From Colwellia sp. PAMC 20917 (lineage in GTDB: Bacteria; Pseudomonadota; Gammaproteobacteria; Enterobacterales; Alteromonadaceae), in NCBI RefSeq assembly GCF_001767295.1, contig NZ_CP014944.1, forward strand, positions 930,001 to 994,000: DNA of 64,000 nt. The letters run 5' to 3'. Positions 1 through 64,000 of the stretch are shown here, piece after piece. The notes under the pieces were generated by a model that made no database searches, had not been told where the DNA came from, and worked only from the letters and a program-made list of their open reading frames with translations. The position numbers and the translations under genes were made by a program. Position 1 is the first letter of the stretch; each line of letters starts with the position of its first letter.

Positions 1-367
1 TGCGCTAATCACCGATATGTACTGCGTTTAAAAGAACTAAAAATATGCCCCTTTCAACGGATGCGGATATTACCTAGTTGCCTGAGTCCCGTCAAACCTT
101 TTTTATAAAAAAATAACCGTTTGCTCACTTTTAAAACAAGCCGCTTGATAATCAGCACTTATTGCCTATAAATATAGCAACTCTTCAATTATCAATAAAT
201 TCAGTTTTTGGCATACTTGATAAGCGTATATTTTATTTTTAAATCTTCATTTGACGATATATTACCGAATAAAAGACCATTTATAAGAACAGTAGCTATA
301 ACAGTCCAGGTTTTTATGCGAAAATAGTGTCGTTTTTCATCATTTAACTAAGTTAATAGAAACTATC
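1..367. other. Intergenic region upstream of folD
   Basis: No ORF, tRNA or convincing hairpin terminator was recognised here. The stretch is AT-rich, especially from about 110 to 300, and presumably holds the folD promoter. The tRNA genes that often sit near folD in other gammaproteobacteria are not visible. Confidence 0.4.
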
Positions 368-1219
368 ATGACAGCAACTCTTATAGACGGTAAATATATT
401 GCTCAGCAGCTTAGGCTCTCAGTAAAAGAAAAAGTAGCAGTACGCGTTAAAAATGGCTTACGACCTCCCGGGCTAGCCGTGATATTAGTCGGCTCAGATC
501 CTGCTTCACAAGTTTATGTTGGTAGTAAGCGTAAAGCATGTGAAGAAGTTGGTTTTCTTTCTCGCTCATATGATCTGCCCCCAACAACCACTCAAGCTGA
601 ATTATTTACTTTAATTGATGAATTAAATAATGACGAAAATATTGATGGTATTCTTGTTCAGCTCCCTTTACCAAAAGGTTTAGATGCTAATTTAATTATC
701 GAGCATATTAACCCTTTAAAAGATGTTGATGGCTTCCACCCATTCAACGTCGGCAAACTAGCACTTCGTCAACCAGGATTGCGCCCCTGTACACCTAAGG
801 GCATTATCAAGCTGATAGAGACTACCGGTATAGACCCACATGGTTTAGAAGCGGTTATAGTCGGTGCTTCAAATATTGTTGGTCGTCCAATGACATTAGA
901 ACTATTACTGGCCGGTTGCACAGTAACCACCACGCATAGATTCACTAAAAATCTTGAAGATAAAATACGTAACGCTGACTTACTTGTTGTGGCCGTAGGA
1001 AAACCTGAGTTCATTCCTGGAGAATGGATTAAGGCTGGCGCTATTGTTATTGATGTGGGGATTAACCGTTTGGACAATGGCAAACTTGTTGGTGATGTCG
1101 GTTTTGATGTAGCTCAAACGAAAGCCGCTTACATTACGCCCGTACCTGGCGGCGTAGGCCCAATGACAGTAGCAAGTTTAATCGAGAACACTTTAATAGC
1201 TTGTGAAGAATTTCACTAA
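368..1219 (+). CDS. folD: FolD, methylenetetrahydrofolate dehydrogenase/cyclohydrolase
   Basis: Bifunctional cytosolic enzyme of one-carbon metabolism. It oxidises 5,10-methylene-THF with NADP and hydrolyses the methenyl product to 10-formyl-THF. The 283 aa match the family's usual length. Visible signatures are the YVGSKRKAC segment with the catalytic lysine (about residue 55), [30 protein letters not shown], the Rossmann segment GASNIVGRP and the C-terminal [12 protein letters not shown] signature. The gene ends 32 bp before the gpx-like gene on the same strand, so co-transcription is possible. No anomaly is seen. Confidence 0.97.
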
Positions 1220-1251
1220 ATTTTAAGCCGCTTAATATAAAGGAATAATCA

Positions 1252-1740
1252 ATGTCTGACGCTATTTATCAGTTTAATGCGCTGAACAATAAAAAAGAAA
1301 CCGTTGAGTTGAAAGACTACCAAGGTAAGGTAATGCTTATTGTAAATACGGCAAGTGCCTGCGGATTTACGCCTCAATATGAAGGCTTACAATCACTTTA
1401 CAGTCAGTATCAAACACAAGGTTTAGCGGTTTTAGCTTTTCCTTGTAATCAGTTTAAGCAACAAGAAAAAGGCAGTAATGAGGAAATACAGCAGTTTTGT
1501 GATCTAACGTTTAATATCAAATTCCCATTATTTGATAAAATTGACGTCAATGGCGACAACACTCACCCTCTTTTTACCTTTTTAAAGGCACAAGCACCTG
1601 GAATACTAGGTTCTAAGAGCATCAAGTGGAATTTCACTAAGTTTTTAGTGAACAAAAAAGGCCAAGTGGTTAAACGCTATGCGCCAACCACTAAACCAAC
1701 TAGCATTAAAGCGGATATAGAAAAATTACTCGCTGAGTAA
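1252..1740 (+). CDS. Glutathione peroxidase family protein (BtuE/Gpx-like)
   Basis: Thiol peroxidase of the GPx fold that reduces peroxides at the expense of glutathione or thioredoxin. The 162 aa include the peroxidatic Cys37 in NTASACGFTPQYEGL (cysteine, not selenocysteine), the FPCNQF motif with the conserved Gln, and WNFTKFLV with the conserved Trp and Asn. There is no signal peptide, so it should be cytosolic. It follows folD by 32 bp and is followed by a strong hairpin terminator shared with the convergent peroxiredoxin gene. Bacterial members often prefer thioredoxin; the sequence does not decide the donor. Confidence 0.93.
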   Translation: MSDAIYQFNALNNKKETVELKDYQGKVMLIVNTASACGFTPQYEGLQSLYSQYQTQGLAVLAFPCNQFKQQEKGSNEEIQQFCDLTFNIKFPLFDKIDVNGDNTHPLFTFLKAQAPGILGSKSIKWNFTKFLVNKKGQVVKRYAPTTKPTSIKADIEKLLAE

Positions 1741-1748
1741 CTTATAAT

Positions 1749-1774
1749 GAGCAGCCAAAAAGTGTTGGCTGCTC
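1749..1774. terminator. Bidirectional hairpin terminator
   Basis: Perfect 10-bp inverted repeat GAGCAGCCAA/TTGGCTGCTC with a 6-nt loop lies between the convergent gpx-like and peroxiredoxin genes. Flanking AT-rich sequence suits rho-independent termination on both strands. Confidence 0.8.
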
Positions 1775-1782
1775 TTATTATC

Positions 1783-2313
1783 TTATTGAGCTTTTGCTAC
1801 TTTTAACATTTCAAGGTTACTGGCAATATCTTCTGCCGCTGTTCTTGGCGAAATATCATCATCTATTTTCAAGATTTTACCTTCTTTAGAAATATAAAAT
1901 GTCACACGACTAGCAACCTGCATCATATTCAACACATCGTAGGCTTTTGCAGTCGCTTTTGTCGGATCGCTTAACATCGGAAAATCTGCGCCGGTTTTCT
2001 TAGCAAAATCTCTGTTGTCATCTAATGGGTCAACACTGGCCATAACGTAACTTGCATTATACGCTCTGATCAAATGCCCCTTCTCAACCAATGACTTACA
2101 TTCAATGGTACAACCACGAGTGTTAGCCATTGGATACCAAGCTAAAACAACCGCTTGCTTACCTTGGTAGTCACTAAGTTGGTAATAATCACCATTGGTG
2201 GCTTGCAATTTAAAATCTGGTGCTTGCTCTCCCACTTTTAAATCAGAGGCTAACAAACTAAAGCTCGTTAATAATGCTAAAAATGTACAAACTACTTTTG
2301 ATGTTCTTTTCAT
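1783..2313 (-). CDS. Exported BCP/PrxQ-like peroxiredoxin
   Basis: AhpC/TSA-fold thiol peroxidase of 176 aa. Residues 1-22 form a signal peptide (KR, then a hydrophobic run ending LLASD), so it probably acts in the periplasm, unlike the usual cytosolic Bcp. The catalytic segment ANTRGCTIECKSL has peroxidatic Cys68 and a second Cys72, spaced as in atypical 2-Cys PrxQ/BCP proteins. It converges on the gpx-like gene, so two thiol peroxidases lie back to back. The reductant is unknown; a periplasmic thioredoxin-like protein would be needed. Confidence 0.88.
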   Translation of the reverse strand: MKRTSKVVCTFLALLTSFSLLASDLKVGEQAPDFKLQATNGDYYQLSDYQGKQAVVLAWYPMANTRGCTIECKSLVEKGHLIRAYNASYVMASVDPLDDNRDFAKKTGADFPMLSDPTKATAKAYDVLNMMQVASRVTFYISKEGKILKIDDDISPRTAAEDIASNLEMLKVAKAQ

Positions 2314-2373
2314 CAGAGTTACCTTTTAAAAATGAATGGATATTTTGTTGTTACTTTACCTTATTTTAGCTCA

Positions 2374-3198
2374 TTAACCTTTAGCTAAAAGGTTATCGAG
2401 CCAACTTGTCGGTAGTATACGTTTGAATACGGCAAATAGTTTAGTAGGCACAGTAATTCTGTATCTTATTTTCGGGCGTTTACTCTCTAAGGCATGGATC
2501 AACGCTTTGGTGACATCTGCCGCTTCTAAGGTAAATTTTGCATTCGAGGTTTTACTGGCCAGCCTTGCTATTTGTTGTTGATACTCAAGATGATGGGCAC
2601 TGTCTTTAGCGTCAATGTTGGCTGTAAAAGCACTTAAGGCATTGGCGCGAAATTGAGTATTAATGGGACCCGGCTGTAAAAGTATCACTGCGATATTCGC
2701 TGATCTCAATTCTAACCTTAAGGTGTCAGATAAACCTTCAACAGCATATTTTGAGGCATTATAAGCGCCACGATAAGCCATAGAAACAAAGCCTAACACT
2801 GAGCTACATTGAATAATTCGGCCATGACCTTGCTTGCGCATAACCGGAATAACTTGTTTAGTCAGCTCGTGCCAGCCAAAAACATTGCTTTCAAATTGGC
2901 TTATAAGCGCTTGAGTTGGTAAGTCTTCTAATGCGCCCGGTTGACCATAGGCACCATTATTAAAAAGAAAATCTAATGTCCCCCCAGTTTCATTGAGCAC
3001 AAAAGCAAGTGCCGCATGGATACTGTCAACTTGGGTTAAATCAAGCTGGCAAGCGGTTAAACCTTTTTCTTGTAGCATAACAACATCGGCTTGTTTTCTT
3101 GCGGTAGCAAAAACTTGATAGCCTCTTGTTGATAACGTCAGAGCCGCATCTAAACCAATACCGCTTGAACAACCTGTTATTAAAATAGATTTTTTCAC
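2374..3198 (-). CDS. Short-chain dehydrogenase/reductase (SDR)
   Basis: Classical SDR oxidoreductase with the NAD(P)-binding motif TGCSSGIG near the N-terminus, NNGAYG, catalytic Ser in QCSSVLG and the YNASK motif (Tyr and Lys). The C-terminus is extended to about 274 residues. I chose the GTG at 3198 because it places VKKSILITG directly before the nucleotide-binding turn and has an AGG upstream. An in-frame ATG at 3249 would add 17 residues that do not look like SDR sequence. Substrate unknown. It lies 60 bp upstream of the peroxiredoxin gene on the same strand. Confidence 0.85.
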   Translation of the reverse strand: MKKSILITGCSSGIGLDAALTLSTRGYQVFATARKQADVVMLQEKGLTACQLDLTQVDSIHAALAFVLNETGGTLDFLFNNGAYGQPGALEDLPTQALISQFESNVFGWHELTKQVIPVMRKQGHGRIIQCSSVLGFVSMAYRGAYNASKYAVEGLSDTLRLELRSANIAVILLQPGPINTQFRANALSAFTANIDAKDSAHHLEYQQQIARLASKTSNAKFTLEAADVTKALIHALESKRPKIRYRITVPTKLFAVFKRILPTSWLDNLLAKG

Positions 3199-3377
3199 GC
3201 TGTTATTATTACCTGTAATTCGAAAATTTGCTTTATTGTCGGTGAGCATACTGGGGATATCAAATCAGTACAAGGCGAGATAATTAATTGTATAGAGAAA
3301 CACGAATGCCCAGCGCAATAATTGTTAGGCTAACATGATACACTTTTGTTTAAACACTAAAACGAGTTAAGCAACCA

Positions 3378-3761
3378 TTGAAAGATTGTAATCAATGTGG
3401 AAAATGCTGTATAAAATATGGCGACGGAGGCATAGCAGCTTCAATTGAAGATATTGAGATGTGGGAAATTTTTCGCCCTCATATTCATCAATATGTAATA
3501 AAAGATAAGATTTGGTTTAATCCTCAAACCGGTAAACAATTGACACAGTGCCCTTTCCTAGAAAAAATGCCTAACCAAGATGCTACCGAGCAAGTTAAAT
3601 ATACTTGTGCAATTTATCAAGACCGCCCTGAAGACTGCCGGGATTATCCGAGTAATATCAGTGAGATGATCAGGGATGAGTGTGAAATGATAGAAATCAT
3701 CGATTTAACCCATCCCCAACAAGCGCAATACAAACTTAATAAATTAATGAGCCGTAGTTAA
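3378..3761 (+). CDS. YkgJ-family cysteine-cluster protein
   Basis: Small 127-residue protein with an N-terminal CNQCGKCCIKYG cluster and further cysteines in TQCPFLE, YTCAIY and EDCRDYP, as in the PF03692 (CxxCxxCC) family predicted to bind zinc or an iron-sulfur cluster. The start is TTG; no better in-frame start exists before the cluster. The 3' end overlaps the end of the convergent helicase gene: the two stop codons share the sequence TTAA. Molecular function is not established. Confidence 0.85.
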   Translation: MKDCNQCGKCCIKYGDGGIAASIEDIEMWEIFRPHIHQYVIKDKIWFNPQTGKQLTQCPFLEKMPNQDATEQVKYTCAIYQDRPEDCRDYPSNISEMIRDECEMIEIIDLTHPQQAQYKLNKLMSRS

Positions 3762-4939
3762 CGTTTATTTTTTGGCACATAATTTAGAATAGAAAGTGGC
3801 ACCACTTTTTTGACTGGAAATCCTTCAAATTCTTTGCGTTTAATAACATGCCCTAAACGGCTTTCTATCGCACACAAGTTTCTAAAATTGTCCTTGGCTA
3901 CAAATGATACCGCTTCTCCAGAGGCTCCCGCTCGACCTGTTCGGCCAATACGGTGAATATAGTCATCGACTTGATCAGGTAAGTCGTAATTAACCACTCG
4001 AGTGAGCTCGCCGATATCAAGACCGCGTGAAGCAATACCTGTAGCGACAAGAAACTTAATTTTACCGGCTTTAAAGTCATTAAGAACTTGTTCTCGCATC
4101 GCTTGTGTTCTGCCACCATGAATAGACTCGGCACTAATGCCACGTTTTTCTAGCTGGCTAACAAGTTTCGCTGCACCGTGTTTTGTTTCGATAAAGATCA
4201 GCGCTTGCTGCCATTGATGTTCAATAATTAAATGGCTCAGTAATGCCGACTTATTACCTTTATCAACCGTTATTAACCATTGATCAATTTTAGGTTTAGA
4301 GGCGCTATTATTGCCGATAGAGATTTCTGTCGCATTACTAAAGGTACGCTTTGATAACGTTCGAACATCATCAGAAATAGTGGCTGAAAATAATAAGTTT
4401 TGACGTTCGAGTGGCAAACGTTCAATGATTTTATTAATATCTTCAATAAAACCCATATCAAGCATTCTGTCAGCTTCATCTAAAACAAGGACTTCAAGTT
4501 CATCAAAATGCAGAGCACGTTGATGAGCCATATCAAGTAATCGCCCGGGAGTCGCAACAACAATATCAACCCCCCAAATAAGCTTCTGCCTTTGCGGTTC
4601 AATGTCAGTACCACCGTACATTGCCATCGAGCTTAGGTCTAAATACTTACCATAATCACGGATACTTTGTTCTACTTGAACGGCAAGTTCACGTGTTGGG
4701 GTAAGAATAAGCGCTCGAATACGTTTGCCACGTAATTTTCGTTCGGTATTAAGTTTTTCAAGTATTGGTAAAACAAAACTGGCCGTTTTACCGGTACCTG
4801 TTTGCGCTGCAGCAACAAGGTTTTTTCCCGATAAAATAACCGGAATGGCTTTTTTCTGAATAGCCGTTGGCTCGCCATATTTTAAGTCAGCAAGTGCTTT
4901 TAAAAGCGGTTCACTTAATCCCAGTGTCGAAAATGGCAT
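3758..4939 (-). CDS. DEAD-box ATP-dependent RNA helicase, RhlE-like
   Basis: RNA helicase that unwinds structured RNA in ribosome assembly or RNA decay. All core motifs are present in order: Q motif PTAIQKKAIP, motif I AAQTGTGKT, PTRELAVQ, TPGRLLD, DEAD in VLDEADRMLD, SAT in LLFSATI, and motif VI HRIGRTGRAG. At 393 aa it is close to a minimal helicase core, with only a short basic tail (VPKNKR) instead of the long disordered C-terminus of E. coli RhlE. It follows the DUF1456 gene by 4 bp, so the two are probably one operon. Confidence 0.93.
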   Translation of the reverse strand: MPFSTLGLSEPLLKALADLKYGEPTAIQKKAIPVILSGKNLVAAAQTGTGKTASFVLPILEKLNTERKLRGKRIRALILTPTRELAVQVEQSIRDYGKYLDLSSMAMYGGTDIEPQRQKLIWGVDIVVATPGRLLDMAHQRALHFDELEVLVLDEADRMLDMGFIEDINKIIERLPLERQNLLFSATISDDVRTLSKRTFSNATEISIGNNSASKPKIDQWLITVDKGNKSALLSHLIIEHQWQQALIFIETKHGAAKLVSQLEKRGISAESIHGGRTQAMREQVLNDFKAGKIKFLVATGIASRGLDIGELTRVVNYDLPDQVDDYIHRIGRTGRAGASGEAVSFVAKDNFRNLCAIESRLGHVIKRKEFEGFPVKKVVPLSILNYVPKNKR

Positions 4940-4943
4940 AATA

Positions 4944-5402
4944 CTATCCTTGAAGTTTAATTTTTAAACCTTTAATAAAGGTCGATAAAACTTCATCACT
5001 ACAATCTCTATAATGTTTATTATTGATGCTTCGAAAGAATGCACTTAATTCATATTTGGTTAAGCTCAACTCGGCTAATTCAAGCGTATCAATCACTTCA
5101 TCAGCTTGTAGAGAAAAAGCAATTTTCAACTTATTAAAAATAGCGTTATTAGTTAAGACAGCTTCAGGAACCGCTTGTGGTCCTTCTTTTGCGCCTCTTC
5201 TTTCAACAATCAAGCCATTGAGGAAACTAGCAAATTCTACATCAAGTAGTTCAACATAAGTCTCATCGTCTTTTTCTTTATAAAAACAAACCAATTGCTC
5301 TGCTGATATTTCACAAGCATTTAATTTAAAGACGGCACGGGTTTTTTCGTCATCAAAATCAAGTAAAGTACTTAAGCGACGAAGAATATCATTGTTTATC
5401 AT
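4944..5402 (-). CDS. DUF1456 family protein (YehS-like)
   Basis: Cytosolic protein of 152 aa that resembles E. coli YehS. It carries two tandem copies of the domain, beginning NNDILRRLSTLLDF and NNAIFNKLKIAFSL, each followed by an acidic helix. Biochemical function is unknown. It is the first gene of a two-gene unit with the RhlE-like helicase 4 bp downstream, which suggests a link to RNA metabolism, but this is inference from context only. Confidence 0.85.
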   Translation of the reverse strand: MINNDILRRLSTLLDFDDEKTRAVFKLNACEISAEQLVCFYKEKDDETYVELLDVEFASFLNGLIVERRGAKEGPQAVPEAVLTNNAIFNKLKIAFSLQADEVIDTLELAELSLTKYELSAFFRSINNKHYRDCSDEVLSTFIKGLKIKLQG

Positions 5403-5536
5403 GTTTAGGCCTAGAGAACGTTGTTAAGGTGAAGGCAGCAGTAGAGTTGTCTTCAGAGTGGTAGAGAGTATAGCGCACTCGTTTTAAATGTTGGCTAACT
5501 CATTTTTTTGTCTATTAAATAGTGCTTAGTTAAAGC

Positions 5537-5566
5537 GTTAAAAACGCCATTAAAGGCGTTTTTAAC
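5537..5566. terminator. Hairpin terminator after ybiT
   Basis: Perfect inverted repeat GTTAAAAACGCC/GGCGTTTTTAAC with loop ATTAAA. The T run fits rho-independent termination of the leftward ybiT transcript, and A-rich flanks make it usable in both directions. Confidence 0.85.
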
Positions 5567-5592
5567 AATCAAATAACTAAGCTAAAAGAGAA

Positions 5593-7197
5593 CTAAGCTC
5601 TTTTTTGAGCCTGTATTTGGCTATCAAGATATTCATCTAACGAACCTTGAAAATCAACAAGCTTTTTATCTTTAATGTCGATAATACGGGTTGCTAAGCT
5701 AGAAACAAACTCACGGTCATGGCTAACAAAAATTAACGTACCTTCAAAGTCTTTTAGCGCATTGTTCAATGCATCTATCGCTTCGATGTCCATGTGGTTA
5801 GTCGGCTCATCCATAATTAATACGTTGATATCAGCCATCATTAAACGACCGAATAACAAGCGATTTTTCTCACCACCTGAACAGTTACGTGCTTTCTTGT
5901 TAGCATCATCATCAGTGAATAACATACGTCCTAGCATGCCACGAACACTTAAATCATTGTGACAAGGTCTACGCCATTGTGACATCCATTCCATCAATGT
6001 TAAGTCGTTGTCAAAGAATGAACCACTATCTTGTGGACAATAACCCACAGAAGCATTTTCAGACCATTTAACAACACCTTCAGTTTGCTCTAACTCGCTC
6101 ATTAAACAACGTAGCAACGTCGTTTTACCAACACCGTTTTCGCCGATGATAGCTAGTTTAGCGCCCGCTTCTAACAGTAAATCACCTTTAGAAAACAAAG
6201 TGACGCCGTCAAAACCATGAGCTAAACCTTCAAGCTCTAGTGCTTGTCTATGCATTTTCTTGCCAGGGGCAAAAGCTATTTTTGGGGTGATACGACTTGA
6301 AGACTTTACATCATCAAGTTTAATTTTATCCATTTTCTTAGCACGAGAACTTGCTTGTTTCGCTTTAGAAGCGTTAGCGCCAAAACGGTTAACAAAGTCT
6401 TGCAGCTCAGCGATCTCAGCAACTTTTTTATCATTACCGGCTAATAATTGCTCGCGTAACAAACCAGACTGCGCGAGGAAGAACTCGTAATTACCCGGAT
6501 AAACGCGTAATTCACCGTAATCAATATCAGCCATATGTGTACATACTGAATTAAGAAAATGTCTATCATGAGAAATAATGATCATGGTGCATTTACGTTT
6601 GTTTAACTCAGCTTCTAACCAACTGATGGTATGAATATCCAAGTTGTTGGTTGGCTCATCAAGTAACAAAATATCAGGGTTAGCAAATAAGGCTTGTGCA
6701 AGTAAAACACGAAGTTTCCAACCTGGAGCAACTTGTTGCATTGAACCATAATGAAAAGATTCTTCGATACCTGCTTCTAGTAGTATTTCACCGGCGCGAC
6801 TTTCTGCGGTGTAACCGTCCATTTCAGCAAATTCACTTTCTAGGTCACCAACACGCATACCATCGGCTTCGCTCATTTCAGCTTGTGCGTATATAGCATC
6901 TCTTTCTTGCTTTACTTTCCATAATGGCATATCACCCATAATAACAGTGTCAATAACATTGTGTTGTTCAAAAGCGAACTGGTCTTGACCCAACGTACTG
7001 ACTTTGTTGCCAGTACTAACCGAGACATTGCCTGAACTTGGTACTAAATCACCACTGAGTATCTTCATGAATGTAGACTTGCCACAACCATTTGCGCCGA
7101 TCAAACCGTAGCGGTGACCATTGCCAAATTTAGCCGAAATGTTTTCAAACAAAGGCTCTGCGCCAAATTGCATTGTAATGTTAGATGTAGTGATCAA
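5593..7197 (-). CDS. ybiT: ABC-F ATPase YbiT
   Basis: Soluble ABC-F protein of 534 aa with two nucleotide-binding domains and no membrane segments. ABC-F proteins bind the ribosomal E site and relieve stalled or antibiotic-bound ribosomes. The N-terminus follows E. coli YbiT closely ([25 protein letters not shown]). Walker A motifs are GANGCGKST and GENGVGKTT. Signature motifs are degenerate in domain 1 ([17 protein letters not shown]) and NCSGGEKNR in domain 2; Walker B segments are [13 protein letters not shown] and [12 protein letters not shown]. The basic inter-domain linker lies near residues 250-310. It stands alone, with a terminator downstream. Confidence 0.95.
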
Positions 7198-7505
7198 AGA
7201 TAAATTCCTAAATAGTGCTAACTAAAATTGTTAACCAGCAACGGTGAAGATAGCAAAAATAGAAACATATTTAAGACCATCAAAATAAAGTGGCGCATTA
7301 TACAGTAAAAACTCTATTTTCTCTACTTAATCCTTAAAGTTTTTGGTTGTTTTTTCACCAGTATCAACACAGAAGTGATTAGTGCTTGATATATTATTAA
7401 ATAAAAATAATTAAAGCTCGTTAATCGCCTAGGGTATTTGCTTGCAAAACCTTATTTGCTCTAGTATTTTATTCGCACAATAAAAATAATATATGCGGAT
7501 AATTC
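7198..7505. other. Divergent promoter region ybiT / CheX-REC gene
   Basis: AT-rich 308-bp gap between divergent genes, expected to hold promoters for both. No ORF, hairpin or recognisable operator was found. Confidence 0.5.
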
Positions 7506-8450
7506 ATGTCTATTGATACAATTTATAAAGTCACTTTACATCCTTTCATCAATGAATCTATTGCTAGCTTAAAATCGATGACCAGTTTATCGGGGAGCGC
7601 CGGCGAAGCTTTTATGGATAAAGTTGAAGACTTTCGCTTTAAAGGTTATGCCGTTTGCTCTGATATTACCGGCTGTTTAGATGGGGTAATTATGATGCAT
7701 CATTACCCAGAGACCGCAGTATCTATTGGTAATTCTGTTTGCCAAAATATGTTTGATGAAGCATATAATTACCCAGAAATAAATGACGAGTTAAGTAATG
7801 CTTTAGCAGAATGGGGCAATACCATTGTTGGCCGAGCAACTGATTTACTGAGCCGCAACAACTTAAAATTTGATTTTTCTAGCCCGTATTTTATCCATAA
7901 TTTTAAAGATATGGAAAATTACTTAGCAGGCGTTAAAGAGATAATAACGGTACCAATTACCGTTGAAGGTGTTGGTCGTTACTATTTTAATTTATTGGTG
8001 CGTAATGTTAATTTTCAAACCAGTAATGTTGAAAGAGAACAAAGCTCAGGCATTGCAAATCCACACAGCACACCTTTACCACTAGAGAGTAAAATATTAC
8101 TTGTTGACGATAGTGCGATGATACGCAAAGCAATAAAACGCTTTTTAGCCGGTTTAGGCTATGAAAATGTCATTGAAGCAGACGATGGTAGTACTGCGGT
8201 AGAAGCGGTAAAAAATCAAGCACCTGACTTCCTTTTTATGGACGTTGTGATGACTAAGATGAACGGTAACGAAGCATTGAAAGCTATTCGTGCCAGTGGC
8301 TCAAATGTACCAGTGGTAATGTTGTCTTCGGTTACCGATAAAGGACTCGTCGATGAATGCCAAGCAAGTGGCGTTTCTGGTTTTATTTTTAAGCCAATTC
8401 AAGCCAGTAATGGCGCAGAAATAATTAAAGACTATTTAAAAATAGTGTAA
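7506..8450 (+). CDS. CheX-like domain fused to a response-regulator receiver
   Basis: Two-domain signalling protein of 314 aa. Residues about 5-165 look like a CheX-type phosphatase domain (TGCLDGVIMMHHYPET, with the helix NALAEWGNTIVGRA that carries the conserved E and N of CheX). Residues about 190-314 are a complete REC domain (LLVDDSAMIRKAI, phosphoacceptor Asp in FLFMDVVM, Lys in FIFKPI). No DNA-binding or output domain follows. A receiver tethered to a CheX-like phosphatase may control its own or a partner's phosphorylation. No cognate kinase is adjacent. Confidence 0.85.
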   Translation: MSIDTIYKVTLHPFINESIASLKSMTSLSGSAGEAFMDKVEDFRFKGYAVCSDITGCLDGVIMMHHYPETAVSIGNSVCQNMFDEAYNYPEINDELSNALAEWGNTIVGRATDLLSRNNLKFDFSSPYFIHNFKDMENYLAGVKEIITVPITVEGVGRYYFNLLVRNVNFQTSNVEREQSSGIANPHSTPLPLESKILLVDDSAMIRKAIKRFLAGLGYENVIEADDGSTAVEAVKNQAPDFLFMDVVMTKMNGNEALKAIRASGSNVPVVMLSSVTDKGLVDECQASGVSGFIFKPIQASNGAEIIKDYLKIV

Positions 8451-8472
8451 GCCCGTAAATATTTATTTGATG

Positions 8473-8501
8473 AGGTACTTTATTTCAAAGATAAAGTACC
8501 T
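8473..8501 (+). terminator. Hairpin terminator
   Basis: Perfect 11-bp inverted repeat AGGTACTTTAT/ATAAAGTACCT with a 7-nt loop, followed by TTT, just after the CheX-REC gene. Confidence 0.7.
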
Positions 8502-8540
8502 TTAAACTATTTGAGATAAAAAAGGAGTTTTATAAAAGAC

Positions 8541-8861
8541 ATGGAAAAAAATACTGTTTCAACGGGTAACGTTTATGTGATGACTCACTCTTTTTTTTCA
8601 GATGTGATAAGAATAGGCTGTACTCCAGATGATCCGGTCGAATACGCTCGGTTACTATCAAAAAACTCGCCAGGTGATTACTCGCTGGTATTTTCTTTAG
8701 CGTGTAACAACCCGTGCGCGATAAAAAAGAAAATACGCGAATATCTCAACGCACAAGAATACGTTAATGAGTTTTACCAAGTATCGGCAGAAGTCGCAGC
8801 AAAACTGCTAAAAAGAGAAACCTTAAGAATTGCCATTACTAATAAAGTAAGTACTGACTAA
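8541..8861 (+). CDS. GIY-YIG/T5orf172-like small protein (copy 1)
   Basis: Protein of 106 aa whose start (GNVYVMTHSFFSDVIRIGCT) fits the GIY-YIG fold of the T5orf172/Mug113 type, and whose end (YVNEFYQVSAEVAAKLL) fits the REFFEVS helix carrying the metal-binding Glu. The catalytic Arg expected after the IGxT strand is replaced by Tyr in the segment VEYARLL. A paralog with the same substitution lies at 19530-19868. AAAGGAG precedes the ATG by about 13 nt. It could be a nuclease-derived nucleic-acid-binding protein; activity is doubtful. Confidence 0.7.
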   Translation: MEKNTVSTGNVYVMTHSFFSDVIRIGCTPDDPVEYARLLSKNSPGDYSLVFSLACNNPCAIKKKIREYLNAQEYVNEFYQVSAEVAAKLLKRETLRIAITNKVSTD

Positions 8862-8914
8862 GTTTTATAAAAAACGTCCCTGCCCCAGTCAATAGCCACA
8901 ATAAAACCACACAC

Positions 8915-9436
8915 CTATTTGGCTAGTAGCTCACTAACAATAAGCTTTAACAAAAAAGTTTCCCGTTCAATAGAAAGTCCCTTTTTTAGACTATTCGCTA
9001 TTGTTTGCTCATTATGACTAATGGCTTGATGTATATTCATCCAAACTGGATGCATACCATTGTTAATTTCATGCGCTTCAAGCTCGGGTTCAAGTAACTC
9101 TTCATCTATCGAGCAAATATAACAATAAGACTCCATATGAATAAGTTCGAAGTCGGGCTTATGCCAAGGTCTAAACTCTTCATATAAACCAAACGCTTGA
9201 ATATTTTGCACATTATGCGCGCCAGTTTCTTCTTTTAACTCGCGCACCAAACCGGCAACATTACTTTCACCTTCGTCGATACCGCCACCGGGTAAACTGT
9301 AATCATGGTACCGCTTGGTATAAAGCAAAAGTATATCTTCGCCCTTTAAAACAATAGCCCGCGTTGCTTTTCGAGTAAATTGGCGTGCTGACATATCACG
9401 AATGTCAGGATGAATAGTTGATTTTAGTATACGCAT
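8915..9436 (-). CDS. Nudix hydrolase
   Basis: Cytosolic hydrolase of 173 aa that cleaves a nucleoside diphosphate linked to another moiety. The Nudix box is complete at residues 51-73: G, then E57, R65-E66, E69-E70 and G72, in GGIDEGESNV and RELKEETGA. Flanking beta strands (AIVLKGEDILLLYTKR) fit the fold. The family is too broad to assign a substrate. It is convergent with the GIY-YIG-like gene and has no obvious operon partner. Confidence 0.9.
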   Translation of the reverse strand: MRILKSTIHPDIRDMSARQFTRKATRAIVLKGEDILLLYTKRYHDYSLPGGGIDEGESNVAGLVRELKEETGAHNVQNIQAFGLYEEFRPWHKPDFELIHMESYCYICSIDEELLEPELEAHEINNGMHPVWMNIHQAISHNEQTIANSLKKGLSIERETFLLKLIVSELLAK

Positions 9437-9704
9437 AGCAGGATCTTTAGAAATATCTAGAAAATCATCACCATTAAAACAAGAAGTCGTTAACTCCGCA
9501 CCCTAACCGTAATAATTTTAAACAACAGGTTATGCGCATCTTACTACAGTGAAGATAGATTAACCGAAGATTTTACAGCTCCGCATAAATAGTACCCAGT
9601 ACTAACAGGTACTTGCGCTATTATTTTGGCCTATATCTGTAAAGTACTTTGAATAATCACCAGATTTGTCATTATTAAAGTGATGTTATCTTGCCATTTA
9701 AATA

Positions 9705-10529
9705 TTAAGCCCAGTGAACAGGGTCAACATGATAATAGTTTTTAAGTTGCTGATAGAGCATCGGATACTTAGCATGAAACTGTTTAGCTTGCTCAAAAAA
9801 AACTTCACTGGTAACAGCAAAAAATTCAGCTGGGTTTGTTGCTCCGTAATAATCAAATAATGAGGGTGCTCCGGTTCTTGCTTGCATCTTTAACTGTTCA
9901 AACTGTAGAGAAAAAGCAGCAGACCAACCTTGATAGCTCTGCCCTTTATCCAGTATAGGCGCACCGTTTGCGCTGCCATTTTCTTGGTCTAGCTGATGGG
10001 CAAACTCATGAATAACCACATTACGACCATCATCAGGTATTTTTGCACCGTCTAAAGTATCTTGCCAAGATAATACAACTTTACCAAAATCCCATGATTC
10101 ACCCGCCAATGCTACTTTTTGTTGGTATCTTAAGCCATCAGCCCCCATATTTTGCTGTTGCTTAATAAAGGCCCGAGGGTAAACCAGTATAGTTTGTAAT
10201 TTAGGGTAAAAATTAGTCTTGCGATTAAGTAACAATAAACATGCTTGGGCAGCAATAGTTATACGTATTTCATCGGTTATTTTAACACCGTTACAACCAA
10301 CGAAGGTTTTCTCCGCCAAGAATACCTGAATATGTTGCTTTAATTGCAACTGTAAATCTGTTGGCATTTGTCCAAAATAAGGCATTCTTTGTTGAATGAT
10401 TTTTCGCCATGTTTTTTTAAATGGCTGACGTCTTATTTTATCTCGCTGATATTCTCGCCAGTAGGGCTTACCAACAGAATAGCCAATAAGTAAAACGCCA
10501 ATAAGTATGGGAAGAAGATAAGACAACAT
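9705..10529 (-). CDS. mtfA: MtfA-like zinc metallopeptidase (M90)
   Basis: Protein of 274 aa matching MtfA, a zinc-dependent aminopeptidase that in E. coli binds the glucose regulator Mlc (DgsA). The zinc motif HEFAH is at residues 174-178, followed by QLDQENG as in the family, and GESWDFGKVVLSW precedes it. Residues 1-18 are hydrophobic (LLPILIGVLLIGYSV), so it may be membrane-anchored, unlike cytosolic E. coli MtfA. The C-terminal region (NPAEFFAVTSEVFFEQ) carries the third ligand Glu. No mlc gene is in the window. Confidence 0.9.
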   Translation of the reverse strand: MLSYLLPILIGVLLIGYSVGKPYWREYQRDKIRRQPFKKTWRKIIQQRMPYFGQMPTDLQLQLKQHIQVFLAEKTFVGCNGVKITDEIRITIAAQACLLLLNRKTNFYPKLQTILVYPRAFIKQQQNMGADGLRYQQKVALAGESWDFGKVVLSWQDTLDGAKIPDDGRNVVIHEFAHQLDQENGSANGAPILDKGQSYQGWSAAFSLQFEQLKMQARTGAPSLFDYYGATNPAEFFAVTSEVFFEQAKQFHAKYPMLYQQLKNYYHVDPVHWA

Positions 10530-10788
10530 AATGAACTTTACTGGTTAGGATTTACTATGATGTAGGTCCGCTATGATTAAATATCAAGCTATTGCAGCTA
10601 TATTTAATCATTAAAAATGCTAAATATTAATTTTTACGTCCTTTAAATAACCTTTTATGCTAACTGCTGATTGTTGCCAATAAAGTTAACAGGTATACAT
10701 ATTGCAACATTGTGAGTATTATTTTAGCGTTAAGTAATACTTATAATAAAAGGCTCGATAGCAGGGCAATACTTGGAATTAAAACCAC

Positions 10789-12876
10789 ATGAAATTATCA
10801 AAAATATCTGCAGCGTTAGCAGCTGTACTCGCTTTTTCTGGCTGCTCTGAACAAGAAGCAAGCGGCAATAAAGTAGAGCCAAAGCAAACTCATCAAGCGA
10901 CAGCAACTAGCAACAATGAATTTAAATGGCAGGTAGACCGTTTTGCTGATATCCGTGTTATACGTTATCAAGTACCTGGTTTTGAAGAATTGCCTCTAGA
11001 AACTAAAGAATTGTTATTTTATCTCTATAAAGCAGCGCTTTCTGGTCGTGATATCACTTGGGATCATAACTACAAATACAACCTCACCATTCGTCATACG
11101 TTAGAAGCGGTTATCGCTGATTATGCCGGAGACAAAAGCAGCGAAGAATTCAAAAAGTTCAATGAATACACTAAACGTGTTTGGTTTTCTAACGGTATTC
11201 ATCACCATTATATGTCAGGTAAATTGAGCCCTGAATTTAGCCCTGAAACTTTTGAACGCTATGTCATGTCAGTTGCCGAAAAAGGTAAATTACCCTTAAA
11301 TAAAGACCAAAGTGCTGAGCAGTTAGTGGCCTTACTAACACCTATTCTATTCGACCCAACGGTCGCACCTAAAATGGTTAATCAGTCTGCTAACATTGAT
11401 AATGTTGTTGCCTCTTCCGTTAACTATTATGAAGGCGTTACCGAACAAGAAGTTGAAGACTTTTATAAAAACAAGGTCGATGTAGACCCTAAGCGTCCCG
11501 TATCTTGGGGTTTGAATTCTAAATTAGTAAAAATTGACGGCAAGATAGTTGAACAAGTGTGGAAAGTGGGTGGTATGTACGATAAAGCCATTAGTGAAAT
11601 TGTCTTTTGGCTAGATAAAGCAGCAACCGTTGCTGAAAACGATCAACAACGTAAAGCCCTAACCTTGTTATCGAAATACTATAAAAGCGGCGATTTAAAA
11701 GACTTTGACGACTACTCTATTGCGTGGGTTAAAGACGTTAATTCAGATGTTGACGTAGTAAATGGTTTTATCGAGGTTTACGACGATCCTCTAGCTTACA
11801 GAGGTTCATTTGAATCCGTTGTTTCGGTAAAAGATCACGAAGCGACCAAAGTGATCGCTAAGATTGCCGCAGAAGCTCAGTGGTTTGAAGATAATTCACC
11901 ACTCATTGAAAGCCATAAGAAAAAAGAAGTCAAAGGTATTACCGGTAAAGCCATTACCGTTGTTATTGAGTCTGGCGATGCTTCTCCTTCAACGCCTATT
12001 GGCATTAACTTACCCAACGCTAACTGGATACGCGCTGAGCATGGTTCAAAGTCGGTAAGCTTAACCAATATTGTTAGTGCTTATGACAACGTAAAAGGTG
12101 GTTCATTAGCCGAATTTGTTTGGGACGATGCTGAACTTGCGCGCAGCAAAGCATTTGGTCCGTTAGCGTCTCACTTGCATACCGATTTACATGAAGTTGT
12201 TGGTCATGCTTCGGGGCAAATTAACGAAGGCGTTGGCACACCTAAAGAAACCTTAAAGCAATATTCGTCAGCCCTTGAAGAAGGTCGCGCCGACTTAATT
12301 GCCTTGTACTATCTTATGGATCAAAAATTAATTGATATGGGTGCAATGCCAAGCTTAGAAGTGGGTAAAGCAAGCTACGACAGTTATATTCGTAACGGCA
12401 TGATGTTGCAATTACGACGTCTCAAAGAGGGTGAGCAAATTGAAGAAGCACACATGCGTAACCGTCAGTTAATTGCAAGTTGGGCATTTGAAAAAGGTGC
12501 CACTGACAATGTTATTGAAAAGCGAGTCCGTGATGGAAAAACTTTTTTTGTTGTCAACGACTATCAAAAGCTACGGACATTATTTGGCCAATTATTACGT
12601 GAATTACAACGAATAAAGTCTGAAGGTGACTTTGCTGCAGGCCAAGCTTTAATTGAGGGTTACGCCGTTAAGGTTGACAAAAAATTACACTTAGAAGTGT
12701 TGAGCCGTTATGAGAAACTTAACTTAGCACCATATTCTGGTTTTGTTAACCCTAAATTAGAAGCCGTATATCTAGGTGATAAAATGACTAATGTAAAAAT
12801 CACTTACCCTGATAACTTCCAAGAGCAGATGTTGGAATATGGTAAAGATTATGGGTTATTACCCGTTCTAAACTAA
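10789..12876 (+). CDS. Lipoprotein dipeptidyl-peptidase III family peptidase (M49)
   Basis: Exported zinc peptidase of 695 aa. The N-terminus is a lipoprotein signal peptide with lipobox LAFSGC, so it should be anchored in the cell envelope. The M49 motif HEVVGH lies at residues 468-473 (HExxGH, the hallmark of dipeptidyl-peptidase III), and the second motif with its Glu ligand is EEGRADLIALYYL about 35 residues later. It removes dipeptides from the N-terminus of peptides. The next gene encodes an S46 exported dipeptidyl peptidase, which suggests a peptide-scavenging pair. A strong terminator separates them. Confidence 0.92.
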   Translation: MKLSKISAALAAVLAFSGCSEQEASGNKVEPKQTHQATATSNNEFKWQVDRFADIRVIRYQVPGFEELPLETKELLFYLYKAALSGRDITWDHNYKYNLTIRHTLEAVIADYAGDKSSEEFKKFNEYTKRVWFSNGIHHHYMSGKLSPEFSPETFERYVMSVAEKGKLPLNKDQSAEQLVALLTPILFDPTVAPKMVNQSANIDNVVASSVNYYEGVTEQEVEDFYKNKVDVDPKRPVSWGLNSKLVKIDGKIVEQVWKVGGMYDKAISEIVFWLDKAATVAENDQQRKALTLLSKYYKSGDLKDFDDYSIAWVKDVNSDVDVVNGFIEVYDDPLAYRGSFESVVSVKDHEATKVIAKIAAEAQWFEDNSPLIESHKKKEVKGITGKAITVVIESGDASPSTPIGINLPNANWIRAEHGSKSVSLTNIVSAYDNVKGGSLAEFVWDDAELARSKAFGPLASHLHTDLHEVVGHASGQINEGVGTPKETLKQYSSALEEGRADLIALYYLMDQKLIDMGAMPSLEVGKASYDSYIRNGMMLQLRRLKEGEQIEEAHMRNRQLIASWAFEKGATDNVIEKRVRDGKTFFVVNDYQKLRTLFGQLLRELQRIKSEGDFAAGQALIEGYAVKVDKKLHLEVLSRYEKLNLAPYSGFVNPKLEAVYLGDKMTNVKITYPDNFQEQMLEYGKDYGLLPVLN

Positions 12877-12918
12877 AGTGAAGCTTTCTTAAAATAACGT
12901 AAACGTTATAATAAACCA

Positions 12919-12952
12919 AGGCGTGTGATCACAATAATCATACGCCTTTTTT
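12919..12952 (+). terminator. Hairpin terminator after the M49 gene
   Basis: Stem AGGCGTGTGAT/ATCATACGCCT (one G-U pair) followed by TTTTTT; a classical rho-independent terminator. Confidence 0.88.
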
Positions 12953-13113
12953 ATTTTGCTTAAAACGCCCTCTTTATCCTTAAAGTTATCTTTGGCATAA
13001 TATCGAGTAGCATTATTAAGTAAAAACATGACAACTAAGTATTTCATAATATTTACGCGCAGCTTATAACTATAAAATTAAAACGATAAATTAATACAAT
13101 CCAGAGAACTCTA

Positions 13114-15273
13114 ATGAAAAAAACAACAATTTTATTATTAGCGATGGCTTCAACATTTGCCACGGCTGATGAAGGTATGTGGCAACCTCACCAATTGCCA
13201 AGCATTGCATCAGAACTTACCCAAGCAGGTTTAAAATTAAATCCTAACGATTTAACCGATCTTACTGGTTTTCCTATGGGTGCTATTGTCAGCCTTGGTG
13301 GCTGCACGGCTTCTTTTGTTTCTGATAAAGGTCTAGTTGCCTCTAATCACCATTGTGTTTATGGCTCTGTTCAATACAACTCAACAGCAGAAAACAACCT
13401 ACTCGCCAATGGTTTTCTAGCAAAAACCTTTGATGAAGAGCTACCCGCAACACCCGGCAGTCGTATTTATGTAACAGAAGAGATTAATGATGTTACCACG
13501 TTAATTAAAGGCAGTATTACCGAGAACATGTCGGGATCTGAGCGCTATAAAGCCATAGATAAAAACTCTAAAACATTAGTGGCTGAATGTGAAAGTGATG
13601 ACAAATATCGTTGTAGTGTTGTTAATTTTCATGGCGGTTTAGAATATTATTTATTTAAACAATTAACTATTCGCGATGTTCGTTTAGTCCATGCTCCAGC
13701 AAGTAGTGTTGGTAAGTATGGTGGCGATGTTGATAACTGGATGTGGCCACGCCACACCGGAGACTATGGTTTTTATCGTGCTTATGTCGGTAAAGATGGC
13801 CAACCCGCTGATTTTAGTAAAGACAACGTACCTTATGAGCCAAAACATCACCTAAAAGTGAATAAAAGTAGTGTTGATGAAGGCGATTACATTATGGTGC
13901 TAGGTTACCCAGGACGCACCAACCGTTACCGCACTGCACTTGAGGTTGAAAACCAATTTACTTGGACTTACCCTAATGCTAAAAATTATCGTGAAGAGCT
14001 TATCGACTTAATTCATAATGAGTCTGCACCAGAAAGTGAAGCGAGAATAAAGTACGAAAGTACCTTAGCCGGCTTAGCTAACTACGCAAAAAATTACGGT
14101 AGCATGATAAAAAGCTACAATAAAGGCACAACATTAGCCCGTAAACAGCAACTAGAACAAGACTTAAGCGCTTGGATCAATGCTGATAAAATGCGAAAAG
14201 CTAAATATGGTAACGCACTTACCGGCCTAAATAAGCTCCTAAAACAAAACCAAAAAACTCAAGCACGCGATCTGATTCTAGGTTATATGGCTTACAACAA
14301 AATGTTAAGTACGGCTTATCGTTTACATCGTTTAGCCGTAGAAAAAAACAAACCAAACGTAGCGAGAGAAAGGGGTTACCAAGAACGTGATCTTGCACGT
14401 TTTGAACAAAGCATGAAAACCTTTAATCGTCGATTCGATGCGAATATCGATCAAAAGATCTTATTCGCTATGTTGACACATTATGTTGAATTGCCTAAAT
14501 CAGAACGTATTCTCGCCATCGATGAATTTTTTGAACTTGAACAAGGGCTAAATAAAAAAGCCTTAAGCACTAAGCTTGAAAAAATGTATCAAACATCAAC
14601 AATTGCTGACCAAGAAACTCGCCTTGCTTGGATGAATAAATCGGTAGCCGACTTTGAAAAAAGCTCAGATCCCTTTATTCAACTTGCCGTAAAGACTTTT
14701 TCTGTAAGAAAAGCACTTGAAGAAAAAGACGAAGAATTGTCAGGTAATATTCAAGCTTATCGTCCTAAATATATGGAAGCGCTAATCGCCTATTTTAACG
14801 ATAAGAAACTCCCTGTATACGCAGATGCTAACAGCACATTACGCATTACTTACGGTAACGTAAAAGGTTATTCACCAGTAGACGGACTCACTGCAACACC
14901 TTTTACCACACTTGAAGGTATAGTAGAAAAAGACACAGGTATTAAACCCTTTAATGCGTCTAAAAAACAACTCGAGTTAATTAAGAGTAAAAATTACGGC
15001 GAATACGCTAAAAAAGAACTAGGCTCAGTGCCCGTAAACTACCTAGGTACATTAGATATCACCGGTGGTAACTCTGGCTCACCTACTCTCAACGATAAAG
15101 CAGAATTTGTTGGTTTAGTCTTTGACGGTGTTTATGAAAGTATTATTGGTGATTGGGATTACGACACTAAATTAAACAGATCGATTCACGTTGATATTAA
15201 ATACATGTTATGGGTGATGGAACATGTTGATGGCGCGACCAATCTTATTGAAGAAATGGATATAGTTGAATAA
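13114..15273 (+). CDS. S46 family dipeptidyl peptidase (DPP7/DPP11-like)
   Basis: Periplasmic serine peptidase of 719 aa with a signal peptide (MKKTTILLLAMASTFATA). The trypsin-like catalytic residues are visible as the His in GLVASNHHC and the Ser in GGNSGSP near the C-terminus; GDVDNWMWPRHTGD is typical of the family. S46 enzymes release N-terminal dipeptides. DPP7 and DPP11 differ in P1 preference (hydrophobic versus acidic), set by a residue near the active site that I cannot assign by eye. It follows the M49 dipeptidyl-peptidase gene. Confidence 0.93.
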   Translation: MKKTTILLLAMASTFATADEGMWQPHQLPSIASELTQAGLKLNPNDLTDLTGFPMGAIVSLGGCTASFVSDKGLVASNHHCVYGSVQYNSTAENNLLANGFLAKTFDEELPATPGSRIYVTEEINDVTTLIKGSITENMSGSERYKAIDKNSKTLVAECESDDKYRCSVVNFHGGLEYYLFKQLTIRDVRLVHAPASSVGKYGGDVDNWMWPRHTGDYGFYRAYVGKDGQPADFSKDNVPYEPKHHLKVNKSSVDEGDYIMVLGYPGRTNRYRTALEVENQFTWTYPNAKNYREELIDLIHNESAPESEARIKYESTLAGLANYAKNYGSMIKSYNKGTTLARKQQLEQDLSAWINADKMRKAKYGNALTGLNKLLKQNQKTQARDLILGYMAYNKMLSTAYRLHRLAVEKNKPNVARERGYQERDLARFEQSMKTFNRRFDANIDQKILFAMLTHYVELPKSERILAIDEFFELEQGLNKKALSTKLEKMYQTSTIADQETRLAWMNKSVADFEKSSDPFIQLAVKTFSVRKALEEKDEELSGNIQAYRPKYMEALIAYFNDKKLPVYADANSTLRITYGNVKGYSPVDGLTATPFTTLEGIVEKDTGIKPFNASKKQLELIKSKNYGEYAKKELGSVPVNYLGTLDITGGNSGSPTLNDKAEFVGLVFDGVYESIIGDWDYDTKLNRSIHVDIKYMLWVMEHVDGATNLIEEMDIVE

Positions 15274-15296
15274 TTAACTGAATTTTATTTACCCTT

Positions 15297-15322
15297 AAAA
15301 ATCCGGCTTTGGCTGGATTTTT
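15297..15322 (+). terminator. Hairpin terminator after the S46 gene
   Basis: Inverted repeat AAAAATCC/GGATTTTT with a 10-nt loop directly after the S46 gene and before the dsbB start. Confidence 0.75.
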
Positions 15323-15344
15323 AACCTTAACTAAACGAGATTAT

Positions 15345-15788
15345 ATGAACGATATATCTGCTAACAATACGTTACCCAAAGGTTGGTTGTTACTCTTTTC
15401 AGTTTGGGTACTCGCCACCATAAGCACGCTTGCCAGTTTATTTTTTAGTGAGATTGTTAAACTCCCAGTTTGCTCTTTGTGCTGGTATCAACGAATTGCC
15501 ATGTACCCTTTAGTCGTTATTTTACCAATGGCTTTATTTCCATTCGACGCTAAAGTGATCCGCTATGCGAGTGTATTGGTTTTATTTGGCTGGCTAACCG
15601 CATTATTTCATGTGTTATTAGTAGCCGGTTATATTCCTAAAAGCGCACAGCCCTGCGTACAAGATATTCCTTGTTCAGAAACGCATCTCAATGTTTTTGG
15701 GTTCTTAAATATGCCAATGATGTCTTTACTAACCTTTAGTCTCATGGCTTTATTATTATTTTTTATGACTAAATCGGAATCATCATGA
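15345..15788 (+). CDS. dsbB: DsbB-like disulfide bond formation protein
   Basis: Inner-membrane quinone reductase of 147 aa with four hydrophobic segments. The first periplasmic loop has the CxxC pair (CSLCWYQR) and the second loop has the cysteines of CVQDIPC. It reoxidises a DsbA-type partner and passes electrons to quinone. The ATG at 15345 has AACGAGA upstream; a TTG at 15309 lies inside the preceding terminator and is not credible. Its stop overlaps the start of the DsbA-like gene (ATGA), so the two are translationally coupled. Confidence 0.92.
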   Translation: MNDISANNTLPKGWLLLFSVWVLATISTLASLFFSEIVKLPVCSLCWYQRIAMYPLVVILPMALFPFDAKVIRYASVLVLFGWLTALFHVLLVAGYIPKSAQPCVQDIPCSETHLNVFGFLNMPMMSLLTFSLMALLLFFMTKSESS

Positions 15789-16429
15789 ATAAAAAAATAC
15801 TTTTCATTAGCGCCAGCCTTATTATCCTTTTGGCTTTTATTGGCGCAGCAACAATATTTAAAGCAAACAATAGCCATCAGAGCACTAAGGTTGAAAACCT
15901 CGACATTATTGAACGTGTTGGCGCGCCAATAAAAGGACCGTTAGAGGCAAAAGTGACCATTGTCGAATTTTTCGATCCTGCTTGCGAAACATGTTCAGCT
16001 TTTTACCCTCTGGTAAATAATTTAATTAAACGCTACCCTGGTAAAGTTAAGGTTATGATGCGCTACACCCCTTTCCATAAGGGTTCAGATCAAGTGGTTA
16101 AACTACTTGAAGCCGCACACTTACAAGAACAGTTTTGGCCGGCAGTAGAAATTTTATTTGCCAAACAGCAAGCCTGGACTCGCCATCATGTTGCTCAACC
16201 ACAAAGTGCTCGTGCGTTATTAAAGGACTTACCTTTGGACAGCGCACAGTTTATGCGTGATGTCAGTAGCGAAAACGTTAGCAAGGTTATAATGCGAGAT
16301 ATCGCAGACGGTAAAACCCTCGAAGTTCGAGCAACACCGCAGTTTTTTGTTAATGGAAAACCTCTGGTTAATTTTGGCTACGAACAATTAACTCAGTTAG
16401 TTGAAGAAGCCATCGCCGAAGCCTACTAA
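15785..16429 (+). CDS. DsbA-family thioredoxin-fold oxidoreductase
   Basis: Envelope protein of 214 aa with one N-terminal hydrophobic segment (ILFISASLIILLAFIGAATIF), either an uncleaved anchor or a signal peptide. The thioredoxin-fold active site is CETC in FFDPACETCSAFYP, and the cis-Pro loop is RATPQFFVNG. It overlaps dsbB by 4 nt, which strongly suggests they work together. CETC differs from the CPHC of classical DsbA, so redox potential and substrates may differ. It is followed by a strong bidirectional terminator. Confidence 0.92.
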   Translation: MNKKILFISASLIILLAFIGAATIFKANNSHQSTKVENLDIIERVGAPIKGPLEAKVTIVEFFDPACETCSAFYPLVNNLIKRYPGKVKVMMRYTPFHKGSDQVVKLLEAAHLQEQFWPAVEILFAKQQAWTRHHVAQPQSARALLKDLPLDSAQFMRDVSSENVSKVIMRDIADGKTLEVRATPQFFVNGKPLVNFGYEQLTQLVEEAIAEAY

Positions 16430-16485
16430 GTGTTAAAAACAAGATAACGATAAAATTTTTAATCATTTTATCGTAAAATAAAATG

Positions 16486-16525
16486 AAAAAGGCGCGTATT
16501 CTCTCAAAGAATACGCGCCTTTTTT
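16486..16525. terminator. Bidirectional terminator between dsbA-like gene and minE
   Basis: Perfect inverted repeat GGCGCGTATTC/GAATACGCGCC flanked by AAAAA and TTTTTT with a 7-nt loop, placed between convergent genes. A second AT-rich hairpin (GATAAAAT/ATTTTATC) lies just left of it at 16448-16471. Confidence 0.93.
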
Positions 16526-16565
16526 ATCTTTACCAATAAGGTCTGATAAACAATATCAAATCGAC

Positions 16566-16844
16566 TTAGTTAATACTGTTCTCATCACTTAATTCAATAT
16601 TGAGTTCTAAGACATTTAAATCGCCACCTTTATTATCAAGGTTTATCGAAAAACTTTCATCGGTGACTTTAATGTACTTACGCAATACCTCAAGGATATC
16701 CGCAGTGAGTTGCGGCAAGTAATCAGGCTGTTTATTTCGACTATTGCGCTCATGGGCAACAATAATTTGTAAACGTTCTTTCGCCTTAGAAGCGGTTGTT
16801 ACCTGTTTTTCTTTTTTACGTAAAAAATAATCAAGTAATGCCAT
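16566..16844 (-). CDS. minE: MinE, topological specificity factor for cell division
   Basis: Protein of 92 aa that stimulates MinD ATPase and drives Min oscillation. The N-terminus MALLDYFLRKKEKQ is the membrane-binding/anti-MinCD region, followed by KERLQIIVAHERN and the C-terminal dimerisation domain (LPQLTADILEVLRKYI). I chose the ATG at 16844: it lies 1 bp after the minD stop with an AGGAT-type ribosome site, and the longer frame reading back to 16916 runs through minD. Confidence 0.96.
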   Translation of the reverse strand: MALLDYFLRKKEKQVTTASKAKERLQIIVAHERNSRNKQPDYLPQLTADILEVLRKYIKVTDESFSINLDNKGGDLNVLELNIELSDENSIN

Positions 16845-16845
16845 G

Positions 16846-17655
16846 TTATCCTCCAAACATACGACTAAGAATGCCTTTTTTCTTGGCATGTAAAAATCTA
16901 AAATCAACGGTTTCACCTAAAAGGCGATCAACCACATCCTGATACGCTTTTCCTGCATCACTTTCAGTATCTAGGATCACTGGTTCGCCGGCATTAGATG
17001 CCTTAAGTACCGCTTGTGATTCCGGAATAACACCTAATAAAGGTATGGATAGAATATCGACCACATCTTCAACACTTAGCATTTCACCATCATCAACACG
17101 CTTAGGTGAATAACGCGTTAATAATAAATGTTCTTTAATAGGTTCTAAGCCAAGCTCAGCTCTGCGAGAGCGGCTAGCTAACATACCTAAAATTCGATCC
17201 GAGTCACGAACCGATGAAACTTCAGGGTTAGTAGTGACTATAGCTTCATCAGCATAATAAAGCGCCATCATAGCGCCTGCTTCAATACCCGCTGGAGAAT
17301 CACAAACTATATAGTCATAGGTTTTTCCAAGCTCTTCGAGAACCTTACCAACGTTTTCTTTATTTAACGCATCTTTGTCACGGGTTTGTGAAGCAGGTAA
17401 TATAGATAAACTACTGACACGCTTATCTTTAATTAATGCCTGATTTAGGGTGGCTTCACCATTAATCACATTAACAAAGTCATAAACAACTCGGCGTTCA
17501 CAGCCCATAATCAAATCAAGATTTCGTAAGCCTATATCAAAATCAATTAACACAACCTTTTGACCTTTTAACGCCAAACCAAGACCGATTGCCGCACTTG
17601 ATGTCGTTTTGCCAACCCCGCCCTTTCCTGATGTAACTACTATTATTCGTGCCAT
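16846..17655 (-). CDS. minD: MinD, septum-site determining ATPase
   Basis: ParA/MinD-family ATPase of 269 aa that binds membrane in its ATP form and recruits MinC. The deviant Walker A motif GKGGVGKTT is at the N-terminus with IDFDIGLRNLD after it; switch II is CDSPAGIE. The C-terminal amphipathic membrane-targeting helix (KKKGILSRMFGG) is intact. It is the middle gene of minC-minD-minE, with a 28-bp gap after minC. Confidence 0.97.
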   Translation of the reverse strand: MARIIVVTSGKGGVGKTTSSAAIGLGLALKGQKVVLIDFDIGLRNLDLIMGCERRVVYDFVNVINGEATLNQALIKDKRVSSLSILPASQTRDKDALNKENVGKVLEELGKTYDYIVCDSPAGIEAGAMMALYYADEAIVTTNPEVSSVRDSDRILGMLASRSRRAELGLEPIKEHLLLTRYSPKRVDDGEMLSVEDVVDILSIPLLGVIPESQAVLKASNAGEPVILDTESDAGKAYQDVVDRLLGETVDFRFLHAKKKGILSRMFGG

Positions 17656-17683
17656 AGACCGAATATCCTTTATAAGTTAAAAG

Positions 17684-18403
17684 TTAAATAAGTTTTGATG
17701 ACGTTAATTCACTGTCAGTCAAATGTATATATACGGGTGAGCCCCAATGTTGCTCCATTGACTCGCTTAGCCAATAGTTACCATTAATCGAAACTAATTC
17801 TGCTTCAAGATTTTGGCAATATATTTGCGCATGATGGTGACCTGTTGCGCCGGCAATGGCTCGACCACGTAACGAACCATAAACATGAATATTACCATCA
17901 GCAATCACTTCAGCTCCAGCAGATACTGAGCCAATAACCACTAAATTTTGGTCTTTAGCATAAACTTGCTGACCAGAACGAATTTGACCACGATGTATTT
18001 TATCGCTGAAAAGTCCACGTTCTGGTATATCGGCTATCGTTTCAGTTTTTGCAACTTCTGGCTTTTCTGCACTAGGCGCTTTATCTAAAGACTGGCTTTT
18101 TGCCGTATTAACAAATGAAAAACCCAGTTCGCGGATCAACGTTCGTTGCTCTTTAGCTATCAACCCCGTAAAGCCAACAAAGGTAAAATTGAATTCTTCA
18201 ATTAATGATTTGATTGCTTGATAGTCAACCGAACCCTCTAATTTTTCAATACTAACCACAATAGGAACAAGATAAAAAAAATCTGGCGCTTGCGCGACTT
18301 TATTTGCTAAATCAGACCGAATATCTGCTAATTTTGATGTTCTTAAATGTAAAACAGACAGGGTAAAGCTTGAACCTTTAAATTCAATGCTAGCATCAGC
18401 CAT
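17684..18403 (-). CDS. minC: MinC, FtsZ assembly inhibitor
   Basis: Division inhibitor of 239 aa that blocks Z-ring formation away from mid-cell. The N-terminal FtsZ-binding domain covers about residues 1-110; a Pro/Glu-rich linker follows; the C-terminal beta-helix domain (GQQVYAKDQNLVVIG, ADGNIHVYGSLRGRAIAGA) binds MinD. It heads minCDE and lies 92 bp downstream of zapA on the same strand. Confidence 0.96.
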   Translation of the reverse strand: MADASIEFKGSSFTLSVLHLRTSKLADIRSDLANKVAQAPDFFYLVPIVVSIEKLEGSVDYQAIKSLIEEFNFTFVGFTGLIAKEQRTLIRELGFSFVNTAKSQSLDKAPSAEKPEVAKTETIADIPERGLFSDKIHRGQIRSGQQVYAKDQNLVVIGSVSAGAEVIADGNIHVYGSLRGRAIAGATGHHHAQIYCQNLEAELVSINGNYWLSESMEQHWGSPVYIHLTDSELTSSKLI

Positions 18404-18494
18404 AGCTAAATTTTTCCTAAGTATAAAGTAACGATGATTACCACTATCTTAACTTACTCAGCGATAGTGGCAATACTAGAAAAGGTGAAAGTGT

Positions 18495-18776
18495 TTATAA
18501 AGCGTTTTTAAGTGTCGAAATCAACACTTCTTGTCTGTGTTGATTTTGCTCAATTTTATTATTTGCCATTAATAATGAATAGCTTAAATTAATTGACGCA
18601 ACTAATAAAGCACGCTCGCTGCTAGCGTTTCCTCTTTGCTGTTTAATGTCATCGCACATAACAGCAAGTTTACTAGCCGCTTCCTTTAAATCCTCTGCCT
18701 GTTCAGCTGGGCAAGAAAACTGATGTAGCTTACCCATAATTTCAATGCTGATGCCATTAGAGTCTTTAATAGACAT
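18495..18776 (-). CDS. zapA: ZapA, FtsZ-ring associated protein
   Basis: Protein of 93 aa that crosslinks FtsZ protofilaments. The N-terminal domain holds IEIMGKLHQFSCPAEQAEDLKEAASKL, split here by eye into strand and helix, and the C-terminal coiled coil carries the conserved helix ASINLSYSLLMANNKIEQ. The start codon overlaps the stop of the upstream coiled-coil gene (TAATG), which indicates translational coupling. In E. coli a 6S RNA gene follows zapA; here only 92 bp separate it from minC, too little for one. Confidence 0.93.
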   Translation of the reverse strand: MSIKDSNGISIEIMGKLHQFSCPAEQAEDLKEAASKLAVMCDDIKQQRGNASSERALLVASINLSYSLLMANNKIEQNQHRQEVLISTLKNAL

Positions 18777-19048
18777 TAACTAAGCTCTTCTGCACTTTGC
18801 AATTTAGCTAATAAAGCAGTTAATACATTATTTGTTTGTTTCTGTTTTTCTTCACCTTCTAAGACTTCAAGCTGAAAGGTTTCATTTTCATCGACAAGCA
18901 AAGCTTTTTGCTCAGCTAATTCTGCTACTTGCTGAGCTAAGCCTGCTTTTTGCTCTGCTAATTCTGTTATTTGGCTTTTTAATTGGTTATTTTTATCAAT
19001 GATTTTTTCGATCAGTTGTTCGAGTTGTGGGAGAGTATTTTCGTTCAT
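18776..19048 (-). CDS. Coiled-coil protein of the TIGR02449/ZapB-like type
   Basis: Protein of 90 aa predicted to be almost entirely coiled coil. A 12-residue segment is duplicated (TELAEQKAGLAQ and AELAEQKALLVD), giving regular heptads. It overlaps zapA by 1 nt. Small coiled-coil genes of the TIGR02449 family sit directly upstream of zapA in several marine gammaproteobacteria. A role like ZapB, which bridges ZapA to the Z-ring and chromosome terminus, is an inference from size, fold and position. Confidence 0.8.
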   Translation of the reverse strand: MNENTLPQLEQLIEKIIDKNNQLKSQITELAEQKAGLAQQVAELAEQKALLVDENETFQLEVLEGEEKQKQTNNVLTALLAKLQSAEELS

Positions 19049-19529
19049 AAGGCGCTCTGGTTAACTGTACTAATTAAGGGCGGCAAATTTAATATAAAGT
19101 GAGGCAGAATGCTACTTTTTACGACAATTATCGCCTTAATTTGTGTAACAATTATTAAAGATAGAATAGATTAATAATTCACGTTTAAAAAACAAGCGCT
19201 TCGAGCAAATAACAAGCGGAAAATATAAAAAGTCTAGCCGGTGAATTTTTATTATAATTAACACCTATACGCATTTAGCGCCGCAAACTATCTTAATATC
19301 GACCCTTTTGTATCACTAAATTAACTGACCTTTCTTTAACCTCCTTATCAATAACTAAAACATTGACCGGCATCAAGTCTGCGTTCAAATAATTACGCAA
19401 CGGCATAAATAACAGTTCAAGATCAATATTAGAGACAAAAAACTTGATAAAATGACGTCATAGATAACGCTATAGATAACGAGAAGGACAATAAGTCACT
19501 ACGTTTTATGACTCAATGAGAACAAACTT
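19049..19529. other. Intergenic region between division cluster and GIY-YIG-like copy 2
   Basis: No ORF or clear hairpin. It must hold the promoter of the zapB-like/zapA operon. An FNR-like half-matched palindrome TTGAC-CGGC-ATCAA lies at 19363-19376 (one mismatch to TTGATnnnnATCAA), and the decamer ATAGATAACG occurs twice at about 19460-19482. Neither is strong enough to call. Confidence 0.35.
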
Positions 19530-19868
19530 ATGCGCTTAAAAAATTCTCGCTTGGTTAACCCACTTGATAATTTTTCGTTTGGCAATGTCTACATAATGAC
19601 ACATTCTATTTTTTCAAATGTAATTAGAATAGGTTGTACTTCAAGCAATACTGAAGAATATGCAAAGTCGCTTTCAAAAAAGAGCCCAGGCCATTATCAA
19701 CTCTTTTTTTCTTTGGCATGCGAAAATCCGTGTAAAGTTAAAAAGCAGATAAGACAGTATTTTGATGCGAAAAAATACGTTAACGAGTTTTATAAAGTAT
19801 CGCCTGAAATAGCAAGAAACCTATTAAAAAGAGAAGTGTTAAAAATACCCGTTTTAAGCGTGCACTAA
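19530..19868 (+). CDS. GIY-YIG/T5orf172-like small protein (copy 2)
   Basis: Paralog (112 aa) of the protein at 8541-8861. Shared segments are GNVYxMTHSxFSxVIRIGCT, SLACxNPCxxKKxIRxY and YVNEFYxVSxExAxxLLKRE. As in copy 1, the Arg expected in an active GIY-YIG nuclease is replaced by Tyr (EEYAKSL), while the Glu of VNEFY is kept. The N-terminal dozen residues before FGNVY have no counterpart, so the true start may lie further in. The paralogs are on the same strand with unrelated neighbours, which suggests dispersed duplication. Confidence 0.68.
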   Translation: MRLKNSRLVNPLDNFSFGNVYIMTHSIFSNVIRIGCTSSNTEEYAKSLSKKSPGHYQLFFSLACENPCKVKKQIRQYFDAKKYVNEFYKVSPEIARNLLKREVLKIPVLSVH

Positions 19869-20028
19869 ACTATTTTTATAGGGTTGATTTTAATAAGTAC
19901 TGATTAATAAACTATTAAGATAACGGTCAACATTATGGAAATAACAGATCGGTTATAAGCGCCTATAGATAAAAGTGACTTTTTTCATTTTAAAACTCAT
20001 CGCTAATGGCGCTTTTTATTGTCAATAA

Positions 20029-20304
20029 TTATGCAAATAAGTCACTTGCTTCAGGGTGTTTTTCTAAATATTTGATAATGTATGAACACTGCGCAACCGC
20101 TTTTTTATTATCAATTTTTATCTGCTGAAGAACATCTTCTAACAGTGTTTTTGCTAGGCCTTTCCCCGCTAGCTCATCAGGAACAATAGTATGGGTTAAG
20201 TACATATTACCGTTTTGATCATCGTAAGTGATATAAGCAACCGCGCCATCGATATGGTATTCGTATTTACATTCGTTTGCGTTATGTATGAGCGTGTAAG
20301 ACAT
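20029..20304 (-). CDS. Small GNAT acetyltransferase (YidJ/Gtn-like, PF14542)
   Basis: Compact single-domain N-acetyltransferase of 91 aa. It has the short-GNAT pattern: strand AVAYITYDD, strand YLTHTIVPDELAGKGLAKTLLEDVL with the acetyl-CoA loop (GKGLAKTL), and the end AQCSYIIKYLEKHPE typical of PF14542. Substrate unknown. It lies alone, divergent from cbpA. Confidence 0.88.
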   Translation of the reverse strand: MSYTLIHNANECKYEYHIDGAVAYITYDDQNGNMYLTHTIVPDELAGKGLAKTLLEDVLQQIKIDNKKAVAQCSYIIKYLEKHPEASDLFA

Positions 20305-20502
20305 TATGTTTCCTTAAAAGAGATTAAAACGACTTCTTTAAAAAATAGCATGAAAGATCTAAGTCTACCTGCCATATTTTATTGAAAGTGTCACATTACT
20401 GACATTCATCATATTTATTTATTCTTATAATAACACCATCAAATTGGACTAGTTAACATTAGGCCAATATTTATCTGCCGGTTTACTACGCAGGAGTTCA
20501 CT

Positions 20503-21465
20503 GTGAATTATAAAGATTATTACAAAATTATGGGCGTTGATAAAACGTCGTCTCAGGATGAAATTAAAACATCATATCGGAAATTAGCACGAAAGTTTCA
20601 TCCCGATGTCAGTAAAGAAAAAGATGCAGAAGCTCGCTTTAAAGACATTAATGAAGCCTATGACGTGTTGCGCGATAAAGAAAAGCGCGCCGCTTATGAC
20701 CAACTGGGTAGTAATTGGAAGGCGGGCCAAGCAGGCTTTACCCCGCCACCTAAATGGCAAGAGCAATATCAGCAAGGTAATGGTAGTTTTAATGCCGGCG
20801 GTCAAGGCAACTTTAGTGATTTTTTTGAATCATTATTTGGTGGCGGCTTCAACGCAAACCAGCATTCATCGCGTGGTCCTCAGTCTAGGCAAGGGCAAGA
20901 CAGTCATGCAAAAGTATTAATTGACTTACCTGATGCATATACCGGCGCAACTCGAAGCTTTACCTTGCAAGATCAAGTGGTTGATGAACATGGACAAGCA
21001 CAATCAAAAGCGCGAACCTTGAAAGTAAGTATTCCAAAAGGTATTAAACCTGGACAGAAAATTCGTTTACAAAAGCAAGGTGAAACAGGTTTTGGCGGCG
21101 CCAACAATGGTGACTTATATATTGAAGTGGGCTTTAACCCTAACCCATTATATACCATTGAAGGGCAAGACATCACCACCGAGCTTACTATTAGCCCATG
21201 GCAAGCAGCACTAGGTGAAAAAGTAAAAGTGCCAACACCAACAGGAACAATTGATTTAAGTCTGCCTAAATTGGTGAGTAGTGGCGCTAAAATGCGTCTA
21301 AAAGGTCGGGGCTTACCAGGTAAAATTGCTGGAGACTTTTTTGTAAAACTCAAAATTGTTTTTCCAAAAAGCTTATCCACAGCAGAAGAAGCGCTATATC
21401 AATCTTTAAAAGTACTCGCAAATGATGCTAGCAAAGATGAAAGTGAAGATATAAAGGTTAAGTAA
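20503..21465 (+). CDS. cbpA: CbpA-type curved-DNA-binding J-domain protein
   Basis: DnaJ-class co-chaperone of 320 aa that stimulates DnaK and, in E. coli, binds curved DNA in stationary phase. The J domain (about residues 1-68) has the HPD motif in KFHPDVSKE; a Gly/Phe-rich region follows (GNGSFNAGGQGNFSDFFE); the zinc finger of DnaJ is absent; the C-terminal domains follow (GDLYIEVGFNPNPLY). The GTG start at 20503 is preceded by CAGGAG. No cbpM is adjacent. A dnaK gene without its own dnaJ lies 30 kb away. Confidence 0.92.
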   Translation: MNYKDYYKIMGVDKTSSQDEIKTSYRKLARKFHPDVSKEKDAEARFKDINEAYDVLRDKEKRAAYDQLGSNWKAGQAGFTPPPKWQEQYQQGNGSFNAGGQGNFSDFFESLFGGGFNANQHSSRGPQSRQGQDSHAKVLIDLPDAYTGATRSFTLQDQVVDEHGQAQSKARTLKVSIPKGIKPGQKIRLQKQGETGFGGANNGDLYIEVGFNPNPLYTIEGQDITTELTISPWQAALGEKVKVPTPTGTIDLSLPKLVSSGAKMRLKGRGLPGKIAGDFFVKLKIVFPKSLSTAEEALYQSLKVLANDASKDESEDIKVK

Positions 21466-21493
21466 AGTATTTAGCCTCTGCTGAGGGGAAAGA

Positions 21494-21874
21494 CTAACGG
21501 GTAATGGTTCGCAACAAAGTAACATATTTTTGATAACCGGTATTATTGAAGTTATTCGAATGATAATTCATAAAACCATGTAGGTACTCTACTTGTGTAA
21601 TTTTAACATTAGCTTTAGCTTCAAGCTTTTTTATAAGTTCGATAACATCAAAATGAGCTTCATTTTTAGGAAAGATTAAATTTATTTTAAAACACGGGTC
21701 TATTTGGCTGAAATTTCTTATTTGTGAGCTATAAAAACAAAAAGCTTGTTTGATAAAATTATTTTCATTGGTTTGAGAAATTCTCCAAATAGCCGATGCC
21801 CCAATATTAAACCCAATGAGTGTTGTTTTGCCATCAAGTGAAGCTGACGTTTCAGTTTTAAATGTAAGGGTGTC
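21494..21874 (-). pseudogene. 5'-truncated dienelactone hydrolase-family pseudogene
   Basis: An open frame on the minus strand ends at TAG (21494-21496) but has no start: it meets an in-frame TGA at 21875-21877. The readable part has the nucleophile-elbow segment LIGFNIGASAIWRIS, then INLIFPKNEAHFD and the C-terminal HGFMN motif with the catalytic His, as in dienelactone hydrolases. Asn occupies the position of the Cys/Ser nucleophile. The N-terminal part is lost where the TPR-GGDEF gene region begins, so the gene is a remnant. Confidence 0.7.
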
Positions 21875-21931
21875 TCAAGCCATATAGCCAATTATAACCT
21901 TCTAATTTTATCTCATCACCTAATAAATTAA

Positions 21932-23881
21932 TTAACTAACTAAATTATTAATCAGTTGGTTACGCCCAAGCTCTTTAGCTTTGTATAAGTGTATGTCCGT
22001 CTGCTTTATAAGCTCCTCTTCTGATTCTGTACTCATATTGAAAGCGCAAATTCCTGCACTCATAGTCACAACAGAAAACTCACTTTCCTTATGCTCGATA
22101 TTCAAATTATTGATTTCATTTTGAATGCGTGTAAATGTATTATTAATTGAATTTAAATCATGATTATTGAATATTATTGCGAACTCCTCCCCACCATATC
22201 GGTACACTCTATCTTCATCTCTAATAGATTCCTTCAATACTGATGCAATGCTTTTTAGTGCATCATCACCAGCCACATGCCCATAGGTATCGTTATATAA
22301 TTTAAAATAATCTACATCAGCCATTAAAAGAGAAAACGTTCCTAAACCTTGCTTTGATTCTTGCCAGACCTTTGCTAAATCTCTATCAAAACTTCTTCGA
22401 TTATGAACACCTGTCAAACCATCTAACAAGCTTAATTCTTCAAGCTTACGGTTAGCTGACTCTAATTCATGGGTACGTTGCTTAACTTGTTTTTCTAATC
22501 TCTTTTTTAAAAGCTGATCTCGATTACGAAGATACAAGAAAAAACCGAATATAAATAAAAGAACCAAACTTATAATAATGTTATTTCTAAACTGCATTTC
22601 TTGTTCTTTTTCAACTTGAAGTAATTTTTTATTTAAGGTTAATTCACTAACTTGGCGAGTTAATTGCTGACTTTCATAGTTTTTCAACTGTAAGTTTAAA
22701 GACTCATTTAATGTGCTTGAAAGGTTAAGATTATAATTTTTCTTTAAATTGTTTTGATAAGAAATCAAAAAAGATATAGCCTTATTATGAGTTCCACCAA
22801 CCGCATAAAATAAAGACTGCAAAGCAATGTTTTCATCAAGTGTATCAATATTATTATTTTCATTAGCGACAACATTCGACTGTACTAAATAGCTCTGAGC
22901 ATTAAGTATGTCGCCTTTATGAAATAAAGCTTTTGCATATTCAGTTAAAATAGCAGAGTAAAACCACATATCTTCTGATGCTAGCATTTTACTCTTTTGA
23001 AGATATACAATTGCTTCGTTAGGCTTGTCAGTTGAGTTATATACCTTCGCTAAACTAAAATAATATCTAGACAATAACCAATGCTCATCACTCCCCTCAA
23101 AAGAAATAATGGCATCTAAAAGATAAGACTCCGCTAATTTATATTCTCTTTGCTTAAAATATAATTCTCCTAGATAGCCTTTCCTACGAGCTATACCGTT
23201 ATCATTTTCTGATTTTTCTTCTATTTTTAAAATTTCTTCAAAATATATTATCGCTTTTTCAAAATCACCAAATTTTTCATACAAATTAGCAATATTACTC
23301 AAAGTCCATGATAGTTGTTTATCAGAATCATGCTGCCTGAATATTGAAGCCGAGAGTAAGTAATACTTTAATGCATCTTGCGGTTCATTAAGGTAATAAT
23401 GCGAAGTTCCCATCCAGTCGAGTGTTTCTGCTTGTTTAAGTGAAGTATCTATAGATTTGAAGTGTGATAAGGCTTTTTTCCCTAATACTAAAGCTTCATC
23501 ATAATTCCCTGTTACTGTTTGGTAAGCCCCTAAATCTGAGTAAGCTACTGCTTTTTCATCTGATAAATTGTGATTTTCAGCAATTGATAATGTAAGGTTT
23601 GCATGAGTTATCGCTTTATCATTTTTACCAATAATAAAATATGAATCACCGATTTTTTGATGTAACCAAAACCTTTGGTGGTGCGTTAAATTTTTATTTT
23701 TTAATAGTTTTTCTAATTCTTCAATAACTGTTTCCTTATTATCTAGTTGCTCTATTTTGGCTAACTTATTTTCGAATACGTCATCTTGAGAAAATGCATT
23801 AAACACAACGAAAATATAGATAGTAAATACGATAAAAGGGATCAGGTGTCGATTATGGGAATTATTTAATTGATTTATCAA
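21932..23881 (-). CDS. TPR-repeat membrane diguanylate cyclase (GGDEF)
   Basis: Sensor cyclase of 649 aa that makes c-di-GMP. Residues about 8-30 are a signal or anchor; about 40-400 are tetratricopeptide-like helical repeats, probably periplasmic; a transmembrane helix follows near 430-452 (IIISLVLLFIFGFFLYL), then a coiled coil and the GGDEF domain. The active site is GGEEF and an inhibitory I-site RDED lies five residues before it, so product feedback is likely. Decamer tandem repeats lie just upstream of the start. Confidence 0.92.
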   Translation of the reverse strand: MINQLNNSHNRHLIPFIVFTIYIFVVFNAFSQDDVFENKLAKIEQLDNKETVIEELEKLLKNKNLTHHQRFWLHQKIGDSYFIIGKNDKAITHANLTLSIAENHNLSDEKAVAYSDLGAYQTVTGNYDEALVLGKKALSHFKSIDTSLKQAETLDWMGTSHYYLNEPQDALKYYLLSASIFRQHDSDKQLSWTLSNIANLYEKFGDFEKAIIYFEEILKIEEKSENDNGIARRKGYLGELYFKQREYKLAESYLLDAIISFEGSDEHWLLSRYYFSLAKVYNSTDKPNEAIVYLQKSKMLASEDMWFYSAILTEYAKALFHKGDILNAQSYLVQSNVVANENNNIDTLDENIALQSLFYAVGGTHNKAISFLISYQNNLKKNYNLNLSSTLNESLNLQLKNYESQQLTRQVSELTLNKKLLQVEKEQEMQFRNNIIISLVLLFIFGFFLYLRNRDQLLKKRLEKQVKQRTHELESANRKLEELSLLDGLTGVHNRRSFDRDLAKVWQESKQGLGTFSLLMADVDYFKLYNDTYGHVAGDDALKSIASVLKESIRDEDRVYRYGGEEFAIIFNNHDLNSINNTFTRIQNEINNLNIEHKESEFSVVTMSAGICAFNMSTESEEELIKQTDIHLYKAKELGRNQLINNLVS

Positions 23882-23888
23882 AGATAAT

Positions 23889-23926
23889 ATTACTTTTTAT
23901 TACTTTTTATTACTTTTTATTACTTT
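23889..23926. repeat. 10-bp tandem repeat upstream of the TPR-GGDEF gene
   Basis: The decamer ATTACTTTTT occurs in about four tandem copies immediately 5' of the start at 23881. It lies in the leader or promoter, so a change in copy number would alter spacing rather than the reading frame. Confidence 0.8.
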
Positions 23927-24090
23927 AATATTTTATATCATTTAGCCAATTCAATCACAAGAGCTATTCAAGTTTTGAAGTGATAGTTAATAAAAATTAC
24001 ATTGTAATGGATTTCCGAATGAGAGTTGGTGAGCACAAAAGCCCCATAGATGTTTCTTGGCTAAAGTCAGCTAATGGCTAGAACACTAAT

Positions 24091-24110
24091 TAAGCCACCC
24101 ATAATAACTT
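24091..24110 (-). repeat. Inverted REP-like element left of the RAYT gene
   Basis: On the minus strand this reads TTATTATGGGTGGCTTA, matching the core of the four repeats right of the transposase (TTATCATGGGTGGCATA) with few mismatches and in opposite orientation. It may mark the left end of the mobile unit. Confidence 0.55.
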
Positions 24111-24170
24111 GTTTGTTTTTCATACAATAAACTACACTTAATGTACCCTCTTATAAGTGTGGTGATTATT

Positions 24171-25151
24171 ATGCCCAAGCCTCGTTCACAACAAATTAGT
24201 TTATCTGATACGCCGTATTATCATATTTGCAGTCAAACCGTTCGAAAAGCCTTTTTATGTGGTATTGATAAAGAAACCGGTGTCAGTTATGCGCACAGGC
24301 GTCATTGGATTGAACAGCGCATTTTTACATTATCTCAGGTCTTTGCTATTGATATTTGTGCTCACGCTGTTATGAATAATCACTTACATTTAGTCCTTCA
24401 TGTTGATAGTGAACAAGTTAACAACTGGACGACGCTAGAGGTACTGTCCCGTTGGCATAAGTTGTTTAAAGGCACCCTGTTAACCCGTCAATATCAGCGA
24501 CAGCAATCATTAACGACATTCGAAATAGAAATGGTTGAAGAAACAGCACAGGTCTATAAACAACGCTTAATCGATATCAGTTGGTTTATGCGGGCATTAA
24601 ACGAGCCTATTGCTCGACAGGCCAATAAAGAAGATAAATGCACTGGGCACTTTTGGGAAGGACGCTTTAAATCACAAGCCCTGCTCGATGAAGGGGCATT
24701 ACTTGCTTGTATGGCTTATGTAGATTTAAATCCAGTGCGTGCTGGCATTGCCCCAACACCTGAGCAATCGAGCTTTACCAGTATTCAACTGCGTATCAAA
24801 GCAGCCATCATGGGAGAGCAACCGACAACCTTATTACCTTTTACGGGCAATGAACAGCAAGCTAAAACCTCCGGTATCCGCTTTAGCTTGAAGGACTATT
24901 TAACCCTTGTAGATGAAACAGGTCGGGTAATAAGAGCAGACAAACGAGGCGCTATCGAAACTAGAGCCGCAAATATACTGTCAAGACTTCACATCAGCGA
25001 TGAAAGTTGGCTCAAACTCACCACAAACTTTGAAGGTATATTCACGGGCGCGGTGGGCACCGCAGAGCATTTGTGTGAGTTTACTGAGCACGTGGGGTTA
25101 AAGCGCGCACACGGGAAAGCAAATGCTCAAGATTGTTTGAATAGCGCGTAA
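24171..25151 (+). CDS. REP-associated tyrosine transposase (RAYT, Y1 family)
   Basis: HUH single-strand transposase of about 326 aa. The metal-binding HUH motif is in VMNNHLHLVLHV, and DISWFMRALNEPIARQANKE carries the catalytic-Tyr region as seen in RAYTs; WEGRFKSQALLDEGALLACMAYVDLNPVRAG is characteristic of the family. I start at the ATG at 24171 (MPKPRSQQ), which matches family N-termini better than the ATG at 24141. RAYTs act on REP hairpins; four REP-like hairpins lie 170-530 bp downstream. The last codons (CLNSA) are copied downstream in a tandem duplication. Confidence 0.88.
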   Translation: MPKPRSQQISLSDTPYYHICSQTVRKAFLCGIDKETGVSYAHRRHWIEQRIFTLSQVFAIDICAHAVMNNHLHLVLHVDSEQVNNWTTLEVLSRWHKLFKGTLLTRQYQRQQSLTTFEIEMVEETAQVYKQRLIDISWFMRALNEPIARQANKEDKCTGHFWEGRFKSQALLDEGALLACMAYVDLNPVRAGIAPTPEQSSFTSIQLRIKAAIMGEQPTTLLPFTGNEQQAKTSGIRFSLKDYLTLVDETGRVIRADKRGAIETRAANILSRLHISDESWLKLTTNFEGIFTGAVGTAEHLCEFTEHVGLKRAHGKANAQDCLNSA

Positions 25152-25682
25152 ACATAGCTATATTCAAAAACAGCAAGAAAAATACAGCTACCTTGGGGGA
25201 GAAGTAAAGCTTGCCTGAAATTCACTCATTTAGTCAACATCTATAAAAATCGATATACAAAGGCTTACAAGATGAAGTACATGCCTTGTTGCTGACCGTT
25301 TCAGAGTATTATTACTGCGGAGAATTATCATGGGTGGCATAGTAATTTATTTCAGAGCATTATTATTGCTAGAATTATCATGGGTGGCATAGTAATTTCA
25401 AGCTTGTTTGAATAGCGCGTAAACATAACTACATGCTAAGACCGCACTAAAACCACAAGAAAAAATACGGCTACCTTGGGGTAGCAAGCACAGCTTGCCT
25501 GAAATTCACTCATTTAGTCAACATCTATAAAAATCGATATACAAAGGCTTACAAGATGAAGTACATGCCTTGTTGCTGACCGTTTCAGAGTATTATTACT
25601 GCGGAGAATTATCATGGGTGGCATAGTAATTTATTTCAGAGCATTATTATTGCTAGAATTATCATGGGTGGCATAGTAATTT
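25128..25682. repeat. Tandem duplication of the RAYT 3' end plus downstream region
   Basis: Two head-to-tail units, 25128-25398 and 25399-25682. Each starts with the last coding bases of the RAYT (TTGTTTGAATAGCGCGTAAA), passes a variable stretch, and then shares about 190 nearly identical bases from GCTTGCCTGAAATTCACTC to the last GTAATTT. Divergence is limited to about 60-80 bp near the start of each unit, and the second unit is 13-14 bp longer. Confidence 0.9.
25300..25682 (+). repeat. Four REP-like hairpins (candidate RAYT substrates)
   Basis: A 27-bp motif starting GAATTATCATGGG and ending TGGCATAGTAATTT occurs at 25322-25348, 25372-25398, 25606-25632 and 25656-25682. It folds as an imperfect hairpin (AATTA/TAATT outer stem, ATG/CAT inner stem, loop GGTGG). 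GGAG precedes copies 1 and 3 and CTAG copies 2 and 4, comparable to the GGAG/GTAG tetranucleotide found before REP hairpins. Confidence 0.7.
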
Positions 25683-25703
25683 TTAATTAGAGGGGGATTT
25701 CAA

Positions 25704-27353
25704 CTAAATATTTACTAATTCGCCATTTCGTTGATAACGTGTAGACAACGCTCTTTCTAGTTCTGTTATTAAAAGGGGTTTAGGAATAAAGTCATCCATG
25801 CCTACTGCGGCACAATCCTCTCTATCTTTCTTTAGTACATTAGCCGTCATGGCAACAATGATGGGCCGTTTTTGGCCGTAACGTTTGACGATTTCTTTTG
25901 TAGCAGCCAGCCCGTCCATTTCTGGCATTTGTAAATCCATGAAAACAATGCTGTATTTTGCACTATTTAAGGCCTCCAACGCTTCAAGACCATTAGCGGC
26001 AACATTACATTCAAAACCTAATTTAGATAACATCATTTTTACGATGGTCTGATTTATACGTATATCTTCAACAACAAGTATTTTATGATTAAGGTTGATC
26101 GCATTTGATAACTCACCTTTAGAGCTTTTTTGAACACTGGCTTCTTGAATATTCTGATTGGCTTTTAAGGGTAAAGATAAGTGGAATGCTGTACCTTTTT
26201 TTTCTTCGCTTTCGACACTAATGTTGCCACTCAATGCTTTGGCAAGGTTAGCTGAAATAGCAAGTCCTAGACCTGTTCCTCCAAACTTCCTACTCATTGA
26301 ATTATTGGCTTGAGTAAATGGTTGAAATAGATTTTTCTGATCGTGTTTACTAATACCGATTCCCGTATCTTTTACAATTATATTAACTTGATAGAGAGAG
26401 AGACCTTTTTTTTCACATTTCACAGAAATATTAACTTCTCCTACTTCCGTGAATTTAATAGCGTTATTTAATAGGTTAATTATTATTTGTTTTATTCTTG
26501 ATATATCACCGCTAAGTATTACAGGTGTATCGCTATCAAAAAAAGTGGTTATTCTAAGTCCTTTAAGGTCAGCCGCAGTAGAAGATAGTTTAACTACATC
26601 TTCTACTGACTGAATAAGGTTAAAATCAACTTCATCTAACTCCAGATTACCGGTTTCTAAATTACTATAATCTAATATGTCATTGAGTATTTTTAATAAT
26701 TCGTCACTGCTATTGGTTATTGTGCCAAGCATTTCTGATTGTTGGTTATTAAGCTGCGTATCTTTTAGTAACTGTACGATTCCCAAAATACCATTCATTG
26801 GTGTTCTTATTTCATGAGAGATTGTGGCCAAAAACATAGACTTTAGCTTATTGGATTCTTCTAAAATTTCTTTTTCATTTTGTAATTTTCTATTTTTAAA
26901 TTCGTTATTTTTGGTTTCTAATAGTTTTTTTACGGATGCACAAAATAGCTCTAACACAATTGAATTTTGGGAAGAAAAACGTTCAGAACGTTGTAAAAAC
27001 AGTATCAATTTAGAGCCTTTACTGTCTTTATATAACACATTGTAAAATAGGTAATAATCGTTTTCAGATAACGAAATGCGCATGTTTTTAGTATAGTCTA
27101 CAATCGGTAGTTGGGTTAACGATTCGAAATCATGGTTTGTATCCTCGTTATTTAAAACGAGTTCAAGGTGACATTTTGTAGAATTTTCTAGAATAATACA
27201 TAGATCAAAATTGATAATCCACATCAATTTATCGACAGACTGACTAATTATTTTACTGACATCTACAGAAGGATTGATACTATCTTCTGCCATTGTATTT
27301 GTTAACTCAATTAAAGATGCTAATTGGTATGTATCAATTAGGTTATTAGGCAT
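25704..27353 (-). CDS. Soluble hybrid sensor histidine kinase (GAF-like, HisKA, HATPase, REC)
   Basis: Cytosolic hybrid kinase of 549 aa without transmembrane segments. Residues about 15-150 look like a degenerate GAF-type sensor; a coiled coil leads to HisKA with the H box ATISHEIRTPMNG (near residue 180). HATPase motifs are NLLNNAIKF (N box), DTGIGI (G1) and GGTGLGLAI (G2). A C-terminal REC domain has VVEDIRINQ, phosphoacceptor Asp in VFMDLQMPEMDG and Lys in FIPKPL. Its start overlaps the upstream AhpD-like gene by 8 nt, so the two are coupled. No DNA-binding regulator is adjacent, so output must pass to a distant phosphotransfer protein or regulator. Confidence 0.93.
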   Translation of the reverse strand: MPNNLIDTYQLASLIELTNTMAEDSINPSVDVSKIISQSVDKLMWIINFDLCIILENSTKCHLELVLNNEDTNHDFESLTQLPIVDYTKNMRISLSENDYYLFYNVLYKDSKGSKLILFLQRSERFSSQNSIVLELFCASVKKLLETKNNEFKNRKLQNEKEILEESNKLKSMFLATISHEIRTPMNGILGIVQLLKDTQLNNQQSEMLGTITNSSDELLKILNDILDYSNLETGNLELDEVDFNLIQSVEDVVKLSSTAADLKGLRITTFFDSDTPVILSGDISRIKQIIINLLNNAIKFTEVGEVNISVKCEKKGLSLYQVNIIVKDTGIGISKHDQKNLFQPFTQANNSMSRKFGGTGLGLAISANLAKALSGNISVESEEKKGTAFHLSLPLKANQNIQEASVQKSSKGELSNAINLNHKILVVEDIRINQTIVKMMLSKLGFECNVAANGLEALEALNSAKYSIVFMDLQMPEMDGLAATKEIVKRYGQKRPIIVAMTANVLKKDREDCAAVGMDDFIPKPLLITELERALSTRYQRNGELVNI

Positions 27354-27903
27354 TATTAAGCAAACTCATAACTTTTTGGTCAACATCAATCATCATACCT
27401 TGCGCTAGTGTATTCGAATAATTAACTAAACTAACAAGAGCCATCAATTCAAATATTTGGCTTTTTGTCAGACCAGAGTCGAGTAAAGTATGATGGTCGG
27501 CTTCAACAATTGATGCTGGATTTATAGCCATTTTTTTAGAAAAAGCAATAGACAGCTTAACTCTTTTGGGGTTTAAGTTAGTTGCCTTTTCTAATACTTT
27601 TTGAATATCTCCTTCATTTACATTAAGAAGCTTACACATCGCTGTATGAATATCAGTGCAATAGCTACAGTTTTTTTCATTTGAAACCGCAACAAAAACT
27701 AGTTCCTTTAATGACCGAGGTAATTCACCTTTCACTAAAATATTTTTTAGAGCATTCCACGTTACTTCTAATACAACAGCGTTGTAGTTACCAAGTACTT
27801 TAAAATAATCAACAAGTCCTTCGTTGCCTAAATACTCAAATATATCGTCATAAATCTCTTTAACTGACTCAGGAGCGTCTTCATATTCCAATAAACAATA
27901 CAT
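27346..27903 (-). CDS. AhpD-like carboxymuconolactone decarboxylase-family protein
   Basis: All-helical protein of 185 aa with the AhpD-type redox motif C79-S-Y-C82-x3-H86 in NCSYCTDIH. AhpD-like proteins use this CxxC in peroxidase or thiol-transfer reactions, while true gamma-carboxymuconolactone decarboxylases lack it. The C-terminal half (KSQIFELMALVSLVNYSNTLAQG) matches the second half of the family fold. It overlaps the downstream histidine-kinase gene by 8 nt. Such tight coupling suggests it feeds a redox or peroxide signal to the kinase; that is inference. Confidence 0.82.
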   Translation of the reverse strand: MYCLLEYEDAPESVKEIYDDIFEYLGNEGLVDYFKVLGNYNAVVLEVTWNALKNILVKGELPRSLKELVFVAVSNEKNCSYCTDIHTAMCKLLNVNEGDIQKVLEKATNLNPKRVKLSIAFSKKMAINPASIVEADHHTLLDSGLTKSQIFELMALVSLVNYSNTLAQGMMIDVDQKVMSLLNNA

Positions 27904-28338
27904 TTTTTGACCCTAATTAAAAAGTTACAGTAATTGTAGTCCATTGCTTTGATCTGATCCAATAGTTATGGATAGCTTGGTATTGATTGTTCTTAAGTCT
28001 ATTAATAGCGAAGTTTTTATAAAAAAGTGTTTTATATCAATAGTACGATGATTTTCGAACGATAATATAATGTGAAATAATAATTTTTATGTTTAGACTA
28101 ATGCCTAGTTTGGGCAGTAGTTAGTTATTCCAACTAAACTGAAAATGTCAGCTAATTAGCTGTTCAGTTGTCCAAGGTCGAAGGTAAATACAATCTATAT
28201 ACTTTGTTTTATAAGGCTTACTGTCAATGCATCCCTTTTAAATTAACTATCCCTTAAAAGCCAGCTTGAATACGTCTTAAATATATTAAAGCATTCTGTT
28301 AGAATAGTCGGCTATTGATTAAAGGACACCGAGGCAGC
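27904..28338. other. Divergent intergenic region AhpD-like gene / helicase
   Basis: AT-rich region expected to hold two divergent promoters. No ORF or clear structured element was seen. Confidence 0.4.
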
Positions 28339-29565
28339 ATGTCAGAATTTAAAGAATTTTCACTTTTAGAGTCAATTATTGATCGCGTTACTCTTAAGGG
28401 CTATAAACAGCCTACACCGATCCAAAAAGAATGTATCCCGGCTCTTATTGATGGGAATGATCTTCTTGGTATAGCGCAAACGGGAACAGGAAAGACGGCG
28501 GCTTTTTCACTGCCTATTATCAATAATTTTGGTCGAAATAAAATAGATATCCAAGCGAAGAGCACGCGTTCGCTAATACTAACGCCAACGAGAGAGCTTG
28601 CCTCGCAAATAATGCAAAACATTGATGACTACTCTGAGGGCTTAGGACTTAAAACTAAGGTTGTTTATGGTGGTGTCGGAAGACAAGCTCAAGTTGACTC
28701 GATCGCGCTTGGACTTGATATTTTAGTGGCAACCCCTGGACGATTATTAGATTTAATTGAAACAGGTGATATAAATTTTAAGGCGTTAGAAATATTTGTC
28801 TTAGATGAAGCAGATACTATGCTTGATATGGGTTTTTTTAAAGATGTTCAAACTATTATATCTAAACTGCCAAAGAAGCGACAAACACTATTGTTTTCAG
28901 CGACTATGCCCGCTGAAATAGAAATACTGGCAGAAGCAATATTAACAGCTCCAATAAAAATTCAAGTTGCGGCTGAAACGGTCACTATCGATTTGGTTAA
29001 TCAAAGCGTATACCATCTTGATAAAGCGAATAAAGTACCTTTACTCTTTAATATATTGCAAAAACCTGAATTTGAAAAAGTGCTTATCTTTTGTAAAACA
29101 AAGTATGGCGCTGACATCATTGTTAAAGCATTAGAAAAAGCATCAATAACAGCCGCTAGCCTTCACAGTAGTAAAACACAAGCCGTTAGAGAGGAAGCGC
29201 TACAAAACTTTAAAGATTCTAATCTAAGAGTATTAGTTGCCACTGATGTTGCTGCTCGCGGAATTGATGTTAATAATATTAGTTTAGTTATTAACTATAA
29301 CCTCCCTGAAGATCCAAGAAATTACATACATCGCATAGGTCGAACTGCTCGCGCCGGTAAAAGTGGAATGGCCATTTCATTTGCTGTAGAAAATGATATG
29401 AGACAATTAATTAATATCGAAAATAGCATAGGACAAATCATTCCTGTTGTTACAGAGCAGCCTTTTCATAAAGAGTTTTCAAAATTGCCTAAAGAAGTCA
29501 AAAAAAAGGTAAGTAAAACAAATAAAACGAACAGAACGAATAGCACAAGAAAAAAAAGAAAATAA
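28339..29565 (+). CDS. DEAD-box RNA helicase, RhlE-type (second copy)
   Basis: RNA helicase of 408 aa with Q motif PTPIQKECIPAL, motif I AQTGTGKTAAF, PTRELASQ, TPGRLLD, DEAD in FVLDEADTMLD, SAT in LLFSATMP, and HRIGRTARAG (Ala in place of the more usual Gly). The basic, Thr/Asn/Lys-rich tail (KTNKTNRTNSTRKKRK) is a likely RNA-binding extension. I use the ATG at 28339 with GAGG upstream; a TTG at 28315 is unlikely. It differs from the helicase at 3758-4939 and stands alone. Confidence 0.92.
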   Translation: MSEFKEFSLLESIIDRVTLKGYKQPTPIQKECIPALIDGNDLLGIAQTGTGKTAAFSLPIINNFGRNKIDIQAKSTRSLILTPTRELASQIMQNIDDYSEGLGLKTKVVYGGVGRQAQVDSIALGLDILVATPGRLLDLIETGDINFKALEIFVLDEADTMLDMGFFKDVQTIISKLPKKRQTLLFSATMPAEIEILAEAILTAPIKIQVAAETVTIDLVNQSVYHLDKANKVPLLFNILQKPEFEKVLIFCKTKYGADIIVKALEKASITAASLHSSKTQAVREEALQNFKDSNLRVLVATDVAARGIDVNNISLVINYNLPEDPRNYIHRIGRTARAGKSGMAISFAVENDMRQLINIENSIGQIIPVVTEQPFHKEFSKLPKEVKKKVSKTNKTNRTNSTRKKRK

Positions 29566-29852
29566 GGATAGCTATAAAGTAGCCAACTAGAGATTTTTAG
29601 CTCGGCTACAAATATCAACTGTCAATGCCTTTTAGAGTGCTTTTTTTTGCGGTCAAGATAAGTAAACTGGGCAAAAGTTTATCAGCATTAACCTAGTTGC
29701 TGTGCAAATGAGCACAACGTATTAAGTTATGTTTAGCGATTAATTTTAGTGCGCATGCGGTAATGGGTAACCACACCTATTGGGTGCTATTCGTTGCTCA
29801 GTAATACGCAAAAAGTGATCATTAATTATTATAATGCTCAGGGGGAGATTAT

Positions 29853-29936
29853 ATGATGCCCTACTTCTCTATCTTTTTATCCATTCGAGATAGAGTAATC
29901 AAGCATTCTATGCTCGTTGGTTACTCAATTATCTAA
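29853..29936 (+). CDS. Possible 27-residue small protein
   Basis: ORF starting ATGATG and preceded at 5-bp spacing by GGGGGAG, one of the best Shine-Dalgarno matches in the window. The predicted peptide starts MMPYFSIFLSIRD and ends VGYSII; it is partly hydrophobic. Its end overlaps the inverted repeat at 29924-29949. No homology is known to me; it could be a leader peptide or chance. Confidence 0.25.
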   Translation: MMPYFSIFLSIRDRVIKHSMLVGYSII

Positions 29937-29949
29937 TGAGATAATTGAG
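29924..29949 (-). terminator. Hairpin downstream of the glutaredoxin-like gene
   Basis: Perfect inverted repeat CTCAATTATC/GATAATTGAG with a 6-nt loop, 4 bp from the end of the leftward glutaredoxin-like gene; probably its terminator although the T run is weak. Confidence 0.55.
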
Positions 29950-29953
29950 CTTG

Positions 29954-30187
29954 TTAATCTTCGGCATAAAGTTTCTTGAAGTTTTTTAGATTCCAGCCAA
30001 TCATGACTTCATTACCAATTTTAAGGGCGGGCAAAGAGCTAGCTCCTATAGCGTCAAGCTCTTTTCTACCGCGCTGCATTTTCGCATTGGTTAATCTGTA
30101 TTTTATGCCATTATTATCCAAGTATTTTTGAGCTTCACGAGAATGGGGACATTTATCTGAAATATATAAAACAACGCGTTTCATCAC
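29954..30187 (-). CDS. Glutaredoxin-like small thiol protein
   Basis: Thioredoxin-fold protein of 77 aa. The strand VVLYISDKCPHS carries a CPHS motif, which has only the N-terminal cysteine of a CxxC pair, so a monothiol mechanism is expected. The cis-Pro loop is SSLPALKIG, followed by a glutaredoxin-like end (GWNLKNFKKLY). It could reduce glutathione mixed disulfides. It is monocistronic with a hairpin just downstream. Confidence 0.82.
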   Translation of the reverse strand: MMKRVVLYISDKCPHSREAQKYLDNNGIKYRLTNAKMQRGRKELDAIGASSLPALKIGNEVMIGWNLKNFKKLYAED

Positions 30188-30591
30188 TAACCTTTGCAGA
30201 ATTGTTAAAGATTCACTATTTTACTGAACTCTCAGAAAAAACAAAGGTGAATTAACAGAACTTTCAATTTTATAAAAAGAAAATGAATCGGCTTTGCTAA
30301 ACCAAGGTGATAAAAATATATCAACTAGTTGTTTGGGCTTTAATTCAATCGTTTCTGCTTAGAGCTACCAACAGTAAAATTTTATCAATTAATTTTTTTA
30401 ATTTTTGGTTTCATCCACCTTGCAAATGTGAACATCATTAATTTTTTGGACGGTTTGCAGCATTCAGAATATGTAGAACTACCTTACAAACAACTAAGTC
30501 ACCAAACCTAACGTTCAAATGATTGCCTTGGTATTATTTTTTATACACTCAATTGAGCTAAAAACCTTAACAAACTTCTCTAATTGAAGTC
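30188..30591. other. Intergenic region, nothing recognised
   Basis: AT-rich 404-bp stretch between two leftward genes with no ORF, repeat or clear hairpin. It should carry the promoter of the glutaredoxin-like gene. Confidence 0.4.
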
Positions 30592-32838
30592 TTACGCTGT
30601 CCAAATTGGATTTATACGCCAACTATCCAACCACATAGGAAAATCATCCGCTGGCATGGGTCGAGAAATTCCGTAGCCTTGCGCAATAGTGCAGTTAAGC
30701 GACAGTAGTTTTTCAGCGTGAGCCTTTGTTTCAACGCCCTCGGCTATCACACCGCGTTCGAAAACATCAGCTAAGCCAATAACAGCCTTAACAATGGCAA
30801 GGTCAGAGGGATCTGTAAGCATATCTCGAATAAAAGTCTGATCAATTTTTAAAATATCAGCGGGGAGGCGTCTAAGGTAAGTTAGCGAAGAATAGCCAGT
30901 GCCAAAATCATCCAAGGCAAACTTTACCCCCATCTTTACACAGGCATTCATCAGCTTACTGACCTGAATTACATCTTCTAGTGCACTAGTCTCTAATATT
31001 TCTAATTCCAGTAATTCAGGGTGAATTTCAGGGTAAGCAGCTAACGCTCCAGCTAAATGCCTTACAAAGTTACCACTTTGTAATTGGCTGGCACCTACAT
31101 TGACACTAATTGGTATGGTTAACCCTTGTGTCTGCCAGATACTCATCTGTTTAAGTGCTGTATCAATAACCCATTCACCAATGTTAATACTGATTAAATG
31201 GCCTTCAATGATGGGTAAAAAAGCAGCGGGTGGTAAGATGCCTTGTTGAGGGTGCTTCCAACGGATCAGGGCCTCAGCGCCAATCACCTCATTGGTTTTC
31301 ATGTTCACTTTAGGCTGATAATATAAAACAAACTCTTTTTTCTCAAAGCCCTGACGAATGTGCTCAAGACTCTCCCTCCGTGTTCGATCTGCTTCTGATG
31401 GACCTATATCGAAAAACCGATAACAACCTTTCCCTGCATCTTTGGCAATATACATGGCCTGATCCGCTTGGCGAAGCAAAAGGTCAGGGTCGGATCCATT
31501 TTTCGGGTAAAGCGTCACACCAATGCTGGCTGAAACTTTAAGTATATTATCATTACAGATAATATTTTGAGATGCAGCTGTCAATATGCGCTGCAATACC
31601 GGCTCACATTCGTTTATATTATCGAGGTCGCTAAGTACAGCGATAAATTCATCACCGCCAATACGCGCTAAAAAATCCCCCGCACGTAAAGACTGCTCAA
31701 ACTTAGCTGAAATGTCGATTAGAAATTGATCACCCGTGTTGTGCCCATAACTATCATTAATTTTCTTGAAACCGTCTAAATCAATATAGGCAAGTGCAAG
31801 TATTTTTCCATGTCGCTGGCTTTGCTTAATAGCCAACGTTAACTTGTTAGCCAATAGTATTCTATTGGGAAGACCGGTTAATATATCGTGATGGGCGCTA
31901 TGTTCAAGTTGCTCTTGATGCGCTTTAAGATGAGTAATATCAGAGAACATTGATACATAGTGCATTACCTGACCCAGGGCATCACTTACTGCGCTAATTG
32001 ATTGCCTTTCGGGATAAATGTCACCATTTTTTCGTCGATTCCATATTTCTGAGCTCCAGTAGCCGTGTTCCTTCAAGGTTTTCCACATGTGTTTATAATA
32101 GCCATCGGACTGACGACCTGATTTGAGAATTCGTGGATTTTGACCAATAGCTTCCTTTCTACTATAACCAGTAATTTGGCTAAAAGTGTCATTGACCTCA
32201 AGGATATTACCCCTGATATCTGTTATTAAGATACCTTCGTGGGCGTGACTAAATACGCTAGCAGCGAGTTTTAATTTTACTTCTGTTTGCTTGCGCGCGG
32301 TTATATCAGTTAATACGGTTAAGCACTCGAGGCCGTCGTCGTTGATACTCATCATCACCTGAACGGTAATTAATTTATTATCAACGTATAGTTTTACCTC
32401 ACAAGCTGATTGATTTAGCCCTTTAAAAGCATTCGACAGGTGTAAGTTAAATTGAGACAGAGAATCTTCGGTTAAAAATGCGGCCAATCTCAAGCCATTT
32501 ATTTTTGCGCGCGGAATACCCAACATGCTGGCAGCGGTTAGATTAGTTTGGGTAATATCGCCTGAACGGTTAAGGGAAATAAAAGCCACAGGAGCGAAGT
32601 CGTATAAGGCTTCGTAACGTATTGCTGCTGCTTCAGAAGAATCTCTGGCTAAAATAAGATCGTTTTGCTGCATTTCTAACTCTATCTGGTGCACCTGTAA
32701 CTCATGCAGAAGACTAACAGTCGATGCTTCATCAGTAATTGAATCACTTTCAGGTTGCCCATCTTCTTGCAAACGGTGCATAGCCTCTTTATGCACAGCA
32801 ACTTTTTTACCTGTAAGCTGCTTTGAGTCTTTTTTCAT
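30592..32838 (-). CDS. PAS-PAS-GGDEF-EAL c-di-GMP signalling protein
   Basis: Cytosolic protein of about 748 aa with both c-di-GMP synthesis and hydrolysis domains. In order: a coiled coil (ELQVHQIELEMQQNDL), PAS 1 (about 75-190), PAS 2 (about 195-315), GGDEF with intact RIGGDEF and I-site RAGD, then EAL with EALIRW, DDFGTGYSSL and the C-terminal EGVET. Both active sites look intact. I start at the ATG at 32838 (MKKDSKQ). It lies 45 bp downstream of the CheB-CheR-PAS gene on the same strand, so they probably form an operon. Confidence 0.93.
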   Translation of the reverse strand: MKKDSKQLTGKKVAVHKEAMHRLQEDGQPESDSITDEASTVSLLHELQVHQIELEMQQNDLILARDSSEAAAIRYEALYDFAPVAFISLNRSGDITQTNLTAASMLGIPRAKINGLRLAAFLTEDSLSQFNLHLSNAFKGLNQSACEVKLYVDNKLITVQVMMSINDDGLECLTVLTDITARKQTEVKLKLAASVFSHAHEGILITDIRGNILEVNDTFSQITGYSRKEAIGQNPRILKSGRQSDGYYKHMWKTLKEHGYWSSEIWNRRKNGDIYPERQSISAVSDALGQVMHYVSMFSDITHLKAHQEQLEHSAHHDILTGLPNRILLANKLTLAIKQSQRHGKILALAYIDLDGFKKINDSYGHNTGDQFLIDISAKFEQSLRAGDFLARIGGDEFIAVLSDLDNINECEPVLQRILTAASQNIICNDNILKVSASIGVTLYPKNGSDPDLLLRQADQAMYIAKDAGKGCYRFFDIGPSEADRTRRESLEHIRQGFEKKEFVLYYQPKVNMKTNEVIGAEALIRWKHPQQGILPPAAFLPIIEGHLISINIGEWVIDTALKQMSIWQTQGLTIPISVNVGASQLQSGNFVRHLAGALAAYPEIHPELLELEILETSALEDVIQVSKLMNACVKMGVKFALDDFGTGYSSLTYLRRLPADILKIDQTFIRDMLTDPSDLAIVKAVIGLADVFERGVIAEGVETKAHAEKLLSLNCTIAQGYGISRPMPADDFPMWLDSWRINPIWTA

Positions 32839-32883
32839 GATGTACTCTTCCTCATCGGGCATTTACCTTTATGTGATACTTTA

Positions 32884-35800
32884 TTATTCCAGTATTAGCA
32901 GTTTTTCTAGTGTGTTTTGTACATTAACGAGCATTTTTTTCATTGCCTCTGCCGAGGTGTTATCATCTTCTGCTAACATCAACTTAATATCATCTAACGT
33001 ACTAAGATTCTGTTTTTTATCAGTAATATTTTCGGTCACACAAACGAATAGGCCTTGCTCTTGTGAGTACATAGCACAAATAAACCACTGCCTAGACTCT
33101 TTGACGTAATATTCGAATTTCTCAGACTTTCCTGACATCGCCACGCGACCACAGGTTGCCATAAATTCAGTGTTAGATTGTAGGATATTTGGCACGACTT
33201 CACTGCCTTTTTTCCCTGCTACCTTATCTAATCCCGTTATTCCCGCGTAAGCATTGTTTACTTCAAGATAGTTGAAATCAACCGCTTTGCCGCCTTCCAT
33301 TGTTATATTCTTGTAAGCAACGGCATGTGATGAATTCTCAAATAACAAACGAAAGCGAGATTCTGACAGGGTCATAGCAATACTTGCATTCCTGTTAATA
33401 GTATTATCGCTAAAAGTAATAACCACACCATCAATTAGAGTTTCCTGCGTGCGATAAGGCATAATGCGTACAATATACCAACGACCATCATGAGTCGTTA
33501 CTTCCTCTTCATGAAACATCAGGCTTCGTAGTACTTCATCCGTATGTTCAGATAACTTAGGATAAATTAATGAACTGACCAAGTCAGTGATAGGGCGACC
33601 GACATCACTAGGAATGAGTTTGAAAATTTTAACCGTTTCAGGGGTAAAACGACGTACATTGAGCTCATTGTCTAAAAAAAGCGTGGCGATGCTAGTACTA
33701 TTAAGTAGATTTTTTAAGTCGTCTCTGGCTAAAGACAATTCATTGACTTTGATGTTTAGCTCATGATTAACCGCTCTTAACTCCTCATTCATCGACTGCA
33801 TTTCTTCTTTGGAGGTTGTAAGCTCTTCGTTAGTGCTTTGAAACTCCTCATTCGTACTTTGTAATTCTTCGTTGGTAGATTTAAGATTCTCTTGTGCAAG
33901 CTGCATTTCGTTAGTGGTAAGTCGCAGCTCTTCCCTCCCCTGAGACAATATATTTTTTAGTTTTTCTATTTCATCACTATGGTCTTTGGATAGATCACCT
34001 TTGAGCGATTTTTTAATAGGTGCAATGGCCGTTGTGGAAGTCGTAAACAACACAAGAACCATAGGGCCTAATGCTGATGAATCTAATACTGGTTGTACCC
34101 TGACATCGACCAGAATAATATTACCGTTACTGACAACCTCAACGTTCGTTATATCTAACTTTTTCTTCAGGCGCACCGCGCGATTAAATATTTCGTTCAA
34201 TGGGGCGGCCAAACCTTCACGTGCCATTGAAAAAAGGTTGTAATTGACCTTGCCTACCGATGGCTCTAAATATTTCCCAGTTTTTCCGTTGATGTAAATG
34301 ACCTCCGCTTTTTCAGTGGTTAGCAGAGCCGCTGGAGTAAAATTCTCTTGTAATAAGGATTGGAGCAAATTTTCTAAGTTCATAGTAACTGTATCTTGAG
34401 GGTTAACGGGCACGTTTTTTTCTGGTTTTACCCCATGAGAATAACTATTCACTTCGTTAACCGGAAATTTCATAACATTAAAAGGCTGTGATGTCTCACG
34501 TCGTTTGTAAATACGTTCTTTTCCACTTAAAAGAGTAAACAGTGACTCTTCGTTTCCAATGGTTTCAGACGTTCCTAAAACAAGCACTCCAGACGGTTTT
34601 AAACTGTAGTGAAATAAGGGAAATAGTTTCTTTTGCAATTCTGGCTCTAAATAGATGAGCAAGTTACGACAACTGATGATATCAAGTTTGGTAAACGGAG
34701 GATCCATCACCAAATTTTGTTGGGCGAAAATAACATTTTCTCGTGCCTGTTGACCGATTTGATAGCCCCCGTCTATTTTCACAAAATATAAGTCTAATAG
34801 TTCTTTAGAAATATCAGCGCTAATACTATTGCTGTAAATCCCCATTCTAGCTTTATTTACGGCATCAATATCGAGGTCAGTAGCGAAGATCTGTAATTCA
34901 AAATGTTTGGTCGAGTTAAATTTTTTAAAGGCTTCTTGAAACACAATTGAGAGGGTATAGGCTTCTTCTCCAGTAGAGCAAGCAGGAACCCAAGCACGTA
35001 ATGTACCTCCCTCTGGATATTCAGACAAAAGCGAGGGGATCACCTCATTTTCTAGTTTTTTCCAAACGGTATTGTCGCGAAAAAAGTTAGTAACACCAAT
35101 CAGTAGCTCCTTAAGTAGTAATTCATTTTCTTGGGGATTAGTCCGTAAATAACGCACGTAGTCGGGTATATTGGAAAGCTGATGCAAGGCCATACGTCTT
35201 TCAACACGACGATTAATAGTGGTTTTTTTATAAAGCGAGAAATCTTGTCCGGTATGAGCGCGTAGCAATACCATCACCTTTTCAATATCTTCTTTATTTT
35301 TATTGTTCTCTTCAATCGGCAATGGCACTTTATTTACATAGTTAATGATATAACGCATTAATTCATCTGCTGGTGCTACGGCATCAACTAATCCGGTATC
35401 AATGGCATTTTTGGGCATACTGTCAAACTCGGCTGTATCAGGACTTTGCACAAATACCGCACCTGCTTTATCTTTGATCGATCCCAAGCCTAACGTACCG
35501 TCTGCCCCCATACCTGAAAGAATAACAGCAATACTGTGCTCCTTTCTATCGGCTGCCAGAGAAGTGAAAAAAGAATTAATAGGCAATTGCAAACCATGCG
35601 GGTTAGCACGAGTGAATAAAATTAATGTACCGTTTAAAATAGTTAGATCGTGGGCAGGAGGTATCACATAGACATTATTGGGCATAATCACCATATGATC
35701 GGTAATTTGATGTACGTCTAAGGGAGTCATGCGTTGCAGTAAGTCGCACAGGATGTTTTTGTGGTTAGGGTCTAAGTGTTGCACCACAACAAAGGCCATG

Positions 35801-35964
35801 CCGCAGTCAGCAGGCACATTACTTAAAAATCGTTCGATGGCTTGAAGACCGCCAGCAGAAGCACCGATACCAATGATAGGGAAAACATCAACATTAGACG
35901 ACGTTTTATTCTCTGTTTTCTCATCAACCTGTTGTTCAGAAACAACATCTTTAGATTTTTTCAT
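32884..35964 (-). CDS. CheB-CheR fusion with coiled coil and PAS domains
   Basis: Hybrid methylesterase-methyltransferase of 1026 aa. Residues about 28-210 are CheB, with Ser in GIGASAGGL, His in VVQHLDP and Asp in SGMGADGTLG; residues about 235-500 are CheR with the SAM-binding segment WVPACSTGEEAYTL. A long coiled coil of repeated STNEE-type heptads follows (about 670-750), then two PAS domains and a short tail. CheB lacks its receiver domain. In family members the coiled coil relays PAS input. The PAS-GGDEF-EAL gene follows directly, so output may be c-di-GMP. Confidence 0.93.
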   Translation of the reverse strand: MKKSKDVVSEQQVDEKTENKTSSNVDVFPIIGIGASAGGLQAIERFLSNVPADCGMAFVVVQHLDPNHKNILCDLLQRMTPLDVHQITDHMVIMPNNVYVIPPAHDLTILNGTLILFTRANPHGLQLPINSFFTSLAADRKEHSIAVILSGMGADGTLGLGSIKDKAGAVFVQSPDTAEFDSMPKNAIDTGLVDAVAPADELMRYIINYVNKVPLPIEENNKNKEDIEKVMVLLRAHTGQDFSLYKKTTINRRVERRMALHQLSNIPDYVRYLRTNPQENELLLKELLIGVTNFFRDNTVWKKLENEVIPSLLSEYPEGGTLRAWVPACSTGEEAYTLSIVFQEAFKKFNSTKHFELQIFATDLDIDAVNKARMGIYSNSISADISKELLDLYFVKIDGGYQIGQQARENVIFAQQNLVMDPPFTKLDIISCRNLLIYLEPELQKKLFPLFHYSLKPSGVLVLGTSETIGNEESLFTLLSGKERIYKRRETSQPFNVMKFPVNEVNSYSHGVKPEKNVPVNPQDTVTMNLENLLQSLLQENFTPAALLTTEKAEVIYINGKTGKYLEPSVGKVNYNLFSMAREGLAAPLNEIFNRAVRLKKKLDITNVEVVSNGNIILVDVRVQPVLDSSALGPMVLVLFTTSTTAIAPIKKSLKGDLSKDHSDEIEKLKNILSQGREELRLTTNEMQLAQENLKSTNEELQSTNEEFQSTNEELTTSKEEMQSMNEELRAVNHELNIKVNELSLARDDLKNLLNSTSIATLFLDNELNVRRFTPETVKIFKLIPSDVGRPITDLVSSLIYPKLSEHTDEVLRSLMFHEEEVTTHDGRWYIVRIMPYRTQETLIDGVVITFSDNTINRNASIAMTLSESRFRLLFENSSHAVAYKNITMEGGKAVDFNYLEVNNAYAGITGLDKVAGKKGSEVVPNILQSNTEFMATCGRVAMSGKSEKFEYYVKESRQWFICAMYSQEQGLFVCVTENITDKKQNLSTLDDIKLMLAEDDNTSAEAMKKMLVNVQNTLEKLLILE

Positions 35965-36441
35965 TGTGTGTGGGTATTTTTATTCTTAGGGTGGCGTTTA
36001 TAGATAATGCGCCGAATATGATGGAAATTCAATAAATTCAATAAATTCAATAAATTCAGGTTAATCATTGGCTGCTATAAACTAAAAATACTGTCATGGT
36101 GATTGATTGTAGAGTTCTTAAGCCTCAAATAACAATTAGACTCATATTGAACAAATTTACTACATAAATTCTATTTGGAGTTGTTTTCTTTACAACAGAG
36201 AAATATAGCATTTTTTTACTTATTAATTAGGCGTTATAATTAGTTCATCAATAAATTTTATTACTTATGCCTCAATGAGCTAGTAGTACTCACATCATCA
36301 AAAGATCCAATTGAACACCACCATAATAGGCTTATGAGCAGCAATAGCGGTCATTCACGTTATAAATATTAACGATCACTTTGTGCACATTGTGGAAGTT
36401 CGTAGTAACTCTAATGAAGCCTCCACCTTTTTTGAGACAAA
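35965..36441. other. Intergenic region with 9-bp tandem repeats
   Basis: No ORF. Tandem copies of AATAAATTC, about 3.5 in number, lie at 36027-36059 just upstream of the CheB-CheR gene. The rest is AT-rich and featureless to me. Confidence 0.5.
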
Positions 36442-38355
36442 TTATTCTTTACTGTTACTTAATAACTTAGTCATTTCCTCGGCAGGTAAAGGTTTACTGT
36501 ATAAATATCCTTGAGCTAAATCGCAGCCCAAATTGATTAATTTGTTAGCTTGCTCAATTGTTTCTACACCTTCAGCAATTGTTAATATATTTAGTTTTTG
36601 ACATAACACTAACAAGCTACTGATTACGGCTTCATCTCTCTTATCAGTCACTACATCGTTAATAAATAAGCGATCTATTTTAATATAATCGACATCTAAA
36701 TGCTTAATATAAGCTAAAGAACTCATACCTGTACCAAAATCATCAATTGACAATTTCACACCTAATTTTTTTAGTTGTGTAAATATTTCTTGTGTTTTAT
36801 CAATATTTACCATACTGGCATTTTCAGTGAGTTCAATTTCAATAAGTGCTGCTGGAACTTTATAATGTATTAATAGATCGGAAATGTAACTGACTAAATC
36901 TGGATCCATTAAGTTATAGGGGGAAATATTTACAGCTATTGATAACTCAATCCCGTTATCTAACCACGTACGACATTGAATGATAGCTTGCATCAATACG
37001 TATCGTGTAAATTCATGTACAAACATACTTTGTTCAATAATATCGATGAACATGTTTGGCCCCAATAGACCTTCTAAGGGGTGCAACCAACGCACAAGCG
37101 CTTCAACACCGATTATATTGTTACTGGGTAGTTGTACTTTTGGTTGATAATATAAAACGAACTGACTCTGTTCAAGGGCAGAGTTAAGTTGACCTCGTAA
37201 GTTTATTCTAAATTCAGAACGAGTGAAAAGTTCTTGCTGAAATACTTGAAAACCCAACCGATGCTTTTTTGCCTGATACATGGAAATATCTGCATTTCTA
37301 AGAAGATCATCAAGCTGTATGCCACTTCTGGGGTAATACGATACACCTACACTTACGCTTGTTTCAAAGACGTAATTGTTAACTTCGATTGGTTGGCGAC
37401 ATAATGTCACTATATTTTCAGCTAATGAAGTGGCTTTAGTCTCATCTAAATTGTCACACCAAACAACAAACTCATCCCCACCATAACGTATTACTTGTGA
37501 ATTTTTCTCTTTTAAATTGCATAAACGAATAGATATCGCTTTTAAAATTTCATCTCCCACCAAATGTCCCATGGTGTCATTAATATCCTTAAATTTATCG
37601 AGATCAATAAGATAAACAGCTAGTAGTGTATTCACCTCTTGATGCTTTTTTATATTTTCAGCATTTAAATATAACTGAGCATATTCATATAAATAGGCTC
37701 GATTAGGCAAGCCTGTTAGGATGTCATGCGTTGCTAAATACTTAAGTTTTTTATTGCTTTGCTCAAATCGTTTAGTGATTAATGCTGATATGAATAATGC
37801 ACCCCATACAGCTAACCAAAAGGTTAAAAAAGCGGTGATAACAAGTCTATTTGACACATAGGTTGTAGCTTTATCTAAAGCATAGGTTTTATTCACCATT
37901 AATATAGATAAGTTATCAATTGGAGAGTTTTCATAAATCCATAATACTCTATCATCATCAATTTCTATAAAATCAAAGTTAGACTTATGAGCGTTAACTG
38001 CATTATTAATCAATTTGTTAAGGGCGTAAGAAGGAGATGATTTTAATTTAATATGTTTTTTATTAAACCATATTTCAAGTCCAATAACATCTCTACCTAG
38101 AAGACCTATCAGCTCATCTTTTACATTTACATCTAATGCTAATTCGTTGATTTTACCATCATGGATAACAGACTTAACATGTTTAGTAAGCTGGGAAAGC
38201 ACTTTGGTGCTATGTTCCAACTCTAAGGATTCACCAAGGTCGCGTGATAAATTCAATGCTACATTAATAAAAATAGCCGAGACAACAATAGCTAATCCAA
38301 TAGAACTATAAAGTACGCGTTTCCTTAAGGCTGATGACAAATCAGTGCTGGTCAT
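36442..38355 (-). CDS. Membrane GGDEF-EAL protein
   Basis: Inner-membrane c-di-GMP protein of 637 aa. A transmembrane helix lies near residues 14-33; a periplasmic sensor of about 130 residues follows; a second helix is near 170-190 (LVITAFLTFWLAVWGALFI). GGDEF has RYGGDEF but no RxxD I-site at the usual place. EAL has EALVRW, DDFGTGMSSL and EGVET, so hydrolysis is likely. It is 12 bp downstream of the DUF2892 gene, with which it probably forms an operon. Confidence 0.93.
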   Translation of the reverse strand: MTSTDLSSALRKRVLYSSIGLAIVVSAIFINVALNLSRDLGESLELEHSTKVLSQLTKHVKSVIHDGKINELALDVNVKDELIGLLGRDVIGLEIWFNKKHIKLKSSPSYALNKLINNAVNAHKSNFDFIEIDDDRVLWIYENSPIDNLSILMVNKTYALDKATTYVSNRLVITAFLTFWLAVWGALFISALITKRFEQSNKKLKYLATHDILTGLPNRAYLYEYAQLYLNAENIKKHQEVNTLLAVYLIDLDKFKDINDTMGHLVGDEILKAISIRLCNLKEKNSQVIRYGGDEFVVWCDNLDETKATSLAENIVTLCRQPIEVNNYVFETSVSVGVSYYPRSGIQLDDLLRNADISMYQAKKHRLGFQVFQQELFTRSEFRINLRGQLNSALEQSQFVLYYQPKVQLPSNNIIGVEALVRWLHPLEGLLGPNMFIDIIEQSMFVHEFTRYVLMQAIIQCRTWLDNGIELSIAVNISPYNLMDPDLVSYISDLLIHYKVPAALIEIELTENASMVNIDKTQEIFTQLKKLGVKLSIDDFGTGMSSLAYIKHLDVDYIKIDRLFINDVVTDKRDEAVISSLLVLCQKLNILTIAEGVETIEQANKLINLGCDLAQGYLYSKPLPAEEMTKLLSNSKE

Positions 38356-38367
38356 CAGCTTTACTTT

Positions 38368-38589
38368 CTAATTTTTCTTGCAAGTGTTTATATTCGCGAT
38401 TTGATATACAGGACACCATCCTATGGTGAAGGAAATTAAATTCAATACAGCAAAAATCAAAATAGATACTTGTAATAAAACATCACCAATTTGTTCAGAG
38501 AACAGTACAACATAAACAATCAAAGCAACTGCTATTACACCTCTTATGATTCTATCTAGAGCACAAAGATTATGATTAATATTTAGCAT
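38368..38589 (-). CDS. DUF2892 small membrane protein
   Basis: Protein of 73 aa with two hydrophobic segments (VIAVALIVYVVLFS and VSILIFAVLNLISFTIG) and the family's LDRIIRG start and WCPVYQI end. DUF2892 domains also form the C-terminus of rhodanese-type YgaP proteins; here it is alone. It heads a two-gene unit with the membrane GGDEF-EAL gene 12 bp downstream. Function unknown. Confidence 0.85.
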   Translation of the reverse strand: MLNINHNLCALDRIIRGVIAVALIVYVVLFSEQIGDVLLQVSILIFAVLNLISFTIGWCPVYQIANINTCKKN

Positions 38590-39067
38590 AAATTCTCTTA
38601 TGGTTGATCAATATTCCAATTAATAATACATTGTAATTCTTATCTACTTTCATAATATTAGCTATTTCAGTTAATTAATCAAATTTAATCAAATTTAATT
38701 AAATTTTACAGTATTTAGAATAGTCAAATAAAAGGCCATATCCTAACTGGCACAACAGATGTTATGAATCCATTATTATGAACGATCGCTATGGATGGCT
38801 AAACAGGCTATTTATTTTTCTAAATATGTGTCTCAACTAGGCCTTCAAAGTGGAAAACTTAGCGTTTCAAGATGTCTTGCCACTGGCATGCAGGAGTCAT
38901 AGCTTTCAATGTATACCAGGTCGGATTGAACAACACTTTAACTGGTTTATGAGCCTCCATAACGGTCATAAGGGGATTAAATAAGAAAGGCTATGTTCCG
39001 AAAAAAGTAGATATCTCAGCGGTATATAGCCATGTAAAGCCTTTCAATAACCAGTACGGTCTTATGC
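38590..39067. other. Intergenic region with a small unidentified coding remnant
   Basis: The first 120 bp contain AT-rich near-tandem repeats (AAATTTAATC-like, about 38680-38706). Around 38780-38900 a plus-strand frame reads WMAKQAIYFSKYVSQLG then LATGMQES and stops; it has no start and may be a fragment of a lost gene. I cannot identify it. Confidence 0.3.
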
Positions 39068-39481
39068 TTAACCTGCAATGCCTTGTTGAGTAAGTGCATT
39101 AAGATCCGCTAATGCTTGTTCGGCATCCTTAACTGCAATGAAAACATGATCATGATAGTAAGCTGCAACAACATTTGCGCTAATATTTGATTGCGTCAAT
39201 TTAGTAGAAACCGCAGCGGTTAACCCAACTGCATCAAGGCTCGAATGTACATTCAATGTAATACATTTAAAAACACCAGAGTACGAAATGTTAAATTCAT
39301 CGGCTTTTTCTTTCGTCAATATAACGGTTAATCCTTCCTTTTCTTGAAAAGTGCTTATAGGGTTTAGCAACAACACTTGTTCATAATCATACGTATCAAG
39401 AGTACCAAACACATATTCATTTTCGACTAAAACAGGCGTCATAGACGCGATTAATTTTGCTAAGTTTTTTTCACCAGACAT
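39068..39481 (-). CDS. ACT-domain protein (DUF2241/ACT_7-like)
   Basis: Protein of 137 aa. The N-terminal half (LIASMTPVLVENEYVFGTL) fits the DUF2241 half; the C-terminal half (FKCITLNVHSSLDAVGLTAAVST, then FIAVKDAEQAL) is an ACT domain, a small-ligand sensor. It lies 27 bp downstream of the SMR exporter gene on the same strand and may share the riboswitch-controlled transcript. Whether it responds to an amino acid or guanidine-related ligand is unknown. Confidence 0.85.
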   Translation of the reverse strand: MSGEKNLAKLIASMTPVLVENEYVFGTLDTYDYEQVLLLNPISTFQEKEGLTVILTKEKADEFNISYSGVFKCITLNVHSSLDAVGLTAAVSTKLTQSNISANVVAAYYHDHVFIAVKDAEQALADLNALTQQGIAG

Positions 39482-39508
39482 ATATATTTCCTAAATTTAT
39501 TGATTGTA

Positions 39509-39823
39509 TTAGTTAGACATTTTCAAACCAGCCACACCAATGAAGATCAAACAAAAGCAAAACAATTGTTGAATTGAAAGTGGTTGATCAAAAAAATAAT
39601 GGTTTATGATTGAAATTGATGACGCACCTATAGCTAACCAAACGAGATATGCTTGGCTAACAGGAATGTCTTTTAATGCGATTGAGAACAACACTAGGCT
39701 AAGCGTCATTGAAAGAACAGCGAATATTATATATGGGATATTTGTAAAGGATTCTGACTTTTGAATACCAACTAACCAGCCAGCTTCTAAAATTCCTGCG
39801 AGAAATAAGATAAACCAATACAT
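39509..39823 (-). CDS. SMR-family exporter, probable guanidinium exporter (Gdx/SugE type)
   Basis: Four-helix small multidrug resistance protein of 104 aa. The essential membrane Glu is E13 in LAGILEAGW, and AYLVWLAIGA matches the conserved helix-3 region of the family. SMR proteins of the Gdx class exchange guanidinium for protons. The decisive evidence is upstream: a mini-ykkC/guanidine-II riboswitch lies 20 bp 5' of the start. It is followed by an ACT-domain gene after 27 bp. Confidence 0.9.
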   Translation of the reverse strand: MYWFILFLAGILEAGWLVGIQKSESFTNIPYIIFAVLSMTLSLVLFSIALKDIPVSQAYLVWLAIGASSISIINHYFFDQPLSIQQLFCFCLIFIGVAGLKMSN

Positions 39824-39841
39824 ATAAACACTCTATTAAAT

Positions 39842-39888
39842 TTAGGGGTCGTCCCCTGAAAAAATAGAGCGTTGAGGTCGTCCTCACA
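39842..39888 (-). promoter_or_regulatory. Guanidine-II (mini-ykkC) riboswitch
   Basis: The transcript reads two short hairpins, each with an ACGA loop: stem UGAGG/CCUCA (39873-39886) and stem AGGGG/CCCCU (39844-39857). Paired hairpins with ACGR loops define the mini-ykkC (guanidine-II) class. The linker contains ACGCUCUAUU, which can pair over 10 positions (one G-U) with AAUAGAGUGU directly before the SMR start codon. This fits translational control, with guanidine binding releasing the ribosome site. Confidence 0.93.
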
Positions 39889-40260
39889 TCAATACTGATT
39901 TAACGCACCAGCACAATAACAAATAAAATTGATAAAGGGAAATCGCTATTATATCTACTTATAACCGTTATGGTGGCATGGTTAAAGTTAAAAAATAGAA
40001 TATGTACGGCAGCTATGAGCTCAGGCTGAGTGAAAATTCATAAACTACTCTGCTGTTCGCGCACTATCGTTGTTGTGGTGTTAATGATAACTACTTTACA
40101 AGCATTTTAGGTTGTTTACGATGACTAACGTGATGGGCAACCCTCTAGATTTATTACGTTTATATTGGTAACTTTTGTCACTAATCATGAGCTTTCAGAC
40201 CAAATCAGACCAACTATTGCCTGATTAACTTTATCAAACCAATAGTGCCTTTAATTGACA
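39889..40260. other. Intergenic region between riboswitch and IS1182 remnant
   Basis: No ORF. It should contain the promoter of the riboswitch-SMR-ACT unit. The right end touches the end of the transposase remnant; an IS end could lie near 40200-40260 but no clear inverted repeat was found. Confidence 0.4.
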
Positions 40261-40610
40261 TCATTCGTTTCGATTATAAGCAAGAACATGTAGTAGATTA
40301 GTCTCTGTACTTACATTTTTAAACGTTAAGTTAGGTTGACTAGCGGCCATCCACATCTTTATGGTACCAAACGGATGTTCTACCGTTTGCTACGAATCGC
40401 TCGCTTCTTTAAGTCGTTGGTGCATGGCAACAATCTCATTTTCATATTCCCAACGTCGCATTTTTTTGGGCTCTTTCCATCAGCGAGTATACTTTGCACT
40501 AACATCGCAATCTCGACAAGCGATATGGTCTACATAGAGATGTATCTTTAAACCATCTTCCATGGCATTACGACGATAAGGTAATACGTTACTCGCAGGG
40601 AAAATCTACT
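40261..40610 (-). pseudogene. IS1182-family transposase remnant
   Basis: On the minus strand the C-terminal third of an IS1182-type DDE transposase can be read: PASNVLPYRRNAMEDGL, IACRDCDVSAKYT, then WEYENEIVAMHQRL and VEHPFGTIKMWM, ending VLAYNRNE. The Cys pair and the VEHPFGTIK block are typical of the family. Two in-frame stops (40480-40482 and 40390-40392) and loss of the N-terminal two thirds show it is dead. It abuts a truncated neighbour gene at about 40611. Confidence 0.75.
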
Positions 40611-40844
40611 CGTCTTTTGATTAGGATTTAATTTATTATTAATCAACCTCATGTCTAAAAAGTAAATATCATTGACTTGAGGAGTTAAAATAAAAACGGA
40701 TGCTTGTGTTTGCTCAGCGTTATGTAAAGCATATTTTTCATAGCCAAAATAGGCAATCACCGCTAGAAAAGTCAATAACACCAGTTTATTTAAGGAGATT
40801 GATAACTTTGCTTTTACATTTTTTGATTCGAAGGTATGTGGCAC
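40611..40844 (-). pseudogene. Small membrane-anchored protein truncated by the IS remnant
   Basis: The ORF starting at 40844 encodes a hydrophobic segment (LSISLNKLVLLTFLAVIAYFG) and then a soluble stretch ending INNKLNPNQK. After about 40611 the frame runs into out-of-frame IS1182 sequence and stops at 40548, so the last 20 residues are foreign. The native C-terminus is missing. It is probably a chromosomal or cassette gene broken by the insertion. Confidence 0.6.
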
Positions 40845-40949
40845 TTTAATAAATCCTTTTAAAGTTAACTCTATTTGATAACACTGTTTAGGTTTAAAAT
40901 TGAGTAATAAATCATAAATTCAATGATATATCCAATGCTCATCTCCAAT

Positions 40950-41032
40950 ATAACACCTCATCAAAAGTTAAAGATGCTTGAATAAAATAGTAAGTTAAAT
41001 ACAAGGTCAGCCACTCTTTAAATGTTGAGTAA
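40950..41032 (-). repeat. attC-like site H
   Basis: Downstream of the membrane-protein cassette. On the minus strand it holds ACTTACTATTTTATTCAAG and ends in a GAGGTGTTATA core, parallel to the other sites. It is the last recognisable site at the distal end of the array. Confidence 0.55.
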
Positions 41033-41033
41033 C

Positions 41034-41327
41034 TTAGGCGTTTACACTAGATAGCATCATATAAGTAACATAGGTAAATAGACATATTGGAACAACAACA
41101 TATGCAAAAACATCAGATTTACACCAACAGCCTTGAGCTATTTTTTCTTTTCTAAATAAGGATATTGAAGAGCCATAAAGAATAATCAAACCAACGGCAA
41201 CTATCGACATCCAAGAAATATCATTACCCACTAAAAGCAATAATGGCGTTATTGCCGAAAGACACCACAATGAAGCTACAAAACTAGCGCTGTTGTATAT
41301 AACAATTAGATACTTCATCACATCCAA
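41034..41327 (-). CDS. Small membrane protein, cassette-type, unknown function
   Basis: Protein of 97 aa with about three hydrophobic segments (LIVIYNSASFVASLWCLSAI, WMSIVAVGLIILYG, VFAYVVVPICLFTYVTYMML). No family recognised. It is flanked on both sides by attC-like repeats G and H, as a single-gene integron cassette would be. Two ATGs (residues 1 and 4) are possible starts. Confidence 0.65.
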   Translation of the reverse strand: MDVMKYLIVIYNSASFVASLWCLSAITPLLLLVGNDISWMSIVAVGLIILYGSSISLFRKEKIAQGCWCKSDVFAYVVVPICLFTYVTYMMLSSVNA

Positions 41328-41415
41328 AATCTTACTAAGTCGTTAAAAATTGTTAGTTAAAATAACTAGCCATTGGAAACAACCAACTTTTATTTATTCT
41401 ACTTTAATCGTTTAA
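41325..41415 (-). repeat. attC-like site G
   Basis: Between the SDR and membrane-protein genes. It shares GGCTAGTTATTTTAACTAAC with site B and ends near GTAAGAT, close to the core consensus GTTRRRY. The core is the most degenerate of the array. Confidence 0.55.
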
Positions 41416-41422
41416 TAGCTTT

Positions 41423-42130
41423 TTAAAACGGTAATTCCTCCCCCTTAAAATCATAAAATTTCCCAGTGGTATCAATAGATAAATGTAGAATCACTTTCAT
41501 AATCCCAAGAGCCGAGTCTTTAACATTTTCTCTTGCAGAAGAACCGCCCATATCTGTTTGAACCCAACCAGGATGAACAGCCACCACAGCGACATTGTCA
41601 TTAACAAGTTCATTAGATAAGTTCACGGCTAGCATGTTGGCTGCTGCCTTAGACATTCGGTAACCATACCAATCTACACTTCTTTTTCGTGTTAGGGATC
41701 CCATAACAGAAGAAATTATAGCTATTTTACATAGACGATTTTTCTTCAGCAAAGATAATAAACAATGAGTTAAAAACAATGGGCCAAGCGAATTTACTTT
41801 AAAACTCATTTCAGCATTTGCATAGTTAATGTCATGAATACTTTTATTTTCTTGATCTAAATAACCAGCATTATTTATGATTAAATCTATTTTGATACTC
41901 TCTTCACTGAGTTTATTTGCTAACTTCTCAATATTTTCTGGACAAGTGATATCCATTAATTCAATCAGCAATTTTTCAGAGAACTTATCCTTCAATGTTA
42001 TTAAGTCAGCCGATGCCTTTTCATTTCTACAGGTAGCAATTACTGTCCACCCATTTATAAGATATTGTTTTGTTAATTCGAAACCAATGCCTCTATTAGC
42101 ACCCGTTATTAATACAATTAAATCACTCAT
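41423..42130 (-). CDS. Short-chain dehydrogenase/reductase, cassette-type
   Basis: SDR of 235 aa with TGANRGIG (cofactor loop), NNAG, Ser in ISSVMGS and the YRMSK catalytic motif (YxxxK). It resembles the carbonyl-reductase/sniffer-like subgroup. AAAGG precedes the ATG just after the attC-like core at 42148. Its start lies right after site F and its end before site G, which fits a one-gene cassette. Substrate unknown. Confidence 0.88.
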   Translation of the reverse strand: MSDLIVLITGANRGIGFELTKQYLINGWTVIATCRNEKASADLITLKDKFSEKLLIELMDITCPENIEKLANKLSEESIKIDLIINNAGYLDQENKSIHDINYANAEMSFKVNSLGPLFLTHCLLSLLKKNRLCKIAIISSVMGSLTRKRSVDWYGYRMSKAAANMLAVNLSNELVNDNVAVVAVHPGWVQTDMGGSSARENVKDSALGIMKVILHLSIDTTGKFYDFKGEELPF

Positions 42131-42146
42131 GTTGAACCTTTAAATA

Positions 42147-42264
42147 TGACACCCCGTTTAGAGGCAAAATGGTTTACTAAAATGGTAGATATTTTCCAAA
42201 TATGAGAGCGCAACAGAAAACTGTTTTTGGTCTCTCTTTAATGGCTTATAGTTTGATTAACAAC
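42147..42264 (-). repeat. attC-like site F
   Basis: Between the zinc-ribbon gene and the SDR gene. On the minus strand it contains CATTTTAGTAAACCATTTTG and ends AAACGGGGTGTCAT, a variant of the GGGCGTTA core. At about 118 bp it is the longest of the set. Confidence 0.6.
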
Positions 42265-42267
42265 AAA

Positions 42268-42502
42268 CTAAAATAACACAATTAAAAAGCAAGCTAGAAT
42301 AATTGCCAAATAAAAAAACTGCCTACCTGTACTGGAGATTTTTTTCGCTTGCTTTGAGTGTGTCATGTGAATATCACGAATAATTTGTCCCTTTTTTTTA
42401 CCGACACAATGGGGGCAAACAGAATAAGATATTTTATATCTCAAACCACATTTATTACACTGGGTCGTTGGCTCTCTACTGTAATCATGTTTTTTTTGTC
42501 AT
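42268..42502 (-). pseudogene. Frameshifted zinc-ribbon membrane protein, cassette-type
   Basis: The frame ending at TAG (42268-42270) encodes a zinc ribbon (CNKCGLRYKISYSVCPHC), a basic linker and a C-terminal membrane helix (FFYLAIILACFLIVLF). It has no start of its own. The ATG at 42502 is one nucleotide out of frame across a run of eight A; seven A would give an intact protein of about 77 residues. Either a +1 mutation has inactivated it or slippage on the A run restores the product. Confidence 0.55.
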
Positions 42503-42592
42503 AAAACACTTTATTAAGCTTGTAAAAATAACTATTTATAATAACAAGAGAAGCAAATTTTTTGTGGCCGTTTAAGTAACTGCATAAATGCT
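42503..42592 (-). repeat. attC-like site E
   Basis: Between the TIR-like gene and the zinc-ribbon gene. It shares the GGCCACAAAAAATTTGCTTC and CTTGTTAT segments in the same order as its relatives and ends AAGTGTTTTA, a weak core. Degenerate; assigned mainly by position. Confidence 0.45.
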
Positions 42593-42593
42593 A

Positions 42594-43457
42594 TTATAAT
42601 TCAGGCTTAAAACCAGCTGCTTTAATTTCATTAATTAAAAACAGCCCTATTTCATCGATATTATCATCAACTTTTTTATATATAAAACCGCTTAAATCAT
42701 CAGGTATATCCACATCGCCTTTATGAAGAACACAGACATTTTTTCTCCCAAGCTTAGCGACCAAATAACCAAACTCAAAAATGACATTAGGTTTGGCTCT
42801 AATGACTTTTTTTCTCTCAGCATCTATAACACTAGATTGATCAATCGTATACGAAACTTCATCAGGGGTAAGTAATATGAATGCATAAGATACATCACTG
42901 TTGGCCTCGAGTTTTTCAATGAGACTTTGCTCAGCATCCACTTCTCTGTGCAAAAAAATTGGCTGAATTCCGATTTGTGTAAGAAATAGCGCTAATTCAA
43001 TTTTTAAAGCATTGTCATGCCCATGAACAATCAGTACTTTATTATTACTTGGTACTAGGGAGTTAGTTGCATTTGTTTTTTCGGTCGAACCTTTGGGTTT
43101 ATTGGTTTTTTTTGGTGGCCCTGAAACTAATAATTCATTAAATATATCGCCTTCATCTATTAACGAAATTAATGCATTTAATGTTTTAATATAATTGTCT
43201 TTTGCAAACTCAAATTTGTCTTCACTATTACCTGTTACCTTTGAATTATTTGCAGCTTTAAAATAAACAAAAGGTTCTGAATTTGGTTTAACTGTTTGTT
43301 TCAAAATATTTTCTATATCATTTACCCATGTATCCCACGTAGGTAAAGGCTCCCCTAAAGTCAGATCAAGAGGATCATGCTTTTTACTACAGTTTTTCCA
43401 ATTAAACGCTTCACTCATTTCTGCTAGTTTATTGATTTTATTTTTTAACAGCTTCAC
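42594..43457 (-). CDS. TIR-like nucleotide-binding protein (PF10137), candidate immune effector
   Basis: Protein of about 287 aa. The C-terminal half matches the predicted nucleotide-binding TIR-like family also found as CBASS/Pycsar effectors: VLIVHGHDNALKIELALFL, EKLEANSDVSYAFILLTPDE, then PNVIFEFGYLVAKLGRK with the expected catalytic Glu, and VCVLHKGDVDIPDDLSG. Such domains cleave NAD. Residues 1-130 are unrecognised and may sense a trigger. I start at GTG 43457 with AAGGA upstream; the ATG at 43499 lies inside attC-like site D. No cyclase gene is adjacent. Confidence 0.82.
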   Translation of the reverse strand: MKLLKNKINKLAEMSEAFNWKNCSKKHDPLDLTLGEPLPTWDTWVNDIENILKQTVKPNSEPFVYFKAANNSKVTGNSEDKFEFAKDNYIKTLNALISLIDEGDIFNELLVSGPPKKTNKPKGSTEKTNATNSLVPSNNKVLIVHGHDNALKIELALFLTQIGIQPIFLHREVDAEQSLIEKLEANSDVSYAFILLTPDEVSYTIDQSSVIDAERKKVIRAKPNVIFEFGYLVAKLGRKNVCVLHKGDVDIPDDLSGFIYKKVDDNIDEIGLFLINEIKAAGFKPEL

Positions 43458-43473
43458 TACTCGGATCCTTGCA

Positions 43474-43560
43474 CTGCAACGCCCGATTAACTGGCGCATA
43501 ATTGTTGACTAAAGTAAGCACCGAAGAAGCAAATAGCCAACGGTTATTTATTTTATTTAA
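43474..43560 (-). repeat. attC-like site D
   Basis: Between the GNAT and TIR-like genes. On the minus strand it holds CCGTTGGCTATTTGCTTC, then GCTTACTTTAGTCAAC, and ends AATCGGGCGTTGC. It shares TTGGCTATTTGCT with site A and the end with site B. Confidence 0.72.
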
Positions 43561-43564
43561 TAGC

Positions 43565-44122
43565 TTATGTTTCACCATACTCTGACTTTATTAAGCCAAA
43601 ACATTTAAGGTCGTGAAACTGATTCTTCCAATATCCACTTTGACGGCGAATACCCTCTTCTTTAAAGCCTGCGTTGAGTAAAAGAGACTCTGAGGCTAGA
43701 TTCCCGGGAACCGTATCACCTTGAATGCGATTCAAGGCTCCGCATGGTAACTCACCACAAAATGCTGATTTAACAATTCTATGCACAGCTTCTGTTGTGT
43801 AACCACTGCCCCAGAACTTAGGCAGTAAATCGTAACCTATCACAGCATTTTTCATTTTAGGACTCCAAGTATTAAACCCACAAGTCCCTATTAATTGATG
43901 TGTTTCTTTTAAGCGTATAGCCCAACGAATACCAGAGTTTTCTGTAAAGCGAGCATTAAAGAATTCTATTAAATTACTCGCTTGTGAATGTTTAGTAAAT
44001 GCGTCCAGATCATAATATTTGACAACTGAATTGTCTGAGAATAAATCAAATAAGCTATTTGAATCTTCTGTCGTTAATTTATCTAACCTTAAACGATTAG
44101 TTTCTAATACTGGAAATAACAA
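43565..44122 (-). CDS. GNAT N-acetyltransferase (RimJ/RimL-like), cassette-type
   Basis: Acetyltransferase of 185 aa with the RimJ/RimL layout: ETNRLRLDKLTTEDSNSLFDLF at the start, IGTCGFNTW, then IGYDLLPKFWGSGYTTEAVHRIV with the acetyl-CoA loop, and SLLLNAGFKEEGIRRQSGYW. Acetylates an amine on a protein N-terminus or small molecule. It lies 50 bp after the gene at 44172-44504 with no attC-like repeat between, so these two may share one cassette. Acetyltransferases are frequent in cassettes. Confidence 0.9.
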   Translation of the reverse strand: MLFPVLETNRLRLDKLTTEDSNSLFDLFSDNSVVKYYDLDAFTKHSQASNLIEFFNARFTENSGIRWAIRLKETHQLIGTCGFNTWSPKMKNAVIGYDLLPKFWGSGYTTEAVHRIVKSAFCGELPCGALNRIQGDTVPGNLASESLLLNAGFKEEGIRRQSGYWKNQFHDLKCFGLIKSEYGET

Positions 44123-44171
44123 CCTAAATCCTCCATGAACTATAGTATTCTACTTGAGTCGCTTACTATTT

Positions 44172-44504
44172 TTACCACTCTCGCCATTCTTCTGTAACAT
44201 CACCTTCAAATTCTACATTGGCTTTAGTTGTTACTTTTTGAATGAAATCACAAATATCTTCACGTTGGTCAGTTTCTATTAAACATTGACCACAGTCATC
44301 GTTTAATTCGTTCAAAGATAAAATTAAATATTTAATATGATTTTTAGTACTATCAACAGTTTGAATTTCTGATCCCATTGACGACATGAACTCTAAGAGT
44401 AATGTAATGCAATCAGTAACATTATCAGATGTGTAATCAGGTTGATTTTCTCCCTCAATAAAATCTAACATTCCATATTGAATACTTTTAAGTAAACTTT
44501 TCAC
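44172..44504 (-). CDS. Small acidic protein of unknown function, cassette-type
   Basis: Acidic protein of 110 aa with predicted helices and no signal peptide or membrane segment. No family is recognised. It has a central DDCGQC segment and ends VTEEWREW. It follows attC-like site C and is followed after 50 bp by the GNAT gene. Confidence 0.6.
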   Translation of the reverse strand: MKSLLKSIQYGMLDFIEGENQPDYTSDNVTDCITLLLEFMSSMGSEIQTVDSTKNHIKYLILSLNELNDDCGQCLIETDQREDICDFIQKVTTKANVEFEGDVTEEWREW

Positions 44505-44520
44505 ATAAATCTCCGTAAAA

Positions 44521-44606
44521 AAATGCCCAATTAAGGGTAAAGTTTAGTTAGCTAAAATGTGAAGCTAAACGTAAGCTAGCCAAGGGTTAAAAGCCCAGTT
44601 TGAATA
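44521..44606 (-). repeat. attC-like site C
   Basis: Between the membrane gene at 44613 and the gene at 44504. On the minus strand: CTGGGCTTTTAACCCTTGGC, then ACATTTTAGCTAACTAAAC, ending CTTAATTGGGCATT. It follows site B in order of segments, with a degenerate core (GGGCATT for GGGCGTT). Confidence 0.62.
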
Positions 44607-44612
44607 CCTTTG

Positions 44613-44888
44613 CTATATAACAAATGCAACAATAATTGCCGTTACAGCTAATACACTGTACTCGGGCATCCCTGTTGGTAACTTAGACATAAGTACGAAG
44701 CAAACGAAAGCTAAGGCAAATAAAATGGCACTGCCAACAAAAACCCCCATAAATGTATGCCCCATAATTAAACCAACAATAGCTAAGGGAATACTAAACA
44801 ATAATGCTGAAAAATAAGGTTCCTTTTTCATCAAGTATAATTTATATGAAAGAGCTAACATCAATAGTTTAATAATCAAAAAGAGCAT
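44613..44888 (-). CDS. Small membrane protein, cassette-type, unknown function
   Basis: About 91 aa with three to four hydrophobic helices (MLFLIIKLLMLALSYKLYL, FSALLFSIPLAIVGLIMG, FVGSAILFALAFVCFVLM, YSVLAVTAIIVAFVI). No family recognised. I start at the ATG at 44888, which has AAGG upstream; the ATG at 44915 falls within the core of attC-like site B (ATGGGCGTTATA) and would belong to the recombination site. Confidence 0.62.
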   Translation of the reverse strand: MLFLIIKLLMLALSYKLYLMKKEPYFSALLFSIPLAIVGLIMGHTFMGVFVGSAILFALAFVCFVLMSKLPTGMPEYSVLAVTAIIVAFVI

Positions 44889-44903
44889 GGAAATACCTTG
44901 TAA

Positions 44904-44998
44904 TATAACGCCCATTTAAGGGAGGAATAATGGTTAGTTAAAATAGCGACCAAAGAGCAAAAGCCAGCGGCTTTTTGTCCTTGTTTAATTTGTTGTTG
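44904..44998 (-). repeat. attC-like site B
   Basis: Best-preserved site of the array. On the minus strand it holds GCCGCTGGCTTTTGCTC, then CGCTATTTTAACTAACCATT, and ends CTTAAATGGGCGTTATA. The GGGCGTTA end equals the 3' core of Vibrio-type attC sites. An internal hairpin AAAAGCC/GGCTTTT is present. Confidence 0.75.
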
Positions 44999-45002
44999 CT
45001 TG

Positions 45003-46202
45003 CTAATCGGCATAGGTATGCAATATTTCGTTTACAGATGGCCGTTTATCAAAGCTGAAGTTACAAAGTTGAATATACCCAATATTATGACTAGGTGAAA
45101 GCCAAAAGTAACTCCCCATTGAGTCAATTGATAAACCTCTATGAGAATATATTGTCTCACCTTTAACCTCCCTAATGAACAGTCCATTATTATATGGTAC
45201 TCCTCCAATTTTAGAAACGGTCTTTAAAGAAGATAATATTTGACTGATAAAATGACCTTTACTGTCGTCAGTATTCTGGAAATTGGAGAGTCCTCCAATG
45301 TTGGAAACAGGCTTCATCGCATGCAAAAATGTACTCCAAAATAATTTGTCATCAATAGGGGTCATTAAATGACTTATCCATTTGGCAAAATCAGGGAGCG
45401 TAGATAAAATTCCGCCATCGCCCTGAGTAATTAGATTTGATGAATTACGTCGATATTTGTAGGTAGGCAGATTTACAGCACTATACCCCGTAGCACTCCA
45501 AGGAATTTCAATAGTCTGTGAACTCACAAGTTCAGTCGAAGACATTCCAAGTGGTTTAAATAGTTGTTTTTTAGCTAAGTCACTAAAAGGTATTCCACTA
45601 GCTTTTTCAAGTATATCAGCCAAAAATAAATAACCCGTATTACTGTAACTTGAATTTTCGCCCGGTTTGAATGATGGTGCAGATAACGCCATCATAGTAT
45701 CAAGAACGTGCATTAGAGTAACATCACGTGCAATCGGCTTCCCTACAACTAGATTTTCAAGTACATGGGGTATGGTAGATACCCTTTTTACAAGTTCCGC
45801 TCTAGTTTTTTCATCATTTAAATAGTCTGGCAGACCACTTTGGTGATTAATTAAATGATGTAACTTAATATTTTCAAACCAGCGGGGGCCTTGGGGATAA
45901 TATTTCTTCAATGAATCATTTAAAGATAGTTGGCCTTTCACCTCTAATTGTAACGCTAAAACAGCAGTAAAATGTTTAGTAATAGACCCCAAATTAAAAA
46001 CGGTTTTCTTATCTATTGGAACTTGATAACGTAAGTTTGCCTGCCCAAAATAGCGCTCATAAACTAATTCTCCTTTCTTCACCACACCAACAGCACAACC
46101 AGGAGTTTGAGAGTTTAATTCACTAAAACCATCACTAACGTTAGCATCTACGGTTAATGACATAGTGTTTAAAATAGTAAAGATTAACAAAGGTATTTTC
46201 AT
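45003..46202 (-). CDS. Serine beta-lactamase-like hydrolase (class C/esterase type), exported
   Basis: Exported serine hydrolase of 399 aa with an N-terminal signal (IPLLIFTILNTMSLTVDA). The beta-lactamase-fold motifs are SxxK at S73-I-T-K76 and YxN in SSYSNTGYLF; near the C-terminus YSHRGLS stands at the third (KTG-like) motif. Similar proteins are class C-like enzymes, D-aminopeptidases and esterases; His-x-Gly in place of Lys-Thr-Gly argues against a true antibiotic-hydrolysing AmpC. It lies between attC-like sites A and B and is large for a cassette. Confidence 0.88.
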   Translation of the reverse strand: MKIPLLIFTILNTMSLTVDANVSDGFSELNSQTPGCAVGVVKKGELVYERYFGQANLRYQVPIDKKTVFNLGSITKHFTAVLALQLEVKGQLSLNDSLKKYYPQGPRWFENIKLHHLINHQSGLPDYLNDEKTRAELVKRVSTIPHVLENLVVGKPIARDVTLMHVLDTMMALSAPSFKPGENSSYSNTGYLFLADILEKASGIPFSDLAKKQLFKPLGMSSTELVSSQTIEIPWSATGYSAVNLPTYKYRRNSSNLITQGDGGILSTLPDFAKWISHLMTPIDDKLFWSTFLHAMKPVSNIGGLSNFQNTDDSKGHFISQILSSLKTVSKIGGVPYNNGLFIREVKGETIYSHRGLSIDSMGSYFWLSPSHNIGYIQLCNFSFDKRPSVNEILHTYAD

Positions 46203-46241
46203 TTAAAATCCATTTTATTAATGCCAAGTTTTGTATTGTAA

Positions 46242-46320
46242 GCTAACGCAGCCATAAGCGGACAAAATAGGCGACGATGGAGCAAATAGCCAATTTTTTT
46301 TGTTGTGCTTGAATGACTTA
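46242..46320 (-). repeat. attC-like site A
   Basis: Just upstream of the beta-lactamase-like gene. On the minus strand: ATTGGCTATTTGCTCCATCG, then CGCCTATTTTGTCCGC, ending GGCTGCGTTAGC. The first block matches sites D and J closely. Confidence 0.68.
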
Positions 46321-46339
46321 ACTTTACATCCTTTGTACT

Positions 46340-46415
46340 GCTAACACCACGTTAAGAGACTTTAATTATTGGTTAAAAGTGAGGTGAAGCGGAACCTAAC
46401 CAACGGTTAACCCTC
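46340..46415 (-). repeat. attC-like site 0 (proximal edge of the array)
   Basis: Immediately right of site A with only about 20 bp between them and no gene. On the minus strand it ends CTTAACGTGGTGTTAGC and contains CAATAATTAAAG and CCGTTGGTTAGG, in the order seen in site B. To its right the strand of genes switches (PcaC-like gene, plus strand), so no integrase gene lies at the expected place. Confidence 0.55.
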
Positions 46416-46528
46416 GTAAAATTGGTGGATTTATTTTATTATTATGCAGTAATAGTGCGCGTAGTATAACCGGTTCGGCACTTCCCATGGACGGTGCTTG
46501 GGCCGCCCAATAAAAAACAGGATAATAT

Positions 46529-46894
46529 ATGTTAGCTAACAACGAAAAAACAGCAGGTGAAAAAATTCGCCGTCAAGTAATGGGCGATGAATTTGTTGAC
46601 CGCGCACTTAATAATGCCGATGATTTTAGTCAACCTATGCAAGACTACATCAACGATCATGGCTGGGGAGCAACCTGGCAGCGAACTGAATTAGATATTA
46701 AAACCCGTAGTTTAGTCACTATCGCTATGCTGGCAGCACTAAGAGCTCCTCAAGAACTTAAAGGGCATATTCGTGGTGCATTAAATAATGGCGCGACTAA
46801 AGAGGAAATAAGAGAAGTATTACTGCACAGCGCTGTGTATTGTGGCGCGCCAGCTGCACAAGAGGCTTTTAGAGCCGCTAAAGAAGTTTTATAA
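46529..46894 (+). CDS. PcaC-like 4-carboxymuconolactone decarboxylase family protein
   Basis: Protein of 121 aa covering the single CMD domain: MGDEFVDRAL, TRSLVTIAMLAAL, RGALNNGATKEEIREVLLHSAVYCGAPAAQEAF. This matches PcaC of the beta-ketoadipate pathway, which decarboxylates gamma-carboxymuconolactone. It lacks the AhpD-type CxxC. No other pca gene is nearby, so a role outside protocatechuate degradation is possible. It marks the start of ordinary DNA right of the cassette array. Confidence 0.87.
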   Translation: MLANNEKTAGEKIRRQVMGDEFVDRALNNADDFSQPMQDYINDHGWGATWQRTELDIKTRSLVTIAMLAALRAPQELKGHIRGALNNGATKEEIREVLLHSAVYCGAPAAQEAFRAAKEVL

Positions 46895-46925
46895 ATCGTC
46901 TATAAATATCGCTTTAAAGTTGTAA

Positions 46926-46952
46926 AGGCTAGACAAAAAATTTGCCTAGCCT
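46926..46952. terminator. Hairpin between pcaC-like gene and amylase gene
   Basis: Inverted repeat AGGCTAG/CTAGCCT extended by CAAA/TTTG with one mismatch, between convergent genes. Confidence 0.65.
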
Positions 46953-46997
46953 GCTCACTTATTTAGTTAAAAATCATCATTAAAACGCGACAAAACT

Positions 46998-48998
46998 CTA
47001 AAAACTTCGAATTTCTACGGCATTACTATTGAAGTTAAACTTGTTGATTTTTCCACATTCAGCAAAATGATTACTCGATGCATAGGGTGTGTTAGCTTGG
47101 TTGATGTCACCTTCCCAACCTTGACCATTTTTAACATAGGCTTTTACTTCAAACTTGTTATTAACCGCTTTACTACAATCCATATCAACATCTAACATCC
47201 AGTAATGTTGACCCCAAATATTTAACGGCTCTTCACCATAACCATCATTAGCAACGGTACGCTTTGCTCCCCAACCTGCAGGCCAAGCATTGGTGGTCCA
47301 ATCAAGCGGAGTTCCTTCAGCGGTGCTACTTTGAGCGGCTTCACTGCCATACCAATCTAAGTAGCTTTCATTGGTTTTCCATGGCGTTGTCGTTGCGCTT
47401 TTTAAATTGTTATGGCGAATAGTCATTGCACACTCAAAATTAGTGGTTTGACAATTTCTACCAAGATTATTATTGGCGTAGTTATGATCAATGCCGCCGC
47501 GAATAAACATATCTTGACCACTTTGCGTTTGTGCTTGAATAAATATCACCGTACGTTTCAATGTTGCTGGGCCTGTTACGTCACCATTAATTTTTGCGCC
47601 TTGATGAATGGCAAATGCATCCCAAACACCTAAATTGGCATTAATACTTCCACCCTTGTTTACTGTAATCGTTTCACCGCTACACGATTTAGCATCAGCA
47701 GATAATTGACCTTTTAAAACGTTACAATAAGTACCTGCACTCATTTGTGTATTTAGCGTAGACGTTAAATTAACATCTTCTTTATTAATTGCGACAAAAC
47801 CCGAACTACCTCGACCAAAAGCAATTTGATTATTGCCATTATCCCACCAGTTTGTGGTGTTCCAGTTATCTGCGGTATTATTTCTAAAGTCGACACCACC
47901 AGCAATATATGACCATCGATGCTCACACTTCCAACTACTGCCAAAGCATTCTAGATTACCATTGTTATGGACCGGAACACTTGGAGCACCCGCATCAGTA
48001 TCCCCCTGAAAATCATAGCTCGACATAACTTTTGGGTAACCATACGGATAAGCCAACATAAATACATTCGCTAAGTCGTATAAACGGCCATCTTCAAAAG
48101 TAATCACATTACCACCGCCACCATGACCACGTTGATTATCATGGTTATCGACAAAAACCACCGCGGAACTACTCGGTAAAAATCCCCAAGCTTCACCAAA
48201 ACTACTCAGTGATGCTAGGCTGCCATTTTTGAAGGTGTTACCTAGCTGTGTGGTATATTTAAATTCAGTTACTAAACCTGTGCTTTGGTATTCACTGGAG
48301 GTGATGGGTTCACCGCCTTGATCAATCACTTCCTGAAACACCAAAGGTGAGCCATTAACTTTCGACAATACTCCTTGAATATCGCCTAATGACATGTGCT
48401 TAGAGGCGTCAAATCGAAAACCTGTAACACCAATATCTTGCAAGTCGTTTAAATAACCTGCGAGCGTTTCTTGTACATAAGCGGCACCAGTATTGAGGTC
48501 AGCTAAGCCCACTAGCTCACAGTTTTGTACTTGCCAACGATTGTTATAATCGGTAATGGCACAAGTATCATGAAAGTCTTGTGGCCCATAATTAGGGAAG
48601 CTTTTGTTACCATAATTACTCCCTGCAGTACCTGTACCACTGCCAGATGCCATATGATTTAAAACTGCATCAACATATATTTCTACGCCAACGGCCTTAC
48701 AACGATTCACCATATCGACAAACTGGGCACGGTTACCGCTTCGACTCTCTATTTTATAGCTTACCGGTTGATATCGAGTCCACCATTGTCCCCCTTGAAT
48801 ATGCTCATTAGGTGGTGACACCTGAACTGCGGCATAACCTTTAGGGCCTAAATAATCTTCACATTCTTGGGCAACATCTTGCCAGCTCCATTCAAAGAGA
48901 TGAACAAAAGTAGTCGGTTCAGCAGCAGCTTGAGCCTGACAAACAATGCCTAATGCCAGACCTGTTGTTAATAAGGATTTTATTACTTTAGTTTTCAT
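46998..48998 (-). CDS. Secreted GH13 alpha-amylase, chloride-dependent AHA type
   Basis: Secreted endo-amylase of 666 aa, close in sequence and length to the Pseudoalteromonas haloplanktis enzyme. Signal peptide about residues 1-25. The catalytic triad is D197 in [10 protein letters not shown]223 in VFQEVID and D287 in [11 protein letters not shown]195 and N285 match chloride ligands of that enzyme. Beyond about residue 475 lies a C-terminal domain of about 190 residues, equivalent to the propeptide/secretion helper of that amylase. A palindromic operator lies about 102 bp upstream. Confidence 0.95.
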
Positions 48999-49099
48999 TT
49001 TTATTGTTATTCCTAATGTAAAATTAATGTTTATATTTGCTTATTAAATAGCCAAGACAGGTTGCGTTAAATTTAAACAAAGCGCTATATCAAAGAAGA

Positions 49100-49113
49100 T
49101 GAATACGTATTCA
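49100..49113. promoter_or_regulatory. Putative LacI-family (MalR-like) operator for the amylase gene
   Basis: Perfect 14-bp palindrome TGAATACGTATTCA with a central CG step, as LacI-family operators have. It lies about 102 bp upstream of the amylase start. Assignment to a maltose/starch regulator is inference from position and symmetry; no regulator gene of this class is in the window. Confidence 0.5.
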
Positions 49114-49273
49114 ACCATTTTTTGTAGGTGTTTTACCGAACAAGAAACTATATTGAAATTATGATGACCTAGATGAAGATGAAACGTGTTGACAACGTCG
49201 GTAACGGGATCACTGACATTATGGTAAAGAGATCTTGCTCTCTGGTAACAAGACCTTGCGATAATGAATGCTT

Positions 49274-49295
49274 TTGCCACAGAAATCTGTGGCAA
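49274..49295. repeat. Perfect inverted repeat near the esterase remnant
   Basis: TTGCCACAGA/TCTGTGGCAA with a 2-nt centre, 7 bp from the end of the esterase remnant. No T run follows on either strand, so it may be a protein-binding site rather than a terminator. Confidence 0.55.
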
Positions 49296-49301
49296 GCTTA
49301 G

Positions 49302-49790
49302 CTATTTATTAATAAAGTTAGCGATCAGCTGAAAAGTTTGCTGACACTCTTCTTCAACCAATGCATCAAGTAACATATAGGCATGCGTTAACCCATCAAA
49401 CTGATGATGATGATGCACCGCTACCCCAACCGCTTTTAGCGCTTTAGCATAAGCTAAGCCTTCATCTCTTAACGGGTCGCATCCGGCGGTAATAATTAAG
49501 GTTTCAGGTAAAGTCTTACTTATTTCACCATACAAAGGTGATGCTGTTTTACGGTTATCACTCGCTTTAAAGTACTGATTAAAGTACCAAGTTATTTTAT
49601 CTTGCTCAAGTAAAAAACCTGAACCATTCTCAGTAAAAGAAGGCTGCTGGCCGGTGTAATCAACACTTGGGTAAATTAAAATCGGCTTATCGATTCTTAA
49701 GCGTTTATCTTGCTGGCACTGCACGGCCTTGCACAAAACTGAGTGTTGGCCCCTCACCTATTAAAGGCGCCAATTTAAACATACTGCAAT
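49302..49790 (-). pseudogene. Broken alpha/beta hydrolase (HSL-type esterase)
   Basis: The C-terminal half of a hormone-sensitive-lipase-type esterase is readable: KPILIYPSVDYTG, LIITAGCDPLRDEG (catalytic Asp) and FDGLTHAYM (catalytic His). The oxyanion HGGG region is absent. Just upstream, another frame reads FKLAPLIG; about seven bases seem deleted where the nucleophile motif GDSAGG should be, and further 5' the sequence is lost. The gene is therefore a remnant. Confidence 0.7.
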
Positions 49791-49802
49791 GCCTCTAAGC
49801 CA

Positions 49803-49952
49803 ATGAAAGTCTATATCGCATTTTCTTCTAGCCATTCAAAGTATGAAAAGATATTAGCCGATATTATGGAAGGTATTAGACGTTCTAGAGAGCTTGATAT
49901 CATCAATAAAAATACCGGCTACCCTATTAATTATCGAGATTTTTGCCTTTAG
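49803..49952 (+). CDS. Possible 49-residue ORF, unknown
   Basis: Open frame starting MKVYIAFSSSHSKYEK and ending INYRDFCL, opposite to its neighbours and overlapping the end of the Crp-like gene by 4 nt. No ribosome site is visible and no family is recognised. It may be the N-terminal fragment of a lost gene at the edge of the esterase remnant. Confidence 0.2.
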   Translation: MKVYIAFSSSHSKYEKILADIMEGIRRSRELDIINKNTGYPINYRDFCL

Positions 49953-50713
49953 GGTTTAAAAAAAGGGGCGTTAGGTAAAGTTTCTGTATATTTAGCTTCT
50001 TTCACTAAAGCCTCTAAATCTTTAATAATCAATTGATTACGTTTTTTATCAAGCGTACCTTCTTTTTTCCAGTGTTGTAACTGCTTATTGATCACTTGCC
50101 TAACTGAGCCAGTCATCCGCGCTAAGGTTTCATCGTTTAAACCGTTAACTAAATGATGTTGATGCTCTGCTTCTATTGTGCCGTTATAAAACTTAATTTT
50201 ATTAATATGTTCTAAAATAATACGGCTTAAACGCGTGGTAACATCGTGTAAAACTAGGCTACTGGCTTGTTGTTCTTTTTCACGCATTTTTTTCGCTAAG
50301 TAAGGCATAAATTGCTGGTTAAACTCTGGATACGTCCACAACCAATGCCGCATGGTGGAAAGTTTCACTGACAATAACTTTACCGTTGTTAAAGGTGAAA
50401 CAATAACCTCATGTGGTTGATCGTCTAACAGCACCATTAAGTCAAAACAGTCGCCCGCATAAAGCATATCTAAAGTGGCTTCTCTGCCCGTTTCTGGATT
50501 ACTTTGTTTAATTTCTAAACTACCGCTAATCACCACAAAAAATCGCTGAGTAAGTAAGGCCGGATTAAAGTAATCGCCTTTGTACCATTCATCAAGCTGA
50601 AATTCTTGTTGAAAATCTTCAATTAACTTCGCCGGTAAATCTGCAAAAATATTAGCTTGCTTTACTAAAACTGGGCTGGCTTTTTGAGGTAGATGAGTAG
50701 CGTCTTTATTCAT
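49949..50713 (-). CDS. Crp/Fnr-family transcription regulator
   Basis: Regulator of 254 aa. Residues about 20-150 form a cyclic-nucleotide-type effector domain (GDYFNPALLTQRFFVVISGSLEI); the dimerisation helix follows, then a winged helix (LNDETLARMTGSVRQVINKQLQHWKKEGTL). FNR-type N-terminal cysteines are absent, so it does not bind an Fe-S cluster that way. It is divergent from dnaK across a 336-bp gap with a CTGTCA/TGACAG palindrome, possibly its own site. Effector unknown. Confidence 0.9.
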   Translation of the reverse strand: MNKDATHLPQKASPVLVKQANIFADLPAKLIEDFQQEFQLDEWYKGDYFNPALLTQRFFVVISGSLEIKQSNPETGREATLDMLYAGDCFDLMVLLDDQPHEVIVSPLTTVKLLSVKLSTMRHWLWTYPEFNQQFMPYLAKKMREKEQQASSLVLHDVTTRLSRIILEHINKIKFYNGTIEAEHQHHLVNGLNDETLARMTGSVRQVINKQLQHWKKEGTLDKKRNQLIIKDLEALVKEAKYTETLPNAPFFKP

Positions 50714-51049
50714 AAGAGTAGTATTTAAGCCATAGCGGGCACGATTAGTTTTATTCTACCCTTTGTATCTATAGAGCAAAAGACAATGTTGCTTTTTAAA
50801 TTTCTATACTATTCCTCACGTTAATCTGCTGACTTTTAACTTATAAAGCCTAGATATTATAAAAATTATAAAATGATCGTTACTGTCATATTTGTGACAG
50901 AAGCATTTTATGACCTTAGCTATTATAGCGCCACTAACCAAACATCTAACCTTAAAACATCAACGTTAGTTTGTTTATACGGTCAAACTGCTTGCTGGAT
51001 AATGACCATAAAGCATTAGACCTTTTTTAATAAATAATAGGTAATTATT
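50714..51049. other. Divergent promoter region crp-like gene / dnaK
   Basis: AT-rich gap with promoters for both genes. The only structured element seen is the inverted repeat CTGTCA-TATTTG-TGACAG at 50883-50900. No CIRCE operator and no clear heat-shock sigma promoter were recognised. Confidence 0.45.
50883..50900. promoter_or_regulatory. Palindrome in the crp-like/dnaK divergent promoter
   Basis: Perfect inverted repeat CTGTCA/TGACAG with a 6-nt centre, a spacing typical of dimeric regulators. Autoregulation by the adjacent Crp/Fnr protein is possible but unproven. Confidence 0.4.
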
Positions 51050-52942
51050 ATGTCTAAGATTATTGGTATAGATTTAGGTACAACAAATTCATGTGTAGCT
51101 GTTATGGAAGGTGGCGTTGCTAAAATTATTGAAAATGCAGAGGGTAGCCGCACCACTCCGTCAATTGTTGCTTATGCAAACGAGGAAACATTAGCGGGCC
51201 AACCGGCAAAAAGACAAGCCGTTACCAACTCTAAAAATACATTATTTGCGATTAAACGCTTAATTGGTCGTAAATTTGATGATAAAGAAGTACAAAAAGA
51301 TATTAAGTTAGCCCCTTATAAAATTGTCAAAGCAGACAATGGTGATGCTTGGGTTGAAGTTAATGGTAAAAAATTATCACCACAAGAAGTATCAGCGCAA
51401 ATTTTACGTAAATTGAAAAAAGATGCTGAAGCCTATTTAGGTGAAACGGTTACCGAAGCGGTTATTACTGTCCCCGCTTATTTTAATGATTCACAACGCC
51501 AAGCAACCAAAGATGCCGGTAAAATTGCTGGACTTAATGTCAAGCGTATTATTAATGAACCAACAGCTGCTGCATTAGCCTACGGCGTTGATAAAAATAA
51601 CAAAGCTGACCAGAAAGTGGTGGTTTATGATTTAGGTGGCGGTACCTTCGATATTTCAATTATTGAAATTTCTAATGTAGACGGCGAAAAACAATTCGAA
51701 GTATTAGCAACCAATGGTGATACCTTTTTAGGTGGCGAAGACTTTGATTTACGCCTGATTAACTACCTTGCTGATGAATTTAAAAAAGAAAGTGGTATTG
51801 ATATTCACCAAGACCCATTAGCGTTACAGCGTATTAAAGAAGCGGCTGAAAAAGCAAAAATAGAGTTGTCATCAGCACTACAAACTGACGTGAACTTACC
51901 GTATGTTACTGCTGATGCTAGTGGTCCTAAACATTTAAACGTACAAATTACCCGAGCAAAATTAGAGTCTTTGGTTGATGACTTAGTGAAAAAGACTATC
52001 GCTCCGTGTGACCAAGCACTTAAAGATGCTGGCTTAAGTAAAGGTGATATTGATGAAATTATTTTGGTAGGTGGTCAGTCACGTATGCCAAAAGTACAAG
52101 AAGCAGTTAAAACCTTCTTTGGTAAAGAGCCTCGTAAAGATGTTAACCCAGATGAAGCAGTGGCTATTGGTGCAGCGATTCAAGCAGGTGTGTTATCAGG
52201 AACGGTCGGTGATGTGTTATTACTTGATGTAACGCCATTATCACTAGGTATTGAAACTTTAGGCGGCGTAATGACTAAGCTTATTGATAAAAACACTACA
52301 ATACCAACACGTGCTTCTGAAACATTCTCTACGGCCGAAGATAATCAAGCCGCGGTAACTGTGCATGTATTGCAAGGTCAGCGTGAAATGGCAACAGATA
52401 ATAAATCGTTAGGTCAATTTAACTTAACAGATATTAACCCCGGTCCTCGTGGCTCGGTGCAAGTTGAAGTCACTTTTGATATTGATGCAGATGGTATTTT
52501 AAATGTCTCAGCAAAAGATAAAGCAACCGGTAAAGAGCAGAGTATTAAAATTACGGCATCAAGTGGTTTAACTGAAGATGAAGTTAATCGCATGGTCGAC
52601 GATGCCCAGAAGCACGCAACTGAAGATAAGCAAAAACGTGAGTTAGTTGAACAACGCAACCAAGCCGATCAATTGATTCATACGGTACAAACGTCAATGA
52701 CTAGCTTGAGTGAAGATCAACAAGCCGAGCTTAAAACATTAATTGAGCAATTAAAAATGGCCGTTAATGGCAATGATAAAGCGGCGATAGAAATGCGACA
52801 AAAAGCATTACAAGAAGCGCACAGTAAAATAATGCAAGCTTCACAATCACAAGCAGAACAGCCTCAAGGTGATGCGGCTAATGATAGTGCTAAAAACGAA
52901 GATGTTATTGACGCAGACTTTGAAGAAGTGAGTAATGGTTAA
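51050..52942 (+). CDS. dnaK: DnaK chaperone (Hsp70), stand-alone gene
   Basis: Hsp70 of 630 aa. The ATPase domain has [43 protein letters not shown] and [13 protein letters not shown]; the substrate-binding domain begins after the linker [14 protein letters not shown]. The C-terminus is shorter than in E. coli and ends [10 protein letters not shown] instead of EEVKDKK. No dnaJ or grpE follows; the next gene is unrelated. It may be a second DnaK whose J partner lies elsewhere (cbpA is 30 kb away). A rho-independent terminator follows. Confidence 0.95.
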
Positions 52943-53008
52943 TCAATGAGTGGTGGCTGATAAGGTAAGTTAACCGCTTATTTATCATAATACTGTATAA
53001 AAACAAAA

Positions 53009-53038
53009 CCTCTAATATTAATTATTAGGGGTTTTTTA
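53009..53038 (+). terminator. Terminator after dnaK
   Basis: Stem AACCTCTAATA/TATTAGGGGTT (one G-U pair) followed by TTTTT. Confidence 0.88.
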
Positions 53039-53065
53039 TTATGATAAAATAAACAGTTAACTATT

Positions 53066-53365
53066 TTAAGAGGTATAGAGCTTTTCTGTTCTTTCGTCGA
53101 TACATTCATATGAACCCATCTCAAATTCTCGACAAACCCAAGGTCTATTTTCGTAAATAGAACACAATAATGTATCTCTGTTTAACGCTGAGCACAGACC
53201 ATCATCAAGTCGTAACATTGATTCGTGTCCATGGTCATCAATATAGATATGCCGATAAGGCACACCGGTATCTGAAATAATTCTAACTTCTAAGCTACAG
53301 CAACATGCCTGGCAATTTGCACAGGTGACTTCGGGAACGGGAATATTTTTTACTTCAATGTTCAT
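53066..53365 (-). CDS. YkgJ/PF03692-type cysteine-cluster protein
   Basis: Protein of 99 aa with the N-terminal cluster CANCQACCCS and further cysteines in DGLCSAL, LLCSIY and WVCREF, as in the CxxCxxCC family predicted to bind a metal. It is shorter than the protein at 3378-3761 and not closely similar outside the cysteines. The ENRPWVCREFE signature is common in this family. Function unknown. It lies between dnaK and attC-like site J. Confidence 0.82.
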   Translation of the reverse strand: MNIEVKNIPVPEVTCANCQACCCSLEVRIISDTGVPYRHIYIDDHGHESMLRLDDGLCSALNRDTLLCSIYENRPWVCREFEMGSYECIDERTEKLYTS

Positions 53366-53402
53366 AATAAATAATAAATAACAATAAACTTAATGGTGAG
53401 TA

Positions 53403-53556
53403 GGATACGCTAAACCGCTAAGCTTCTCGAGCAAATAGAAGCTGATGGGGCAAATAGCAGACATAAAAAGAACTGATTAAAGCATTGCTCTGCAAAACAG
53501 CCACAATATTTTGTACAACTTGGAGACGCTATTGCCTCTCAATACTAACGTTAGAA
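53403..53556 (-). repeat. attC-like site J (downstream of the PAS gene)
   Basis: On the minus strand it begins at the PAS gene stop (TAACGTTAG) and holds CTGCTATTTGCCCCATC, then TTCTATTTGCTC, ending AGCGGTTTAGCG. The middle block matches site A (GGCTATTTGCTCCATC) at most positions although the sites are 7 kb apart. Confidence 0.58.
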
Positions 53557-53928
53557 ATCAAAATGTTTAAAGAAAACATCATAAATGACCTTTTCTACTT
53601 CAGTTCCATAACAACGCGTATGCTTAAATTCGCCATCTTCTTCGTAAACACTAGAGTTGTAGATAATATATTTAATTTCATCTTTGCCTTGAACTCTTGC
53701 AGGATAATTTTTCAATATATCAAAATGGCTCAAACGTGTCATCATGTCCGCTAAACAGCTTTCATCTATCTGAAACTCTGAGATGTGATGCCCTATATAT
53801 TCATTTTTTGTATAACCTAACACTTCAAGCTCACACTCATTGGCATAAACAATAATACCTTCTGGCGATACAGCATGAATACCAATCGATGAATTATAGA
53901 TAAAGTCTTCTGGATTCTCTGTAAACAT
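53551..53928 (-). CDS. Small PAS-domain protein, cassette-type
   Basis: Protein of about 125 aa consisting of a single PAS domain (IYNSSIGIHAVSPEGIIVYAN, LEVLGYTKNEYIGHHISEF). No output domain, so it may act as a stand-alone sensor or PAS adaptor. I start at the ATG at 53928 (MFTENPED); the upstream ATG at 53988 would read through the attC-like core at 53935-53944. It is flanked on both sides by attC-like sites, like the cassettes at 41-46 kb. Confidence 0.78.
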   Translation of the reverse strand: MFTENPEDFIYNSSIGIHAVSPEGIIVYANECELEVLGYTKNEYIGHHISEFQIDESCLADMMTRLSHFDILKNYPARVQGKDEIKYIIYNSSVYEEDGEFKHTRCYGTEVEKVIYDVFFKHFDF

Positions 53929-53933
53929 AAAAT

Positions 53934-54015
53934 CACCTAACGCCTTACTCGCGTCAAAATAGATAGTTAAAAAATAGACGATAGACAACAGTAAACTATT
54001 TCTGCCAGCTTAAGT
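53934..54015 (-). repeat. attC-like site I (upstream of the PAS gene)
   Basis: On the minus strand it holds CTATTTTTTAACTATCTATT and ends GAGTAAGGCGTTAGGTG. The end contains GTTAGGT, a perfect match to the attC core GTTRRRY. Confidence 0.62.
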
Positions 54016-54233
54016 CACTCATAAAAAATAATTGGTCGCTAAACATTAATCGATAAACGCAGAAACACAACAAGTGCTCATTTTAACTTAGCCGCAAACT
54101 AATAAGTTTAAGAGTAGTTCAGCTCAAATAAATATCCAGAAAAGTATATATTCAGGAGAACACTAAAATAACAATACTTTGGCTTTCAAAATGCGCAAAA
54201 AACGCTTTAATAGCACACTATTTTTAAAAACAA

Positions 54234-54635
54234 TTATAAGGAAACTAATTCTTTCTCTAACCATTGTTTAGCCGTTGGTGTGTCACTAAAAAATTTATTT
54301 TTAATGCCGGCCTTCTTATACACAGCCTCAAATTCAAGTTGAGTGGTTAATGCAAATGAACTATGTATCATATTAATGGCAATTGCCTTAGCGGTTCCGT
54401 GCTTCACTTTATACAAGTGATAATCTAAACCTTCCTGTGTTGCTAATGTCTCTCCTTTAAGTATCACGATGATCCCGTAATTTATATTGATAAAATTTTC
54501 TAGGACGACTTGTTGTAGATTAGCGTGCATTTGTTTGAAAAACTCGACATTCCATGGACCCTCTGCATCGATAATAATAATATTATTATCGAGTGTGAGT
54601 TGGCATTGGCCGTGCGAAGCAAATTTTTGAATCAA
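54234..54635 (-). CDS. Conserved-type small protein, possibly STAS/SpoIIAA-like
   Basis: Protein of 133 aa without signal or membrane segments. The alternation of strands and helices (QLTLDNNIIIIDAEGPWN, NYGIIVILKGE, AKAIAINMIHSSFALT) resembles SpoIIAA-like STAS domains, but I cannot name a family with confidence. The start is TTG at 54635. It is monocistronic, with an AT-rich leader that holds a 14-bp near-tandem repeat (AATGTAATAAAGTT, about 54720-54747). Confidence 0.6.
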   Translation of the reverse strand: MIQKFASHGQCQLTLDNNIIIIDAEGPWNVEFFKQMHANLQQVVLENFININYGIIVILKGETLATQEGLDYHLYKVKHGTAKAIAINMIHSSFALTTQLEFEAVYKKAGIKNKFFSDTPTAKQWLEKELVSL

Positions 54636-54859
54636 TGAAATCTACCTATTTTATCTAATGTTAATTAATCGAGAAGCTCGGTTTTATAATCATTTATCAT
54701 TAAGCATAATCTATAAAATTAATGTAATAAAGTTAATGTAATAAAGTATTGATTAGCTGTTATTACCCCATTGAAATCATCAGCTGTTTTTTTATAAAAA
54801 ATTTAGTCTATTCAAATAGCTCAATTTAAAAATTAATACCAATAATAAGTGTTGCTTTA

Positions 54860-55648
54860 CTATTTTAGCTTTATTGCCTTTAAGTCGAGGGTATTGGTAA
54901 ATAACCTTGGGTTTTCAATCTTATCTAGCATCGAAAATTCGGGTAAACAATCGTCATCAACGTAGTCAGCAAAATCGCCAGCGGGATCAAAAACTAAAAT
55001 ATCTAATGCTAATCGATCAAGTCCATACAAACCACGGTGGATCATATCCGCCGAAAAAACTAATAAATCACCGGCCGCTAACTTTATTTCTTTACCGGTA
55101 GAAAGGTTTTCGCTGCTCACTCTGCCCTTTTCTTCTTGTCGAACATTAAATTCTTCTTCGTTGTCCCAGCGTTTATGTGTTCCTGGCACTAATTCCATAC
55201 CGCGCTCATCAAATAATGGCACACGTAAGTGAACAACTTGTGTCTCTTGAATGGCTTTTTTCTGTTCTTCAACCTCGTGATCATATTGACAATCTCGATG
55301 CCAAAAATCTTTTTGTGCTGGATTAACCGGGTTAAAAAACAATTGAGTATTCATAAAGGCTGGTTTTGCCGCTATAACAGACTCGACAACAGCCATTATT
55401 TTTTTTGAACTAATAAAGTTGAAAAGCTTAACACGATCGTCAAATGCTAAGTACTGACTGCCGGTGATCAAAGAAGAGTTGAACGCTTCTTCTTGATAAA
55501 ATTTTGCGTGATCTTTTTTCCAAAGATCGTGAAATTTCAATACCACTTGTCTTAGGGCTGAAATTTCAGTGTCATTAAAGTAATTTCTAATAACAAAGTA
55601 ACCTTGGGCATCATAATGCCCCTGCAACTGACTTTGATTTTCTAACAT
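54860..55648 (-). CDS. Phytanoyl-CoA dioxygenase (PhyH) family protein
   Basis: Fe(II)/2-oxoglutarate-dependent oxygenase of 262 aa. The iron ligands are visible as HxD in FWHRDCQYD and the distal His in SADMIHRGLYG; the 2-oxoglutarate Arg may be the one in GLDRLALDILVF. N-terminal YDAQGYFVIRNYF is typical of the family. Members hydroxylate diverse small molecules, including ectoine; the EctD motif is not evident, so the substrate is open. It stands 51 bp downstream of the small secreted protein gene. Confidence 0.9.
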   Translation of the reverse strand: MLENQSQLQGHYDAQGYFVIRNYFNDTEISALRQVVLKFHDLWKKDHAKFYQEEAFNSSLITGSQYLAFDDRVKLFNFISSKKIMAVVESVIAAKPAFMNTQLFFNPVNPAQKDFWHRDCQYDHEVEEQKKAIQETQVVHLRVPLFDERGMELVPGTHKRWDNEEEFNVRQEEKGRVSSENLSTGKEIKLAAGDLLVFSADMIHRGLYGLDRLALDILVFDPAGDFADYVDDDCLPEFSMLDKIENPRLFTNTLDLKAIKLK

Positions 55649-55699
55649 TAACGGCTTTTACCTTGGCTTGACTGTTTAGGATTATATTTTGACGATTGA

Positions 55700-56023
55700 T
55701 TAACGCTCATATCTCATCCACAGTTTGTAATAAACCGCATTACACTTAGCATTATCATCCATAATGCCGTCTCTATCACAATCGGAACCCGTCAAAGATT
55801 TAACAACATCAGTGCCATATTCGGCGATATCTTCTGGCTCAGGTTTAACTTCAATGGTGACTTTAGGGGAATGTTCGATGAATTCGCCAACGTCTTTGTA
55901 TAGTGAGAATTGTTCTTTTGAAATAATATCACCGATATCAACTTTTTTCGCTTCGAAAGCGTAGACATCTGTTGCACTAAACAACAAGAGTACAACAATA
56001 AAGACAGCTATAAATTTCATCAA
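55700..56023 (-). CDS. Small exported protein of unknown function
   Basis: Protein of 107 aa with a signal peptide (FIAVFIVVLLLFSATDVYA), a charged middle (TIEVKPEPEDIAEYG) and a C-terminal DCDRDGIMDD segment, which resembles a calcium-binding Asp loop, next to two cysteines (CDRDG, AKCNAVYY) that may pair. No family recognised. It precedes the PhyH gene on the same strand by 51 bp. Confidence 0.65.
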   Translation of the reverse strand: MMKFIAVFIVVLLLFSATDVYAFEAKKVDIGDIISKEQFSLYKDVGEFIEHSPKVTIEVKPEPEDIAEYGTDVVKSLTGSDCDRDGIMDDNAKCNAVYYKLWMRYER

Positions 56024-56272
56024 ATATGCCTAAAAGTTATTAAAATTAACATGCTGATTCACCTGAAAAGGCCACGCTATTATTTCACGCAAGTATTATA
56101 AAACACAATGTCACCGTTGTACCTTAGTGAAATTTATTAATCGTTAATAATTTCACTAATAGTTGGTTTAATTGAACATTTTTTTTCAAAAAAATAAAAA
56201 CCAAAAACAATAAACCATTGAATTAAAACAACTTATTTTTGGCGTAAACTTTGCTAAATAGATAACATCTTA

Positions 56273-57195
56273 ATGTCGAAGGGAAATACAATGTTATTGG
56301 ATATTCAATCACTTAGCCATCAATACCAAAGTGGCAAGCACACACAACTAGCAATCAAATCATTATCACTACAAGTTAGACCAGGGATTTTAGGCTTACT
56401 AGGCGCTAATGGCGCAGGAAAATCTAGCTTAATGCGTATTCTTGCTACGATAACAAAACCTAGCCAAGGAAAAATTTTATGGCAAGGACAAAACATTGTT
56501 AAATCACCACAATTATTGCGTAACGAACTCGGTTACCTGCCTCAATATTTTGGCGTCTATGACCAATTGTCGGCTATTGAATTTTTACAATACATGGCTG
56601 GCTTAAAAGGGTTAAATCAATCTTTAGCGACTCAAAGAATCGAGGATTTACTTGCTAAGCTCAACCTTACCCATGCTGCTCATATGCCATTGAAAGGTTA
56701 TTCGGGGGGATGAAACAGCGCATTGGCATTGCACAGGCTTTACTTAATGACCCTAAATTATTGATTATTGATGAACCAACTGTGGGTCTAGATCCACAAG
56801 AACGTGCCAATTTTCGCCAGTTATTAACTGAATTAGCCGATGATCGTTGCATTATTTTATCAACTCACATAGTCGCAGATGTTGAATCTATTGCTGACCA
56901 AATTGCGATTATGCAAACTGGGCAATTAATTCAATCAGCAACTCCAAAGGCACTACAAGAAAAAGTTGCCGATAAATGCTGGCAACTAACCACTAACTTG
57001 AATGAATTAAAACAAATTCAGCACGACTTTATTGTCAGCCACAGTGTGCGAAAAGACAACAAGGTCGAGTTAAATATTGTCGCTGAACACTGCCCTGATG
57101 CGCGAGCAATATCAAGAGCGCCAACATTAGAAGATGCGTATCTCTACTTTACCAGTAATAAGCGTGCTCGAACTGTTCTTGCGAGGGCATGTTAA
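56273..57195 (+). pseudogene. ABC exporter ATPase split by a frameshift at its signature motif
   Basis: Two frames that together encode one ABC ATPase. The first (56273-56713) has Walker A GANGAGKSS and ends at the signature GYSGG; the second (56710-57195) starts MKQRIGIAQALL and has Walker B LLIIDEPTVGLDP, the H loop STH and a C-terminal region. Normal proteins read YSGGMKQRIGIAQAL without a break. The run of six G (56704-56709) is one base short of that. The heptamer G-GGG-GGA and ATGA overlap would also allow -1 frameshifting or reinitiation. The permease follows directly, so selection may still maintain it. Confidence 0.8.
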
Positions 57196-58727
57196 TGAAT
57201 CAATTATGGCAATGTACGGTCGCTGATTTTAAACAACGAACACGCCAGCAAAGCTTTGTGGTTACTTTACTGGCGATGTCGGTATTAACCTTACTTTTTT
57301 TCCCTTCACTCGATGCTCAATATCAAACACTTATTATCAATGGTTATAGAGGTCTTTATAACAGTGCCTGGTTAGGTGTTTGTTTAGCGATGTTAAATGT
57401 TTTATTTTTACCTATTATTTGTTTTTATCTCATTAAGAATGGTCTTGAATTAGATCGAAAATCGATGACCTGTGAACTTATTGCTGCCACTCCTATGAGT
57501 AAGTTAACTTTTATATTCGCCAAATGGTGCACCAATGTTTTAATTTTGTTTACTATCGTATTGGTTATGCTGATCAGTTGTATTTTACTGCAACTTTATT
57601 ATGGGGAAAATTATCAGATAGACCTTTGGGCGTTAGCTTGGCCCCAATTAGTCTTTGTTCTACCTGTGTTATTAGTTGTTGCTTCACTGGCGATAATGTT
57701 TGAATCAATAAAGTGGCTTAAGGGGGGCTTTGGCAATGTTGTTTATTTTTTCTTGTGGACCGGCTCTATTGTTCAAACCATTGAAAGCGTTTCAGGGGTT
57801 GGCGCAATACTTTCTGCTATAGAAACCGAGGTTGCAGAACGTTTTCCGTCACAAGCAGGCTCAACACATATTGGCGTAACGGTTGTTGATGAAGAAAATG
57901 CAGTAAACACTTTTCTTTGGCAAGGAATAGAGCCAACAGCACAGTATTTATCGAGTATTCTGCCGTTACTGATCATTTGCTTAAGCTGTTTTATTATTGC
58001 AGTAATCTTTTTTGATCGCTTTAGTCGAAACCCCGTACCTGAAACCAAACAAACCTCATGGCTAATAAACACCTTAACCCGTCAAGTGTTCAATCGACTC
58101 GATGTGCTATTTACCATGCTAACCAAGCACTTTGCTTTTACTCGCTTATTACGTTTAGAACTCAAATTATTATTAAAAAGCCATTCGATTTACTGGCTGT
58201 TAGGTCTTTTAACGTTAAATATTATTCAACTGTTTATCAGTCAGCAATTACTGGTTAGCATATTTTTACCGCTGTCATGGTTATGGTGTGTTTTAGTGCT
58301 TTCACAGCTTGGCCAAGTAGAAAAACAAGCAAATACGGTTGAGTTAGTCACCTACAGTAAAAAGTCAGCGCTATTGCAAAGTTTAGCGAGCTACTCTGCT
58401 GCATGGATATTATTAGCATTGGCAAGTTTAGGTAGTGTACTTAGATTTGCGGCGATAGCCGAGTGGCTGTTAATCATACAATTAATTATAGCCATTTCAT
58501 TTACCGTATCCCTCGCTTATTTTTGTGGGGTATTGACCGGCACAAAGCGAATGTTTGAAGTGCTATACCCGGCAATTTGGTATATGGGACCGATTCAAAC
58601 AGCACTATATCTAGACTTTTTTGGCGTTAATAGCACCATGAGTTGGCAAGCAGGCATGCCTTATTATTATGCTGCTCTCGCAATTGGCTTAATGTTGTTA
58701 ACAGTACGCGCTAAAAGTAGCCGTTAA
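57189..58727 (+). CDS. ABC-2 type transporter permease
   Basis: Membrane protein of 512 aa with about a dozen hydrophobic helices (FVVTLLAMSVLTLLFFPSL, VLFLPIICFYLIKNGLEL, IYWLLGLLTLNIIQLF). LELDRKSMTCELIAATPMSK is typical of ABC-2 permeases. Its start overlaps the ATPase stop by 7 nt, so the two are one operon. Substrate unknown. The frame is intact, which argues the upstream split is recent, a sequencing error, or recoded. Confidence 0.88.
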   Translation: MLMNQLWQCTVADFKQRTRQQSFVVTLLAMSVLTLLFFPSLDAQYQTLIINGYRGLYNSAWLGVCLAMLNVLFLPIICFYLIKNGLELDRKSMTCELIAATPMSKLTFIFAKWCTNVLILFTIVLVMLISCILLQLYYGENYQIDLWALAWPQLVFVLPVLLVVASLAIMFESIKWLKGGFGNVVYFFLWTGSIVQTIESVSGVGAILSAIETEVAERFPSQAGSTHIGVTVVDEENAVNTFLWQGIEPTAQYLSSILPLLIICLSCFIIAVIFFDRFSRNPVPETKQTSWLINTLTRQVFNRLDVLFTMLTKHFAFTRLLRLELKLLLKSHSIYWLLGLLTLNIIQLFISQQLLVSIFLPLSWLWCVLVLSQLGQVEKQANTVELVTYSKKSALLQSLASYSAAWILLALASLGSVLRFAAIAEWLLIIQLIIAISFTVSLAYFCGVLTGTKRMFEVLYPAIWYMGPIQTALYLDFFGVNSTMSWQAGMPYYYAALAIGLMLLTVRAKSSR

Positions 58728-58909
58728 TTTATTAACGGTTGTTTACACTAAGATATCGATTTAAAAAGGATAACGATTGAACTCATCAGCCGTTAGCCTT
58801 AACATTCGATTATTGTTTCCCGGTCTATTTAAATAAAGGCCGATTGAACCATGCTTATTTAAGCTAATTTTCCTCAAAAATATCGACTTAATAATCCAGG
58901 GAGCCTTTT

Positions 58910-60097
58910 GTGCCATCTTCTTTTACCAGTAAACTGCCCAATCTAGATACCAGTATTTTCACAGAAATGTCGATGATGGCAAATCAATATCAGGCAATTA
59001 ATTTGTCGCAAGGTTTTCCTGAATTTGATACTCCAGAATTTTTAAAAGATAAAATAAACTTAGCCATTAGTGAAGGTAAAAATCAATACTCGCCCTCAAA
59101 CGGTTTACCTGAGTTATTAACGCAAGTTGCCGCTATGGTGCATCGACAGTATCAAACAGATTTAACCACTGCACAAAAACTTAATGGCTTAAAAAATGTT
59201 ACAATAACCTCCGGGGCTACCGAAGCACTATGGGTTGCAATACAAACGCTGGTTCGCCCAGATGATGAAGTTATTATTTTTGATCCCGCTTATGATTCTT
59301 ATGAGACAGCCATTGAACTTGCTGGTGGAGTTTGTCGCCATGTCGCACTAGATGCGCCTAACTATGCAATAAACTGGTCCTTAGTTGAGCAAACAATTAA
59401 TGGTAATACACGTGCTATTATTATCAACAGCCCACACAACCCAACGGGTTCAATACTGAGTGCTGCAGATATTACTAGCTTACAAGCTTTGCTTGAGAAA
59501 TATGATTTATATGTAATAAGCGATGAAGTATACGAACACATGACGTTTGACGGCTTACGTCATGAAAGTATTTTGCGTTACCCTGATTTGTTTAAACGTG
59601 CCTTTGTCGTCTCTAGTTTTGGTAAAACCTTTCATTGCACTGGCTGGAAAATGGGTTATTGCGCCGCACCTGATGCGCTTACGGTCGAGTTTAGAAAAAT
59701 TCATCAGTACGTTACCTTTTGTTCATTTACCCCGGCACAAATAGCTATAGCGCAAATGCTAAAGCAGCACCCCGAGCATATCACCGAGTTATCAAATTTC
59801 TATCAGCAAAAAAGAGACTTACTGATCAATGCACTAAAAGACTCTCGCTTTACAATGCTACCGTCAAAAGGTACTTATTTTTTATTGCTTGATTACTCTG
59901 CAATCTCAGCACTTAATGATCGGGAATTTTGTCATTGGTTAACCCAAGAAGTCGGTGTTGCCGCCATTCCGTTGAGCCCCCTGTATCCCGCTGACAAAAG
60001 GGAGTCTTATCATCAAAACAATAAAGTAATCAGACTTTGTTTCGCAAAAAACGACGATACCCTACTTAAGGCCGCAGGAATATTATGTCAACTTTAA
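58910..60097 (+). CDS. ybdL: YbdL-like methionine/glutamine aminotransferase
   Basis: PLP-dependent fold-type I aminotransferase of 395 aa with the family's opening (IFTEMSMMANQYQAINLSQGFPEF), NSPHNPTGSIL, and the PLP Lys in SSFGKTFHCTGWKMGY. YbdL-type enzymes transaminate methionine or glutamine with keto acids such as 2-keto-4-methylthiobutyrate. The start is GTG at 58910 with GGGAGCC upstream. It overlaps the omega-amidase gene by 13 nt. Together they form the glutamine transaminase/omega-amidase route for keto-acid repair and methionine salvage. Confidence 0.92.
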   Translation: MPSSFTSKLPNLDTSIFTEMSMMANQYQAINLSQGFPEFDTPEFLKDKINLAISEGKNQYSPSNGLPELLTQVAAMVHRQYQTDLTTAQKLNGLKNVTITSGATEALWVAIQTLVRPDDEVIIFDPAYDSYETAIELAGGVCRHVALDAPNYAINWSLVEQTINGNTRAIIINSPHNPTGSILSAADITSLQALLEKYDLYVISDEVYEHMTFDGLRHESILRYPDLFKRAFVVSSFGKTFHCTGWKMGYCAAPDALTVEFRKIHQYVTFCSFTPAQIAIAQMLKQHPEHITELSNFYQQKRDLLINALKDSRFTMLPSKGTYFLLLDYSAISALNDREFCHWLTQEVGVAAIPLSPLYPADKRESYHQNNKVIRLCFAKNDDTLLKAAGILCQL

Positions 60098-60873
60098 CCA
60101 TAGCCGCAGTGCAGTTCGATATTAGTTGGTTAGACAAACAAAGCAATTTTGATCGTTTAGAGCAACTTTTCAAAGATCACTTTACTGACCATGCGGCTGC
60201 CGATTTATTATTGCTACCAGAAACATTTTCAACCGGTTTTTGTATTAATAGAAAAGATGTGCAAGAGCCAGAAGATGGTGGCTCTGCTCTACATTGGTTA
60301 AAAAAAATAGCAAAGCAATATAACTGCGTAGTGGCTGGCACAGTTTTAGTGAGCCAAAATGATAAAAAAGTGAATCGTTTTTATTGGGTCTTTGCTGATG
60401 GTCGGGTTGAACATTATGACAAGCGCCATTTGTTTCGTTTAGGTAAAGAGCAAGACTTTGTTGAGCAAGGCCAGCACAGAAAAACAATCAACATTAGGGG
60501 TATAAAAATACTGCCTTTGGTTTGTTATGATTTGCGCTTTCCTGTTTGGTCGAGAAACCGCCAAGATTATGATCTTATGGTCAACGTTGCTAATTGGCCT
60601 GCTCCACGTCGTCATATATGGGATACCTTATTAAAAGCCCGGGCAATGGAAAATCAAAGTTTTGTGGTCGGAGTTAATCGTATAGGACCAGATGGTAACG
60701 ATATGCCTCACTCTGGTGGCACAACTTTCATTAATTTTGATGGTGAAAACATACTTTCTGCCACTGATCACCAACAACAAATCATCACAACCCAACTCGA
60801 CTTCAGCAAACTTGATAAATTTAAAAATCAATTCCCCGCCTTTTTAGATGCAGATAAATTTGAGTTGTATTAA
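60085..60873 (+). CDS. yafV: Omega-amidase YafV-like (carbon-nitrogen hydrolase)
   Basis: Nitrilase-superfamily amidase of 262 aa. The Glu-Lys-Cys triad is visible as E in LLLPETFSTGF, K in HYDKRHLFR and C in PLVCYDLRFPVW. Omega-amidases hydrolyse alpha-ketoglutaramate, the by-product of glutamine transamination, to 2-oxoglutarate and ammonia. It overlaps the aminotransferase gene by 13 nt, so translation is coupled and the enzymes should act in sequence. A terminator follows. Confidence 0.92.
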   Translation: MSTLTIAAVQFDISWLDKQSNFDRLEQLFKDHFTDHAAADLLLLPETFSTGFCINRKDVQEPEDGGSALHWLKKIAKQYNCVVAGTVLVSQNDKKVNRFYWVFADGRVEHYDKRHLFRLGKEQDFVEQGQHRKTINIRGIKILPLVCYDLRFPVWSRNRQDYDLMVNVANWPAPRRHIWDTLLKARAMENQSFVVGVNRIGPDGNDMPHSGGTTFINFDGENILSATDHQQQIITTQLDFSKLDKFKNQFPAFLDADKFELY

Positions 60874-60927
60874 AAACCAGTCGATTTATTCTCGTAACCC
60901 AAAGCCGTTTATTGTTATAAACAAGAC

Positions 60928-60970
60928 AAACCTAAAACAACATTATAAGTGATTAAGTTGTTTTAGGTTT
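60928..60970 (+). terminator. Terminator after yafV
   Basis: Perfect inverted repeat AAACCTAAAACAAC/GTTGTTTTAGGTTT with a 15-nt loop and a following TTTA. Confidence 0.82.
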
Positions 60971-61136
60971 TTATACATTTTGATCATCTAACCTGAATTA
61001 CTAGCAAACCAGCTCATTTAATTCACTTTCCTTTGAATTAATTGAAGAAAATATATACTCTTTATGGCTAATTAAAGTTCGCCTATAAAACAAATTATAA
61101 TAATTAAGCGTTTTTATAACTGGAGCATATAAGTAA

Positions 61137-62783
61137 ATGAAGCGACTACTCGCGTTATTCCTCATCTCTGGCAGTTGTCTTGGTCAAGACTATATTAACC
61201 AATACACCAGCCATGCAGAAATGTTAAAACAATTAAAACAACTGGGTGTTCAAACTCAGCAAATTGGTACTTCACGATCAGGAAAGTCAATAATCGTGGC
61301 TCAATTTGGTGATAAAAGCTCACCAGCAATTTTGGTTACTGGCAACGTTGATGGCGATTATTTGGTCGGTACTGAACTTGCGATGCGCCTAATCGAGGAT
61401 CTAAAGTCAGGTAAAGTCACCCGAAATGGTAAAAGTATATTTATCGTACCTATGCCAAACCCTGATGCAACAAGTTTTATACTGGGTAAAAATGGTTATT
61501 CAACGACCTTTAATCACTTAAAAACAGATGACGATAACGACCTAAAAATAAATGAAGACGGTCCTAATGATCTCAACAACGATGGTTTTATTTCTCAGTT
61601 AAGGATCTCAGACAGTTCTGGCCTATACAAAGCTAGTGAACAAGATCCTAGTTTATTAGTAAAAGTTGATCGCCTCAAAAACGAAGCAGGTCAATACCGT
61701 TTACTCAATGAAGGAAAAGATGACGACGGTGATGGTAAATTAGATGAAGATGGCTATGGCGGAACAGCAATAAATAAAAACTTTACCTATAACTATGACT
61801 ATTTTGGTATTGGCTCTGGTGTTAATCAAGCATCTGAACCTGAAACGCGTGCCTTAATAGATTTTGTTATCGATCATCAAAATATTTTAATGACCGTTAA
61901 TTTTTCTAAATACGACAACCTCCATGAAAACTGGTCGGCTAATAAAGTACTGGTAAGTGAATATAAACGTCCACTGGAAGCCTTTGATAAAATGCCTAAA
62001 GAAGATGTTGACGGTTATAAATTATTTACTCACCTATGGCAGCAAGCCCATAAAGACTGGCAGGTAAAAGCAGAAAACCGTGGTCAAGGTACTTTTCACG
62101 ACTGGGCCTATTTTCACGGTGGTCGTTGGTCAATAGCCACCAATGGCTGGAATTTTAAGCAAATAACCATTGCCCAATCAGCTGACGTAGAAAAAAACAA
62201 AGAGGCTGATGTTGAAAAAAACAAAAACGCATCAGCAAGCGAAGATACCAAAGAAGCTCGTTTGGTTACTAACGCCAAGGAAAAAAATCTACAAGGGGCG
62301 ATTATACCGTGGACAAATATTTCACACCCAGACTTTGTAAATGAAAAGGTGGAAGTGGGTGGTTTTCGACTTGCCTATTTAAATAACCCTGATATTGGCG
62401 TATTTGCTGATACTAAAAGTTCGGAATATGTGGCTTCATTAACTACACTTTTTCCTAAGCTTAACGTGAGCCAGAGCGTAAAAAAAATAGGTAAAGATCT
62501 TTACCGAGTGACCTTAAAAATAAAAAACATCGGCAAACTTCCAACACAAAGTGCCATGGGTAAACTCACCCGTTGGATGCTTCCCGTAAGAGTTCAGTGG
62601 AATTTACCCAAAGAGCAATTTATTGGCGGTAGCAAGCGGACATTATTAGCGCCTATTGCCGCTCATGGCGGCCAACAAGAAATCAAGTGGCTGATCAATA
62701 CCAAAGGCTTCAATGATGCCTCATTTGAAGTATCCTCACCTGTCATCGATGCGGTGACACAAACCGTTAATTTTGGAGCTTAA
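61137..62783 (+). CDS. Degenerate M14 carboxypeptidase-like exported protein
   Basis: Exported protein of 548 aa with signal peptide (MKRLLALFLISGSCLGQ) and overall M14 fold. All catalytic landmarks appear lost relative to its downstream paralog: the HxxE zinc motif position reads NVDGDYLVG, NPDGR reads NPDATSF, NRD reads NKNF, the third zinc His position reads TVNFSKYDN and the catalytic Glu position reads ATNGW. Two Asp-rich calcium-loop inserts (DDNDLKINEDG, DDDGDGKLDEDG) are kept. It is followed after 2 bp by the intact M14 gene. Probably a binding partner or regulator rather than an enzyme. Confidence 0.82.
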   Translation: MKRLLALFLISGSCLGQDYINQYTSHAEMLKQLKQLGVQTQQIGTSRSGKSIIVAQFGDKSSPAILVTGNVDGDYLVGTELAMRLIEDLKSGKVTRNGKSIFIVPMPNPDATSFILGKNGYSTTFNHLKTDDDNDLKINEDGPNDLNNDGFISQLRISDSSGLYKASEQDPSLLVKVDRLKNEAGQYRLLNEGKDDDGDGKLDEDGYGGTAINKNFTYNYDYFGIGSGVNQASEPETRALIDFVIDHQNILMTVNFSKYDNLHENWSANKVLVSEYKRPLEAFDKMPKEDVDGYKLFTHLWQQAHKDWQVKAENRGQGTFHDWAYFHGGRWSIATNGWNFKQITIAQSADVEKNKEADVEKNKNASASEDTKEARLVTNAKEKNLQGAIIPWTNISHPDFVNEKVEVGGFRLAYLNNPDIGVFADTKSSEYVASLTTLFPKLNVSQSVKKIGKDLYRVTLKIKNIGKLPTQSAMGKLTRWMLPVRVQWNLPKEQFIGGSKRTLLAPIAAHGGQQEIKWLINTKGFNDASFEVSSPVIDAVTQTVNFGA

Positions 62784-62785
62784 TC

Positions 62786-64000
62786 ATGAAAAAAATATTG
62801 CTCATCTGTATTTTAACGGCCACAGCTTTGTTAACTATAACGGCACAAGCCGCAGACAAACTCACTGGATTACAGGCATTAGGTGCGCCTTTAGACCCAA
62901 AAGTAGATATACGCTGGAATCGTTTTTATGACTCAGAAAGTACTATAACGATACTCAAAAAAATAAATAAAGCTTACCCTAAACTTACTCGACTAGAATC
63001 TATTGGTCAGTCTTACGAAGGTCGCGATATTTTTGTTATTAAAATTACCAATTATAACAACGGTGATGATACGACAAAACCGGCGATGTATATTGATGGC
63101 AATATTCATTCTAATGAGATTCAAGGTACAGAGGTTTCTCTTTATACCGCTTGGTATTTAACTGAAAGCTACGGAAAAGTGAAGTGGATCACCGAGCTAC
63201 TTAACGATAAAGCTTTCTATATTGTCCCTACAATTAATCCTGATGGGCGTGACTGGTTTATGAAGCAGGCTAATACTGCGCACTCTCCTCGTTCGGGCAT
63301 GGTACCTACTGACAACGATCTTGACGGTGAAATCGATGAAGATGGTCCAGAAGATCTCAATAATGATGGCCACATTACTCGCATGCGCATTAAAGATAAG
63401 GTACGTGGTACTCATAAAGAAGACGAGAAATACCCAGGTTTAATGGTACCTGTTGAAGAAGGTCAAACTGGCGATTACCGCATGTTAGGAGCTGAAGGTT
63501 ACGACAACGATGGTGACGGTCTTGTCAACGAAGATGGTAAAGGGGTTTACGAATATGATCCTAATCGTGACTGGGCCCATGAATGGGAGCCAGCTTATAT
63601 TCAAAGAGGTGCACGCCGTTACCCTTTTTCATTAAAAGAAACCCGTGCAGTGGCAAAATTTGTTAAAGCTCATCGTAATATTGCTGCCGCGCAAAGTTAC
63701 CATAATACCGGTGGTATGATTTTACGTGGTCCGGGTAAAGCCAATAACAAATATACCCGTTCTGATATTAGCGTCTATGATTTTATCGCCAACCAAGGTG
63801 AGCAAATACTACCCAATTATCGCTACCTCGTCGCTTGGAAAGATCTTTATCAAGTCTACGGTGGAGAATTTGATTGGTTTTATGGCAACAACGGTATTAT
63901 GGCATTTACGAATGAACTTTGGACATCGGCTAATATGTTTCGTCCAAACGATAAAACAAGCGATAAATTAGGCAATCAAAATCACAACTTCAATAAGCAT
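62786..64000 (+). CDS. Exported M14 zinc carboxypeptidase (incomplete at window end)
   Basis: At least 405 residues; the frame is open at the window edge. Signal peptide MKKILLICILTATALLTITAQA. The M14 residues are in place: H108 and E111 in DGNIHSNEIQG, NPDGRDW, NRDW, the third zinc His in AAQSYHNTGG and the catalytic Glu in AFTNELW. Two Asp-rich inserts (DNDLDGEIDEDG, DNDGDGLVNEDG) look like calcium-binding loops. It follows the degenerate paralog by 2 bp and should be co-expressed. Cleaves C-terminal residues from peptides in the envelope. Confidence 0.93.
   Translation, partial: MKKILLICILTATALLTITAQAADKLTGLQALGAPLDPKVDIRWNRFYDSESTITILKKINKAYPKLTRLESIGQSYEGRDIFVIKITNYNNGDDTTKPAMYIDGNIHSNEIQGTEVSLYTAWYLTESYGKVKWITELLNDKAFYIVPTINPDGRDWFMKQANTAHSPRSGMVPTDNDLDGEIDEDGPEDLNNDGHITRMRIKDKVRGTHKEDEKYPGLMVPVEEGQTGDYRMLGAEGYDNDGDGLVNEDGKGVYEYDPNRDWAHEWEPAYIQRGARRYPFSLKETRAVAKFVKAHRNIAAAQSYHNTGGMILRGPGKANNKYTRSDISVYDFIANQGEQILPNYRYLVAWKDLYQVYGGEFDWFYGNNGIMAFTNELWTSANMFRPNDKTSDKLGNQNHNFNKH

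Follow-up and report, generated by a model that had tools for sequence, protein, structure and literature searches.

Features of the locus

We analysed a 64,000-nucleotide stretch, hereafter the window, of the genome of the marine bacterium Colwellia sp. PAMC 20917. The window carries a guanidine-II riboswitch aptamer, a gene for an SMR exporter and a gene for a protein with two ACT domains. All of these parts are on the minus strand. The full set of coordinates is in Table 1. The initial annotation had described two hairpins with ACGA loops 20 nt before the SMR start, and an ACT gene 27 bp beyond the SMR gene. The sequence agrees on both counts; the spacing of 20 nt is that between P2 and the SMR ATG at position 39823. 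The annotated location, 39842-39888, was the right site but 1-3 nt off, and the strand was not given.

Table 1. Elements of the riboswitch, SMR and ACT locus, numbered from the first nucleotide of the window.
Feature	Position	Strand	Basis
Guanidine-II (mini-ykkC) riboswitch aptamer, RF01068	39845..39889	-	cmscan 39.1 bits, GA 32, model 1-48
P1 hairpin, UGAGG-ACGA-CCUCA	39873..39886	-	sequence; covarying pairs; MFE fold
Linker segment ACGCUCUAUU, anti-Shine-Dalgarno strand	39863..39872	-	MFE fold; cognate linker/SD permutation test
P2 hairpin, AGGGG-ACGA-CCCCU	39844..39857	-	sequence; covarying pairs
Shine-Dalgarno side strand AAUAGAGUGU before SMR start codon	39828..39837	-	fold, duplex test
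SMR exporter gene, 104 aa, Gdx-like	39509..39823	-	PF00893 8.6e-18; best PDB match 6wk5
AGGAAA, probable ACT ribosome-binding site in the 27-bp SMR-ACT gap	39487..39492	-	sequence only
Two-ACT-domain protein, 137 aa, ACT_3 + ACT_7, VC0802/1zvp family	39068..39481	-	Pfam, 1zvp match, model

The leader is a guanidine-II riboswitch

Guanidine-II riboswitches have a pair of G+C-rich hairpins, each with an ACGR loop, and a connecting linker that is mostly 13 nt or longer (PMC5486947). The window leader contains two such hairpins, P1 and P2, each with an ACGA loop, and a linker of 15 nt. A guanidine-II identity had been proposed for them, and the search with RF01068 (Rfam 15) upholds it. Positions 39889-39845 of the minus strand gave a full-length match of 39.1 bits, compared with a gathering score of 32. 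This aptamer is the sole RF01068 match in the 4.68 Mb genome; no guanidine-I riboswitch was found in a search of the same genome. The 73-nt leader folds with an energy of -25.4 kcal/mol, compared with -12.1 +/- 2.5 kcal/mol for 200 shuffled sequences (z = -5.3), none of which was as stable. Across thirteen related leaders, both P1 and P2 contain pairs that are changed on both sides; in the alignment, three such pairs are in P2. A scan of ~0.5 Mb of related loci for two ACGR hairpins produced one match in the reversed-sequence control.

The two hairpins might instead be a decayed or chance look-alike with no switching function. The match to RF01068 has only a moderate score, and P1 in the window has a G-A mismatch as its outermost pair. 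However, the score exceeds the gathering threshold, the P1, P2 and anti-Shine-Dalgarno helices covary, and the leader is conserved across genera and phyla. We consider a look-alike extremely improbable. Taken together, the covariance model, the covariation and the anti-Shine-Dalgarno architecture confirm the guanidine-II assignment. The riboswitch almost certainly controls the SMR gene.

The linker pairs with the SMR Shine-Dalgarno region

In the published guanidine-II model, a guanidine-driven contact between P1 and P2 weakens pairing of the linker with the Shine-Dalgarno region (PMC9300104). The window leader has the same expression platform. Its MFE fold includes a 10-bp helix between linker positions 39863-39872 and positions 39828-39837 in the SMR Shine-Dalgarno region. 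Read in one constant register, 88% of this helix is paired over the thirteen related leaders. The spacing shifts in some species and so we also compared cognate with permuted linker:SD pairings. For ten diverged leaders, the cognate duplex energies summed to -111.1 kcal/mol versus a permuted mean of -79.9 kcal/mol, and 3 of 20,000 permutations were as good as the cognate pairs. With all 122 guanidine-II leaders collected, no overall signal emerged from the duplex test (mean z -0.35). Hence, we limit the claim of pairing to leaders of the exporter clade (see below), L251 and L261.

In the docked guanidine-II aptamer, a linker of 14 nt has to span 49 Å (PMC5486947). Docking therefore calls for an extended linker and should be mutually exclusive with linker:SD pairing. 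In relatives, compensating changes preserve this pairing, which gives good support for a translational ON switch; the predicted ON direction follows the published guanidine-II model.

The guanidine-II riboswitch upstream of E. coli sugE/gdx is similar in having two ACGR hairpins, a 15-nt linker, linker:SD pairing and an SMR gene directly downstream. It differs in that the window operon runs on into an ACT-domain gene.

The exporter resembles Gdx transporters

The closest PDB match of the SMR protein is the Gdx-Clo-type transporter 6wk5 (5e-15). Both are 104 amino acids long and identity is ~34%. In Gdx-Clo, the guanidinium site is formed or held in place by residues E13, W16, S42, Y59 and W62, and tryptophan at position 16 is typical of Gdx proteins; the Qac subtype has Gly or Ala (PMC7695847). 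An alignment and position tally show that the window SMR keeps all five residues. Conversely, both TM3 GxxxAxxxG motifs of Gdx-Clo are gone, replaced by S56/L60/A64 and G66/I70/N74. The NCBIfam SugE equivalog was the best of 23 SMR models, at 69.2 bits versus a cut-off of 126. Hence, we call the protein Gdx-like rather than a formal Gdx member. The earlier proposal of a guanidinium/proton antiporter is therefore sustained by the binding-site residues, but not by the SugE score or the TM3 motifs.

We built a tree of 87 SMR proteins, most of them encoded behind guanidine-II leaders. The window SMR falls in a clade of 12 (support 100/99) that sits on a long branch, so that the usual caution about long branches applies. 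In members of this clade, the TM3 motifs G56/A60/G64 and G66/A70/G74 are partly or wholly lost. In 10 of the 12 the next gene encodes the ACT protein. The tree thus defines a divergent clade of Gdx-like exporters.

The long branch and the lost TM3 motifs would suit a clade that exports another guanidino compound, such as agmatine, methylguanidine or a breakdown product of arginine. The ACT protein would then sense the same compound or arginine, the ligand of CASTOR1 (PMC5187391). However, the leader holds a standard guanidine-II aptamer in which both ACGA loops are intact, guanidine riboswitches show high specificity (PMC12186494) and the Gdx-Clo guanidinium-site residues are intact. Another substrate is quite unlikely. 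With high confidence, the residues kept at the binding site predict export of guanidinium or a close relative.

At two loci, in unrelated genomes, an insert of ~180-260 bp breaks the SMR gene that follows a guanidine-II leader. These are L124 (the second copy in G046; about 4520-4880) and L251 (2620-2795). The L251 insert is partly palindromic.

The ACT gene recurs behind the riboswitch

No terminator-like site was found in the 27-bp gap between the SMR and ACT genes. The same order of riboswitch, SMR and ACT was found in genomes G046, G013 and G088 (the Pseudocolwellia agarivorans locus L224 is the same locus as that of G088). It is also present in Paraglaciecola sp. MB-3u-78, two Colwellia and, in another order, two Marinomonas. 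The most distant example is Acanthopleuribacter pedis, from another phylum, where the SMR gene is broken by a ~180 bp insert. Every sister SMR-ACT pair that we found has a guanidine-II leader. In two cases these leaders are unlike that of E. coli in having much longer linkers. Thus, in L261, from a Paraglaciecola MAG, and in G067, two perfect ACGA hairpins are separated by 56 nt and 36 nt respectively. The L261 leader (2585-2680) is missed by RF01068 at the gathering score. The G067 leader (L120, minus strand, near 4834) is missed even at E up to 1. We had taken G067, on its negative Rfam result, for an SMR-ACT pair lacking a riboswitch; the two ACGA hairpins led us to drop this apparent exception. 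Such long-linker guanidine-II switches escape the current Rfam model.

Two linkages look like separate associations of the ACT gene with the riboswitch. In G067, the SMR protein is outside the window clade in the tree of 87, and a sister genome has the ACT gene without an SMR gene in that neighbourhood. In G126, a gene for an uncharacterised, probably secreted protein comes after the riboswitch, ACT is next, and there is no SMR gene.

Could the riboswitch control the exporter only, with ACT a passenger in one mobile gene pair and without a guanidine role? Nearly all sister SMR-ACT pairs go back to one SMR clade, genomes G041 and G071 have riboswitch and SMR with no adjoining ACT gene, and the genes after SMR vary at other guanidine-II loci (glyoxalase-like, DUF-type and epimerase-like). 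Conversely, SMR and ACT stay together at 50-96% protein identity although every other neighbouring gene differs, and the flanks beyond the pair have nothing in common between genera. The ACT gene is also under strong purifying selection (dN/dS ~0.08-0.18), and the G067 and G126 linkages fall outside a single gene pair. On balance, a passenger is unlikely. Plasmid homologues of ACT and SMR are all <60% identical, and no paired plasmid copies were seen in the two contexts inspected.

We consider it highly likely that ACT is a genuine member of the guanidine regulon. The initial annotation had raised such membership as unexpected but possible; recurrence of the SMR-ACT pair with a guanidine-II leader across orders, and in a second phylum, strengthens the case. 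Membership is not universal. Of 80 ACT homologues fetched, 72 have no guanidine-II leader nearby, and so the general role of the family need not be guanidine. Furthermore, of the guanidine-II loci seen elsewhere in the order, around one hundred in number, most have SMR or guanidine-carboxylase genes downstream. We read the ACT gene as a real but optional member of the regulon.

The ACT protein is related to CASTOR arginine sensors

The ACT protein matches Pfam families PF10000 (ACT_3, 1.7e-22) and PF13840 (ACT_7, 6.5e-12), in that order and over its full length. This is the arrangement of VC0802 (1zvp), which matches at 5.1e-35 over the full length, with 48-50% identity and the same fold (the predicted structure has a pLDDT of 89.8). 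The difference is one of context. Most homologues in this family that we examined are outside guanidine operons, whereas the window copy is inside one. The VC0802 structure was released in 2005 and, to our knowledge, has had no function assigned. We found nothing relevant under VC0802, COG3602 or DUF2241 in the open-access literature searched.

A profile of 51 ACT homologues matched the human arginine sensor CASTOR1 (1.5e-5) and CASTOR2 (6.1e-5), proteins of the mTORC1 pathway. These were the only other significant group among solved proteins. By sequence comparison, CASTOR1 and CASTOR2 are thus the nearest solved relatives of the ACT protein outside its own family. The aligned stretch, CASTOR1 276-322, is gap-free and pairs D111 with D304, H110 with F303, Y108 with F301 and A107 with T300. 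D111 is invariant (51/51 homologues). In CASTOR1, the guanidinium group of arginine is held by the ACT_7 loop, through the side chain of D304 and the backbone carbonyls of G274, T300, F301 and F303 (PMC5187391). The ACT model fits the C-terminal half of CASTOR1 with a Z score of 11.6 and an rmsd of 2.1 Å over 121 residues. Aspartokinase regulatory domains fit about as well. Hence, fold alone picks no ligand, and it is the sequence match and the aspartate that point to CASTOR.

The ACT protein therefore shares the CASTOR fold and the guanidinium-binding aspartate. It does not share the two-half architecture, in which arginine lies between the halves. Arginine binding by CASTOR1 also draws on the other half of that protein. 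The window protein is bacterial and its 137 amino acids correspond to the C-terminal half only. Hence, we describe it as a relative, rather than a member, of the CASTOR group.

Recurrence of the riboswitch-SMR-ACT arrangement in distant bacteria suggests that the ACT protein also recognises guanidine-like molecules. We tentatively propose, from the conserved residues, that it may bind a guanidino compound, though the odds fall a little short of even. A broader and more doubtful proposal is that ACT proteins of the VC0802 type are CASTOR-like receptors with which bacteria recognise the guanidinium group. Within these operons they would provide a second, protein-based guanidine sensor beside the riboswitch and exporter. 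If so, the arginine pocket of CASTOR would derive from a bacterial pocket for guanidino ligands, or the two would have a common origin.

A model for the operon

We think it likely that the locus is a guanidine-induced detoxification operon, in which a guanidine-II riboswitch and an SMR exporter are accompanied by a co-expressed sensor of a presumed guanidino ligand. In our model, with guanidine absent, the linker between the ACGA hairpins would pair with the SMR ribosome-binding region and block translation. Guanidinium bound to P1 and P2 would favour the loop-loop contact, stretching the linker and freeing the Shine-Dalgarno sequence. The SMR exporter would then be made and would expel guanidinium, most likely in exchange for protons. 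As a conserved co-expressed partner, the ACT gene is probably cotranscribed with the SMR gene and translated from a ribosome-binding site of its own. Its product would most likely be a soluble sensor or binding protein that holds a guanidino compound by way of the ACT_7 loop.

Neither the riboswitch nor the exporter is unusual in kind. In the open-access literature searched, we found no account of the ACT component, of its recurrence or of its kinship with CASTOR, and no link between ACT domains and guanidine riboswitches. Guanidine riboswitches have repeatedly exposed the function of mis-annotated genes, since what they regulate is guanidine biology. The widespread two-ACT-domain VC0802 family now joins the genes tied to these riboswitches. 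Its ties to CASTOR arginine sensors, by sequence and fold, make the question of the D111 ligand testable.

Other guanidine-II loci and neighbouring genes

Genes of several other kinds were seen next to guanidine-II riboswitches. At L171 (G677) and L017/L127 (G071), the SMR gene under riboswitch control has a glyoxalase-like gene after it. In three genomes, the first or second gene after the riboswitch encodes a protein of ~230 amino acids that is probably secreted and has no Pfam match (L007/L121 in G126, L130 in G119 and L131 in G069). Residues H31, H46, H54, D55, H115 and E117 are invariant in the three members. Homologues occur in 33 of 346 genomes of the order, most of them not seen at a riboswitch. 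At L050 (minus strand) and L057 (1558-2562), a gene resembling fatty acid desaturases (di-iron type) is directly after the riboswitch. The next gene encodes a TIM-barrel or metallo-beta-lactamase fold. The desaturase-like product is possibly an unrecognised guanidine enzyme. Finally, positions 42594-43499 of the window (minus strand) encode a TIR-domain protein of the CAP12/Pycsar type (PF10137), which may be an anti-phage effector.
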